Assembly (NCBI GenBank): GCA_905182985.1
Contig: CAJJDN010000107.1
Location: 76,578 to 140,577 of the forward strand
From: Paramecium sonneborni
Lineage: Eukaryota; Ciliophora; Oligohymenophorea; Peniculida; Parameciidae
DNA: 64,000 bases
Reading direction: 5' to 3'
Under the pieces are notes generated by a model. That model searched no databases and was not told the DNA's origin. It saw only the letters and a list, made by a program, of their open reading frames with translations. Within the stretch, counting starts at the first letter, position 1. Each line of letters begins with the position of its first letter. The translations under genes and the position numbers were made by a program. Shown piece after piece: positions 1 to 64,000 of this stretch.

Positions 1-182
1 AATCGTTTATTGTCCATTTTTGAAATGGCTGCTCTGGCATCATCTCCACTTTCAAACTCAATAAAAGCATGAGTATTTCGTAAATCAATATCCTTGATTT
101 TACCAAATTTCTCAAACTCTTATTGAAGATGCTCTCTTCGGATCCTCGAACTCAAACGCCCAACATATACTTATCTACTCAT
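1..182 (-). CDS. RRM-domain RNA-binding protein (SR-protein-like), partial
   Basis: Only the N-terminal 60 residues lie in the window; the gene runs off the left edge. The frame opens with ATG at 182 and gives MSRQVYVGRL, in which VYVGRL fits the RNP2 strand of an RNA-recognition motif at the very N-terminus. It continues through LQQEFEKFGKIKDIDL to HAFIEFES, the RNP1 strand. An RRM beginning at residue 4 is typical of SR splicing factors, so a role in pre-mRNA splicing is likely, but the RS tail that would prove it is outside. Two in-frame TAA codons are read as glutamine. It lies 57 bp downstream of the next gene on the same strand. Confidence 0.8.
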
Positions 183-239
183 AATTAATTTAATTAATTA
201 ATATATTTTTGATAATGTTTTAAATTAATATTCGTAATC

Positions 240-2602
240 TCATTTTTATGTAAATCCACTAGGTCTAGTTGAAGGTTTGGAAGTTGATTTTGCAGCATCA
301 GTATATCTACGAACTCTTTTAAATTATTGCTATTATTATTATTATTGAGGAGTAAGTTCTCCAAATGATTGATTGGCTAATCTAAATTTAAAAAAATATT
401 TAAAAAATTCATATACCTCACAGAAGTAGATGCATTCGGAGTCTTTTTAGATTACTGTTATACTAATTTTGGTATTGGTTTTTTGAGATATTTATTTGCA
501 TAATCATTATTTTACATGAGATCATTAGTTTTTTCCTATTTCTGTTATTAAGTAAATTAAATAAAAATTGCTTCTTCCTATTGAATGAGTAAATTCTATT
601 CTTCCTAGAAGTTTTCATTTTGCTATTATCTTTACTGAATTTGTTAGAACACTTCCCTTGCCAAAGATTATTAGGTTAATCCCTTAATATTTTTAATAAG
701 GTTATATTCTATCGGTTCTAAATATTAATAGATTTGAGGCAAAGATTTGATTAATTGTATCTATACACTAGCAGCTTTATCAGTGCTATAAGAGATAATT
801 TAGTTGAGCTATGAGGGGAATGAAGAATAATATATACATTAAGTTCTTAAAAGCGTTTCTTACTTATCAATGGTATCAAATTAGAAACCCAAAAAATATA
901 TCGTACTCTCTTGTTATTGTTGCCTCTAAAGAACATTAAATTCATTGTGTCTTTGATCTTCATCTGGATCTCATAATCCTAACATACACTATAGAATTTT
1001 GCTAAACACTTCATTGATAAGAGATCCGAATCAATATTTTATTGCTCTTTATAGATTACTGGAAGAATGTATTGTTCAAAATGTTTTTTGTTTATTAAAT
1101 GCAGGAATTTATGTAGGAATTCTAAAAATAGTTAATTATATTAATAATTGCTTAGGCATTTTAAATAGACTTTTTGCAATTATTAATTGATTTCCTTGAA
1201 CTAAGTTTTCTATAATAATTATCATTAATATAATTACTAGCTTCTCCTGATTCTCTTCGTTGCCCTACAACAACCTATACATTTCAGGTAAATTGATGGC
1301 TAATATGCAATCAAGATCTTCACTCTAGATCACACACTCAAACAAATGCCACATTTTCTGTAACACATAACTGTACTTTAACATTTATGTACTTCAATTA
1401 CATCAAACTATTTCGAAATTTCATGCAATATTTTGCAAGCTAGCAATTTGTTCGAATGACTCTAATCCTATATTAAAATATCCGCATAGGGCATTAAAAT
1501 CTAAGTTGCATATGGTCCTTCATGCAGATGCAAGATTATTCCAGGTAAATTATATAAATACCATTTTCTAATATCATCATTTTGATGTTGTCCAAATTTC
1601 TAATATAAGAGAGTAAACTTATTCTTAAATTCATCATTAATCTAATCTTGAATTTGCACAAATGTCTCTCCGCAATACTGCAAAGCCACACTGAGCAATT
1701 CGATATTATTTGTAGATAAACAATCCATAAATATAGTGGTTCCTTTAATCTTTCTATTAAATATCATAATTACATTATAACTGTTTCTAGGTAATTTATG
1801 TTGAAATCTTAGGAATGTTTTAATCATACTTTTTTTGACATTAATTTAAGTGTCATATAATAGTTCATTAATTTTATCTATAAAATATTATTCCACTATT
1901 TCTCCTGATAGATTGCATATAAGACAAGTTAATAATTCATCAGCAACTAGTTCTCTTATCTCATGATCTGGATCGCAACACAATAAACGAGCTCTATCTA
2001 ATATTGGTCCCTTCATTTCATCTTTTAACACAGGTGAAATACACACTATCATTTTAGCACCAACCCATCTTCCTATTTCAGGTTATTTAGGTTCACTAAA
2101 TTGGAGAATCATTTTCTCTAAATAAGACTTAAACTCTTTATAATCAATCAGTAACACCAAATTTTGAAAAACTGGCATCCAAGCCTATGCAAGTTTCCAT
2201 TAATAAAGTTAAATGAAATGTAGTGCCAATTAAATGATTTCTTTTGGCTTTACTTTACAACCTTGTAAAGATTTTGCTGCCATTATTTGTACTTCTTCAC
2301 TCTGTTCCATAATGTCACCTCTTATATATTGATATAATTAATCAAAACCAAGAGATAGCAATCTGTGTAGGTTGTTATATATCTACCAAACAAAAAAATA
2401 GATGGAATATAAATTACAGCTAATTTTTAACGTTGTTATCCTTTCATCAAAATTATTTATGCTCGTTTGATCTCTGGTAAGTCTTCTTCTAATGTTAACT
2501 TCTTTATTTCTTCATCTTTCTAAACAATATATAAATATTCAAATTTACATTCAAACTTATTCTACTTTCATTCACTTCAAAATTATCATAATCCATCATC
2601 AT
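240..2602 (-). CDS. HEAT-repeat protein resembling protein phosphatase 4 regulatory subunit 4
   Basis: Frame in code 6 of roughly 740-750 residues. The N-terminal part (EIKRAQIILMKGQ, then IYNNLHRLLS) resembles the conserved start of PPP4R4, and the middle is a run of helical pairs typical of HEAT repeats (for example DRARLLCCDPDHEIRELVAD near plus-strand 1930-2000). The C-terminal tail is Gln/Glu-rich and probably coiled. Clear introns are 2520-2548, 2383-2417 and 382-416; at least one more is needed near 700-770, where I could not fix the boundary. Start at 2602 because three ATGs in a row open the frame. PPP4R4 is a scaffold for PP4 phosphatase; the family call rests on pattern similarity only, and a generic HEAT protein is the alternative. 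Confidence 0.6.
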
Positions 2603-2647
2603 AACTTTAGTTGTATAAATATTAAAATAACAAATATAATTTAATAA
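2603..2647. promoter_or_regulatory. 45-bp shared divergent upstream region
   Basis: The start codons of the minus-strand HEAT protein (2602) and the plus-strand coiled-coil protein (2648) are only 45 bp apart, so both 5' untranslated regions and both promoters must lie in this A/T-rich stretch or reach into the neighbouring genes. No conserved box is recognisable. Confidence 0.45.
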
Positions 2648-4591
2648 ATGAATTAAGAAGATGATGAAAAATTTGTAATCAAAACCTTTAATATATTTAG
2701 TTTATTGACACTGTTCAAACATAATAACTTGAAATTGAGAGTTTAAAAAAGTAGATAAGATTACAAGAATTTCAATCCAAATAACAACATCTAGAAGTAA
2801 ACTCTTAAGACTATCAAAGTTAATAAATTCCCTTGACTAATTAAAGAAAAGAAATGAAGAATTGGATATTGAATTAAACAATTAGATTGAATTAACTCAT
2901 GAAACTAAATTATAGAAATTTGCCCTATAAATGTAAGAGCAATTAGCAAAAGCAGAAGAATAAATACTCATTTATTAAGAGAATGAAGTAAATATTTAAT
3001 GAACCACTTTTTAGATCAAATTACTTAAAGATATTTAGTAACTTTAAGCAAAATTAGAATCTGATAAGATTACTGATTTAAAACATTAATTAGTAAAAAT
3101 GGAAGAGACTGCAATTGCTTTAATTGTTGAAAAAGAATTTATAATATCTGAATAAGCCAAAGAAATTGAGTTATTGAAATAAAATGAGAAAATTTATAAT
3201 TCATAAACTTAGAATAGTAATAATACTCAAATTTAAATATATGATTTTCAAGAATTAGAAAACAAAATTTAAGAATATTAATAAAAACTAGAACATTAAT
3301 AATCTCTTCATGAAGAATAATTATATAATTTAGAAAGAACAATTACAAATAATATTTTTGAATCTTTGGAACATGAAATGGATTAAAAAAAATTAGTTGA
3401 ATAAGATTTATTACATTAAATTAGCATTTTGGAAGAAAAAAACAAATATTATGAAAAAATAATAAATGAACAAGAAAGAAAACTTAATTCTTTAAAAGAA
3501 GAAAAGAACTAAGAATAAATAATCTATGATAAAAGGTATTAGGAAATTTGTGAACGATTAAGAAATGCTTTACAGTAAATAATTAAAAGTGATAAGAAAT
3601 GTGAAGATGCTTATAAACAATTTTCATTATTATAAAGAGAGAAACAAAATATGACAAAACAGAAAGAAGAACTTATTCGAAAATAAGTTTATTTGGATAA
3701 TCAGAATAGAAAAAATACATAAGCAATTTAAGAATACAAAGAATTAACTGAAACTTTATAATAGTAAGTTAATGAATAGGACTAATTAATTTAAGAATAA
3801 AATGAATAATTATAAAAATTAGCTTAACATTATGAATAACAACTAAAAATTGCTATTTAATCAAATTCATAAAAATTTGAATTTAATGATCATGAAATAA
3901 CATAAAACTAAAATGCTTTATTAAGTGATTTACTTAAAGATAGTTAAATGAGTTAACATCCTGAAAATACTCATATTGATTCTCCTATTCATTCTATTTC
4001 TCAAACACCTACTTCTCATTTATCAGATTCTTATTGTTCTTTCCAAACTAAAAATAGTTCTAGAAGAAGAGTAGGACCTAATTGTAAATATGAAAATATT
4101 AAAGATGCATTGCTTGATGCTAAACATATTATTAAGTAAATATTAATCTATATTTGAGAATATAAAATTTAGAAATTTCAAATTTAGAATAAACAGTTGA
4201 AATTTTATAGAAAGAATTAAAATCTTAACTTTTAGAAATACATAATCTAAGAAAAACTAAATTAGATTTTAAATTAGATAAGGAAAATAAATTAGAAATA
4301 GAAAAATTGAAAATGTGTTTAAATACAATGGAAACGCATTATTTAACTACTAAATTGAGTTTAGCTGAAGAAGTTAATTTTTTAAAAGATGAACTTAAAA
4401 GAGCAGAATCTGAAGCAATTAAATCAAAAATGTAATTAACTTAACTAAATTCTGAATTCTGCATAATTCAATAAAAATATTAAAAATTAGATAAATAACA
4501 TTAATAAAGTCTCACAACAAGATAAGCTATAAATATAGATGATAAAAGTCCTGTTAAAAGTAGGAAGAGCATATTTTCTATCTTTGGTTGA
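2648..4591 (+). CDS. long coiled-coil protein, unknown function
   Basis: 614 residues after removal of four introns (26, 23, 27 and 23 nt; the third is 2988-3014). Nearly the whole chain is a Gln/Glu/Lys/Leu-rich heptad pattern with no signal peptide or membrane segment. A short break around two-thirds of the way (SPIHSISQTPTSHLSD, followed by RRRVGPNCKYENIKDAL) separates two coiled-coil blocks and is the best region for a family search. The C-terminus SVKSRKSIFSIFG-like tail is basic and aromatic. Structural roles at basal bodies, the cortex or in vesicle tethering are all possible; I do not recognise the family. It lies 35 bp upstream of the hydrolase gene on the same strand. Confidence 0.75.
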
Positions 4592-4626
4592 TTTAAAGAG
4601 AGGAATTAATAATTGATTATTTTAAT

Positions 4627-5635
4627 ATGTAACTTAAGATATCTGCAAATTTCGTTGAGCTTTATTTAAATCAAACTCCTTGTGGATTAGGTCCTTTAGC
4701 TGCATTACTTTTTGGTATAAAGATGTTTTAGGAGAAAATATTGTATGTGCCATGTAATAAATAAAAGATTATCTTATAGCTGTTGATGGATAAAAGAGAT
4801 CTAATTAAAATCCTGTAAATTATCGTTCTCCAGCTTCAAGGTATAAAGTAAGATAATTAGAAACTTAAAATTTACACCAATATCTATAAAGCATGACAGT
4901 ATTGAATTAAAGGGTTGGTTTATTTAATAGGAATAGCCAACTTAAACACCTACATTGATATTTTTTCATGAGAATGCTGGAAGTATTTCAATTTAAAAAT
5001 TATAGATCTTGGATATCGTTTAGATTATTTTGAGAAATATTACTATAATTTAAAATGTAATATAGTTGCTGTAGCATATCGAGGATATGATGAAAGTTCA
5101 GGTAGTCCAAATCAAATAGGAATTTAAAAGGATGCTATAGCTATTGTTAGATATGTTTTTACAAATTTAGAAATTGATAAAAATAATGTATTTATTCATG
5201 GAAGAAGTCTTGGAGGAGCAGTTGCTATTTATGCAGCAAACTTTTTTTAAGATTCTAAAAAAGAGAAAATAAGAGCAATTATTATAGAAAATACATTTAC
5301 ATCAATTAATGATGTTGTTAATGATTTAGTTCCTAATTTACGTGTTTCAAATCTTTTATTTTCAAGAAATTAATGGAGAAGTTGTGATACAATAAAAAAT
5401 ATCAAATTACCTATTTTATTCATATCATGTATAAAAAATTTTTGAATATAAAAAAGCTGGATAGGATGAGTTAGTTTCATATAATCATATGAAAAAATTA
5501 ATTGAGTTATCAGAAAATTGTCAAAATAAACGGGAATATCATATAGTAGATGGTGATCATAATAGTAATTGGATGAAAGATGAGGGAGCATATTTCTAAA
5601 ATATTTTATTATTTTTTCAAAGTATAAATAATTGA
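4627..5635 (+). CDS. alpha/beta hydrolase of the ABHD13/BEM46 family
   Basis: 303 residues after removing introns of 26, 20, 23 and 28 nt; the spliced length is an exact codon multiple. An N-terminal hydrophobic stretch (LGPLAALLFGIKMF) is a likely membrane anchor. Family landmarks occur in order: NPVNYRSPA, ELKGWFI, FFHENAGN (oxyanion strand), VAYRGYDESSG, the nucleophile elbow HGRSLGGA with Ser, IIENTFTSI, then the acid Asp in SGQDELV and the His in DGDHNS. The Ser/Asp/His triad is complete, so an active serine hydrolase is expected; ABHD13 relatives are membrane-associated with poorly known substrates. Confidence 0.88.
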
Positions 5636-5846
5636 GATGAGTATAAGATACATGAATTAACAATAACAATTAAATACTAATTTTATTGTGTTAAATTTTA
5701 TACTATAAAATAATTTTATTTTTTTTCTAGATGATTGTTTATATTATACTAATAATTACTGTGTTTAATATTAAAATAAAAAAATTTGTATTAAACCTAA
5801 TTAATTGTTAAATATATCGATTTAAATATTTAAAGATATTTGAATA

Positions 5847-7082
5847 ATGAAAAATTTTGGAAAAGAAATAAAAGATGATTTTGTAATGGAGCATGGATAC
5901 ATTTGTGTAAATCACAGCAGTTTTGGATATGTCCCAAAGTGCGTATTAAATTAAAGAATTGAGAATTATAAAAGGTTTCTTGAGAACCCTGATAATTTTG
6001 TTCGTTTTTTAATTCCAAAGGAGTCACCAAATGTGAGAAAGGCTGCTGCAGATTTTCTAAATGCAGACTTTAATTAGTGTTTTTTTACAAATAATTCAGC
6101 AGAATCTATGAATAGTATAATAAGAAGTAATTATGATTAATATAGATTAGATTTGGGATTATCAGATAAGGATACAATTTTATATTTGAATATTGCTTAT
6201 CCAATGGTATAGAATGTGATAAAATTTATGAATACAAATTATAAAGTCAATACCTGTAGGATTGAACTGAAGGAGGAAGATATAAATAAAGAAACAATTT
6301 TATAATTATTAGATGGTATAAATATTATATATATATGATTAGAAAATATGAAGTCAGGAAAGATAACTGTGGCAGTTTTGGATAATATTTCATCATTGCC
6401 AGCTTTTAAAATGCCAACGAAAGAATTTGTATAATTATGCAAGAAATATGGAATAATAAGTATAATAGATGCAGCTCATGGTGCTGGAATAAGTGAAATC
6501 AATTTAAAAGAGTTAGACCCTGATTTCTTTTTCACAAATTTTAATAAATGGGCATTTTGTCCATCAGGTGTTAATTTATTATATATGAATCAGAAATATT
6601 TGAATCAAATACATAATAATACTATATCTGTATTTTATGAATCTGGGATTGAAAAAGAGTTTGAATATTATGGTACAAGAGATGCTAGTTTATTATTATC
6701 AGTAATAGATGGAATAAATTATATTAATTAATTAGATTAGAGAAAAATAATAGAATATTGTGAAAATTTAGCATGGGAAGGAAGTAATTTGATAGCAAAG
6801 ATTTGGGAGACTGAATTATTAGTAAAAGAATAGAGTATGCATTCTGCAATGGTAAATGTATTAGTACCTCATAAAGATCATTCTTATGTAGTGGAATGTT
6901 AGAAAACAGTAAAAATAAATTATTATACAATTTAGTGTATTGATAAATATAATGTATTGGTGGTTGTATTTTAATTCAATGGAAGATCATGGGCTAGATT
7001 TAGTGCAAGCATTTACAATAGTTTGGATGATTTTGAATATGCTGGTAAACAATTTCTAAAAGTATTAAAAAAAGAAGAATGA
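5847..7082 (+). CDS. PLP-dependent class V aminotransferase, isopenicillin-N-epimerase-like
   Basis: 402 residues after one 27-nt intron. The N-terminus GYICVNHSSFGYVP is the usual start of the isopenicillin N epimerase-like / EgtE-like branch of class V aminotransferases. Cofactor residues are visible: IDAAHGAG contains the Asp and His that contact PLP, and FFTNFNKWAFCPSG carries the Schiff-base lysine. The C-terminal domain ends in WARFSASIYNSLDDF. Members act as cysteine desulfurases, epimerases or C-S lyases, so the reaction cannot be fixed from sequence; a cytosolic PLP enzyme is certain. No targeting peptide is seen. Confidence 0.88.
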
Positions 7083-7129
7083 AATTTATAAAATAATAAA
7101 TGTTCTAATTTATAATTTATGTAATTGAT

Positions 7130-8656
7130 TCATTTGAATCCAGATCTGATTCCTGATCCTAATTAACTTGATCTAAGATTTCCTAATTCAGTTTATTAAA
7201 CAAGAGGAACTTCATCGACTTGATTAGCGAATACAATAGCTTCACCCAAACCTAAAATTAATATAATAATATATTTACATTAGGCTTTGTCAATACCAGC
7301 ATTTTCAGTTTCAACATCAATTCTTAAGATACCAAAACCTTTTAAGGCTAAAAGTATAATTAATGTAAAGAAGGTCACCCAAGAAAATATGATTAATAAT
7401 CCTAACAATTACTTACCTAATAATTTAGCACCAAATCCATAGAATGCACCAGCTTTAGTATCAAATAATGCTGATAATATAATACCAATTAATCCTGAAC
7501 CCTAATTTAATATAATTATAAATAATTACAAAATAAACTGGTACAACTTCAGCTGGATCATCAATTTGTGCAGCAGGCATAACTTTAGCTAAAAAACTAT
7601 AAATCAATGCAGCAATAGCACCATAAAGAAATGCTGTCCATGGTTTCATATCATCAGCAGCTGCACTTACAGCTACTAAACCACAAATTATTCCTCTAGA
7701 TAAAGCAGCTAAATTTGAAGTTCCATATTAGAAATATCTAATTACAAAACTAAAGAATCCTCCTGTTGCTCCACCAATTAATGTATTTACAGCTACTAAT
7801 CCTTATAAGTATTATGATTTAGCTCCTTAACTTACTACACCTCCATTAAAAAATAACCATCCAGCAAAGACTAATAATGATCCAAATCCTATATACAATG
7901 GAGAATGTCTATTAAAATCTAGAGTTTATCCATTATCAAATCTAGCTCTTCTTGGTTTCAATAACACTGTCAATATTAATCCAGCTACTCCTGCAGCATA
8001 AAAAATAACACCTGCACCTGAAAAATCTTTATATCCAAGAGTACTCAACCTAAAATATTTTAAAATTTAAAATACCATCCTGCTGCTAATGTCCAATGTG
8101 TTAATCCTGCATAAATAAAACCAGAATAAAGAAGAGTAAAGATTGACCAACCTAAAAATGTCATTCTTTCTGCTGCTGCTCCTGCTAAAATAGCTGTTCC
8201 TACTGCAGCACCTGATGCTCTGAAAACTAAAATTCAAATAAATTATATATTTTACCAAAGTTTGTATAATCATTACCATAAGCTGTTACTTCCCATTTAG
8301 CTCCACCTAATTTTGTTCCTCCCATAAATTTAGTTTAGAAATCATCACCAAAAGAAAAACCATATCCAAACTTAAATTTTATTAATTTTATTTATTACCA
8401 ACCACCAGATTAACACTGTTAAAAATAATCCTAAGAAGACTTTGATTACTACTGATTATGAATTCTTATATCTCACTGATCCTGCTCCTATAAAGGCAAA
8501 TCCAACTTATGTCAAAATTACTATAAACCCAGAAACCAAAACCCAATCATAATCGACAGTTTATGGAGTGGGTATATTAGCTAAAGGTAGAGAAGCAGCT
8601 ATTTTATTATTATTATAAATACCTGCTCCTTCATTATGTCTTAAAAGAGAACTCAT
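7130..8656 (-). CDS. ammonium transporter (Amt/Mep/Rh) family protein lacking both pore histidines
   Basis: 462 residues after five introns (28, 29, 26, 28 and 27 nt). About eleven membrane segments follow the Amt order: GFAFIGAGSVRYKNS, FFRASGAAVGTAIL, the DFSGAG strand, WLFFNGGVVSQGA, NTLIGGATGGFFSF, CGLVAVSAAADD and KIDDP-like QIDDPAEVVPV. The two histidines that line the ammonium pore in this family are absent: the VVH position after the DFxG motif reads VIF, and the VPVH motif reads VPVY followed by FGSGLIG. The fold is therefore kept while the twin-His site is Phe/Tyr. It is tail-to-tail with the aminotransferase gene (47 bp). Confidence 0.88.
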
Positions 8657-9351
8657 ATCTTCCGTTATTTAAAATAATATTTCAAATAAATTTATTTACT
8701 TTCTATTTATATTGTCGATAATTATTATATCATACATTTTTTATATTTTATATCTATCTAATTTAATTATTTACATATTATAATCACAAAATATATATAA
8801 AACTTCTGTCCTCTCATTAAATTTATTATCAAAGATCACCTATTTCAAATCTTTAATCTCTATAAACAAATTTTAGATTTCAAAAATTAAAATGAACTAT
8901 TATTATCTTTATTATTAATCATTTTAATTTATTTTTCATAATTCTATTATTATGATGTCCATGTGTGATATTTAGTCTAACAAATTTAGAGCTCTATTTG
9001 AATTACAATTTATTTATTAAATATTATTTCTTATTCAATTTTTAGTAAACTTAAGACCTTATACCCCAAATGACTATTTTAAAATTATTCATTTAATTTA
9101 AACGTATTTTAGAGGGATAAATTTATTTGAAAATGATTTTCCATTATAAGAGTAATTTAATTTTGAATTAAATTGGATGATAGACTATTAGAGGTATTTA
9201 AATTTAAAAAAAAATTGTTATTTATTTTAAAGGAGTAAATGATCTAATTTATAACAATTTTTTAACTGAAATGTTAAATATATTGAATACTTGAAAATTT
9301 ATCAAAACATAATATATTTATAAATGCCTTTATATTAAATTATTTAATTAA
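8657..9351. other. intergenic region, no gene seen
   Basis: 695 bp between the divergent Amt-family gene and the next plus-strand gene. Very A/T-rich on both strands; no code-6 frame of convincing composition, no RNA gene and no repeat recognised. It presumably holds the two divergent promoters. Confidence 0.6.
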
Positions 9352-10476
9352 ATGTCTTCAGTTTAACATTATCTATTGAGAAAGTCTATAACTTTAAATA
9401 AAAATGCAAACATTTTTATGACTTAACAAGAGATTAATGAACAAAGGTTATATAGAAATGGAAAGATAGTTCCATATTATATAGTTGGTAAACCTGAAAT
9501 CATGGATAAAAAATAAAATATTGTATAGCCAACAGAAGATTCAACAATAAATATAAAAATAAAGCCTATTAGTTATAAAGAATATAAATCTAAACTTTCA
9601 TAATAATAATAAAATATAGAATTAGAGGAAGGTGAAATGATTGAATTTGATATGGAACTTGATTAGGTTGAGAATGAAATTGAATAGGTAAAGAATAAAT
9701 AAAAAAAAAATCACTTTTAACTTCCTTTATAAAATTTAAGTTAAGCTGATATAGCAGCAGCAAATAAAGATGATAAAATCATGAAATCATTTGAATAGTA
9801 ATAAATTAGTTGGTAAAAAAGAGTGACATAATCAGCATAAAGATGTAAGAGAAATGTTTCTTAATCAATTTATAATTAAATATAAGTAGAACGATAAAAG
9901 AATGAGGATAGAAATCTTTTAGATTTAATATAAACAGATGCTGAAAGACATGGTAATAAGTTATGGGTAATAATGTCTTTACTTTAAGGAAAGATAATTA
10001 AGATCAAGTTCAGAAGTAATGAAAACAAATTAAAAGATTAAAGCCAAAGGATTAGAAATTATAAGATCAATGAATAATTCAGGTGTATATAAGAGACCAA
10101 AGAGTTTTGTTTAAAGATTTGAAGAAAGATAGGATAAAGTTAATGAATTAACTGCTAAAGGAAATTCAATAGATAATTTATAAGTAGAATTTATAATTAT
10201 TAAGAGGTCGAAGGATTAAGTTAATTGGCTAGAGAAACATCAAGTCTATGTAAGATAATCAAAGATCAAAAAGAAAAGGAATTATAATAAAAACTAATCA
10301 AAAATAATACATCAAATGCTTCAGTATCTCAAACTAGAAGAAAACATAAAGCTACTTTTAAAAGAATAGTTCCTGCTGAAAACTTAAATCATTCATAGGA
10401 AATCATTTCTATTAATTATGATAAATCAATTCTTAGATAATAGGGAAAATTGGAAATTTATAAATAATTTTTTTGA
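9352..10476 (+). CDS. hypothetical charged protein, unknown function
   Basis: 359 residues after introns of 22 and 23 nt. No signal peptide or membrane segment. The first third is mixed, with an acidic patch (LEEGEMIEFDMELD); the middle and C-terminal parts are helical, Gln/Lys/Arg-rich and contain NKLWERQLRSSSEVMKTN and RPKSFVQRFEERQDKV, which look like a conserved helical core. The C-terminus is basic (TRRKHKATFKRIV). A ciliary or cytoskeletal role is possible from composition alone; the family is not recognised. It ends 37 bp from the convergent gene. Confidence 0.7.
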
Positions 10477-10513
10477 GTATATAAATTTTTATTTTATTAT
10501 ATTATATTATAAT

Positions 10514-12214
10514 TCATTCCTTTTTTGGTTGATATTGGTGATAATAATATGGATAAAACAAATTAAAGTTTCCAAATTTTTAGTTGTTATGATAGTACTA
10601 GATGAATTAATTATAATTATAATGGTTTTATTGATTTAAATTGTAATATAAAGATGTAGAGTATTGATTAAATATCTAAACATAAAGATTATATTACTTC
10701 ATGAGATTGAAATTAATTATTCAAAGAATTGGGATCTACATAAGACTTACTACTCTAATTTCTATTAAATATTTATATAAATTTACTTATTTTTTTAAAC
10801 TACTTTATTTTCTTATTAATCTGATGGCTGATATTCATTATCTTTCTCTTCCTTTACTTATTATTAATTATTAATCTATATATTTTTGTTTTGTTCATCC
10901 AAATTTGCTTAATTATTTTAAGATATTTGAGAAATCTGTCCAGATATTGGTTAAATAGAATCGATTAAAGAATAATTAGAATCATTATGAAATGAAGTTT
11001 AGTTTTCATTTTTCTAAATTTATTTCAGTTTGCTCTTTTAGGTTTTAGAAGAATTGATATTTTAAATTTATTTATTTTCTTCAGTATGATCAATAAATTA
11101 TTAGTATTTTCTTTTGTATTCTTTTATTAAAGAGTAGATATCTGTTATTTCTATTGTATTTGAAGGGAAGTTAGTCCTTTCAGTGTAGATTTCATAATAA
11201 TTATTCTCCAACTATTTAATTATATCAAGAGCCTATAAATTATATAAAAATTTACTTTCTTTAATATTTTTTAATTAGAATTTTCAATTTTTACTAAAAG
11301 TTTTATCTCTTTTGACTGGCTTAATTACTGTTTGACTTAATTTAAGTGGGACAAAACTTGCATTAATATACTCTCTTATTTTTTTATAAAATTAGAGTTA
11401 ATAAATAAGCGAATACATTTAGGAAACTTCATTGCCATAAAAAGTGGATGTTTAATTTTGTTTCTAATATTTGCAGAGGTATAATAATTAACAAAACCTT
11501 GAAGTGAGTTATCAATCTTATTAAATTATGAGTTTTATTTGTCATTTTCTCTTTTATAAAATATTTAATCAATTAAAGATGGTGGAAATAGATCTAAAAA
11601 TATTTCTTAAGAAATTTCCTTATTTTTATTATCAGTTCTATTTCTTGAGTCAACGAATACATCTGATGATATTTAAGAATCTAATATTTAAACTTCATCA
11701 TTTTTTGAATAAGATAATACGAATATGAAGTTAAACTTAGAATACTTAAAATTAATTTTCATAATTACTTTGTTATTATAGGATGTAGTTCCAAATTTCA
11801 ACCCACTAAATGTTATAGAAGGTTCAAACAATGCCAATTTTGCATTTCCTCTTAATCCTAAACTTATATATTGGTTTGCAATCAATCCCTTTTTGATGAC
11901 AAACATTTACACTTCTAAAATTCCCCCTCTAAACTCTTTCATTGTAGTATCATTATTTTTAAACTTAATACATGATTAATCAGTACATTTATTGTATAAT
12001 TTATGTCTGGTAGGTTCCATGATTTATGCCAATTCCATCCAAGTTCAGGATCAGACATGAACTCTTTCTATTGAGAAATAGAGACTGTAAATAAATCTTT
12101 TGGCCATTTAGAATCTTCAGATTTCAACTCCAATATTACTTAATTTGATTTTTGATCAACTAAAATCCCATTGACAGGTATGTATTTCCACTCTAATGAG
12201 TCTTCTGATGCCAT
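10514..12214 (-). CDS. hypothetical protein with beta-rich N-terminal domain and Asn/Gln/Tyr-rich tail
   Basis: 527 residues after five introns (23, 24, 23, 25 and 22 nt; exact codon multiple). The first 130 residues are beta-rich (WKYIPVNGILVD, GGILEVQMFVIKKGLIA, LGLRGNAKLALFEPSI), loosely like a C2-type sandwich. The middle is helical. The last 60 residues are low-complexity Asn/Gln/Tyr (YNLNQQNHYNYNQFIQYYH), which in other eukaryotes is typical of condensate-forming or RNA-associated tails. The C2 suggestion is weak and no catalytic motif is visible. Confidence 0.65.
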
Positions 12215-12676
12215 TTAATGAACTTATAAATATATATATTAATTATCGATTAATCTAAAAGCATATAAAACATCCACAATGACATTATTCCTTTTATAAA
12301 TATGAGGCAATTTAAAAAAAATATGAAATAAATTAATTTTATAAGATATATTTCGAATAATTATTTTCTATATGAATTAATTATAGTTTAAATTTTATTT
12401 TTTAATATATTTAGTTTGTAGTCATAGAGTCTGTATTGAAATGCTAAATGTTAAATTAAAGTCTTTGTCTATAGCAATAAGTAGTCTTATCAAGATTCTT
12501 ATCTATATCAACACTTTTTTATTTGTTATAATCAAACTTCAGTAACATTTTTGATTATCAAATATATATTTCTTTTTTCAATTCTAACCATAATAATGTT
12601 CTAATTAAACCATGATGAAATAATATACAATATTAATCTAAGTAACTTTATCATATTAAATTATTTTTAAAACAAT
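12215..12676. other. intergenic region, no gene seen
   Basis: 462 bp between divergent genes; A/T-rich, with no supported frame or repeat. It should contain the promoters of both neighbours. Confidence 0.6.
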
Positions 12677-13943
12677 ATGAATTACATTAACAATCAATAT
12701 AAACTTATAAAGAAATTATCATAAGGTAGTTACGGAATAGTATATGAGGGTGAGAACATTCCAAATAAAAATATAGTAGCTATTAAAATAGAGAAAAAGG
12801 ATAAACCTTAAACTTTAGAGAGAGAAGTGTTGGTTTTATCTCGATTATAATTAATTACAGGAATACCTTAAATATATTGGAATGGATCTCATAATGGATA
12901 AAATATTTTAGTTATGTAATTTTTATCTAAAGATCTTGGATATTATTTAAAGGAATATCGAAAATTCAGTCTAAAAAGTGTGTTAATGATTGCAGATTAA
13001 TTAATAAAAATTCTTAGGAATATTCATTCTAAATCAATTTTACATAGAGATTTAAAGCCAGAAAACTTAATGTATCACTAAAGATAAATTTATATAGTAG
13101 ATTTTGGTATTAGCAAGATCTATAAAGACAGTAATTTAAGACATATGTAAATTTAATAAAAATAATAAATAGACCATTTAGAGATGGCAGACCATTTGTA
13201 GGAACTACTAGATATGCTCCTATTGCTGCTCATAAAGGTCATGAATTAAGTAGAAAAGATGATCTTGAAACTCTTATTTATATTTTGGTTCTCTTTCTTA
13301 AAGGGTATATATAAATCATTAATTTAGATTAAAGAGTTCTACCATGGCAAAACTAGATTTCGTAAAATAATAAAGAAAGGTAAAAATTGATAGGCGAAAA
13401 AAAGATTAAATTAAGTTCTACTGAAATTTGTTAAGATTTACCAATCGAATTCTAAAAAGCTTTAGAGTAATATTATAAATAAATATAATCAAGTCATATT
13501 AAAAGTCTTGCATTCTAAGTTGAACCTGATTATGATTATTTAATTAATTTGTTTAGAAAACTAGGCTAAAGACATGGATTTGAATATGATAATCTATTCG
13601 ATTGGTGTAAAGATGAAGAAATTATAGCTTAAACCAAAATAATGTAATAGAGCGAGAAAAATCACCCTTTTTCACTTAAATGGTATTATATCATTAATTC
13701 TATTTATCCAGCTAATCTTTATAAATCCCATCCACTATAGAATGTTTTGAAAAAAAATAATCATCTATTTCTAACATTTTATAAAATCCTATGCAAATTT
13801 CATAAAGTGCTGTTATTATGGAGATTAATTCAGAAGCCAGTCTTTCTGATGACATCACAAACTAACTCTATAATAACTATAAGTAATTAGAAAATTTTAC
13901 AAACTTATATAAAAACCATCTCATGATCATGAAACATAAATGA
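12677..13943 (+). CDS. casein kinase 1-like protein kinase
   Basis: 393 residues after introns of 26, 30 and 29 nt. Kinase motifs in order: LSQGSYGIVYEG (Gly loop), VAIKIE (ATP lysine), HRDLKPENLMY (catalytic loop), IVDFGISK (metal-binding Asp), then FVGTTRYAPIAAHKGHELSR, which occupies the position of the CK1 signature (GTARYASINTHLG...SRRDDLES) and lacks the usual APE. DDLETLIYILVLFLKGVLPW continues the CK1 pattern. All catalytic residues are present, so it should be an active Ser/Thr kinase. The C-terminal 90 residues after the kinase core are polar and unconserved in appearance. Confidence 0.9.
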
Positions 13944-14131
13944 AACTCTTGATTTATAAATATTTATTCTTATTCAATTCATTTACAAAATTTGATTTAA
14001 GGTTTTTTCATTCCTCAATTTTCAAACTCTCGCTTTATCAAATAATAATTAAAGAATTTTAGTGCAATCCTTTTTTAGCATTTTTCTTCACATCAAAAAT
14101 ATATATAATAAATTAATATTTAAACTTACGA

Positions 14132-14854
14132 ATGTCTGAACAGATTACTTATTCGTAAGTTATTGAGTTTTTCTGGTTTTTCTTTCCTTTTATACTATTC
14201 ATATGTGCTGTTCTCATGAAATTTTACATAAAGACAAACATTCATATTGATTAAATACAGAATAAATCATAATCATACAGCAAATAAAATCAAAATGGAA
14301 TTAAATAAAATGAGCTTCAAAAAAATAATAATGATAGTCTTTAAGGTCCAGGTATTGGATTATCATTTATTATAATTAGAAATACAAATTGTTAGTGATG
14401 TTTCACAAAATCAACAGATTAATATAGTTTATGAAGGAGAAAAAAAATAAATATCATAGGCATAGTAAATGTAATAAATACCTTAATTATCAACTATTTC
14501 TCCAAATCTAACAGAAAATGTAAAGATTAATGTTTATTATTCAAATTTAGACAAGAACTGTTAAATTGTTTAATGGATTAAATGAAATTGTTTCAACTTA
14601 TTTTCCTTTACTTTCAGTCTCGATAATTTGTATTAATAATTTTGCTGCATGGAGTTGGGCATTATCTTTCTTTATTTTATTTCTAATTTTTATTATTGCT
14701 TTCAATATAATTTAATTCTAAAGCAACTTTTCAGATACAATAAAAAGTAAGTGTTTATATTATTTAACAAGAATTTTTATACATAAGTCATCACATATGG
14801 CTATGTGGTTTATTTATTAGTTATTTGGCCTGCAAATTAAAATTGTACAATTGA
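14132..14854 (+). CDS. small membrane protein, unknown function
   Basis: 212 residues after introns of 28, 31 and 25 nt (exact codon multiple). One N-terminal membrane segment (EFFWFFFPFILFICAVLM), a polar Asn/Gln loop of about 90 residues, and two or three hydrophobic segments near the C-terminus (LLSVSIICINNFAAW, WALSFFILFLIFIIAF, IWLCGLFISYLACKL). No family recognised. The last intron is inferred; without it the frame stays open further, so the C-terminus is the least certain part. Confidence 0.55.
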
Positions 14855-15191
14855 ATAAATAATTAATTTATACCATTAGTTTTTTCAAAGTAAATTGTTT
14901 AAATAATTTATTAACTCTCCTTTTTTAATTTGTAAAAGAATTATATCGTTATGATGAGGTTAGTATTTATATTTTCTACTTTAATTATTATTTTTATATT
15001 TTTTTCTTATCTAGGATTAGAAAAAAATAATAAAAATCTAGTGCCTAATTATAAATTTCACAAATATAATATCGAATATATTTTCTAACGAATTTACATT
15101 TTTAAAATTTTTTTGTTTCTAAGTGTTGATAATATATCATTTTCTATATGATCAAATAATTATTATCATCTTTTAGATTAAGCATTTATTC
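14855..15191. other. intergenic region, no gene seen
   Basis: 337 bp, A/T-rich, no supported frame, RNA or repeat. Confidence 0.55.
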
Positions 15192-15697
15192 ATGGATGCC
15201 TATATTTGTCCAAAAGCCTAAAACATATCTCCTGATGAAATTACTGTGTAGAAAAAACCTTAAATTGATATATACAAGCCCCCTTAAATTCATAAGCTAT
15301 AGCCTATAATTAAATTGAGTTTTCCTGAAGAGAATATGGATATTCAAAGAGAAAGATAATATTCAATGCTTAAACAGACAACATAAGATAATAGAATATC
15401 CAAATAAGAAATAAATGAAAATAGAATTGAACAACTTGAATAAAATGAAGAAAACCCTTTATATTTTTAAAATGACTAAAGGGATTAATAAAATGATTCA
15501 AGAGAAGATTCAAATAGTGCACTGCTTGAAGGTTATATGACATTAATAGAATAGTTAAATATAAACCAATACTTAAAAATCCAATTAGTCCAAAGAATTG
15601 TTAAAATGATGGAGAATCACAAAAATCTGTCAAAAAGGTCACGTTTAATAAAAAGTAAAATGTAATTTATAGCAGCTTCAGAAAATAAAAGTAATGA
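15192..15697 (+). CDS. small polar protein with RVxF-like motif
   Basis: 160 residues after one 23-nt intron; exact codon multiple. The chain is proline-, Gln- and Glu-rich and probably disordered (YKPPQIHKLQPIIKL early, many Gln codons TAA/TAG in the middle). The spliced C-terminus ILKNPISPKNCQ...SVKKVTFNKKQNVIY contains KKVTF, which fits the docking consensus for protein phosphatase 1 ([K/R]-x-[V/I]-x-F); that function is inference only. No domain, signal peptide or membrane segment. Confidence 0.55.
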
Positions 15698-16237
15698 AAA
15701 AAAACTACTTTAATTACTTTAAATCTTTTGACTGAATTATATATTTTCACTTTCTTTTTTAACTGAATTGTTCTTAAAAGGATATAAAAGAATTAAAAAT
15801 TTTCATTAATTATATTATTTATTCTTTTGGTTATCCTTAATAAAAATGATCTAAAAATTCCGAATAAATATCTCAATTTACAAAGTTTATTTTTATATGT
15901 TCAAAGTTATTTTGGTTAAACTAAAAGATGATATTGAAATCTTTTATTATAAAAATGATCCAGCTTATAAAAGGGAAAAAATACTGATAAAATATATAAA
16001 CTAATTATATTAATTAGAGAAGAAAATAAAATTAATCAGTTACTAGAATGATAATCTATATAATTAAAAATGATTCTAAGTTTATTTATAAGAAAATTTA
16101 AGATATGTATTATAATTAATTTGATATTGATTATGTAAAAACTCTAAAATAGAAATAGTAAAAAATTAATAGTTGGTATTATTTTGAATAATAAGTAATA
16201 TTAAGTAATTAATATATAATATTTAAGAAAAGTAAGT
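15698..16237. other. intergenic region with one doubtful short frame
   Basis: 540 bp. A code-6 frame from ATG 15846 to TGA 16073 (75 residues, Lys/Ile/Tyr-rich, starting MIQKFRINIS) is present, but open frames of this length arise easily when TGA is the only stop in A/T-rich DNA, so I do not call it a gene. Nothing else is recognised. Confidence 0.4.
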
Positions 16238-17223
16238 ATGATAAAAGAATACTAACCTAAAATATTTCGTAAAGATTAATTTACATTGAGATATAAAGAT
16301 TTAGAGGAGATATACAATGAAGAAATGTCTCCTACTTAAATTGAATTAGGGTATGATACTGAGTTGCAACAAGTAAAAGAAAAGATAATAAATAGACAGT
16401 AGTAGTTAAGCATATTGTAAAAGAGCAATTATTCAATGACATATAAAGAAAATAAGCTTTAATGGAGTGTAAAGTACATTCTGAAATAAAAAATGATCAT
16501 TTAGTGGAATTATTTGATTGTTTTTAAAATGAAGAAGAATATACGTTAATATTGGAATATATGAATAACGCTAACTATTTTAGGGATAAAATAGAAACAG
16601 TAATAAAATTTATATATTAATATATAAAGGAGTTAAAGATAATATCAACAGAAGCAAAAATGAAGTCTTACATGTCTGATGTATTAGAGGGATTAGACTA
16701 CCTGCATAAGCAAGGTATTCTACCGATTCTTGGCTAGGATATATTCATTGTGACATTAAATTAGAGAATCTGTTCTGTGAAAAATTGGAGGATCAAGTTT
16801 TTAGAAATGTATTCAACTCTTTTAATTAGGTTAAATTAGGAGATTTAGGATTGGTGCATATATATGATATAAATACAGGACAAGGTTTGATGCCAGTTAA
16901 ATGTGGAACAGCTAATTACATAGCACCAGAAATAACCAATAATGCTATAGTGACTCCAAAAATAGACATATGGTCACTTGGAATTATATTATATACTATG
17001 AGTTGTGGTTATAAACCTACTCAAATTCAAGGGTCGTTCAATCTATTATTATTTATCTAGATACAAGTATACATAAGGTCCCATACCCTTTAGAAAAGTA
17101 GATTGGAAAAAGAGATCAAAAGAATTATAAAATATTATAACATTAATGCTTGACATGGATCCTAATTAAAGACCATCTTGTCAAGAATTAATGTAACATG
17201 CTTGGTTTGAAATCGATTCTTGA
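16238..17223 (+). CDS. protein kinase, non-RD type with DLG motif
   Basis: 286 residues after introns of 23, 30, 23, 21 and 28 nt. Clear kinase core: VVVKHIVK (ATP-binding Lys strand), HSEIKNDHLVELFDCFQ, YTLILEYMN (hinge), GLDYLHKQG, HCDIKLENLF (catalytic loop), LGDLGLV (DFG position), CGTANYIAPE (activation segment end) and DIWSLGIILYTM. The arginine before the catalytic Asp is Cys, so this is a non-RD kinase; DFG is DLG; the glycine loop is reduced to one Gly (ELGYDTELQQ). It ends RPSCQELMQHAWF, the usual last helix. Catalytic Asp and Asn are kept, so activity is plausible. The domain is almost the whole protein. Confidence 0.85.
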
Positions 17224-17266
17224 TATTAAAAGTGTTTTTATATATACAAATTTTTTCTTTACATAT

Positions 17267-17682
17267 TCAGATTTACTTTATTTACCTTTGATCTGGTTCC
17301 CAAAATTCACTGAAATTAAATCCAAATACTTTATAAAAGAAACCCCTATCCTTTCTTTTAAAACTATCAAAAGAAGGTAATCCAGAAACCTTATTTTATT
17401 AAAATAAAAATACTTTTGCATCAATTAAGTCCTTTTTATCCCCTTCATAACGATGTTATAATAATTTACTATAATCATCAAAAATTTTCTCACAATTCTT
17501 TTTACAAATATCACCATCTACTAATTTTTAACAGGGTTCCAAACATTTTTAATATTCTAAAATTTCATTATAATGTATTTTATACTCTCTGATAAATCAA
17601 AATACACTTTCATTCTTTCTTATTGTTCAGATGAATAAACATGATAAACTTCACTTCTAAGAATTACTTTTTCCTTTATCAT
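17267..17682 (-). CDS. small cysteine-containing protein, unknown function
   Basis: 130 residues after one 23-nt intron. The central helix pair CLEPCQKLVDGDICKKNC is followed by FDDYSKLLQHRYEGDKKDLI; the C-x3-C...C-x3-C spacing resembles twin-Cys mitochondrial intermembrane-space proteins, although it does not match the canonical CX9C spacing. The C-terminus is aromatic (GFFYKVFGFNFSEFW). No signal peptide or membrane span. It is tail-to-tail with the kinase gene (43 bp). Confidence 0.55.
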
Positions 17683-17852
17683 ATTTTTTATTTATAAATT
17701 AAATAATTTCTAAAATTTCCATTTTCACTTTAATATAATTTATGTATATTGACAAAAAAATAACTAAAACAACATCAAATTATTCTAATTCAATTATTTG
17801 ATTTCTATTATTTAATGATTATAAAAATAATCTTAAAAATTTATAACAAAAA

Positions 17853-19686
17853 ATGACACAAACTATCAATACAGATTTAATGTTACGAATGAGTACGTTA
17901 AATTAAGAGTTTAATTTGTTAGCAACAAATACTAATTTGTTTATGAGAACAATTAAAGATGAATTGTTATAATAGCAATAGGATAATTAAGCTAGTCGAT
18001 AAATCTGTGATCTTAATACTTAAGTATAAATTTATTGTAAATAGAGTGTTAGTGAATTGAGATGGCATTTGGATTAACAGGTAGGTAATCTTTATAAGAA
18101 ATATGAGGAATAAGTTAATGATAAAATAAAGGAATTTGAAAGCATTTAAAAATAAAAAGAAATTTCAGAATAAAATAGAATAAAAGAATTAGAGTAGAGA
18201 TTTAACCAATATGATGAGATAATTAAAGAATTAGATAAAAAATGGGAATCTAAATCTAACGATCGTTATATAGCAAGCATTATTCAAAAAAACTTATTAA
18301 CAAACCAAAATATAGGGTAATTTATTGTTGATAAAGTATTGAAATTAACAGATGAGCATGTTTAAAATAAAATAAATGAACTTCAAAAGTTGATTGATGA
18401 AAGAATAACAAATTAATTTCTTTAAATATCTAATTATTAAATTCAGATAAGAAAATGCGAATCAAAATTTGAAGAATTATAAAATCAATTACACATATAA
18501 AAAGAGTTTTAGATGGATTTTTAAAAATCTTAATAACAAAAACTAAAAGTTTTATCCCATCAAAATTCTTTATTCAAAGAAGTTATTTAATAATAAGTTC
18601 ATAAGTAATACTCTATAATATAATTAGTCTAATAGAATAATTAGAATCGAATAAGACTAATATTAAAGATCTAAATGAATAAATGACCAAACAACTTGAA
18701 TAAGTTTCTATTGGCAAAATTGATAACAATGAATAATTAATGCAGATTATTATATAAGAGTAACATAAAATAAGAGAACTTGAGTTGAAGTACGATTTGA
18801 TATTTTAAAATGAGAATGAAAATAAATTAAAATTGGAATAAATGCAATAGGATTACAGTCAATAAAATTAAACAGCATTAAATTAAATTAATACAATGGA
18901 TAGTGAAATGAAAAATATTAATTTTGCAATTAATGGAATCTATGAAAAAATGAATACTATTACTTTAAATCCTTAAACAGCATAAGAGCCTAAACAACTT
19001 GAAAAACCATAAGATAAATTTAAACCATTATTAATAAGTTAAAAAATTTAAAAGTAATTCAGTTTAAAAGAATAAATCGCATAAATTGAAATCTTATTTC
19101 GACATGTTTAATTATTATTCAGTCATATCTGTAAAACTTACAAGAATGAATAAAAAATTGAATTACAGAAATAAAAATTAAAATCAGAGCTTACAAGAAA
19201 CAATTCAAATGAATAAATTCATTCTGATATCGATCATCCTTAATATGTATTTTAACAATATATGCAATAATAAAAATAAGAATAATCATAAAAGCCTGAA
19301 TCATTAAAAATTGAGTAACCTTAACCTTAGTAATAAACATTAAACCCTTAAAATTAACTGAAGATTAATATTCAACCTGTATATTAAGGTCATGATGATT
19401 ATTTTGGAGATACAAGATTATATTTTCATACAGCCTTGAAACCTCTATATATTTAAGGGAAATGTAAGAATTTGAATTAAAGATAGAACATGCAATTGAC
19501 ATTCGACCATAAGTTGAAATGCAATAGTTATCAGCAAAGGTGAAACAAATGGCAAATTTATTTTGTGATTCAGATTTAAGACAATAATTATTTGAAAATA
19601 GCTAAAGTTTTAGACCTGGATCAGGAAAGAAAAGATTACCAAAAATTAATTCAAAAAGTTTTAATATTTCAAACGATGATTAATGA
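17853..19686 (+). CDS. coiled-coil protein, unknown function
   Basis: 595 residues after two 23-nt introns. The N-terminal 450 residues are almost continuous coiled coil (LMLRMSTLNQEFNLLATNTN, later LIEQLESNKTNIKDLNEQM). There follows a Pro/Gln-rich linker (IEQPQPQQQTLNPQN), a short folded-looking stretch (YFGDTRLYFHTALKPLYI) and a basic C-terminus (FRPGSGKKRLPKINSK). The shape suggests a cytoskeletal or basal-body component; nothing diagnostic is visible. Its stop is 41 bp from that of phosphoglycerate mutase. Confidence 0.7.
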
Positions 19687-19727
19687 GGATAATTTTACAT
19701 TTTGTTTATTGATACTAATTTATTTTA

Positions 19728-20529
19728 TCATTTCTTTGCACCTTATTTAGCAACAGCTTCCATTTTTTTTCTAATTTCTTCTTAATCTCCTAAATAATAA
19801 GAGCCCAAAGACTTTAAATTGTTATCGAATTCATAAACCAAAGGAACACTTGTTGGAATATTTAATTCAAGAATGTCTAATTAAATAAGAGATTATCATA
19901 CCTTTTTCAGAAACATTATCTAAATATTTCACAATGCTTCTTAATGAATTACCATGAGCAACAACTAAAACATTTTTACCTGCAAGGACATCTTTAGCAA
20001 TATGATCATGCCAGAAAGGAATAACTCTAACTACAGTGTCTTTAAGACATTCAGTGAGGGGTAAAGCATCCTTAGGAACATCAGCGTATCTTCTATCATT
20101 AGCTGGATTTCTAGGATCAGTTGGTTCTAAAGGAGGAGGTGGAATATCATATGATCTTCTCCATATTTTGACTTAATCTTCACCATGTTTTTAAGCTGTT
20201 TCACTCTTATTTAAACCTTGAAGTGCTCCATAATGTCTTTCATTAAGTCTCCAACTTTTAATGACTGGTAAATATTGGGATTGCATTTCTTCTGCTGCAT
20301 AATTATATGTTTGAATAGCTCTAGTCAAAACAGATGTATAGACTTAATGAAATAAGAATCCTTCTTTCTTAAGTAACAAACCAGCAGCTTTAGCTTCTTC
20401 AACTCCTTTTTAGGAGAGAGTAACATCATGCCAACCTGTAAATCTATTCTCTTTATTCCATTAAGATTCTCCATGTCTAAGGAAAACAACTCTGTATCTG
20501 GCTGAAGCATTCTTGAACACTGTTTGCAT
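19728..20529 (-). CDS. phosphoglycerate mutase, cofactor-dependent
   Basis: 258 residues after one 25-nt intron. It interconverts 3- and 2-phosphoglycerate in glycolysis. Landmarks: [12 protein letters not shown] (phosphohistidine), [36 protein letters not shown], the long [15 protein letters not shown] loop of d[14 protein letters not shown], and [17 protein letters not shown] with the second catalytic His. It aligns to full length with no truncation; all active-site residues are present. It is cytosolic with no targeting extension. The start at 20529 is 53 bp from the stop of the upstream ABCF gene. Confidence 0.95.
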
Positions 20530-20582
20530 TTTTAATAAATTAATTTATTGTACACAATTGTATTATATTGATAATAAGATAT

Positions 20583-22784
<2,202 letters not shown>

Positions 22785-23859
22785 TTTAAATATGTTAATT
22801 ATATTTATTTATTATTTAATAAAATTACTATAAAATCGTTTCACCATTATCATAATTAATTATTTTATTTTTTATTAATCATTACACTATTCTCAATTAA
22901 CCTTTCATACCATCTTTAAATATTTTTAATTTCAAGAATTTATTTCTTAACTCAATTATTTATTTTATTTTCAATTATTTTAGATTAAAACTAAAGTAAA
23001 TCTTTCATCAATGTTTAAATAAATAAAGAGTATATATTTCAATCTTTAAAGTAGTATCAATATTTAATTTACATTATCATTTCAATTACTACATCTTTAG
23101 AATTCATCAAAGTAATTAATTCAATAGATTTATACTAATTAAAATTAAAAATCACAATATTTTTATCTAGATATACTAGTAAAATAGTAAAATAAATATT
23201 CTATTTACAGAATATTTAGTTAACAAAAACAAGAAAATTAACAAAAAAAAAACTCTTTTAACATTTTATTTATCTTTATTATCAAAATTATAATCATGTA
23301 GATTTTATAATCTACATAGAATAATTAATAAAGAAAAAACTTTTTCATTTACTTAATTCACATTTATCGCTCTATTATTTTTTGGTTTTTCCAAACTAGA
23401 TCTAAGGGATATTCAAATAGACACTTAATTTATAATTGTCTTTAGATTAATTTCTAGAAAATTAATTTGATTCAAAGATAAATATTTTTTTGCAATGAAA
23501 TAAAAAGAATGCTTTTGCAATAAAGTAGTATTAATAAATGTTCTAAATAATTAATGATTAGTCAATAGGATTATTGAAAATAATGTTTAAATATTATTAT
23601 GATGAAAGGTCCGAATGTTTGAATTTGCTATAAAATTATTAAACAGAACAAAATATTTCAAAGAGACATAAACTGCATTAATATATATAGAAATATTGGT
23701 CATTATAAAACTAAAATCAAATTTAAAGCAAATCATTTATTATTTTTGATTAATGTGTTTGCACTTATATAAAATTAATTAATATAGGATACAACAGAGT
23801 GTGGATTTTTTACCATTTAAAAAATTGAAATAACATTAATAGAATCAAAGAAGGCGATT
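22785..23859. other. intergenic region, no gene seen
   Basis: 1,075 bp of very A/T-rich DNA between the start of the ABCF gene and the stop of the Myb-like gene. Read in code 6 on both strands it gives only short frames; no RNA gene, repeat or conserved box is apparent. It is long for this gene-dense window and could hold a decayed gene. Confidence 0.5.
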
Positions 23860-24448
23860 TCAAGGATGGATAACAGTTGGGATTTGTTTGTTCATCTATC
23901 TGCTTTTCTTTTTTCCTTTTGCCAAGGGATTAAATTTTTGATGATGAGATCGACATTAGGTAGCTGTTCTAGAGGGAATGAAGTGGCTCATTAACTTAAA
24001 TATTTTTTTTGACTTCTTATCATATTTAGACCTTAAAATTGACTCATGATTTTTCACGAATTCTAGATATAGTAAATGTTCTTGTTTAGTCCAATGACCT
24101 ATAGATAAGACCTAGATGTACCATTTATTCTTGATTGAGAGTCATCATCATTCAATACACACTGTTCTTCTTGTCCAAAGTCAACTTCAGTTTAATGATT
24201 ATTTTGTGGAGTTTTAGTGATATTTGGAGACTCAATCTACTTCTGAGTAATTCCATTGTTCAAAATAAATGGTGCTTCATACTTATATTATGGCACAGTC
24301 ATGGTAGTGGCTTGCTACTAAAACAACACTTTATGACTTATAATGTATCAATATTACAATATTATATGATTTATTATTGCGGAACATAGTAGAAAGGATT
24401 ATAATATTAGCCTGGGGGGTAATAATTACACATTAGATCTGGATTCAT
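23860..24448 (-). CDS. Myb/SANT-like DNA-binding protein
   Basis: 181 residues after introns of 20 and 23 nt. The N-terminal third is Tyr/Pro/Gln-rich (MCNYYPPGQYYNPFYYVP). A single Myb-like repeat follows: GHWTKQEHLLYLEFVKNHE with the first tryptophan and acidic helix, then KLMSHFIPSRTATQCRSHHQ, which is the recognition helix pattern of SHAQKYF-type single Myb repeats (RT-x-QCRSHHQKF). A basic nuclear-signal-like tail GKKKSRQMNKQ ends the protein. A sequence-specific transcription regulator is likely; the target is unknown. Confidence 0.82.
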
Positions 24449-24580
24449 CTGAATGAATTTTTTTTTTTCAAAAATAAATTATTAATTAATTTAATGCATT
24501 ATAACTTGGCTATTAAGGATGATACGAAGAGATCATTTATTTATTTATCTTTCTTTCTGTGAATTATTATTAATCATATG

Positions 24581-24847
24581 TCAATATCTTTTAAATTCAT
24601 ATATCAAATTCATTTCTGATTCACATTCGCAAGTCCCTACTAGATTATAGTTTTTTTAATTTTGTTCTATTCTTTAAAAGGATTAGTGAAGCCTATCTCT
24701 TTGAAAATTAAATCTCCTATCAATATAAATCATTTCAAAGCCTTCAAATAGAAATTCAATACTTTATTAGTCTTTTTCAAGACTTAGTTTAGCACTGAAT
24801 TGATTTACTGTGTCAGATTTAAAAAATTTTTTTTTCTTAATCTACAT
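24581..24847 (-). CDS. small hypothetical protein, possibly ubiquitin-like
   Basis: 88 residues without intron. The N-terminal half (MQIKKKKFFKSDTVNQF, then LEKDQQSIEFLFEGFEM) has the spacing of a ubiquitin-like beta-grasp: a short strand, an SDTV turn, a helix, and IEFLFEGF where ubiquitin has its LIFAG strand. The rest (IEQNQKNYNLVGTCECE) could be the last strands, but the order is only approximate. The small size and lack of a clear family make this a tentative gene. Confidence 0.4.
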
Positions 24848-25157
24848 TTTTTAAACACAATAATATATAAATATATCAAAATTAAGATCTAAAATGAGCT
24901 TCACTTTTTTAAATTAATTATTTAACGAACTTTTTTTTATTTTTCTACTTGTTAAATTTTTCTTATAAAAATTATTTATTGTTTAATTTTTATAATGTAT
25001 TTATTGAAACAAGGTAATCAATTAAATTAACTATTTTTTTTATTTCTTTTTGAAATTTTGAGTCTCAGAGTTTAAATAGTATTTGATGGTTATGCAACCA
25101 TTTTTTTTAGAATATACTTTAAATTAATTGAATAATAGAAATTATAATTGAATTATT
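24848..25157. other. intergenic region, no gene seen
   Basis: 310 bp between divergent genes, rich in T-tracts; no frame or RNA supported. Confidence 0.5.
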
Positions 25158-26687
25158 ATGAATCTAAATTTAGATATCATAAAAGAAGAAATTGAAGAGT
25201 CAGATGAATAGAAGTCTTATGAATAAAAAGAGAAAATTTAACAATTGACGATAAAAGATGATATGGAATTTCAAAATGAATAATTTATACCAGATGAAAT
25301 ACTAGAGGATGATTGCAATAGAGAATCAAATGTGGAAAATATATAATAGATGGCAACTGTAGTCTTGACTGGCTTAGGGGGATTTTATTCAGATTAAGCA
25401 ATAGATTATTAAGAATCAAAGCCACACTAGTAATAATATCGAAGACTTACAATTTATTCTAATTTCTCTTAGATTTTTAGATAAAGTGAAGTCGAGTTCG
25501 ATAAATTAGAATCTTAGAATCATAATTTATTTGAAAACTTTTCAGCACTTCTAGCTTGGGTTATACTTTTATACCAAACTCTCAACAATGCTATGATACC
25601 TGCTTGGATTATGACAATCCCACTTGATAAAGTAAATATATATAATAAAGTAGTATTTAAGAATAACTTGGAGGTTTTTAATATAGAGCTTATTTTTAAT
25701 TCCTTTAATGATGTATGAATAAAGAACTGGAAGTTTAGAAGTGAAATTGTAATATGAAATACAATATATTTTAAAATGGGAAAATATGAGATAACTTTAT
25801 TATGCAAGTCTAAGTCCTACTATAGCATCAGCAATATTTTTGTTTTGTTTTGATTACAATTATGTTGCTACAATATTTATTCTAGGATCATAAACAAATT
25901 TTTGGCTTTCATTTTGTCGAGAAAAAACTTAGAATCATTTTATAGAAAAACGAGGTTAGATATTTAGCTTTTTTGGGTATTAATTAAATTAAAAAGTTTT
26001 TTATTGATATGTATTGAATCTCTGGCAATGAATAAATAAGGGATTCCAGTTATAGCAAATAATTACATTAATACTTCTGTATTTATTTAAGTTCCATTAT
26101 TAAGATTATTGATAGGTTCTGCAGTTCCAGTAAAATATATGATAATAATTAGTTTGTATCTTCATATTTATTAGCTAGATGTTCTGAATTTAATAAAAGA
26201 GTAAGAAGTTCTTTCCCATTATACTTGAGCAATTATTTTATAGCAATATTTGTTAGTTTTAATATATTTATTGTTGCTTATTTTGTAGATGGTATATCAT
26301 TAGATAATAATCCAAATTTTGGATTTTTTGGATTGTTTACAAATTAGAAATTTATAGAGTTTTTGTAAGATTATTTAATTAAAAGATAGTTATACTTCAC
26401 TAATTATAATAATAGGAATATATATTTGTTCTGTGATGACAATTAAGTTATTTGATCCTTTGATTTTATCAATTTTTAACCTTCTCGAACCTTTGATAAG
26501 TTCAATATTTTGTAAATTTTCAGGAGTTTAATATTATCCTGATTTATTGAGTTATTTAGGGTATTTTTGGTTGTAATTTGGATAATTGTTAATTATCTTA
26601 GGATAAGATTGGCATAAAAAATAATAGGATATGAATGCCAAACAGAATTTACAATGTAAAAGTTCTTGGAGCAAGAAGACGTTGTGA
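25158..26687 (+). CDS. multi-span membrane protein resembling drug/metabolite transporters (DMT/EamA)
   Basis: About 430-460 residues depending on splicing. A soluble acidic N-terminus of about 100 residues precedes many hydrophobic spans: ALLAWVILLYQTLNNAMIPAW, FLIQSLFLIPLMMYE, ASLSPTIASAIFLFCF, LYLSNYFIAIFVSFNIFIV and, at the end, LLSYLGYFWLQFGQLLII followed by a charged tail. The alternation of spans and the final LGY...ILGQDWHKK element resemble ciliate DMT-family carriers, but no diagnostic residue exists. Introns near 25632, 25976 and 26130 are likely; those in 26130-26470 are uncertain, so internal boundaries should be treated as approximate. Confidence 0.6.
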
Positions 26688-27351
26688 TTCATATATTGTT
26701 ATTTAATTGTAATCAATAATTTAAATACTTCTAAAACATTTATAAACAAAAAAATCATATATTGCTTAGAGATTTTTATTTTAAAGCATCTTTTTTATAC
26801 CTCTCATAAATAAGTATGAATATAAAACAGGAAATTGGAAAGTAAAGTCAACCTGTAAAAATGAATTTTAGTTTTAATCGACTTATATGTGAATACACTC
26901 TATAAGGCTAATTTGACATTTGACAACTAATTAAACCTTTGAAATATTTTTTTGTTATGATAATTCAAAACATTTCAAACGTCATTTTAGACTTTTAGAC
27001 TTTTATCTGGTTATAATCTTTCATAAAAAAGTAAAAAATCATAATATTGAAAGTGGATTCAAAATTATATCGTATTTATTATATGTTTATTATTAATTTC
27101 TGAACTCCTATATATCACTGTATGTTAAACACAGAAACTATTCTTCAAAAAGCTAAAAAAAATTATTTTATACTTTTTTATTATCAGGTTAATTTATTAT
27201 TATAGTTGGATTACAAATACATTTTGAAAAAATAATAGGAATAAGAATAAAAATTAAAATTTATAAAATAACAATTATTTTATGATTTTAGAGCATTACA
27301 ATGATATACAAACAATAGTTAAATTTTAAACTTTATTTTTTTAATTAATTA
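26688..27351. other. intergenic region, no gene seen
   Basis: 664 bp, A/T-rich, no supported frame, RNA or repeat on either strand. Confidence 0.5.
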
Positions 27352-27922
27352 ATGAAGTTAAACAATAATATTTAACGAATAAATAATGTTCCTGTTCCAA
27401 AAAAGTCTAACGACGCTATTCCAAAGCTCTCAGTAACCTATTAGACTTAAATCTAAGTTTTATTCATTGCAAAAAGAAAACATGCCTCTTTAGAAAGATC
27501 TACCTAAAACCAATTTTATTCATAAATTGAATGAAGCCATTAAAATATCTAAACCTAAACAATAAGTGCAAATTATTCAAAAAACCATTTCCAAAGATGT
27601 TTGGCACAAAAAGTCAATTTCCATGAAAATGAGAAATGCTAATCTTAAAGATGGAAAAAAGATTGTGAGTGGATAATTAATAAAATATAAAAAAGGTGAT
27701 CAGATCTATGCTTTTAGATGTATTAAAGATAATATGAAATAATGCAAATTAAAAGATATCAAATAAGATCATGATGTTGATACTGATGATGAATAAATTT
27801 TTATGGCTACCAAAAATATGTTTATGAGTTTATGTTAAAGTATTAAAAGAGAATTATTCAACAAAGAAGATGAACAAAATAATCACGAAAACAAAATTAT
27901 TATAGATGACAATTTTTTATGA
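27352..27922 (+). CDS. hypothetical basic protein, unknown function
   Basis: 181 residues after one 25-nt intron; exact codon multiple. Lys-rich throughout (KISKPKQQVQIIQKTISKD, SISMKMRNANLKDGKKIV), with a short acidic patch DHDVDTDDEQ and an acidic C-terminus. No signal peptide, membrane span or motif. Its 3' end overlaps the convergent PlsC-like gene by 40 bp under the models chosen here. Confidence 0.6.
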
Positions 27923-28928
27923 TATTTTTTAACAACTTTTACTAATCAATTAATAATTCTAACAAATTTCTTTTTAAAATCCAACCAATTTTTCTTACTC
28001 TTTATTATTTAATAATAATTACTTATAGTCTTTTTAAATTAACCACAATAAATTCATTATACATACCCTTTATTTTTTCATGTGTTAATTAATAGTATGG
28101 CAATTATTAGAAATGCATCTCTAAATCAATATTCAAATTAGTTAATAAATTAAATAGCATTTTATTACATGATTTCCCAATTAGATTTAATCTTCTATTT
28201 ACCAAAATACTAAATATACCAGAAGGATTTGAATATTAATATTTAACTTTATGATAATTTAATTTTGCATATAAATTTACCTTACAAGCTTCATGAATCA
28301 ATATTTCATCAATCTTTAACAAATATTAACCATTTGACACTCCTCCTTCCCAAAATATTATCAAAGGTCCTGTTCTTTTTTTATGAATTTGTTCCATTAA
28401 TTCACATATATCTTTCCCTTAATCAAACTCTCTAAAACAACATTTTTCAATATAAAATGAATCAATAATTGCTTGAAAGTAACTTATTAATTAATATTTC
28501 ACTAATCTCTTTCTAATTGATATATGGGTAAAAGATGGTGAAAAACTTAATTATTTTTATAATTTTTACTAAGTGATTTATGTGAATATATCTAATGGAG
28601 ATGTTCTTGTACAAAAAAAACTATATGATTATAAATTATTTTTTTAAACAGTTTTGTTAAACAAAGGCTGAACATTATAGTATCCTAACACTAACAATAA
28701 TAGTCTGCCTATAAAAAAATTATGAAGTAATTTTATAACTCTAATCACTTTATAAATTTTAGGATGTAGCTCTAAAACTTGTAATCTTCTAAATATTAAG
28801 TCATTAAAGAATATAATTTCTATTATTAATCCTAAAAAGAATGGCAATCTTAATAAAAAGAGTAAAAATTCCAATATTATTTTGATTTTGTTTCTATAAG
28901 GTATATCATTTAGTATGAAGGGATCCAT
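27883..28928 (-). CDS. PlsC-like (glycerolipid acyltransferase-like) membrane protein with altered catalytic box
   Basis: 328 residues after two C-terminal introns (37 and 22 nt). The N-terminus has two hydrophobic segments (ILEFLLFLLRLPFFLGLII, LLHNFFIGRLLLLVLGYY). The acyltransferase motifs are recognisable but altered: the HX4D box reads RTSPLD, with Arg for the catalytic His, while the later box GPLIIFWEGGVSNGQYLLKI follows the usual LIIFPEGTxSNG pattern with Trp for Pro. It therefore looks like an LPCAT/AUP1-type relative that may not acylate. It is likely in the ER or lipid-droplet membrane. The splicing of the last 40 residues is my best fit. Confidence 0.6.
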
Positions 28929-29021
28929 ATTTAAAATAATACATTTTTATTTACTATTCATAATAATTCATATCATATCAGTATTCAATATAATATTTTC
29001 TTAACTCTATAATAGAGGAAG

Positions 29022-30109
29022 TATTTATTTAATACAATGCATTTCTATAAATAATGTATTTCTTAATATTTAAAACTTTTTAATAAGGAAAAAATTGACA
29101 TTTTTTTATTCTATACTATCAAGGATAAACTTATATGCTAAAAGAAATTTAAAGTAGTTTAAATAATTTTAAAGTGGCTCTAATCTAGAATTTTATTTTC
29201 TTTATAAATAAGTTTTGAGCAGTTGAAATTTATAAAATATTTTATGTTAAAAATTAGTACTTCCAAGAAATAATTATCTATTAATCAATATCTCTAAAAC
29301 TAAATTTATTCATATTAATATTTGATATAAATTATTATTATTCTTAAATTTTCTATTTTCTTAAAATCAAAGTACTGATTAAATCAATTCATGAATATAT
29401 CATACTAAACTCAAAAAATATATGAAAATATAATAAAAATATTCGAATAAATCATAATCTTTTGTATACTCTAACTTAAAATAATTATCAGATGTATTTT
29501 AATATGACGATTCAAATTTATTTAAGATAAACTTTTTTGTAAAAATGGTATTAATTCTTTAGTTTAACATAGAGAATCCTTAATGTTTAAAATTAGATAA
29601 TATAATGATCTCAATATAAATTACAAACTTATTAAAATCAGATTTTTAATAAAAATTTTATAAATAATTCAAAATTTTAAGAATATCATAATTCACTAAA
29701 ATTATCCAATTAAATTCTTGGGCTCAAAGAAAGCAAATCGAAATAAGCTGCATGTTTGGAATGTATTGATGATTTTGCATTCAATAAAAGATAATTACTA
29801 GGATGTTGAGATTATATAGGCATGAGATGGAAATCTTCTGAAAGTTCTCTGAAAATGAAAAATTCAATGCTGCTGTAACCATTCGTATTTTATTTTATAT
29901 AAATTTAATTTGTTGGTCCTAATTTTCTCACAATAAGAATTGCCATTGGTAGATTTAGCTAATATACTTATTCAGCATTATGTCTCAATTCAGATAGAGT
30001 AATTGGATTTATGAATGGAAGTCCTTTTATTGCATCTTTGCTGAAACTTGATCCTTGAAATTAAATTTTAATGCGAAAATATTATTTCTTTATAGAATTT
30101 ACTTCTGCT
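29022..30109. repeat. direct duplication 1, copy A (1,088 bp)
   Basis: Repeated at 30111-31198, separated from it by the single N at 30110. Compared by eye the copies agree over their whole length, starting at TATTTATTTAATACAATGC and ending at TTTACTTCTGCT. An exact overlap abutting on one N is what an unmerged contig join produces. The left flank of copy A and the right flank of copy B are unique sequence. Confidence 0.92.
29686..30109 (-). pseudogene. truncated second copy of the 3' end of the pseudo-histidine-kinase gene
   Basis: This is the 3' portion of the frame at 30775-32558, including its TGA at 29686-29688, cut off by the N at 30110. It has no start and no upstream exons. It exists only because of the 1,088-bp duplication and should be regarded as an assembly shadow, not a gene. 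Confidence 0.85.
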
Positions 30110-30110
30110 N

Positions 30111-31198
30111 TATTTATTTAATACAATGCATTTCTATAAATAATGTATTTCTTAATATTTAAAACTTTTTAATAAGGAAAAAATTGACATTTTTTTATTC
30201 TATACTATCAAGGATAAACTTATATGCTAAAAGAAATTTAAAGTAGTTTAAATAATTTTAAAGTGGCTCTAATCTAGAATTTTATTTTCTTTATAAATAA
30301 GTTTTGAGCAGTTGAAATTTATAAAATATTTTATGTTAAAAATTAGTACTTCCAAGAAATAATTATCTATTAATCAATATCTCTAAAACTAAATTTATTC
30401 ATATTAATATTTGATATAAATTATTATTATTCTTAAATTTTCTATTTTCTTAAAATCAAAGTACTGATTAAATCAATTCATGAATATATCATACTAAACT
30501 CAAAAAATATATGAAAATATAATAAAAATATTCGAATAAATCATAATCTTTTGTATACTCTAACTTAAAATAATTATCAGATGTATTTTAATATGACGAT
30601 TCAAATTTATTTAAGATAAACTTTTTTGTAAAAATGGTATTAATTCTTTAGTTTAACATAGAGAATCCTTAATGTTTAAAATTAGATAATATAATGATCT
30701 CAATATAAATTACAAACTTATTAAAATCAGATTTTTAATAAAAATTTTATAAATAATTCAAAATTTTAAGAATATCATAATTCACTAAAATTATCCAATT
30801 AAATTCTTGGGCTCAAAGAAAGCAAATCGAAATAAGCTGCATGTTTGGAATGTATTGATGATTTTGCATTCAATAAAAGATAATTACTAGGATGTTGAGA
30901 TTATATAGGCATGAGATGGAAATCTTCTGAAAGTTCTCTGAAAATGAAAAATTCAATGCTGCTGTAACCATTCGTATTTTATTTTATATAAATTTAATTT
31001 GTTGGTCCTAATTTTCTCACAATAAGAATTGCCATTGGTAGATTTAGCTAATATACTTATTCAGCATTATGTCTCAATTCAGATAGAGTAATTGGATTTA
31101 TGAATGGAAGTCCTTTTATTGCATCTTTGCTGAAACTTGATCCTTGAAATTAAATTTTAATGCGAAAATATTATTTCTTTATAGAATTTACTTCTGCT
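30111..31198. repeat. direct duplication 1, copy B (1,088 bp)
   Basis: Second copy of 29022-30109. It continues without a break into the coding sequence upstream on the minus strand (to 32558), so this is the copy that belongs to the intact gene. Confidence 0.92.
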
Positions 31199-32558
31199 TG
31201 TTCCAATATAATTTCAATTTCTTAACTGTATTCAGTTAAATAATATAGAAGATTGAGAAATAATTATTTCAGTTGTTTTTAATCCTAAAAAACAATATCC
31301 TTTCTAAGTTTATTGATTATAGAATAATTGAACTTCTTACTCTAATAAAAATAAGACTTTATTTCACTCAAAATTTCTTCTAAGAATTGAATGAAATTAA
31401 ATTTTTGAATAATAGATCTTTAGAAAGAAGAATTAAGATTAAAAAAATCTTTTATATTCTAAAAATCATTATATGCCTTTGAGATTTTACTTTGTACCTT
31501 CTTATACATTCGTAAATCTATTTTATTATATTTAACTTTTTGATATTTGTCTAAGCCTTTGAAGTAGATCAAACTCATTTTAACTTAGGATTGAAATATT
31601 TCATTAATTGTTTCCAAAGCTTATTGAAATATTTTATATCTCAATTTAAGTTCTTCAATAAAAACATCCTTTTTATTTTAAGATATTAAAATAATGGCAC
31701 TTGGCACTTCTCCAAAATACTTGAATATTGATATATTATAATTTTCTTAGTTTTATACTCCTTACAATTTAATCAAAGAATCAATTTAGAATCTATTCAT
31801 ATAATCCTTAAGCTTTTCAGGATTAATAAGAAAATAGAACAAAAACTTCTCCAAACTCATCTTAGCATCTTAATATATCTCTCCTTAAGATTTAAAATGT
31901 GTTTGAGATTCTTAATCCTTTATAAGAACTTTCATATTTCTTATTTAAGAAATAAATTAAGACTATTACTTAATTGTGACATTGTCTTAATCATTATATT
32001 TGCTTAGAAACATTTAATTTTTTTCTCTTTTATAACTAACTATATATAAGGTTATTCCACTTTAATTTATCAATTATTTCTCGGCATTTTAATGTTTTAT
32101 CAATTACATATATTCTTATCTAGATATTTATTCAGTTTTATAAAGATAAATGAGATGAAGTGTTAAATAAACCAAAAATATAATCATTTATTCCCATATT
32201 TCTTCTTTTAAATTTGGCTAAAAGATTTGTAATAAAATGTAAATCGAAATATGGATGAAACATTTTTACATAAAAGTTGCCTAATTCAGCACTCTATAAT
32301 AATATGGAAAATACATGATGTTGTTGCCAATGCTAACATATATCCATCTATGTAACTTATTTATTAAAATGTTACACTCAATATTTTTTGTAATGATTTA
32401 TAATAATTAAATATTGTCATAAAGATTATAATAGTGTTATTGAGATAACATTGCTCCTATCCATCAATATTTAGTTTCACACTGATTATAAGTAGTATCA
32501 AACCTATTCCACAAATACAAAGTGAAATCCAACTTTATTTATATGCACTTGATATCAT
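30775..32558 (-). CDS. membrane-anchored degenerate histidine kinase (pseudo-HK A)
   Basis: The N-terminal part has several hydrophobic spans (SWISLCICGIGLILLII, NNTIIIFMTIFNYY, MIIFLVYLTLHLIYLY). The soluble part keeps the order of a ciliate hybrid-type histidine kinase but with lost catalytic residues: the H-box position reads IFQSQVKMSLIYF (His replaced by Gln), a dimerisation helix has YNDFQNIKDFF then KFNFIQFLEEI, the N-box helix reads DQKQLKQLFLNLLYYLTEY (no Asn), the G1 position lacks DTG, and the end RKLGPTNQIYIKQN...SIEFFIF matches the last HATPase strands. It is homologous along its length to the gene at 54803-56727. N-terminal introns (about 34 and 52 nt) and the exact start are uncertain. 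Confidence 0.7.
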
Positions 32559-33089
32559 CACATACAGAAGTATCAATATAACTAATCCTTACTAAAGTTT
32601 TAATAACTACTATGACAGTTCTTTCTTTCGATTTTAATATCGACTTTCTATTTATTTATCTGAAAAGGAAAGTGATAAATAATTCATAATTTATATTTTT
32701 AATAATTTATTAAATTAATCTCATTCATTTTTTGTACATCCAAAATTAATCCTTCTACACACTCTAATTTTGAAGAATATCTTGAGATAATCAAATATTT
32801 ACTAAATTATTTTTAGTTCTTTTATCTCAAAAAGTTATATTAAACTTATCACATTTTATAAGAAAAATAGGATTAAATTAATAATAATTCTTTTTTTACT
32901 CTTAATATTATTTATACTAATATATTGTAAAACATCTTAATTATGATAATCAAAATTGTTTTTAAATTAAATACTTAGAGTTTATCAAATTATTTATTTA
33001 ATAAAAGAGTTCATATTATATGATAATTATTTTTAGGGCAATCATTTATTGTAAATACCATTTATTGTAAATACATATAATTATAAAGC
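32559..33089. other. intergenic region, no gene seen
   Basis: 531 bp of A/T-rich sequence. The pseudo-HK frame may extend a little upstream of 32558 (a further hydrophobic stretch LVILILLYVM is in frame); beyond that nothing is supported. Confidence 0.45.
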
Positions 33090-33475
33090 TATAAAATAAT
33101 CTTAATTTTAACTTAGGATGATCATCTGATTGATCAGAAAAGATTTTCATTAAAAGAAATTACTCTTGGTAGTTAATAGATATTAAACACATAATTCTTT
33201 TTACATGCATCATTAGATAAATTTGATGAAAAATGCAAATCATCTTGTATAGTATAATAATAATAAGATTTATTTAAGAAATAGATAAAAAGCAAAACTA
33301 TGAAGTATTTGGTTATGTAACTTCATCAAATATAAGATTTTTATTATTAACGTATCAAGACGAAGAAAGAATGAATATATTTTGTTAATTGCCATATGAA
33401 TGATTGGGAACTTTAATTACATCACCCAATTTTGAATCTGTAATGTTATAATTATTGTAGGGAAGATTAAACTAA
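33090..33475 (+). pseudogene. decayed TRAPPC2L-like (TRAPP vesicle-tethering subunit) gene
   Basis: A frame reading ILILTQDDHLIDQKRFSL, then FFLHASLDKFDEKC, then (after a probable intron 33247-33284) NYEVFGYVTSSNIRFLLLTY matches the longin-like fold of TRAPPC2L/sedlin: HxSLDxxDE, YxVxGYVTxSxxxF. It continues ERMNIFCQLPYE, an in-frame TGA at 33401-33403, then LGTLITSPNFESVMLQLL, the usual C-terminus. About a dozen residues expected before the stop are missing and there is no good start codon. Internal deletion plus stop points to a pseudogene, plausibly an extra copy left from whole-genome duplication. A sequencing error is possible but would not restore the missing residues. Confidence 0.5.
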
Positions 33476-33578
33476 TGTAAAATAATTATTAAATTATAAT
33501 ATAATTAATTATTATTTAAAAATATTTTTAATAATTATATTAAATTATGAATATATTAAAAGAGGCTTTAGGGAGTAT

Positions 33579-34346
33579 TCATTAAAAACTTTTTTATCGA
33601 AAAACTATTGGATCAAATTATACCTTTTTCATTTATTTTTAACTTGTTTTTTATGACTCTTAATCATTGATTTATATTAAATTTGATTTTTATTTTAAAC
33701 TTTATCTTCTTTTATATAAAATATATTTTTGGTTTTCGATTAATGATTTATTCTTTAAAATACTTTTAATAGGATTACAATCTGAATCTATTTATTTATT
33801 CACTTGATTCTACTATTCATATTTTTATAGTTGAAAATTACTTAAACTTCTGCTGATTTTTTTTCTTTAATATAATTAAGAAGTTATTTTTTCTTCCTTT
33901 TAACCTTCTTATTTTAGTTATTGTGTTTTTAATTTTTGATATCGAGGTTGATATCGATGTTGATTACGGGTTTGATATCTTGTTTGATATTTAGTTTGTT
34001 ATCGGGTTTGAATTTAATTATCTTTGTTAATTTTTTATTGGCATTCTTACTGAGAAGACAGTAAAGATAAAGAAATAGATTATTTATCTTATTATGAATA
34101 TCCTTAGTTACTGTTATTAGGAAATGTGGCTGTTTAATTTAGGCTTATATTTGCATTAGACAACTAAAGTATTAATTCAAGTTCTTCTAAAGACTCTGAT
34201 TTTTCACCTAAATGATATAATGGTTGAATGAGATAATTTTGTTTTGTTGGATGTTGTTAAATAAGTTTCTATTTAACAATATGTGGAATAGAAAATTCGT
34301 CTTAATTGAGATTTTATTACTTAAAGCAACTTTAAGTTGATCCCAT
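33579..34346 (-). CDS. 255-residue protein with tetrapeptide repeats and an RVxF-like motif
   Basis: Intronless frame, exactly 256 codons with stop. It starts MGSTQSCF, which fits N-myristoylation (Gly2) with a nearby Cys for palmitoylation. The middle carries six tandem tetrapeptides of the form [T/H/P]-R/K-x-Q (TRQQ TKYQ TRYQ TRNQ, HRYQ PRYQ), encoded by a 12-bp DNA repeat around 33938-34012. The C-terminal region is basic and contains SILKNKSLIENQ and KKVQFDP, where KVQF matches the PP1 docking consensus. No enzymatic domain. A membrane-tethered, phosphatase-binding or cytoskeletal adaptor is an inference. Confidence 0.65.
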
Positions 34347-34424
34347 ATGCAATAATTAATTAAATATACATTTATACTAGCTAATAAGAATGATAAATAA
34401 ATGTTTTGAAAACAAAAAAGGAAC

Positions 34425-36241
34425 TCAGATTTTAATTTTTAATTCTTCCTCTGGTGCATTTTCTATTTCTTCATAAAATGAATTGAAATCGAAATCAACT
34501 GATTTGAAGAATTCATAAGGATTAAGACATATTTTTAAATAATAGACTCCAGTTAGAACATCCTTTCCAGGATTATTAGATTATGGCTTCAAAAAATCTA
34601 TAGTTTTTGAAATAATAAATTTATATTATCCCAAGAATTCTTTTATTTAATCTATTTTTTCAAAAAATTATTAATACTAAGGACATTTTTCTCTGACTTA
34701 TATGAAAACATCCCTAATTACATTTATGTCATTTTTGATAGTAGTTAATAACCTTTAACAATCCTTTAAAAATTAATAAAATAAAGTATTTTACTTTACT
34801 AACAATAAATCGACCCCATAATTCCTAATCAAATTAATCATGTTTATTAGAATTCAATGCCAAATTAATTTTATCCAAATGTAACAATTAATTTCTAGCT
34901 AACATGAAAATCAATTATAAAAACTCATCTTTTTTAAGGTTTATATCTCCAAATGTCTATAATTTAATAATTCTCAATTGAGTATAATTAATAAAAAAAG
35001 CAACATTTCTTTCATATAAATAATAAGTGTAGAATTTTTAAAATGATTCTCTTCTCTTCATTTCCTTTTAATATTAAGATAAGATCAAATCAGGCTATAA
35101 ATATCAATAAATGAAAGATTACATTTTCTTCATCAAACATTTATTTTAAACCATCTAAATCATTTTTACTATCCTCTCTATAATCCTCAATTTTAGTATG
35201 TAAATATCCTACTACTTTATATTAATCTAAATAAATCTTGTTTAAACTCATTGATTTAGTCATAGGATCTTCTTTCATTATTTCATTCATATTTTATCTA
35301 ACTGTATCTTCATTCATTTTAATAACTTAATTTTCAAAAATATGTTACCAACTTAATCTATCCTACAAATAATAAATTAATTTACTTTTTCTTCAATTTA
35401 AAGCATCATGGCAACTAATTCTTTAACTTTTTAGCTTCTAACAGGTTTAGTTGGAAACTTTAGTGGTTTATTTAATATTAATTGTTCTAATTAAATTTAA
35501 CTCTCTGCCTACCATGGAGTCTTACCATAAAGCATTTCATAAAATAAAATTCCTAATGACCATACATCACATTTAGCAGAAAATGGTTAACCTCTCAATA
35601 TTTATGGAGACATATATATTGGAGTCCCATTTCTTGAAAATTTACCAGGCTCTAATAAAATTAATATAAACTAATTATACCATCCATTTCTACATCCATT
35701 ACTCTAGCAAATCCAAAATCAGCAATCTTAGCTATACCATTTGATAATAAAATATTCTCAGGTTTTATATCTCTATGAATTATTTTCTTAGAAAACAATT
35801 CTTTAAATCCTTCAACTATATGTTTTAGAAATATTATTGCTTCTAGCTACTAATTTAATCAAAAATAACTTCAGATAAATGCTTTTCCTTTTTGCTCAAC
35901 ATGAATTTTCTCAAATCTCCATCAGAACAAAATTCTAAAAAGATATATATGTAATTTTAAGTTCTATTTGCATTGTATAACCTAACAATGTTTGGATGCT
36001 CAACAGATTTTAAAATAGTTGACTCTCTTTTAATCAAATTTAAGATTTATGGAGATTATTTCACAGACTATAAATTTACTAATGTTCATACATCCATTGG
36101 TACCGTTTTTACTGCAATTCTTACTTAACTCTATCCTATGTCCATATATCCTAAATACACTGTCCCATAAGCACCCTTTCCTAATATTTTATTAAGAATG
36201 ACGAAATTATCTATTTTTTTTTTCTTCCAATCCTCACTCAT
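34425..36241 (-). CDS. Ser/Thr protein kinase, ULK/Unc-51-like
   Basis: N-terminal kinase domain of about 270 residues: [13 protein letters not shown] (Gly loop), IAVKTVPMD (ATP Lys), [20 protein letters not shown] (hinge), [15 protein letters not shown] (catalytic loop), IADFGFARV (DFG), [12 protein letters not shown] (APE as SPQ) and [20 protein letters not shown]. The catalytic set is complete. [14 protein letters not shown] and CDVWSLG place it near the ULK/ATG1-fused-like group common in Paramecium. The C-terminal ~280 residues are helical and of unknown role, ending in an acidic tail ([18 protein letters not shown]). At least four introns, including a 20-nt one before the catalytic loop; C-terminal splicing was not fully resolved. 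Confidence 0.85.
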
Positions 36242-36519
36242 TTAATCTTCTTTATTTATATATTTGCAAAAAAAATAAACTAATTTATCATTTTAGTCTT
36301 GCTTAAACGAACAAATTTAAATTAAGTATAACTTTATTATTATTATTTTAGATCATAATTTTATATATATACTCTTTTAAACTTTTTATTTGCTTAAGTT
36401 ATACTTAAACAATAAGTTATAATTTACTTTTTTTTTTTCTCTCTCAACATTCAAATTTATAATAACATATGTAATTATTATTTTATCTCTAAATATATTT
36501 CATTATTTTTAATAGGAAC

Positions 36520-37101
36520 TCAAATACTTTAATAAGAAAGTGAAAGCTCTCTCTTACAAAATCTAATTGAATTTAAGTTGAAAAATAGTTTCCAATTAAT
36601 GAATAATCTTAAACTTTTATTTTCTCCAATCGTTTCATAGACGCTATTTGAATCAATAAAAAGCCTTCTCTGACCTTTTGGAATAGAAAAAATTCTTCAA
36701 TAATTTAGTTTTCGTTTTAAATGAACAATTTTTACAAAAAGCCCTAATTTTATTACCATTATCAAAAGTAACTGCAAGATCAAAATCTAAAAGAACTATA
36801 CTATTATGATTTAATTCTTCTAAAAATTATAGACACAAAATTGCTAATTCTTATAATTGAATCTTTGTTAAATTTGGAGCTTCAAACAATAATTTTATAC
36901 TAATTATGGGAGTTTATGAAAATTCAGTTTACATTTCATCTAAAATAATAGTTATTGTTTATTATTTATCACTTGGATTATGAATAAGATTGAATAATAA
37001 TAATTTCTTATATTGAAATCTGATGTAATATTGATAGTTCTTAAATTATTAACTATTTTGAATTATTAAATAGAATTTTAAGATTTATTTGAAATATCCA
37101 T
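36520..37101 (-). CDS. hypothetical protein, unknown function
   Basis: 167 residues if introns of 47 and 31 nt are removed; the total is then an exact codon multiple. The core IISIKLLFEAPNLTKIQLQE, FLEELNHNSIVLLDFDLAV, TFDNGNKIRAFCKNCSF is well-composed coding sequence with a C-x2-C pair. The C-terminus is GENKSLRLFINWKLFF...ELSLSY. The first intron is long for this genome, so the N-terminus may be wrong. No family recognised; it lies 278 bp upstream of the kinase gene on the same strand. Confidence 0.5.
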
Positions 37102-38574
37102 CATAAAAAGAAATCACATCCTGAATAAATAAAAATTAGATTAAATTTATCTTATTCTAGGAGATAACATTCTTTTTTATGTAAATATTTCAAAATTTAC
37201 AAAGTTTGTGTAACTTCTAATAAAATTATTGTTAATCAATTTTATTATTTAGTTTATTTGTTTTCCATCTGTTTGTTTATCTGCAAAATTGTAAATCCAT
37301 CTAAAATAAATAATAGATTTTTTATTTATCAATCAAACATTTATTAAATAAAAATAAGTTATTTTGAATAGTTTTTCTTTCTTAATTTTTATTTCTTTAT
37401 CTTGTGTTTCTCAACTACCAAAAGAATAATAATAGGTTATATGTCGAAACTTTAAAATATACTTAAAGCAAAAATTTATTGGTAATAGAATCCATATAAA
37501 TGAATCTATTATCTAAAAGGAGTATAAATTATTCTAAAATGTTTTGTTAATTATATCGCTACTTTCTTAATTTTGGGTATAATTTAATAGTAATTATTTG
37601 AGAGATTGCTTTTTTGAGGAAAGTAATTATCAACCTATATAATTTTATTAACTCTTGATTTATAATTTTGGATAGAAAATTACATATTATTAATCATTTT
37701 GAGAAATTCTTTATGATTCTCTTTAAAGATTCTTTTATTGTTATTTTTTTCAACCAAATTAATAATTTTCTTTCATCTTATTTAATTTAATAACTCTTTA
37801 CATCTTTGAATTTTGTTATTTTAATTAAAAATTATCAACATTTTCTATTATTCTAAAAAATGAATTCTCAATAGCCTTTCAAACTGGTACATAAATTAAA
37901 TGTATAAAACAACATATAATAAATATTTTAAATATATTTCAATATTGATATCTGTATGTCGAATCCTAAATATTAGATAGTAAGTTACGGTTATTAATAA
38001 AAAAATTTTTCTTTAAATAAAATTCATTAGGTTTAATAAACTTGTTTTAAATATCAATTTGTGTATAAGTTGTCAATTATCTTATATATTCCCATAATTA
38101 ATGGTTACTTTGCTTTAGAATACGAATATCCAAATATAGATTGGCATTATATATCACATTTAAAAGTTAATGATTGTATTATTTACATATTTAACTTAAT
38201 AGATATCAGAATAAGAACTAAAGTTCCAAGATTGATAAATGAAATTATTCGATTTTAAGAAATCAAACAATGTAAAATCGAAACAAAATTAATAAGGCCA
38301 AAGATTCACACTTAAAATATATAAGGATATTTGTAAGTAATTTTTGTTTTGATTCTCTAAACTATTTTTTCATTTATGAAACTTTGAAATTTAGAGTAAT
38401 TAAATTCATCTTGTTAATAAATAATATTTAATGAAAATAGCTATATTTTATAATAATAATTACTCTTGTTAATTATTAATCATAACAATTTATCAAAAGA
38501 CATTTTACAAAATAAAATGAACTATTTAAAGCTATTTAGAAAATTCTTTTAAAAGATTTTGAAGTAAAATATTA
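37102..38574. other. long A/T-rich stretch without a supported gene
   Basis: 1,473 bp. Some minus-strand fragments look mildly coding: one around 37270-37480 has a Gln-rich frame ending KLHKLCKF, another around 37740-37880 reads IENSFFRIIENVDNFQL. Neither has a clear start or splice pattern. Possibly remnants of a decayed gene; no RNA gene or repeat is recognised. Confidence 0.4.
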
Positions 38575-40131
38575 ATGAAAAAAAAATTAAATCTATCATA
38601 AAAACCTTTATCATTCATCTAAATAGATGATAATGGAAGAAATTCTTATTGTAAAACTCATTGTTTAAGATACTAATAATTTGAATATAGAAATGGAAAT
38701 TGTTATATTTGTTGTGAATTAAAGGAATGCAATTAAGATAATGAACCATTAAGTAATGCTGAAATAGTAACACTATTAAAACAAATTTTGTCATAAACAA
38801 TTTCAGATGAATTTAAACAATAATAAAAGTAGAAGATAAATAATTATAGAGAAGATATAATAAAATCAATTGAACTTTATTGTGATAGAGTGATTCAAAA
38901 TTTAGAAAAGAATTGTGAATAACAAAATTAAATAAATTAAAAAATTAAGATTATTTTAGAAAATATTGAAAATCAAAATATCAATTAATTGGCATATGAG
39001 ATATTAAAAGCATAAGAGTTAGATTGTGTTAATATTAAAATAGGAGTAACAGCAGCATTAACTTAAGAATTTTATAGATTATTAATGAAAGGTGAAACTA
39101 CTTTGAATTGTATTTACTCTTTAACTTAGGATGATCAGAAGAATTAAAAAAATGAATACAATGTTTTAAAAAAATAGGTTGATCTTATTAAGATGAAAAC
39201 TATGTAATTTGTAAAACAGCATGAAATAAGTATTAAAAATTCAAAATAAAGTATAAAGAGAATTTATTAAGATATTAAAAACTAATAAATTATTGCTGTT
39301 AATTCTGGATAAGAATTAAATAATTAAATTACAATAATTAAACCTAGCTAATATAGTTTATTTGGATAATTTGAATCATTAAAGAATACTATAGCAGCAG
39401 AATCATTTTGTATAAGTCCAAGTGGTCAATTTTATGCTTGGGGAAATAATACAAAAGTTTAAATTTATTAATTGTAAACTAAAATTTATAAATAGATAAA
39501 TTGTCATTCAAATTTAGATTCAATTGTATTTAATATTGTTAATGAATTTGTTGTTAGTACTTAAGATTAGAAAATTAATTTTTGGGGATTGAATGATAAA
39601 AATTGGGAATTTTATTGTTCTTTTAATATGTTACCAGAAAGAGTACATGATTTAATATTTATTGAGAATGGAAATAAATTAATTTGTTAATCACTATAAA
39701 AGTTAACAATTTTAATTAAGGAAAATTAGAGTTGGATAATATTTTAATAAATACATTATAATTTTACTACAATAATATGGAATCAAATATATTCAATGCT
39801 AATAACCTTAAATTAAAAGGCTTAAATTTAAACTTGGTAAAGGAATAAAAAAGGATTATTTTAATTAATTTCAACAGAATGGGATCCTGAAAATAAATTG
39901 ATCAATTAAGAAATTAGTATTTTGTAAGCAAATGATGATGGTTCTTTGTTATTTTAAAGTCAAAAAAATAAATTAAAAGTTTGGTAAGTTTAAGAAGATG
40001 CAAGATTATAATAGATATTTGAATAAGAATTAGATGAGTAAAATACAATAATTACAAATGATTTTACTAATTTATTAGCCTAAAATGAAAAATCATTAAT
40101 ATGGTATGAATTAATAAGTGAAGATTAATGA
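38575..40131 (+). CDS. WD40-like protein with N-terminal Cys-rich motif
   Basis: 518 residues, no intron, exact codon multiple. Residues 20-60 contain a Cys/His cluster (SYCKTHCLRYQ, NGNCYICCELKECNQ) that may bind zinc. Residues 70-250 are predicted coiled coil. The C-terminal half is a series of beta-propeller-like strands: ESFCISPSGQFYAWGNNTKV, FVVSTQDQKINFWGLND, HDLIFIENGNKLICQS, LLFQSQKNKLKVWQVQ and LLAQNEKSLIWYEL, each with the x-x-W ending of a WD40 blade although GH/WD signatures are degenerate. Zinc-finger/coiled-coil/WD40 proteins of this layout are common in ciliates; a ligase-like or scaffolding role is inference. Confidence 0.75.
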
Positions 40132-40144
40132 AAATTATATTTAT

Positions 40145-41466
40145 TCATTATTTTAAATAAATTTACCATCTATAATTTTGATTATCAATAATTTCCTTTC
40201 CCACTCTACAATTTGATTTATAATCAACTTACAAACTAAAACGAAGATCGCCTTCAAAAATATGAGTATCATAATGAATATTGATAGTATTACCTAAATC
40301 AATTTCTTAGGATGGAGAAAATCCAATAACTCCACAAAATACTCCATATTTATAATACCAATAAACAGATCCTGCTTTACTTTTTCTAGCTACTTTAAAG
40401 TTTGAAGTATTTTATAATATTTCACTTGCATAATCAATTGAACAGAGAATAAGAAGATTTGGATCTTATTATTTGATTGCTCCTATACATATTAGAGATT
40501 TATCATTTGATAATTATTTCAAATGAACTAAATTCTATTTTGTTATTACTTTTGAAAAAGGATTATCAAAAATCATTTGAAATTAATTTACTGTCAATGC
40601 TTCTGTAGGATAATATTACAATATTTAACCTATTGGAAATTTCAATGAATTGCTCATTTATTAAATCTATTCATCACTCAACTATTAAGGTTTATAAGTT
40701 GATTTTAATGATTAATAAAGTGAAAAATTTTGATCTTATTTCTCTATTCTGGATTGAATATATTGAAGATTTTATTCTTCATTTTAGAATCCCACTATTA
40801 TTTCTTATCTAATTTAATTAATATATTGTATAAGATTTCTTAAACTCATTAACTAATTATCCATCAAATATTCACATTCTTCAATACACTAAGTATTATT
40901 CACAAACAAACTTGTATCAAATAATAATTTTCTAATATATCTTTCATATCCATATAAAGAGTTCTTTTGATTTAATAATCTAAAATAAAATAAAAAAAAT
41001 ACTTAATTACTCTAGGATTAAAGTGATCATTATTTACCTTATTTTTTAAATCTTTAGTCAATTATTCTAATTCTTCTTCATTTCTAAAATTATTTACAAA
41101 ATGATATTTTGCTTCAGCTTCTATTTTTTATTCACTTAATTATTTAGCCTGATTAGCTTCACTTTACATTTATTAGAGTTTTTCTTGAATTAACACAAAA
41201 CAAATATTTTATTGCTAACTTAAAAGTTGATATGTTTCTGATCTTTATTATTTCTAAAATTCTTATTATTCCTCTAATTAACAAGTCAAATCAGATAATT
41301 CAATAATTTTATGATTTTTATCATGTTCATTAAAACATTAAGTGCAAAGTGTTTTTTTAGAGTTACAATCATCATTTAAGCATAAACCTATTATTTGCAA
41401 ATTTTATTTTTTATGAGTTTCATTTGAACAAACAATTTTATTACCTAAAACTTAAGATTTCAACAT
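40145..41466 (-). CDS. B-box zinc-finger protein with beta-rich C-terminal domain
   Basis: Residues 10-60 form a B-box-type zinc finger: CSNETHKKQ, LCLNDDCNSKKTLCTQCF, NEHDKNHKII, with the Cys/His spacing of B-box 2. A coiled coil follows (CQLEEQQEFQKQQ to LEQLTKDL). The C-terminal 150 residues are beta-rich and aromatic (GSVYWYYKYGVFCGVIGF, HYDTHIFEGDLRFSLQV, KSNCRVGKEII), like the exposed-strand domain that ends many ciliate B-box and TLDc-like proteins. B-box/coiled-coil/beta-domain order resembles TRIM proteins without a RING. Convergent with the WD40 gene (13 bp apart). One or more introns around 40980-41040 and 40690 are not exactly placed. Confidence 0.65.
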
Positions 41467-42413
41467 TTTTTATAAAAATTAATATTAAAAGTTTATTAAT
41501 TTTACAATATGTGAATTCATATTGATCAATAACACTAAATACAAAATCTTCAAAGAAATTTTTAAGATTTGATTTTAACATCATTACTGATTTATATATC
41601 AATTCCACTTTATAGGAATTTTATTAATTTATTTAGAAGAACTTAGTATGTTTTAGTTTGTGAATTTAATAAGAATTAGTTTGTAATACAATATTATATC
41701 TCTCTATTGTAATGAAATCAAGAAAGATATAATTTAGAAGGGGAATAATTAATATATAAATCTTTAAAATAGGAAAGTTTTTTTCTTTAAAATTGATTTA
41801 GACTAATATTTATAGATTGAAAAAAAATAAATAAAAAAGAAGATCACATTTTTTAGTATTAATGATTAAATAAAAATATACCTAATTCTTATTTTAAAAG
41901 ATTTGAAGGAATCTTAAAATAATATTATTATTTATTTTTTTGAATGAGATTTAGCAATATATTTTGAAATTCTTAAAGTAAACTAATGGAAGAAAAAATT
42001 AATATTTCAATAATCACAAAAAATCATATAATTTTTTGGCTATCTGAATTTGTTTAGAATAAAAGGGTTCATATAATATTAAAAAATGAAAATAAAAATA
42101 ATTGATTAATATTTTGAATTAGAAATTATTAATATATAGAGGAATTGAAATTAAACCATGTTCCTAAAAGAAAATAATTAAATTTATTTTTTTATTAATA
42201 AATAAGTAGAATAAGTAATTTAAGATTTAAAAATAAAAATAAAATTGGAGAAAGGAATATAAAAATGTTTTGATTTTATGTGAATTGAAAAATAGATTAA
42301 TAATAGAGATTGAAATATTGATTTATAATCTTTGAATTGATTTTAAAAAATAGAAAATCAGAAAATAATAGAAATTTAGAAAATGAATAAATGTTATATT
42401 ATGATTAGAATAA
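41467..42413. other. A/T-rich region, no supported gene
   Basis: 947 bp upstream of the B-box gene and downstream of the Rab gene. A 39-codon plus-strand frame (start near 41986, MEEKINISIITKNHIIFW) is open but isolated. No RNA or repeat recognised. Confidence 0.45.
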
Positions 42414-43178
42414 TCAACAGCATCCTCCATCTTTTTATTTTTTCTAATTTGATGTATTAGCACTAAGTTTGGTCTATGATGGATTTGTATTGTATGATCT
42501 AAATAAATAAAAATTGAAAATTAAAATACCCTCCTTATTTAGCTTAAGATGATTGAGAACCACTTGGTGTAGAATTGGAAGATTTAGATGGTTGAGAAGC
42601 ATCTTTCTTTGCCATCAACTTTCTCGAGAGTTCAAGAAATGCATTATTTACATGATCTGCTGTCTTTGCACTACATTCCATAAATAGCATATTATGTGAT
42701 TTACAATACTCTTATGCTTTTGAACTTTCCACTCTTAAAAATTATAATACACAAAACTTACTATTTTTGTTCATCCAAATCATTTTTATTTCCTATTACT
42801 AATAATTAAACATTCTTTTCTCCATATGATTCAACTTCATGTAACCAAAATTTATCAATATCATCAAATGATTATCCTTAAGTGACATCATATACCATAA
42901 CTATTCCATCTGCCCCCTTGTTATAATAATTGATATATAACCTTGTAATATGCACTTGTTATTGTTCTAAATCTCTCTTATCCTGCAGTATCCCATATTT
43001 ATAATTTTACATTTTTGCCATCAATAGGCAAAGTTCTAAATCTAAAATCTACTCCAATTGTTGTTAAGTAAGACTCACTAAATTAATCATCAGCAAATCT
43101 CAATAATAAAGAACTCTTTCCTACACCAGAATTACCAATTATGACTAATTTGAACAAATAATCATATTCTTTGATCAT
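42414..43178 (-). CDS. Rab-family small GTPase (Rab1/Ypt1-like)
   Basis: 226 residues after introns of 25 (42917-42941), 28 and 31 nt; exact codon multiple. All G motifs are present: GNSGVGKSS (P-loop), [12 protein letters not shown] (switch I and the Rab-specific effector strand), [20 protein letters not shown] (G3 and switch II), GNKNDL (G4) and ECSAK (G5). The switch sequences are closest to Rab1/Rab8-type GTPases, so a role in secretory-pathway vesicle traffic is likely. Splicing of the last intron brings in KKQKDGGCC, a double-cysteine geranylgeranylation signal; without it the protein would lack a lipid anchor. The tail before it is Ser-rich. Confidence 0.93.
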
Positions 43179-43443
43179 TTATGATTTTTTTCTATATATT
43201 AAATATTTAAATATTTAATTATCATTCTAAGAACATTTATATTTCTCAATTACAAATAAAACATATCTATAATATATCTAATTCATTAATTTAGTATATA
43301 ATACATCAAAATCCTCTTTATTGTAATTATTATATTTATTTTATATCAAGATTAAGAATTATTTTACACTTTAAATCAAGTTTCTGTTTTAATTATAATA
43401 ATTATCGAAATTAAAATAATAGAAATAGACAAACAATCAAATC

Positions 43444-44527
43444 AAACATTTATTTAAGAAGTTACTTAATTTAATATTGAACAAAATTAGCGTAAAAAAT
43501 CAAATTTATACTTGAAAAGAAAATAAATTATCAAGATTGTTTTTAACAAAAGATAGAAAAAAAAATTAAATAATGTTAATGTTAAAAATGATACTTGATT
43601 TTAATGATAAATCCTCAGTAATAGTAAAGTTAATCACTTCAATAAAGAAATTATAATTATGCTATAAAAAAAGAACTAGAATATATTAATATAAAGATTT
43701 TAAAAAGTTGATAATTTGATGAATTTATTAATTTTCAAAAATATTTTAAGTTGTAACTATAATATACCAAAAATTTTAAAATTGTTTTTATGATATAGCT
43801 TTCATAAATAATTGATTGTATTTTTTATATAGATAATGCTGTCGAAGATATTTCTAAGGAATCTATTAAATAAACTAATTTAGTTCTTTAGTTTTTGAAA
43901 GATGATGAAATAAATTAAATTGACGAAATACAACAAAAAGTACAAACTTGATATTCAATATACTTTATAAAATTGGATACCTAAGTAGTTTTATCAAATT
44001 TCATTCATACGTTGGAAAATAACGTAAAATAAGTCAAATTATATAGCGTAAAATTTTTGTAAAAAATTAGAAAAATAAATATTTTTATTTTTAATTTTAA
44101 GAAAATAATGGAAGATATATTTGGTTAAAATATTAATCTTTTGGATTATAAATTTAAAATAGATAGAACACATAACAATATCTTTTAGGAGGAATGAAAA
44201 TATTAACAATTAGATTGAATTGTGTGTTTATCAAAAAAAAGCAGAATAGAATAATAGAATTATAGAATAATAAAATAATTTTAATTAAAATATTTTTGAA
44301 AAATAAATAGAGTAAAGTAATATGAAAGTAAACAGTAAGAAATAAAGATGAATTTCAAAATTTAAGATTAGAAAAACAATAATTATATAGTCTATTAAAT
44401 TTTCATTAAAAGGATTGTTATAGAATTTATAAAAATAAGAAAGCAGTTTTTCATTATATAAATCAAAGTATTAGATTGGGATCGAGTTTGTCTTTAATAA
44501 AATGTGTTGTTACATGTAAAATAAGTA
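43444..44527. repeat. direct duplication 2, copy A (1,084 bp)
   Basis: Repeated at 44529-45612 with the single N at 44528 between them. Both copies start AAACATTTATTTAAGAAG and end GTAAAATAAGTA, and I see no difference between them. The content is A/T-rich; a plus-strand fragment near 43833-43950 (DNAVEDISKESIKQTNLVL) looks weakly coding but is isolated. Confidence 0.92.
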
Positions 44528-44528
44528 N

Positions 44529-45612
44529 AAACATTTATTTAAGAAGTTACTTAATTTAATATTGAACAAAATTAGCGTAAAAAATCAAATTTATACTTGA
44601 AAAGAAAATAAATTATCAAGATTGTTTTTAACAAAAGATAGAAAAAAAAATTAAATAATGTTAATGTTAAAAATGATACTTGATTTTAATGATAAATCCT
44701 CAGTAATAGTAAAGTTAATCACTTCAATAAAGAAATTATAATTATGCTATAAAAAAAGAACTAGAATATATTAATATAAAGATTTTAAAAAGTTGATAAT
44801 TTGATGAATTTATTAATTTTCAAAAATATTTTAAGTTGTAACTATAATATACCAAAAATTTTAAAATTGTTTTTATGATATAGCTTTCATAAATAATTGA
44901 TTGTATTTTTTATATAGATAATGCTGTCGAAGATATTTCTAAGGAATCTATTAAATAAACTAATTTAGTTCTTTAGTTTTTGAAAGATGATGAAATAAAT
45001 TAAATTGACGAAATACAACAAAAAGTACAAACTTGATATTCAATATACTTTATAAAATTGGATACCTAAGTAGTTTTATCAAATTTCATTCATACGTTGG
45101 AAAATAACGTAAAATAAGTCAAATTATATAGCGTAAAATTTTTGTAAAAAATTAGAAAAATAAATATTTTTATTTTTAATTTTAAGAAAATAATGGAAGA
45201 TATATTTGGTTAAAATATTAATCTTTTGGATTATAAATTTAAAATAGATAGAACACATAACAATATCTTTTAGGAGGAATGAAAATATTAACAATTAGAT
45301 TGAATTGTGTGTTTATCAAAAAAAAGCAGAATAGAATAATAGAATTATAGAATAATAAAATAATTTTAATTAAAATATTTTTGAAAAATAAATAGAGTAA
45401 AGTAATATGAAAGTAAACAGTAAGAAATAAAGATGAATTTCAAAATTTAAGATTAGAAAAACAATAATTATATAGTCTATTAAATTTTCATTAAAAGGAT
45501 TGTTATAGAATTTATAAAAATAAGAAAGCAGTTTTTCATTATATAAATCAAAGTATTAGATTGGGATCGAGTTTGTCTTTAATAAAATGTGTTGTTACAT
45601 GTAAAATAAGTA
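44529..45612. repeat. direct duplication 2, copy B (1,084 bp)
   Basis: Second copy of 43444-44527 directly after the N at 44528. From 45613 the sequence is unique again. Same structure as the duplications at 29022 and 59404. Confidence 0.92.
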
Positions 45613-45888
45613 CACAAAAAAACGCTTCGTTTTAAGATAAGTAAAATAAATATTGTAAACATTTCTTGTAAATATCGTTATTAATAGGAAAATAGAGAGT
45701 GATTTAAATTTTTAATATGTTTATTAATAATCATAAAAGTGTGAATGTTAATGATTTAGTTCCTTTTGTAAAATTTCTTGATACTTAGATACTTAATTGA
45801 ATGAGAAATTAGATTATAAAGTGATATATCTTGTTTATATTATAAATAAGTTTATAATGACTGATTATATTAATTAATTTTGAAATCG

Positions 45889-47365
45889 ATGAGTTCATAA
45901 GTATGTTAATCAGGGCATTACACTCTTTATTAAGGAATTTTGGATTGTACACCAAATAGCAATTTTTGTGGATAATTTGCTTCATGTGTATAAACAACAA
46001 TTAATAATAAATTGGGATGTTGCAGAGAAGACTATTTGTATCCTAGTGCAGCAAATATAATTGTCTATATTCTCATAATCCCTATAATAGGAATTGGAAG
46101 CTTAGGAGCTTTAGGAGGTGAGATTGTAAAAATAATACATTAGGTGGCGTTGTCAAAAGGCCATTTTTAGAGGCAGCACTAAATTACAATTCAGGTCCTT
46201 CAGGAAATATAACTGCATGTCTTATGTTTGGAGCCTAATTAGTTAATCAAATCATTATAACATTCTAGAAGTATTAAAATTATGGAATTTAAGACATCCT
46301 TATCATCCGTAACGTCCTCTAGTAAATTATGAAGTAGGAATGATATATGCTTTGGCTATACCTCTTGCCATGTAATTTGGATAAGAATTAGCGAGTTATA
46401 TGCCTCTATTACCAGTTTTAACATTATAAATGATGTTTTTTATTGTCATTCTTCCAATTTGCTTATTATATGCAAAAAGACAAGAAATTGTAGAATAAGA
46501 AATAGATGAAGATTATACAGAGTCTCATTAATCTATGACAACAGATTTTAAAGGATCAATTTAAGATGAGGCTTAGGCTGCTTTAATATATAAATAATTT
46601 TTGGATGAATCCCATTAAACTCTACCTTTAATTCCAATTCTTATTACATTTGGAAGTTTTGCTGTTAACGAAGCAGTTATACTTTCACGATCTACACTTT
46701 ATTAAGTATCACCTTATTTTAATGTTAATGATTTACCATAACCAAAATAATTAAATCCATGTGATGTTTGGAATTTCTATATGATGATATTATTATTTGC
46801 AGTTAACATTTTGATAACAGGATCAGTTTTATTATTATTTAGAAAAAAAGAATTAATTAAAGATAGTGTTAGATATAAATTGAAAGAAAGATATTTTACT
46901 CCTACTAGAAGATTTTTCAAAATTTATGGAGCTGGATGCGCAACAGGATTTATTGCTGGATTTTTAGGTATGGCTGCAGGTTTAACTATGTTTGTAACAA
47001 TGGTTTAATTTGGTTTAGTTGCTGCATGTGCAGGAGCAACTGCTAACTTTGGTTATTTTATTGTATGTTTATAAGTTTTTGTATCATTAATGGTAGGAGA
47101 TTCAGATATGGGGGTTGGAAACTAATTCTTCTTTTATGGAATTGGAGTAATTTTATTATTTATTAATTTATAGATCGTAGGTGTTCTAGTCTTCACAAAT
47201 CTAGGCTATTATTATATTAACAAATATAAAATTGGGCATGTCTTATTTTATATTGATTTTGGAATTGTTGTTTTAAATATGGCTGGTAATATTGCATGGG
47301 GAATAGAATAAAATGACAGATTAGGATTTACTTAAATAGTCAATATAACGAATACCTGCTCATGA
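45889..47365 (+). CDS. TauE/SafE-like membrane transporter, paralogue 1
   Basis: 466-475 residues. Cys-rich N-terminal loop (MSSQVCQSGHYTLYQ, CTPNSNFCGQFASCV, GCC), then spans NIIVYILIIPIIGIGSLGAL, GVVKRPFLEAALNYNS (the TauE first-repeat motif), YALAIPLAMQFGQELA, LLPVLTLQMMFFIVIL, WNFYMMILLFAVNILITG and the second-repeat motif GAGCATGFIAGFLGMAAGLT with VAACAGATANFGYF. Two halves with the G-G-x-x-x-K-x-P and G-x-x-G-x-x-G signatures are the family hallmark; homologues export sulfite, sulfonates or other anions. Introns of 26 and 23 nt are clear; a third of 27 nt is optional. Its paralogue lies at 57465-59022. Confidence 0.85.
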
Positions 47366-48341
47366 TTTTATTTATTTATCATAACAATATTTATTTATGA
47401 ATAATATTTTTTCATTTTATTATTACAATCTATAAGAATTTATCTCAATGCTTAATTTGTATTATACGTATTCATTTCATTTCAAAACAATAGTATCTTT
47501 ATGGTTTGAATTATTTTATTATGTAAAAATTATTTTTATATAATTTTCTAATCAGATTATTCTCTATTTTTAAAAAGAATATTCTAACATATAATAGAAG
47601 AAAACTAAAAACAATTATAATTTAGCAATTGAAGAAATATAGTTATAAAATATTTTCTGTAGAAGTTTTCTAATATACAGAGATTTATCATGATTTTATA
47701 GAATATTCTTTTTGAAGTATGATGGTATTTAAAACTTGGATAAAGAAGAAATAATTGTTGTTAATAGTAAACTTGGATAAAGAAGAAATACTTTTATTAT
47801 AGTCATCATGATCCAAATAATAAATTTTTATATTTGCAAAAATGCAAGTAAACAAATTTTGATCCAGATTCTTTTTTAAATAAATATATCGTTTAAAATC
47901 ATAAAGATCTTAAGAATAGAGAATTTGTAAAGAGATTATCATAGGAAATCCTCTAAATGCAAATAAAATAAGTATTCAAAAAAGAAGGTTTTAATTTGTT
48001 AAGATTTAAATATTGCAACGATTAGATTTATTTTTTTTGAATCTTCTTTATAACATTGAAAAAAAAGCATGAATGAATTTCGTTTATATTTTACCCTAAA
48101 ATATTTATAAAATTGGGACATTAAAAGCAAAAAAACAGAAATACTTAGGTTGCTTTAGTTAAAATAAATACTTTATAATATTAAATAAAAAGTACTATTA
48201 CTTTAATAGATGAAAAGTTAATGCTTTTGCAATTGCAATTAATTAAGAGAGAATTTGTACTATCCAAAGAAAATTTTAGTATATGAGAATCTTTAATGCA
48301 AAAAATACTTGATAATGTGAGTTACTTTATATTTAATAATA
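47366..48341 (+). other. region with fragmentary coding signal
   Basis: 976 bp between the transporter and the OB-fold gene. A plus-strand frame 47771-48040 (TWIKKKYFYYSHHDPNNKF, FLNKYIVQNHKDLKNREFV, KKEGFNLLRFKYCNDQIYF) looks genuinely coding, and an upstream fragment around 47600-47710 (KLKTIIIQQLKKYSYKIFS) may be another exon. Between them a 22-bp word is repeated with a 37-bp period (47732 and 47769), which shifts the frame. No start codon or family could be assigned, so this is either a short divergent gene or a broken one. Confidence 0.4.
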
Positions 48342-49169
48342 ATGAATTTTAATATTAAGCGGATGTTTTCATATTAATTAAGTGAATAGAATCAATTGGT
48401 TATTGTTTTTGGATAAGTCTAAAATTGCTTCAAAGTAACACCCTAACAGTATTGCATTACTATTTCAGATAATTTTGGCAATATAGAGTTTTGGTGGCAT
48501 CATGATATTTCAATTGGTATTTATGTTGAAGTATTTGGTACATTCTAACAAAAGGTTCATAATGATTTAAAATTTAATAAGATATATGCGAAAAGAATAA
48601 GTATGTAATTTTAGTAAATAGAAATATTTGAGTCTTCAAATTTTTATATGCTTTGTTTTTTGGAAACAATTTTTGAGTAGAAGTAAGAAATAAAAGAAGG
48701 GAAGCAGCTTTAATTTTCTAAAAGAATTCAAGTAGTCGATCACTTTTAAGAATTGACTACAGAAATAGTTGTATACTACTTAAAAATAATTGGAGGTAAG
48801 TACCTAAAGAATGTGGAAATAGAGAATGATTTAGTTCTAAATCTGGTGGGAGAAGAATTTGAAGATTTCATCTATTCAGAGGAAGATTTGAAGATGTCAA
48901 TATATATTTTAGATAGTGTTGGTATTTTGAATGGTAATGTGGTGTGTAAATAGGAATTTTTTAACATTATAAATTTAGTAAAGACTATTTTAAGTGATGG
49001 AAAAGCAATAAATATAAAGGAATGTACAAAAAAAATAAATGATTATTATTTATTTAAAGGATATTAATTGTTTACAGAGGATATATCAGTGTGCATTTTT
49101 AATTTATTTCTCTTGAATTATATATGCATATAAGATTCAAATAATTCGATAATAATAAGAAAATAATGA
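48342..49169 (+). CDS. OB-fold protein resembling RPA2/Stn1
   Basis: 275 residues, intronless, exact codon multiple, start ATG 48342. The N-terminal 90 residues follow the OB-fold pattern of RPA32/Stn1: QLVIVFGQVQN (strand 1), QQYCITISDNFGNIEFWWHH (the dDgtG-I-x-x-x-w strand pair), GIYVEVFGTFQQ (G-x-x-V-x-V-x-G) and FNKIYAKRISM (last strand). The C-terminal half (FIYSEEDLKMSIYILDSVG, FFNIINLVKTILSDGKAI, CTKKINDYYLFKG) is helical and could be the winged-helix part seen in both proteins. Single-stranded-DNA binding in replication or at telomeres is likely; which of the two families applies is open. Confidence 0.6.
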
Positions 49170-49217
49170 CTACTTATATTTATTAAGAAATAATAATAAT
49201 AATTTATGATTTTTATA

Positions 49218-52200
49218 TCATTCTTCATTTTCCTAGATTAAATTGACAGATCCTTCGACTTGTAAGAATGTGGTACTTCCTTTGATAATTCTTCCTGAGT
49301 TAAATCCTTAATTAGCAAGTAGAGCAGATAGGATTCTATCTGGAGGAGGTGCAGGATCAACAGGCCATTCTCTAGGTTCTGGAGTTGTAGTGAATGCACC
49401 ATCTCCTATACCCAAATACCAATCAAAGGCTTCACCCTAAAGAGATAAGAAATGTGAATACATCAAATTATTTGCCATAACCATCTTCAGAGAAGAATAC
49501 ACTCAAATAATTGGGTACAAAATGATAGACATCTTCAAAGAGGTATGAATTAGATGTTTAATCGATTTAACGAATATATGCATAAGCCTATTTAAGATGG
49601 AATGAATATCCAAAGTAGAAGTAAGTCCATTTGCCCCAATATTTACCAATATCAAATTTCTTATCAACTAAAATATAAATAATAAAATATACTTGATCCT
49701 TAATCATCATCTATAGTTTCAATATCTCCATAATCATAAGTACTGAAATACCAGACACCTTTATCAATAAAGATAGAAAGAGTTCTATCTCCTGCATTAT
49801 CATTATCTGCTTAAATATCTGGTGTATTTTGAGTGACTCTTACAAGTGAAGTCCATTCAGTAACATTCTTTAATTTATTACCTTTGGCAAATCCATATAC
49901 ACTATATTCAAAGACACCACTATATTTTTCTTCATAAGATTTGAAAACTCTTTGAGTCATCTTTGCTTTTTCAACTTACACAGGTTCATTATCTTATTTA
50001 TCTTTATATGGTGGATAAGGTCTGAATTTAGGAACAATAACATTTAGTAAATCTTCACTTGAATCAATGTAACTGCTTTTACCCAAAAATGCTCTTGGAT
50101 CAAATAATTTACCTTAGAATGCTGAATGTCCAAATTCTTTCTTTCCTATAACAAGTCTAGCATAATCTCTTAATAACCAATGTTTAGCACTATCAATTTC
50201 AACTCTCTTTACAACATTTTGATGAGTTAGATATACATATCCAATACCTTTTGGTCCTGTTGGCATTCTCTTATAACAGAAATAAACAAAATTCCAATAT
50301 CCTTCTAATTCTTTATCAAATTTAGTTCCTGTTGTGATTTCATTCTTATCAAGAACAGCATCATAAGTACTAAACTTATATTCTCCTCTTCCTACAAAGG
50401 CTGATACAGTTCTATCTCCATTCTTTTAAGCATCTTCATATTAAGCATTTGTTGTAAATCTGAAAATAGAATGAGATTCAGCTTTCTCTAATAATATGAA
50501 TGGATAATTCATCAACCATCTTGTCCATAAACCTATACCATATTCATATATTGCTTCAATATCAGATCCTGGGAAATTACTTTCTGTAAATTCTACATCT
50601 AATGCTGGTTAATCATCTTTTGCAACAATTAAAGCATCACCATCATTTTATACAAAGAATTCAAAATAATTATTTAATTTATATGGAATCCATGCAGGTA
50701 AATCTACTTCTACTTCTACCTTATCAACATAATGCCAACATTATGTACTACCATAACAAGCATGAACATGTCTTGATTTACCAACAAAGTTCTTATTTAT
50801 TCCATCCTTTCCAAAATATACTGCCAAATATTTTGGTGAAAAATGCAATACCTTCTTTAATAAACCTCCTTTACTAATATCTGGAAAACCTAAGAACCAA
50901 CCTGCATATTCATCTTATCTTGAATATCCTACCCAAATATACATCCAAATTCCTCTGTATTCACCTAATGCTATATTTGTATTTCTATTCACTGTAAATT
51001 CACTATCAATAAAACCTATATCATATGTTCCGAATTCCATATCTCCACCTTTTTGAACTACTGATAAGGTTCTATCTCCTAACAAATCAGCATCTTTCAA
51101 AAATCCTACTTCATTATTTGTTAATCTAATAACTGTTTGAGCTTCAGTATCATCTAAACTACCATAATATTTGAACCATCCATAAACTGAATATTATTGA
51201 GTTTCTGTTGCTCCATCTTCATAAACAAAAGTTTCATAACTTTCAGTATCCTTATTATCAGCACCTTAAATTTCATAATCTTTAGTTCCTAATTCTTCAT
51301 CAACTGGAACCTTGTATTATTCAATCCATGTTTCATATTCATCAATTTCATTTATAAATGATCCTCTTCCAAATCTAACAACTGCATGAGCGATTCTTCC
51401 ATTAAATCCATAAACACTTGATGATTTCCATTATCCAACATAAAAACGTACATAATTGTTAGCAGGATCAGCATCAAATGGATCAAAAACTGTTCTTTAT
51501 ACTTACTTCAATTTATTGAAATTAACATAACCAACTGCTATTTATTTCAATTTTGAATAACTGAAATAAATGTAATTCCAATAACCATCTAAATTCTTTC
51601 CATAATTTACAGGTCTTGATGAACTAGCCCAGAATTCATAGTTTCCTTTTCCAATATATACAGCAAATTCAGCCTCATCTTAATCTGTGAATCCTAATCT
51701 TCCCACTAATATACGTTCAGGTTTTTCATAAATTCTAGAAGGATTTGTAATGAAGAATTTAGTCCACATACCGAAACCATATTCATAAACACCATCCGTA
51801 ATCCAATCTGGTTCATCATGAAGTAATGTGTCATATTCAGATTCAGTTTTGTGATTCATCCATTTTGCTTCATATGTCTTTAATTAAACTCCTGGCCATA
51901 ATTTAATCTTACCAATCTTATAATCATCAAAATCAGTAGCATGACCCCAAGCTCCTTTTCCAAATCTGATTGTTGTATATGCTGTCTTACCATGGAAGAA
52001 ATACTTTAATCCTTATCCCAAATACAATGCCCAATATTTAGCAACAACATGCCATCCTTTGAATTATTTTTCAGCTTTGCTTTCAGGCCATTCAATATAA
52101 TATTAGAAATCTCCATTATTGTATCCAAAGTATGCATATGTCCATAATTATTGGGATTCTTAAGCAATAGTAACTGTTTCAACAATGTCACTAAATTTGT

Positions 52201-54753
52201 CTTTCTCTTCAACTGTATATGTAGAAAATTCGTATTCATTTTATTCAGTCTACCATAAAGAAAGTACCTTCTCTCCATGTGCCACAACTCCTGAATCTGG
52301 TTCATTTGATGTGAATCTAAATATAACTTAATGAGCTTTTTCAGTTCTTCTGACATATCTAAACCAAGTAGATACTGAGTATTCTCTATATCCATTCAAA
52401 TCCCAATGGAATTTAGGTTCTGTCACTAATCCATCATATTCAACCTTGTCATAATGTTATTCCTCCTTATATTCCAAATCAGGATCTGTTGGTACTGTAT
52501 ATTTAGTTTCAATGAGTGTCTTCATTTCTTCCTCTGTCTCTACAAATGAATTCTTATTCAAAACAACTCTAACATTAGTGATGACTCCATTGAATCCTTT
52601 GTATCCACTCCAAATTCCTGATTAAAATCTAATAGTTTTAACAATAGCTGGTTAAGTAACAGTGAAAGTAACAGTTTTAATCACTTAAGTTCTACCCCAA
52701 TAGATATAACCATTAGCTTTACCTTCTTTATATCCGAAATAAACATAAATCCATTCAGCATCTAAATACTTTCCATAATCTAATTATAATTCAGTAACAA
52801 CATCTCCTTCAAATACTTAGAAATTATAGAATCCTTCTCCAATGGTTGTAAGTAATCTATTTGTATCATCTCCACTAATTCCTCCAACTGCTAAGACTTC
52901 TTTCTTTTCAGAAATCTTAACTTTTCCATTATATCTAAAGTATGTCCACAAACCATAACTATATTCAACTGATTTTTTAATTTTACTATCAGGTCCATCT
53001 TCTACATCTTTTTACCATGGTGATGTTTCTTAAGTAACAACACTATCAGTTTTTTCATCTAAAGTATAAACAATTTATTCTAATGGGTCATCAAATTCTA
53101 ATCTTCCAAAATCATCATCATCATCTATTTCTTCAAAAATTTCTTCTACAATTTCTTCTACTATCTCTTCTACAATTTCTTCATAAATAGTTTCTTCTTC
53201 TTCAACAATTTTATCATCATCAGGTGTTGGTTCAACTTCTACCTCTTCTTCTGTTTCTTCTTCTGGTTCTTCAATAACCTCATCATCTGGAACTGGTTCT
53301 TCTTCAACTGGTTCTTCTTCTGGTTGAGGTTAAGGTTCTGGTTATGGTTAAGGTTAAGGTTAAGGTTTAGGTTCATCTTCATCATCTTCAACAATAATAA
53401 TAATAGGTTATTCTTAACATCCTGGATATCCACAACTTGGTTGATAAGCACTTGGTCCTGTTGCTGCATCAATTAATGTATCAATTAAATCTTCTAATAC
53501 ATCATCTCCACATCCATCTTCTTCTTCTGATTCCCATGTAAATTCTTCTTCTTCTTCTTCTACCTCTTCTGATATTGGTTCAGGTACTGGTTCACATTCT
53601 TTAGCTTTTTAAGCTTCATCAGCCAATCTTTATGCTTCTTCTGCTCTTTTTTTTGCTTCTTCAGCAGCTTCTAAAGCTTCCTTCAATCTTCTTTAAGCTT
53701 CATCTGCATCTAAACAAGCTTCTTCTTCTCTATTTTAAGCATCCTCTAAGGCTTATTAAGATGCTGCTGCTCTTTCAGCTGCTTCTTATGCCTCTCTTGC
53801 ATCTCTTTCAGCTTCTGTCTCAGCTTCTTATTCTGCCTATTTAGCAGCATCTAATTCTTATTCTGCCTCTTATTCTAATTCTTCTGCTAATTCTAATTCT
53901 TTTTCAGCTTCTTATTCTAATAATTCAGCTTCTTCAGGAGTGATATCAACTCTATTTTTTAATTCTTCTAATTCTCTTGCTTCTTCTTCTTTTCTTCTTT
54001 CTTCTTCTGCTGCTGCCTCAGCTGCTGCTCTAGCTTCTTCTTCTGCTCTTAATCTGGCTTCTTCTTATTCTTATTCTTTTCTTCTTTCTTCTTCTTCAGC
54101 TTTAGCATCAGCTTCCAATTAATCTGCCCAATAATCTTTACATTAAGATGTTTTCTCATTAACTCTAGTGGCTAGATCATATAATTAATCAATATCAATA
54201 GGAATAGTATTTAATTACAATTAGATTTCTGTTATTTATTAAATCAATTCTGAAATCTTAGTAGCAATAGTTTAAGCTAATTACAATTTGTCTTCTTCAC
54301 CTAATAAATATAAAAATAATTGATACTTTTTGCTTTATTGAGAACTTCCAAATATCCCAAAATATCATTTATATCATACCATGAAGATGTTGATTCAATT
54401 TAAGATAGTGATTTGAAATGCTTTGAAATCTAATGATGCAACTACTTAACTTAAATAAATGATTCTCCTTAAATATGTTAGACAGTTAACAAAACTCTAT
54501 CAACTAAAGCTTTGACCATAGCCAAAACCTACAAATCTCCATCAAATCCATCCCTATGTTTTACTATGTCTATCCATTAATCAATATCATGCTATGCTCC
54601 CAATTACTCTTTGTAACTTGGATTTTCACAAGTCCATCCAGAGGGATCAATAGACAAAATTGATTCCAAAGGTGTTATCTACGTCCTTGCAGACGTCTTG
54701 AACTGTAAAGACACGCTGACTAGCAGCCATGCCACTAGCAATTGCTTTAACAT
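49218..54753 (-). CDS. large secreted multidomain repeat protein (1,819 residues)
   Basis: Start at 54753 gives a signal peptide (MLKQLLVAWLLVSVSLQF). Three introns (25, 25 and 26 nt) give exactly 1,820 codons. Order: about 200 helical residues; an Ala/Glu coiled coil (plus-strand 53620-54130); Cys-containing YQPSCGYPGC; an acidic stretch with Pro-Gln repeats (53320-53375) and long Glu runs; then about 1,200 residues of tandem beta-rich units. Each unit has elements such as YEYGFGMWTKF, GDRTLSVV, YNFSTYD-like GEYKFSTYD, LDGYWNYIYFSYS and GFNGRIAHAVVRFG, resembling LamG/concanavalin-like repeats, mostly without Cys. An extracellular or cell-surface matrix protein is likely. No membrane anchor is seen. 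Confidence 0.75.
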
Positions 54754-54802
54754 AAATATATTTATAATCCGTTTTTTATCTATTTGATTAGAATATATAC
54801 AA

Positions 54803-56727
54803 TCAGAATTCCTGAATAGAGTTTAATTATACAATCGGAACCTGATCAAAGTATTCAGAATAGACTTTAGCCAAACTCGATGTTGTTAGAATATTGTCTT
54901 TTGGATAAAATGATATTATTGGTAACAAATGATAATTCTCTTCCAGGGAATTAAATATTTAAAACTCCATAAAATTTCTATTCATCTCATTCTAATTTAG
55001 AGTTAATTTATCATGAGGTCCTATTTTCCTTATTATCAACAATGATATTGGCAATAACAAATCAAATCTCTTTTAACTATTATGCCTCAACTCTCCTATT
55101 GTTTAAGGATTTATTATTGGTAAATTATTTAGAGCAGCTTTACTTAAATTATGACCTTCATAATCAATCCTTATTTTTATTGACATCTATTAATTGGATT
55201 CATCCTTCACTTATTGTAAAGTTATATGGATAAAATTTGAATGATTATGTTTTGATCCTGATTGTTTACCTAAAATAAAAAAAAATAAGTTTAAAAATAA
55301 TTGTTTCAGTTATCTTTAATCCTATCTCACGTATGTATCTGAAATTTTGCAATCTATCGAAAAAAATAATCCTTTATCATCTCCGAAAAATCTTACTACA
55401 TGCTAGTAAATTGATTCAATAAATTCCTTTATGTCAAATTTCTGTATTAAACAACGTTAAAATTCTTTGTTTATACTAAAGTAATCCTGTATATTTGAAA
55501 AATCATTATAGCTTTTCAATAAATTGCTATTTACTTTTCTTAATAATTTATTAATGAATACAATATTTTTATTTTTCTATTTGTTATTATAAATCCATTA
55601 AAAGGAAATTAAACTAGGTTTTACATAATCTCTAAACACATCACTAATATAATCTAATGCCTTCATTGTTATCTTATTCTTTAAATTAAGTTAATCAATA
55701 ACATTATCTTTCTTATTTTCAATTAACAAAACTAAAGCACATGGTTTTTCTTAATAAAATTTCACTACTTTTATTGTATAACTTTCATGATATAAAAATC
55801 CCTTTAACATATATGAATCTTTATGTTCAGATTAATGAATTAAATGCATGATTTATTTTTTCCTATTTGTAAATTCATAAAACAAAAACATCTCTAATGT
55901 CATATTATCCTGATTTTCTAAGATCTCCTATGAAGCAAGTTAAGTAAATCTTTTTATGTTATCATACTAGGAGACTTTTGTGTTTCTTATTTTATCAATA
56001 AACTCATCCTAAATCTACTCCGTAATATGATGCTCCCTATTCTTTTAAACTAGAATCAGCTTATTCATAGGTGGATTATAACTGATGAGGAAACTCTCAA
56101 TATCATTATAAGTCTAGATATTATCTTCTAAAATTTTTTAAGTATTTGCCTAAATAAAAACTTATCTCCTAAAACTCTCAAAAGTATAACAATAATGAAT
56201 ATAAATGCATAATTCAAACAGATGTAAAATTAATTATTCCCACAATTAAATATTTGGATTTCTAAATATTGTAATTTGAAATGTGAAAATTACCACTAAG
56301 ATTAATTGCTTCTTGGAATAGCTTAGTGTATTTATTAAACTATTTATTTTAAATTAATTCATACGCCAAAATTGTTAAAGCTTGAAAGTAGCCATCTAAT
56401 GAATAAGTTTAGAGTTATAATTCCTTCTCTTAAAATACTGAAGAAAAAGTTATATAACACTAATGAAAGAAATAGTAATAAGTCTTTGAAATATCTATTT
56501 GATGATGAGGTGCATTTTAGATTTAAAGCATAAAGTATACTACATAATATTAACACAGTGAGTAAAAGCCAATCTGCCCTCATAATTTTTAATGAAATTT
56601 GGAATACAACCAATGGCAAAATAATCCATTTCTGAGTTTTTTGATAATTTTTATATACATTTGTTATCTCTTTCTAATATTCATATTCCATTTCTTAATC
56701 TTCAAAACTTTAACTAAAAAATTTCAT
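54803..56727 (-). CDS. membrane-anchored degenerate histidine kinase (pseudo-HK B)
   Basis: About 600 residues. N-terminal spans: WIILPLVVFQISLKI, WLLLTVLILCSILYAL, LLLFLSLVLYNFFFSIL and YQLFELCIYIHYCY. Then a PAS-like linker and a helical pair where a kinase has its H-box: DVFRDYVKPSLISF keeps the Pro but has Arg for His. SYNDFSNIQDYF and KFDIKEFIESI match the helix after the H-box. The ATPase part is recognisable by RQDQRQLKQLFLNLFFFILG (N-box without Asn), IRIDYEGHNLS (DTG position altered), LLIIRKIGPHDKLTL and FMEFQIF. Phosphotransfer is therefore unlikely; a sensor/scaffold role is inferred. Start 56727 opens the frame; internal introns are only partly placed. Confidence 0.7.
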
Positions 56728-57464
56728 TTTAATTATAACAATAAATTAATCAAATCAACAAAAGATAAATGGATGTAGATCTTTTATTTACTAAATAAGA
56801 ATTAAATTTTAATCATATTTATTTCTATTTTTCATTATTATATTAGTAAATATATCTATTTTTTATATATTAAAAATAATTTTAAAATCTCGAAATATTC
56901 TTCATATAAATTTATTAAAATACAACATACCATATTTATTTACATCCCTAAATAAATAACAAATCTCTTTAAAAAAGAAATTTTTTTAAAAATCAATTAA
57001 TATTTTATAAGATTTGATATTTTATGCAACCTTAATTTTTAAAAAAAAACCTTTCTTTATAAAAATCAAGTTTATAAAACAAAAATTTCCTTAAGAGAAT
57101 AAAGTAGCAAATGATAATTTTAGTTTATTAGATTAGAAGGATAAATGATAGAATATGAGTTAATTATATTGAAATCAATGAATTTTTGGATATTAAATAA
57201 AATATTTAGAAGCAATCTAAGATTTTACTGTATAGTTTATAAAAGATAATAAAAATCGAAATAATATATATGTAATATTTTATAAAATTATTTAACACGT
57301 TATATAATATTAAGATACTGTGACATTAAATCCTATTGATTGTATTGAGAAATTTTTTGCTTTACTACTTGAAATTAATTTCATTTATTCGTTTTAAATA
57401 ATAAGAACAATGCTTTGTTTAAAATCTTAACCTATGGTTATTAGAGACATTTATAATTAATTGA
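56728..57464. other. intergenic region, no gene seen
   Basis: 737 bp between divergent genes; A/T-rich with several T- and A-tracts; no frame, RNA or repeat supported. Confidence 0.55.
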
Positions 57465-59022
57465 ATGAATAAGCCAACATGTGGAGACTCAGTCTATTCT
57501 CTGTTTAATGGAGGTGTTGCTTGTAGTCCAAGTTCATGTGGATAATTGAGTTAATGTTTACCTTTGATTTTAAAGAAGGATTCTAGTTTTGGAGTATAAT
57601 TGAAAGGGTGTTGTAGAAAATCAATACTTGATCCAAATGCATTAAATATTATTATATATATACTGATTATCCCAGTAATAGGAATAGGAAGTTTGGGTGC
57701 TTTAGGAGGTAAATTGTTAGTAAATATAATTTAAAGGAGGAACAGTCAAAAGACCTTTTCTATAAGCAATCTTAAATTATGATTCAGATATAGCAGGAGA
57801 TATTACATCATGCCTAATGTTTAGCGCTCAATTAGTGAATATGATTTTCATTTTTTTCTAGAAGTAAAGATCTGAATAAATTTAGTCATCCTGATGTAGA
57901 TGAAAGACCAATAATAAATTATGAAATTGGTCTTATATATACCTTAGGAATTCCTATTAGTATGTGCATGGGAAGTGAATTAGCAAATTTTCTACCTTTG
58001 TTACCATTACTATCTTTTTAAGTGTTATTTTTTGTTGTGATTTCTCCAGTTTTACTATATTATGCAAAAAAATAGGATATTATTGAAAAGAGTAAAGAGA
58101 CAAATCACGATTTAAGAAACTAATCAGCTCTTTTAAGTCTTACAGAAATGAAAGAATAAAATTAGTATAGTGATAATTAGGCCAAACTTTATAAAATATT
58201 TTATGATGAACAATGCTAAAGATTTCCGTTAACTCCTATTCTTATAACTTTATTTAATTTTGCAATTAATGAAGTAATTTTTCAAAGTATTAATTAGTTA
58301 ATTTTATTATTGAGATCTTCCCCTTAAAATTTATCACCTTACTTCTTTCCTGATGGTAGTACTTTCAATGATGATAATAAAGATAAAGGACCTTGTAAAC
58401 CTTGGAATTTTTATGTAGTTTTATTATTAATTGCTGTTAATATGATAATTACAACATTGGTTTATTTTTTTTAAAGAAAAAAAGAGTTATTGAAAGACAC
58501 AATAAATTTTTATAATCATGAACGGTACTATAATAAATTTGAAAAATTCTTTTTAATTTATACTGCAGGTTGGGCAACTGGTTTTGTTGCAGGATTTGTT
58601 GGTATGGCTGCAGGATTAATGATGGTTATAACAATGGTTCAATTTAATTTGATAGCAGCTGTTGCAGGAGCCACTGCAAATTATTGCTATTTTTTAATTT
58701 GCTTATAGGTTTTTACAGAACTTATTGTTAGCAATACATAAGATTCAATAATATCTATAGGAGATTAATTTTTTTTTTATGGATTGGGGGTATTTTTTTA
58801 ATTATATTAATTGAATAGATAATTGGAGTACTTACATTTACTAATTTAGGATATTACTTTTTAAAGAAATATAAGTTTGGGCATATAATCTTTTACATTG
58901 ATTTTGGCATTGTCATTTTAAATATTGCTGGAAACATCGCTTGGGGAGTAGAAAATAGTGATAGATATGGATTTCTTGCTTTAGAGTAACAACCTTTTAC
59001 ATGTACTTCTTATAGCAATTGA
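57465..59022 (+). CDS. TauE/SafE-like membrane transporter, paralogue 2
   Basis: 492 residues after introns of 28, 22 and 29 nt; only this set gives an exact codon count. Same layout as the gene at 45889: Cys-rich start (MNKPTCGDSVYSLF, CSPSSCGQLSQC, GCCRKS), NIIIYILIIPVIGIGSLGAL, GTVKRPFLQAILNYDSD, YTLGIPISMCMGSELA, a longer hydrophilic loop, then GWATGFVAGFVGMAAGLMM and VAGATANYCYF, and the C-terminal pair LGYYFLKKYKFGHIIFYIDF, GIVILNIAGNIAWG. The two proteins agree across their length, so they are paralogues from one duplication. An anion exporter is the family expectation; substrate and membrane are unknown. Confidence 0.85.
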
Positions 59023-59403
59023 AATAAATTATTATATTAAAGTTTTTTAATTAATAAATCCCAAAGTACACGATAATTTTGTTAATAATTGGCATCAACC
59101 ACTTATATATCTAATTTTAAGACTAAAATACTAAGTCCAATATTTTCGAAGTTTTAAGTTCTAAATAAAACATCGAATCAATATAAATCAAATTGAAATA
59201 AAAATTTTAGTTAGAAATATTTTTCATTAAGAAAATCATTTTTGATATTTAGAAACTTTGAGAAAATGTCAGAAATTCATTAGAAGTATTATTACTTTAT
59301 TTTAACTTCTAAATTTAGCTAGTTAAGAATATTTAATAAGGTAAGAAATTATAAGCTATAAATTATAGAAGAATAAGAATGATAAAAATTATAAATAGAA
59401 GAA

Positions 59404-60372
59404 GTTTTTTCAAAGACTTTACATCATTAAACTATTAATAGAGAAATTTAATAGAGTAAAAATATTATAGAATTCGAATGCCTAATTTCGAATTTAATTT
59501 ATGATCTTAGAAAAATTACAAATTAAATCTCATTGAATACAAAAGTAATGTGTAAATAAATAATATATTTTTTATTATTATAATTATTAGCGAATTTATT
59601 AAGGAGAGATTATATTACGAAATTAAGAGAAATCATAAATTGCTTTTTTAAATGCATCCTGTTATAATGGAATTCTTTCATATAAGTGAAACTGTAGATG
59701 ATATATTTTATTTTTGACTCATTAATTAAGCTTATGAATGAGGTTTAGAATATTTTAATAATTTAACTAAACATAAGTAATTACATATTTAAAAGTTAAA
59801 TTAAAGGGAGAATAATCATAAAATAACAATAAACCTTTACTCTAAACAAAAAATAATTTTTTAAGAACCAAAGAATTATAAAGCGGTTAAGATATATCAT
59901 TTATAATTAAGGATTGACTAATAACTTTAAATTAAAATTTTATGGCTCCCAATTAATTTTGAAGATATTCATAAAAGTTTGTTACAGCTTTCAACATATA
60001 TAAATATTTATGAAATTTTAAAGTATCTAATTTAGGAATAATTTTGGTAAGCATTGAATAGGATTGCAATTTAAGATATAATTTAATAGTTTGTAAGGAA
60101 TTTATAAATATATCTAATAATATTAAGTATCATTTTTCAAGAATATTTATAAGTAATGGAGATCACTTTTGAATAAATGAATATTAATTTAACTTTGATG
60201 GAATGTTTTGATTATAATCATATAATTTGTAAAATAATATAAATTGAATATCATAAGGTGAATGATATTATTTAGAAATTTAATTATTTATAAATTTAGA
60301 CTTCTTCTTATCTCTTAATAAACTTGTTTAATTGTAAATAAACCAATTTCAAATTATTTTTTGTTAATATCT
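59404..60372. repeat. direct duplication 3, copy A (969 bp)
   Basis: Repeated at 60374-61342 with the single N at 60373. Both copies begin GTTTTTTCAAAGACTTTACA and end TTGTTAATATCT, and no difference was seen by eye. No coding sequence is affected. Confidence 0.92.
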
Positions 60373-60373
60373 N

Positions 60374-61342
60374 GTTTTTTCAAAGACTTTACATCATTAA
60401 ACTATTAATAGAGAAATTTAATAGAGTAAAAATATTATAGAATTCGAATGCCTAATTTCGAATTTAATTTATGATCTTAGAAAAATTACAAATTAAATCT
60501 CATTGAATACAAAAGTAATGTGTAAATAAATAATATATTTTTTATTATTATAATTATTAGCGAATTTATTAAGGAGAGATTATATTACGAAATTAAGAGA
60601 AATCATAAATTGCTTTTTTAAATGCATCCTGTTATAATGGAATTCTTTCATATAAGTGAAACTGTAGATGATATATTTTATTTTTGACTCATTAATTAAG
60701 CTTATGAATGAGGTTTAGAATATTTTAATAATTTAACTAAACATAAGTAATTACATATTTAAAAGTTAAATTAAAGGGAGAATAATCATAAAATAACAAT
60801 AAACCTTTACTCTAAACAAAAAATAATTTTTTAAGAACCAAAGAATTATAAAGCGGTTAAGATATATCATTTATAATTAAGGATTGACTAATAACTTTAA
60901 ATTAAAATTTTATGGCTCCCAATTAATTTTGAAGATATTCATAAAAGTTTGTTACAGCTTTCAACATATATAAATATTTATGAAATTTTAAAGTATCTAA
61001 TTTAGGAATAATTTTGGTAAGCATTGAATAGGATTGCAATTTAAGATATAATTTAATAGTTTGTAAGGAATTTATAAATATATCTAATAATATTAAGTAT
61101 CATTTTTCAAGAATATTTATAAGTAATGGAGATCACTTTTGAATAAATGAATATTAATTTAACTTTGATGGAATGTTTTGATTATAATCATATAATTTGT
61201 AAAATAATATAAATTGAATATCATAAGGTGAATGATATTATTTAGAAATTTAATTATTTATAAATTTAGACTTCTTCTTATCTCTTAATAAACTTGTTTA
61301 ATTGTAAATAAACCAATTTCAAATTATTTTTTGTTAATATCT
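60374..61342. repeat. direct duplication 3, copy B (969 bp)
   Basis: Second copy of 59404-60372 immediately after the N at 60373; unique sequence resumes at 61343 and leads into the PP2C gene. Confidence 0.92.
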
Positions 61343-61602
61343 TATAATATTCACTCATCGTATAAATTAAACTAATATTAAAGATTTATTTAATTGAAGT
61401 ATATAATTCTAAATGTCTATTTTGACAGTAATAATTTAAGAAGATATTGATTTAAGATAATAAAAACGGATGATAACTTTGATTGTTTCTAAATATTTAA
61501 TTTGAGATTGTAATATTATAAAATTAATTTTAATATTTATTATGATATTATATTTTATAATGTACGTTGAATAAGTAATTATAAATTCAAATTAAAATTT
61601 TT

Positions 61603-63015
61603 ATGAACTAGAGATCAAAGGATCAGTTTTCATCTCTAAACAACATTATTTCAGATATTAATTCAATATAAAAATAGAATAAAAATACTTCATAGATGAA
61701 ATAATAAACATTTGAAACATCTCCTACTCAAAAGAAATTGAATCGAATTAAAAAATAAGAAATCAATTATCATAGTTTAGTAGATTTGAAATAATTTAGT
61801 AAAAGTAGAAATGTAATTCTACCTAATTATGAACCAACTAAATGTTCTTAAAATTATAATGGTCTAATAAAAGCCTATGCAGCAAACACAAATTAAGGAA
61901 TAATTAGAAATTATAATGAAGATAGAGTATCTATAATACTTAATATAATAAAACCATAACATAGGTAAGAAGAAACATGGCCTAAATGTGCATTTTTTGG
62001 TGTTTATGATGGACATGGTGGTTCAACATGTGCAGATTTCTTAAGAGATAATTTACATTAATATGTAACTAAATAAAAAGAATTTCCATGGAATCCTGTT
62101 GCAGCTATAAAGAAAGGTTTTGAAATGGCTGAAAAAGATTTTCTTTAATAAGCTTTATAATAATATGATAAAGGAAAATAAGAAAGAAGTGGATCTTGTG
62201 CTTTAATAACATTAGTAGTAGGAGATTATTGTTATGTTGCAAATGTTGGAGATTGTAGAGCTATATTAAGTTTAGAAAAAGGTAAAAAACTAATGGAATT
62301 ATCTATTGATCATAAACCAGAAATAGAATATGAAAGAATTTAAAAAAATGGAGGTAAAATATATCAAACACATTTAATAAATGAAAATGGTATATAAATT
62401 GTAGGACCACATAGAGTTTTTCCAGGAAGATTGTCTGTTTCTAGAGCTTTTGGAGATATTGAAGCTAAATTTGAATAATTTGGTGGTAATCACAATGTTG
62501 TTATTGCATAACCAGATATTTAAATCTTTCGTATTACATAAGATAATGATTTTATTGTTATGGGATGTATATATATTTTATTTAATTTTTTAGGTGATGG
62601 AATTTTTGATAAAATGAAATCTGAAGAAGTTATTAAAAAAATTTGGACAGAACTTTAATCTTAAAAAAATAATTTAAATTTACATGGATAAATTTCATCA
62701 GCTGTTGATTCAGTTTTAAAAGAAGTTGTACATCGTAAAAGTAGTGATAATATCACATTACTTATTATTGCTTTTAATGAATTAATTGTCTAATCAAATA
62801 CTCCATAATCAAAGATTAATGCTATTTCTAATTAAATTGAATTGTTATAAACATTTTTAAAAAATAAAATTAATGATGAAAATTCACCAGACTTTAATAT
62901 AAAAAGGTAAAGTCCAATTAATTAATTATTTAATAAAGGTGAAATTAAATAACTACCATAAAAATAAAGATAAGATGCTACAATTAATAGAATAAGATCA
63001 AGTTTTTAATTTTGA
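61603..63015 (+). CDS. PP2C-type (PPM) Ser/Thr protein phosphatase
   Basis: 461 residues after one 27-nt intron (62567-62593). A disordered 90-residue N-terminus precedes the catalytic domain: NYNEDRVSI (first metal site), FFGVYDGHGGSTCADFL (DGHGG), SGSCALITLVVGDYCYVANV (core strands), GDCRAI, LSIDHKPEIEYE, LSVSRAFGDIEAKF, FIVMGCDGIFDKM (metal-binding DG, assembled by splicing) and RKSSDNITLLII (DN). All metal-coordinating aspartates are present, so it should be active. The C-terminal 70 residues are polar and Gln-rich. Monomeric metal-dependent phosphatase, probably cytosolic or nuclear. Convergent with the next gene (40 bp). Confidence 0.95.
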
Positions 63016-63055
63016 TTCATATTAAATGTGTATCTTTATAATTAATTATTTTTTA

Positions 63056-64000
63056 TCATTTATCCATAGATCCAGTATCTTTGGGGAATAAATTTAAGAA
63101 ATTCTTTCTTACTTATTATCCAAATAGAAAATTCTATCTATAATCATTAAACTTTTAGCTTGACTTTTATTATATTATTAATATTATTACATTTTATTGA
63201 TTTTTCTTTAATTTTCTATAACTTTCTTTACTTTTTGAATTTAAATTTTGAATTTAACTATTTAGAATTTCTTTTTATTTCTTCCATTTAATTGAATTTT
63301 CAGCTTACTTACTGTTGGATAATAAAAATGCTTAATCTACAGCTTTTTAACTTAATACTCCAAATAAATGAGCTGGATCTTATTTTTATTATCCACATTT
63401 TTATTTTACTACCTATTAATTATAAATATAATTATCTACCGATAAATCTTAAGCCCAAAGTGGTATTTTTTTATTATTACAATAAAGTCTTTTTTTTTTA
63501 GGAGTATTGTGATCAATTTTAATTTAACTTTCTGATGTTTTTACTAGAAATGGTATACTATTTTCATTTTAATTTTCAATAATACTAGGTTATAATTCAA
63601 TCATTTAACTTTTAAAATCCATAAAAGAATAATCATCACTAATATCATCATCTTCTTATTCAACATCCCAATAAAAGTTATGAGAATTTTCAACTGAAAA
63701 ATCATCACTATGAGATGTTATTTAATAAGATATATCTGCATCTTCATACCAATTAGATTTAGTTTAAGAAAACTATTTATTTTTATCTTAATTTCTTTTT
63801 TTATTAAATGGTTTCTTTTTTAAATCTTCTTCAATATCTGAATAATCTCTTATACAGTTTTCATCTTTCATTTATGATAATTCTATAGATGGATCAACCT
63901 TATCAAGTTCTCTATCAATCTTTTCACTCATCAAAATATCTAGTTATTTATCAATCTTAATTTGAGATAATTGCTGAGATAAGGTTTCAACACTTTTAGT
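63056..64000 (-). CDS. INCENP-like protein with C-terminal IN-box, 5' truncated
   Basis: 314 residues of an open frame that runs off the right edge, so the N-terminus is missing. Acidic disordered stretches (YWDVEQEDDDISDDYSFMD) lead to KKIPLWAQDLSVDNYIYNQQ and, 15 residues later, QDPAHLFGVL. This is the arrangement of the IN-box of INCENP/Sli15, where I-P-x-W-A starts the segment and D-P-x-x-(I/L)-F-G ends it, and it wraps the Aurora kinase. A helical Lys/Gln-rich tail of about 100 residues follows, which is long for INCENP. Function in the chromosomal passenger complex is inferred from the IN-box alone. Confidence 0.65.

What the first reader, a model, noticed from the sequence alone, without database searches (positions are those of the whole stretch)
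54803..56727. Second pseudo-histidine-kinase, homologous to the one at 30775 and degenerate at the same sites
The two proteins align from the linker to the C-terminus (shared LP-x-INPxT-x-x-ELRHN, I-x-RKxGP, E-F-x-IF and a YFD tail). Both lost the phospho-accepting His (here Arg, in the other Gln) and the N-box Asn. Loss in two divergent paralogues with the remainder conserved argues for selection on a non-catalytic function rather than decay. The ELRHN segment conserved between them sits where the ATP lid would be.
Basis: partly seen in the sequence, partly recalled or inferred. Interest (0 to 1): 0.75.

Follow-up and report, generated by a model that had tools for sequence, protein, structure and literature searches.

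The report
Paramecium family of pseudo-histidine kinases
The gene is one of 21 related Paramecium membrane proteins that are built like histidine-kinase sensors but have lost the residues needed to bind ATP and carry phosphate, and yet the family is kept by selection, so they probably signal by shape and docking rather than by chemistry.

The parts
56365..56727 (-). Exon 1 of gene B (membrane part). Carries an 11-base deletion between about 56443 and 56442 relative to its C118 copy, which shifts frame; a 43-base GTA...TAG stretch at 56438-56396 would restore the frame if spliced (not shown).
56340..56364 (-). 25-base intron GTATGA...AAATAG of gene B (inferred)
   Evidence: sequence; inferred by eye from frame change, intron size and orthologue P0004; the deposited model P0003 joins other ends
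54803..56339 (-). Exon 2 of gene B: last membrane segments, PAS-like domain, DHp helices, CA (HATPase-like) domain, stop TGA
55697..56161 (-). PAS-like domain with the end of the preceding helix (core residues 62-216)
55640..55642 (-).
55277..55279 (-). Codon for F451, in place of the second N-box Asn
55160..55162 (-). Codon for Y490, in place of the G1 Asp
55079..55111 (-). NPQTIGELRHN: family-wide conserved motif where the ATP lid would be
55016..55030 (-). RKIGP: R, G and P invariant in 21 of 21, after the lost G2 box
30775..32687 (-).
31240..31242 (-). Codon for Y404 of gene A, in place of the second N-box Asn
31147..31149 (-). Codon for F435 of gene A, in place of the G1 Asp
29022..30109 (-). 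Not a third gene: exact 1088-base copy of 30111-31198 beside a single n (assembly junction)

Best explanation
Gene B belongs to a Paramecium family of membrane-anchored pseudo-histidine kinases. Shown by sequence and modelling: an N-terminal hydrophobic part, a PAS-like domain (weakly), a two-helix DHp and an ATPase-like CA domain, related to true histidine kinases, with the acceptor His, second N-box Asn, G1 Asp and G2 glycines lost, and, as a family, kept by purifying selection. Inferred: the protein neither binds ATP as a kinase does nor autophosphorylates; aromatic side chains fill the old Mg and adenine positions and fix the CA domain in one shape. A signal received by the membrane or PAS part is passed through the DHp dimer, and the conserved lid surface (PxINPxxxxELRHN and RxLGP) docks a partner, most likely an active histidine kinase or a receiver domain, of which the genome has many. 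It would work like DivL of Caulobacter without being a DivL.
Confidence: 0.55

Rival explanations
1. Decoy or heterodimer subunit: the pseudo-kinase pairs through its DHp helices with active Paramecium histidine kinases and lowers or redirects their activity, with no docking site of its own.
For: DHp helices are fairly conserved (87/658 differences between paired copies) and active kinases abound.
Against: The most conserved places are in the CA domain, not in the dimer helices; similarity to the sampled active kinases in DHp shows only at profile level.
Confidence: 0.15
2. The old ATP pocket has become a binding site for a different small ligand, with the aromatic residues as part of the new site.
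For: The G1 position is aromatic in 21 of 21 and the N-box position in 20 of 21 (His in one), and the helices around them are the most constrained.
Against: Bulky residues at both the Mg and adenine positions more simply fill the pocket; no match suggests a ligand.
Confidence: 0.12
3. Decay: these are ex-kinases on the way out, open by chance because ciliates have only one stop codon.
For: Only TGA ends a frame; the window's copy has an 11-base exon-1 deletion, dN/dS 0.16, three times the average Ka/Ks of 0.05 reported for P. aurelia ohnologs (PMC10195154, passage), and a branch of 0.086 against 0.034 in its P. tetraurelia orthologue.
Against: dN/dS is far below 1 in 8 of 8 estimable pairs; 20 of 21 cores run 500-522 codons without TGA (core ends were set at TGA codons, so partly by construction); relatives in four more species. 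For the family decay is unlikely; for this one copy it remains possible.
Confidence: 0.08
4. The proteins still phosphorylate something by another chemistry, like GHKL Ser/Thr kinases (PDK, BCKDK).
Against: Those matches cover mainly the shared CA fold; here the N-box Asn and G1 Asp, which PDKs need as well (recalled), are gone in 21 of 21.
Confidence: 0.04

Closest known systems
DivL of Caulobacter crescentus (pseudo-histidine kinase; PMC4211667, abstract and passages seen)
   Different: DivL is reported to keep the H, N, G1, F and G2 boxes apart from Tyr for His; the Paramecium family lost the N-box Asn, G1 Asp and G2 glycines as well, has a hydrophobic N-terminal part and 21 copies.
Subfamily II ethylene receptors of plants (PMC4730734, passages seen)
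   Same: Eukaryotic membrane receptors with a degenerate histidine-kinase domain kept without a clear role for its activity.
   Different: Those have an ethylene-binding membrane domain and a GAF domain, and show Ser/Thr kinase activity in vitro; here the sensor is PAS-like and the ligand unknown. The membrane parts were not compared.
Canonical Paramecium histidine kinases (30 loci of this genome)
   Same: DHp-CA homology; nearest groups S and T (95.6% and 93.4% with the core profile).
   Different: All 30 keep the N, G1 and G2 boxes; no alignment reached the family's membrane part.
Plant phytochrome kinase-related domain and RetS
   Same: Among the fold matches (8isj, 6dk8).
   Different: Fold only; no sequence relation was tested.

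Membership tests
Catalytic histidine kinase (HisKA + HATPase_c) | DHp two-helix bundle followed by a Bergerat (CA) fold | tested here: met
Catalytic histidine kinase (HisKA + HATPase_c) | Phospho-acceptor His in the H-box | tested here: not met
   0 of 21 His at core column 235; at the alternative register (239) 2 of 21
Catalytic histidine kinase (HisKA + HATPase_c) | N-box Asn that holds Mg-ATP (second Asn of NLxxNA) | tested here: not met
   F 13, Y 7, H 1 of 21; the first Asn is kept in 21 of 21
Catalytic histidine kinase (HisKA + HATPase_c) | G1 box DxGxG | tested here: not met
   Asp is Y 14, F 7 of 21; first Gly kept in 13 of 21, second in none
Catalytic histidine kinase (HisKA + HATPase_c) | G2 glycines (GxGLGL) | tested here: not met
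   No Gly in columns 427-434 in any of 21
Catalytic histidine kinase (HisKA + HATPase_c) | Recognised by the Pfam models | tested here: not met
   HisKA and HATPase_c are not among the 21 families listed for the 21 members at E up to 10 (HMMER's filters drop most matches above about 0.1)
DivL-type pseudo-histidine kinase | Acceptor His replaced while the other boxes are kept | tested here: not met
   N, G1 and G2 residues also lost; DivL keeps them (PMC4211667, passage)
DivL-type pseudo-histidine kinase | Binds a phosphorylated receiver through the DHp surface | not testable with these tools
   Needs purified proteins
Ethylene receptor, subfamily II | Ethylene-binding membrane domain and GAF domain | not tested
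   Membrane part not compared; the region before DHp looks PAS-like, weakly
PDK/BCKDK (GHKL Ser/Thr kinases) | CA domain preceded by the PDK-type helical domain | tested here: inconclusive

The most novel reading that the evidence does not exclude
A 21-gene, apparently unnamed Paramecium receptor family in which the whole catalytic core of a histidine kinase was closed with aromatic residues in the common ancestor and its ATP lid turned into a conserved docking surface, so that a phosphotransfer sensor became a purely conformational one and then radiated into eight subfamilies.
Probability: 0.4. Interest if true: 0.7.

Novelty: new variant of a known kind. Interest (0 to 1): 0.52.

Why it matters
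Pseudo-histidine kinases are mostly known singly (DivL, some plant receptors). Here is an expanded eukaryotic family with its catalytic boxes replaced in the same way throughout, not recognised by Pfam and deposited as 'unnamed protein product' or 'transmembrane protein' in the records seen. It would give a model for how a phosphotransfer sensor turns into a non-catalytic one, in an organism where RNAi by feeding is routine (recalled), and a candidate receptor family.

Tried and rejected
Reading 54803-56727 as one frame failed; the frame changes at an intron and at the exon-1 deletion. Third family member at 29728-30096: rejected, exact duplicate at an assembly junction; likewise C88:97374-98297 (in L012). 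dN/dS between the two reported genes, between B and D, and for the C pair: saturated, no estimate. Single-sequence Pfam and PDB sequence searches: nothing relevant. A search of the family HMM against the kinase gene models with filters off gave E-values down to 3e-9, but with composition bias larger than the scores, so I rely on hhalign with shuffles. The simple gene finder missed exon 1 in many members; exon-1 statements rest on deposited proteins and reading by eye. Hydropathy alone gives three to about five membrane segments depending on the member; no exact number is claimed. Gene H_C115 has a further frame change, so its core is only 410 codons and its first part is out of register. Protein searches with B, with the family alignment and with A found relatives only in the P. 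aurelia group; the search needs shared 5-residue words, so absence elsewhere is not shown. Hpt search of the genome: no match, but unspliced frames could hide one. PubMed Central searches: Paramecium + histidine kinase (20 of 53 listed), pseudo histidine kinase (0), histidine kinase + ciliate + two-component + Tetrahymena (20 of 21), Paramecium + pseudokinase (8 of 15), Paramecium + phosphorelay (8 of 13), ciliate + histidine kinase + inactive + HATPase (3 of 3): no listed title or opening of an abstract describes this family. Five papers were opened, by passages only. One reports that ciliates have a greatly expanded 'atypical histidine kinase' family (PMC3341644, passages); whether its lists include these genes was not checked. 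PMC4029085 (passages) reports up-regulation of histidine kinases in symbiont-bearing P. bursaria; no link to these genes was tested.

Full report
Where it is. The window is part of contig C107 (76578-140577) of a 91.5 Mb, 289-contig genome. Proteins deposited for Paramecium sonneborni match its two genes at 98% and 100%, and two contig lengths agree with those records, so I take it as the P. sonneborni somatic genome, read with TAA and TAG as Gln.

The observation. On the minus strand there are open frames of 608 aa (54803-56629, P0002) and 558 aa (30775-32451, P0001). They align over 518 columns with 34% identity, E 1e-74. The genes start further upstream, at 56727 and 32687, with short introns by my reading. 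The deposited protein of gene A, P0007 (629 aa), agrees with a 23-base intron. The deposited protein of gene B, P0003, implies removal of 53 bases not ending in TAG; I prefer the 25-base intron at 56364-56340.

A family, not a pair. Searching the genome with P0002 gave 24 matches; four further queries from distant members brought no further gene. After removing two assembly duplicates and joining split matches there are 21 genes, which I group as A 4, B 2, C 2, D 2, E 4, F 1, G 3, H 3. Of these, 15 lie in clusters on C107, C118, C74 and C88. Twenty cores run 500-522 codons without TGA; H_C115 has a further frame change and 410 codons (core ends were set at TGA codons). A tree of 20 of the 21 with 7 deposited proteins supports each of the seven subfamilies that have more than one row at 100/100, and places P. 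tetraurelia P0004 with the window's B copy (93/92, below the tool's star); forks between most subfamilies are open and long-branch joins were flagged. Relatives were found in P. tetraurelia, P. primaurelia, P. pentaurelia and P. octaurelia.

What is lost. Column counts over 21 members: second N-box Asn is F 13, Y 7, H 1; G1 Asp is Y 14, F 7; no Gly stands in the G2 stretch; the first N-box Asn is kept in 21. In 7 of 7 proteins from four other species the N-box position is F or Y and the G1 position Y or F. For the acceptor His, alignments with groups S, T and Y place it at core residue 235 (P0002 D330, P0001 E284), group M at 239, and group F showed none. HK853 ranges start at an offset of 24-27 residues, which points to 233-236 (inference, assuming no gap at the helix start; His260 is known from the entry titles). 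Column 235 has no His; column 239 has two (subfamily D; also P0006), column 240 one.

Selection. The reported average for P. aurelia ohnologs is 0.05 (PMC10195154, passage), so the family is constrained but somewhat less than typical. That these pairs are ohnologs is inferred from their paired contigs. Over the eight pairs the fewest differences lie in the G2 helix (8/144) and the N-box helix (10/128), against 632/4040 in all; the lid has 38/264, near the mean. Across the family, by weighted relative entropy, the G2 helix (3.01), N-box helix (2.29) and lid (2.24) have the highest regional means. Constraint at the old active site with new residues is what a changed function predicts and what plain decay does not.

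Mechanism. The shown parts are relatedness, domain order, loss of catalytic residues and selection on the family. The inferred parts are loss of ATP binding, a fixed CA shape held by aromatic residues, and docking of a kinase or receiver on the lid and RxLGP surface. DivL is the nearest worked example of such use: it is reported to lack kinase and phosphatase activity, to bind an ATP analogue weakly and to bind a phosphorylated receiver (PMC4211667, abstract and passages). DivL keeps the other boxes, so this is similarity of working, not membership. The genome has at least 39 HATPase_c and 50 receiver matches, so partners are available.

The window's copy. Relative to B_C118, gene B here lacks 11 bases in exon 1, and the P. 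tetraurelia protein P0004 has residues there that this copy lacks. The deletion shifts frame in the membrane part. A 43-base GTA..TAG stretch beside it would restore frame if spliced; that is long for Paramecium (recalled) and unshown. Over the core, 36 residues are private to this copy, 50 to B_C118 and 16 to P. tetraurelia. In the tree its branch (0.086) is longer than those of the P. tetraurelia orthologue (0.034) and of B_C118 (0.058). Relaxed constraint on this copy is therefore possible, and whether it is still made is open.

Verdict.

Noticed in passing
window 29022-31198, 43444-45612, 59404-61342: All three single n in the window (30110, 44528, 60373) separate exact tandem copies of 1088, 1084 and 969 bases: most simply assembly overlaps that were not merged. 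They make false duplicate genes.
   Followed up: yes
L012 (C88:96700-102900), n at 1587: The same kind of junction duplicates part of the subfamily C gene on C88.
   Followed up: partly
window 56443-56396: 11-base deletion in exon 1 of gene B beside TTC repeats, with a GTA next to it that its C118 copy lacks; might be an intron arising from coding sequence, early decay or a sequence error.
   Followed up: partly
protein records P0003, P0010, P0011: Deposited gene models look mis-spliced: P0003 around the exon-1 junction, P0010 and P0011 with a stretch after ALATTSC that departs from their relatives.
   Followed up: no
L013, L016 (subfamily D) and P0006: Subfamily D keeps a His four residues after the likely acceptor column, in a FKHQVRISL-like context that resembles an H-box.
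   Followed up: partly
whole genome G000: No Hpt domain was found although receiver domains and kinases are many; introns could hide it.
   Followed up: no
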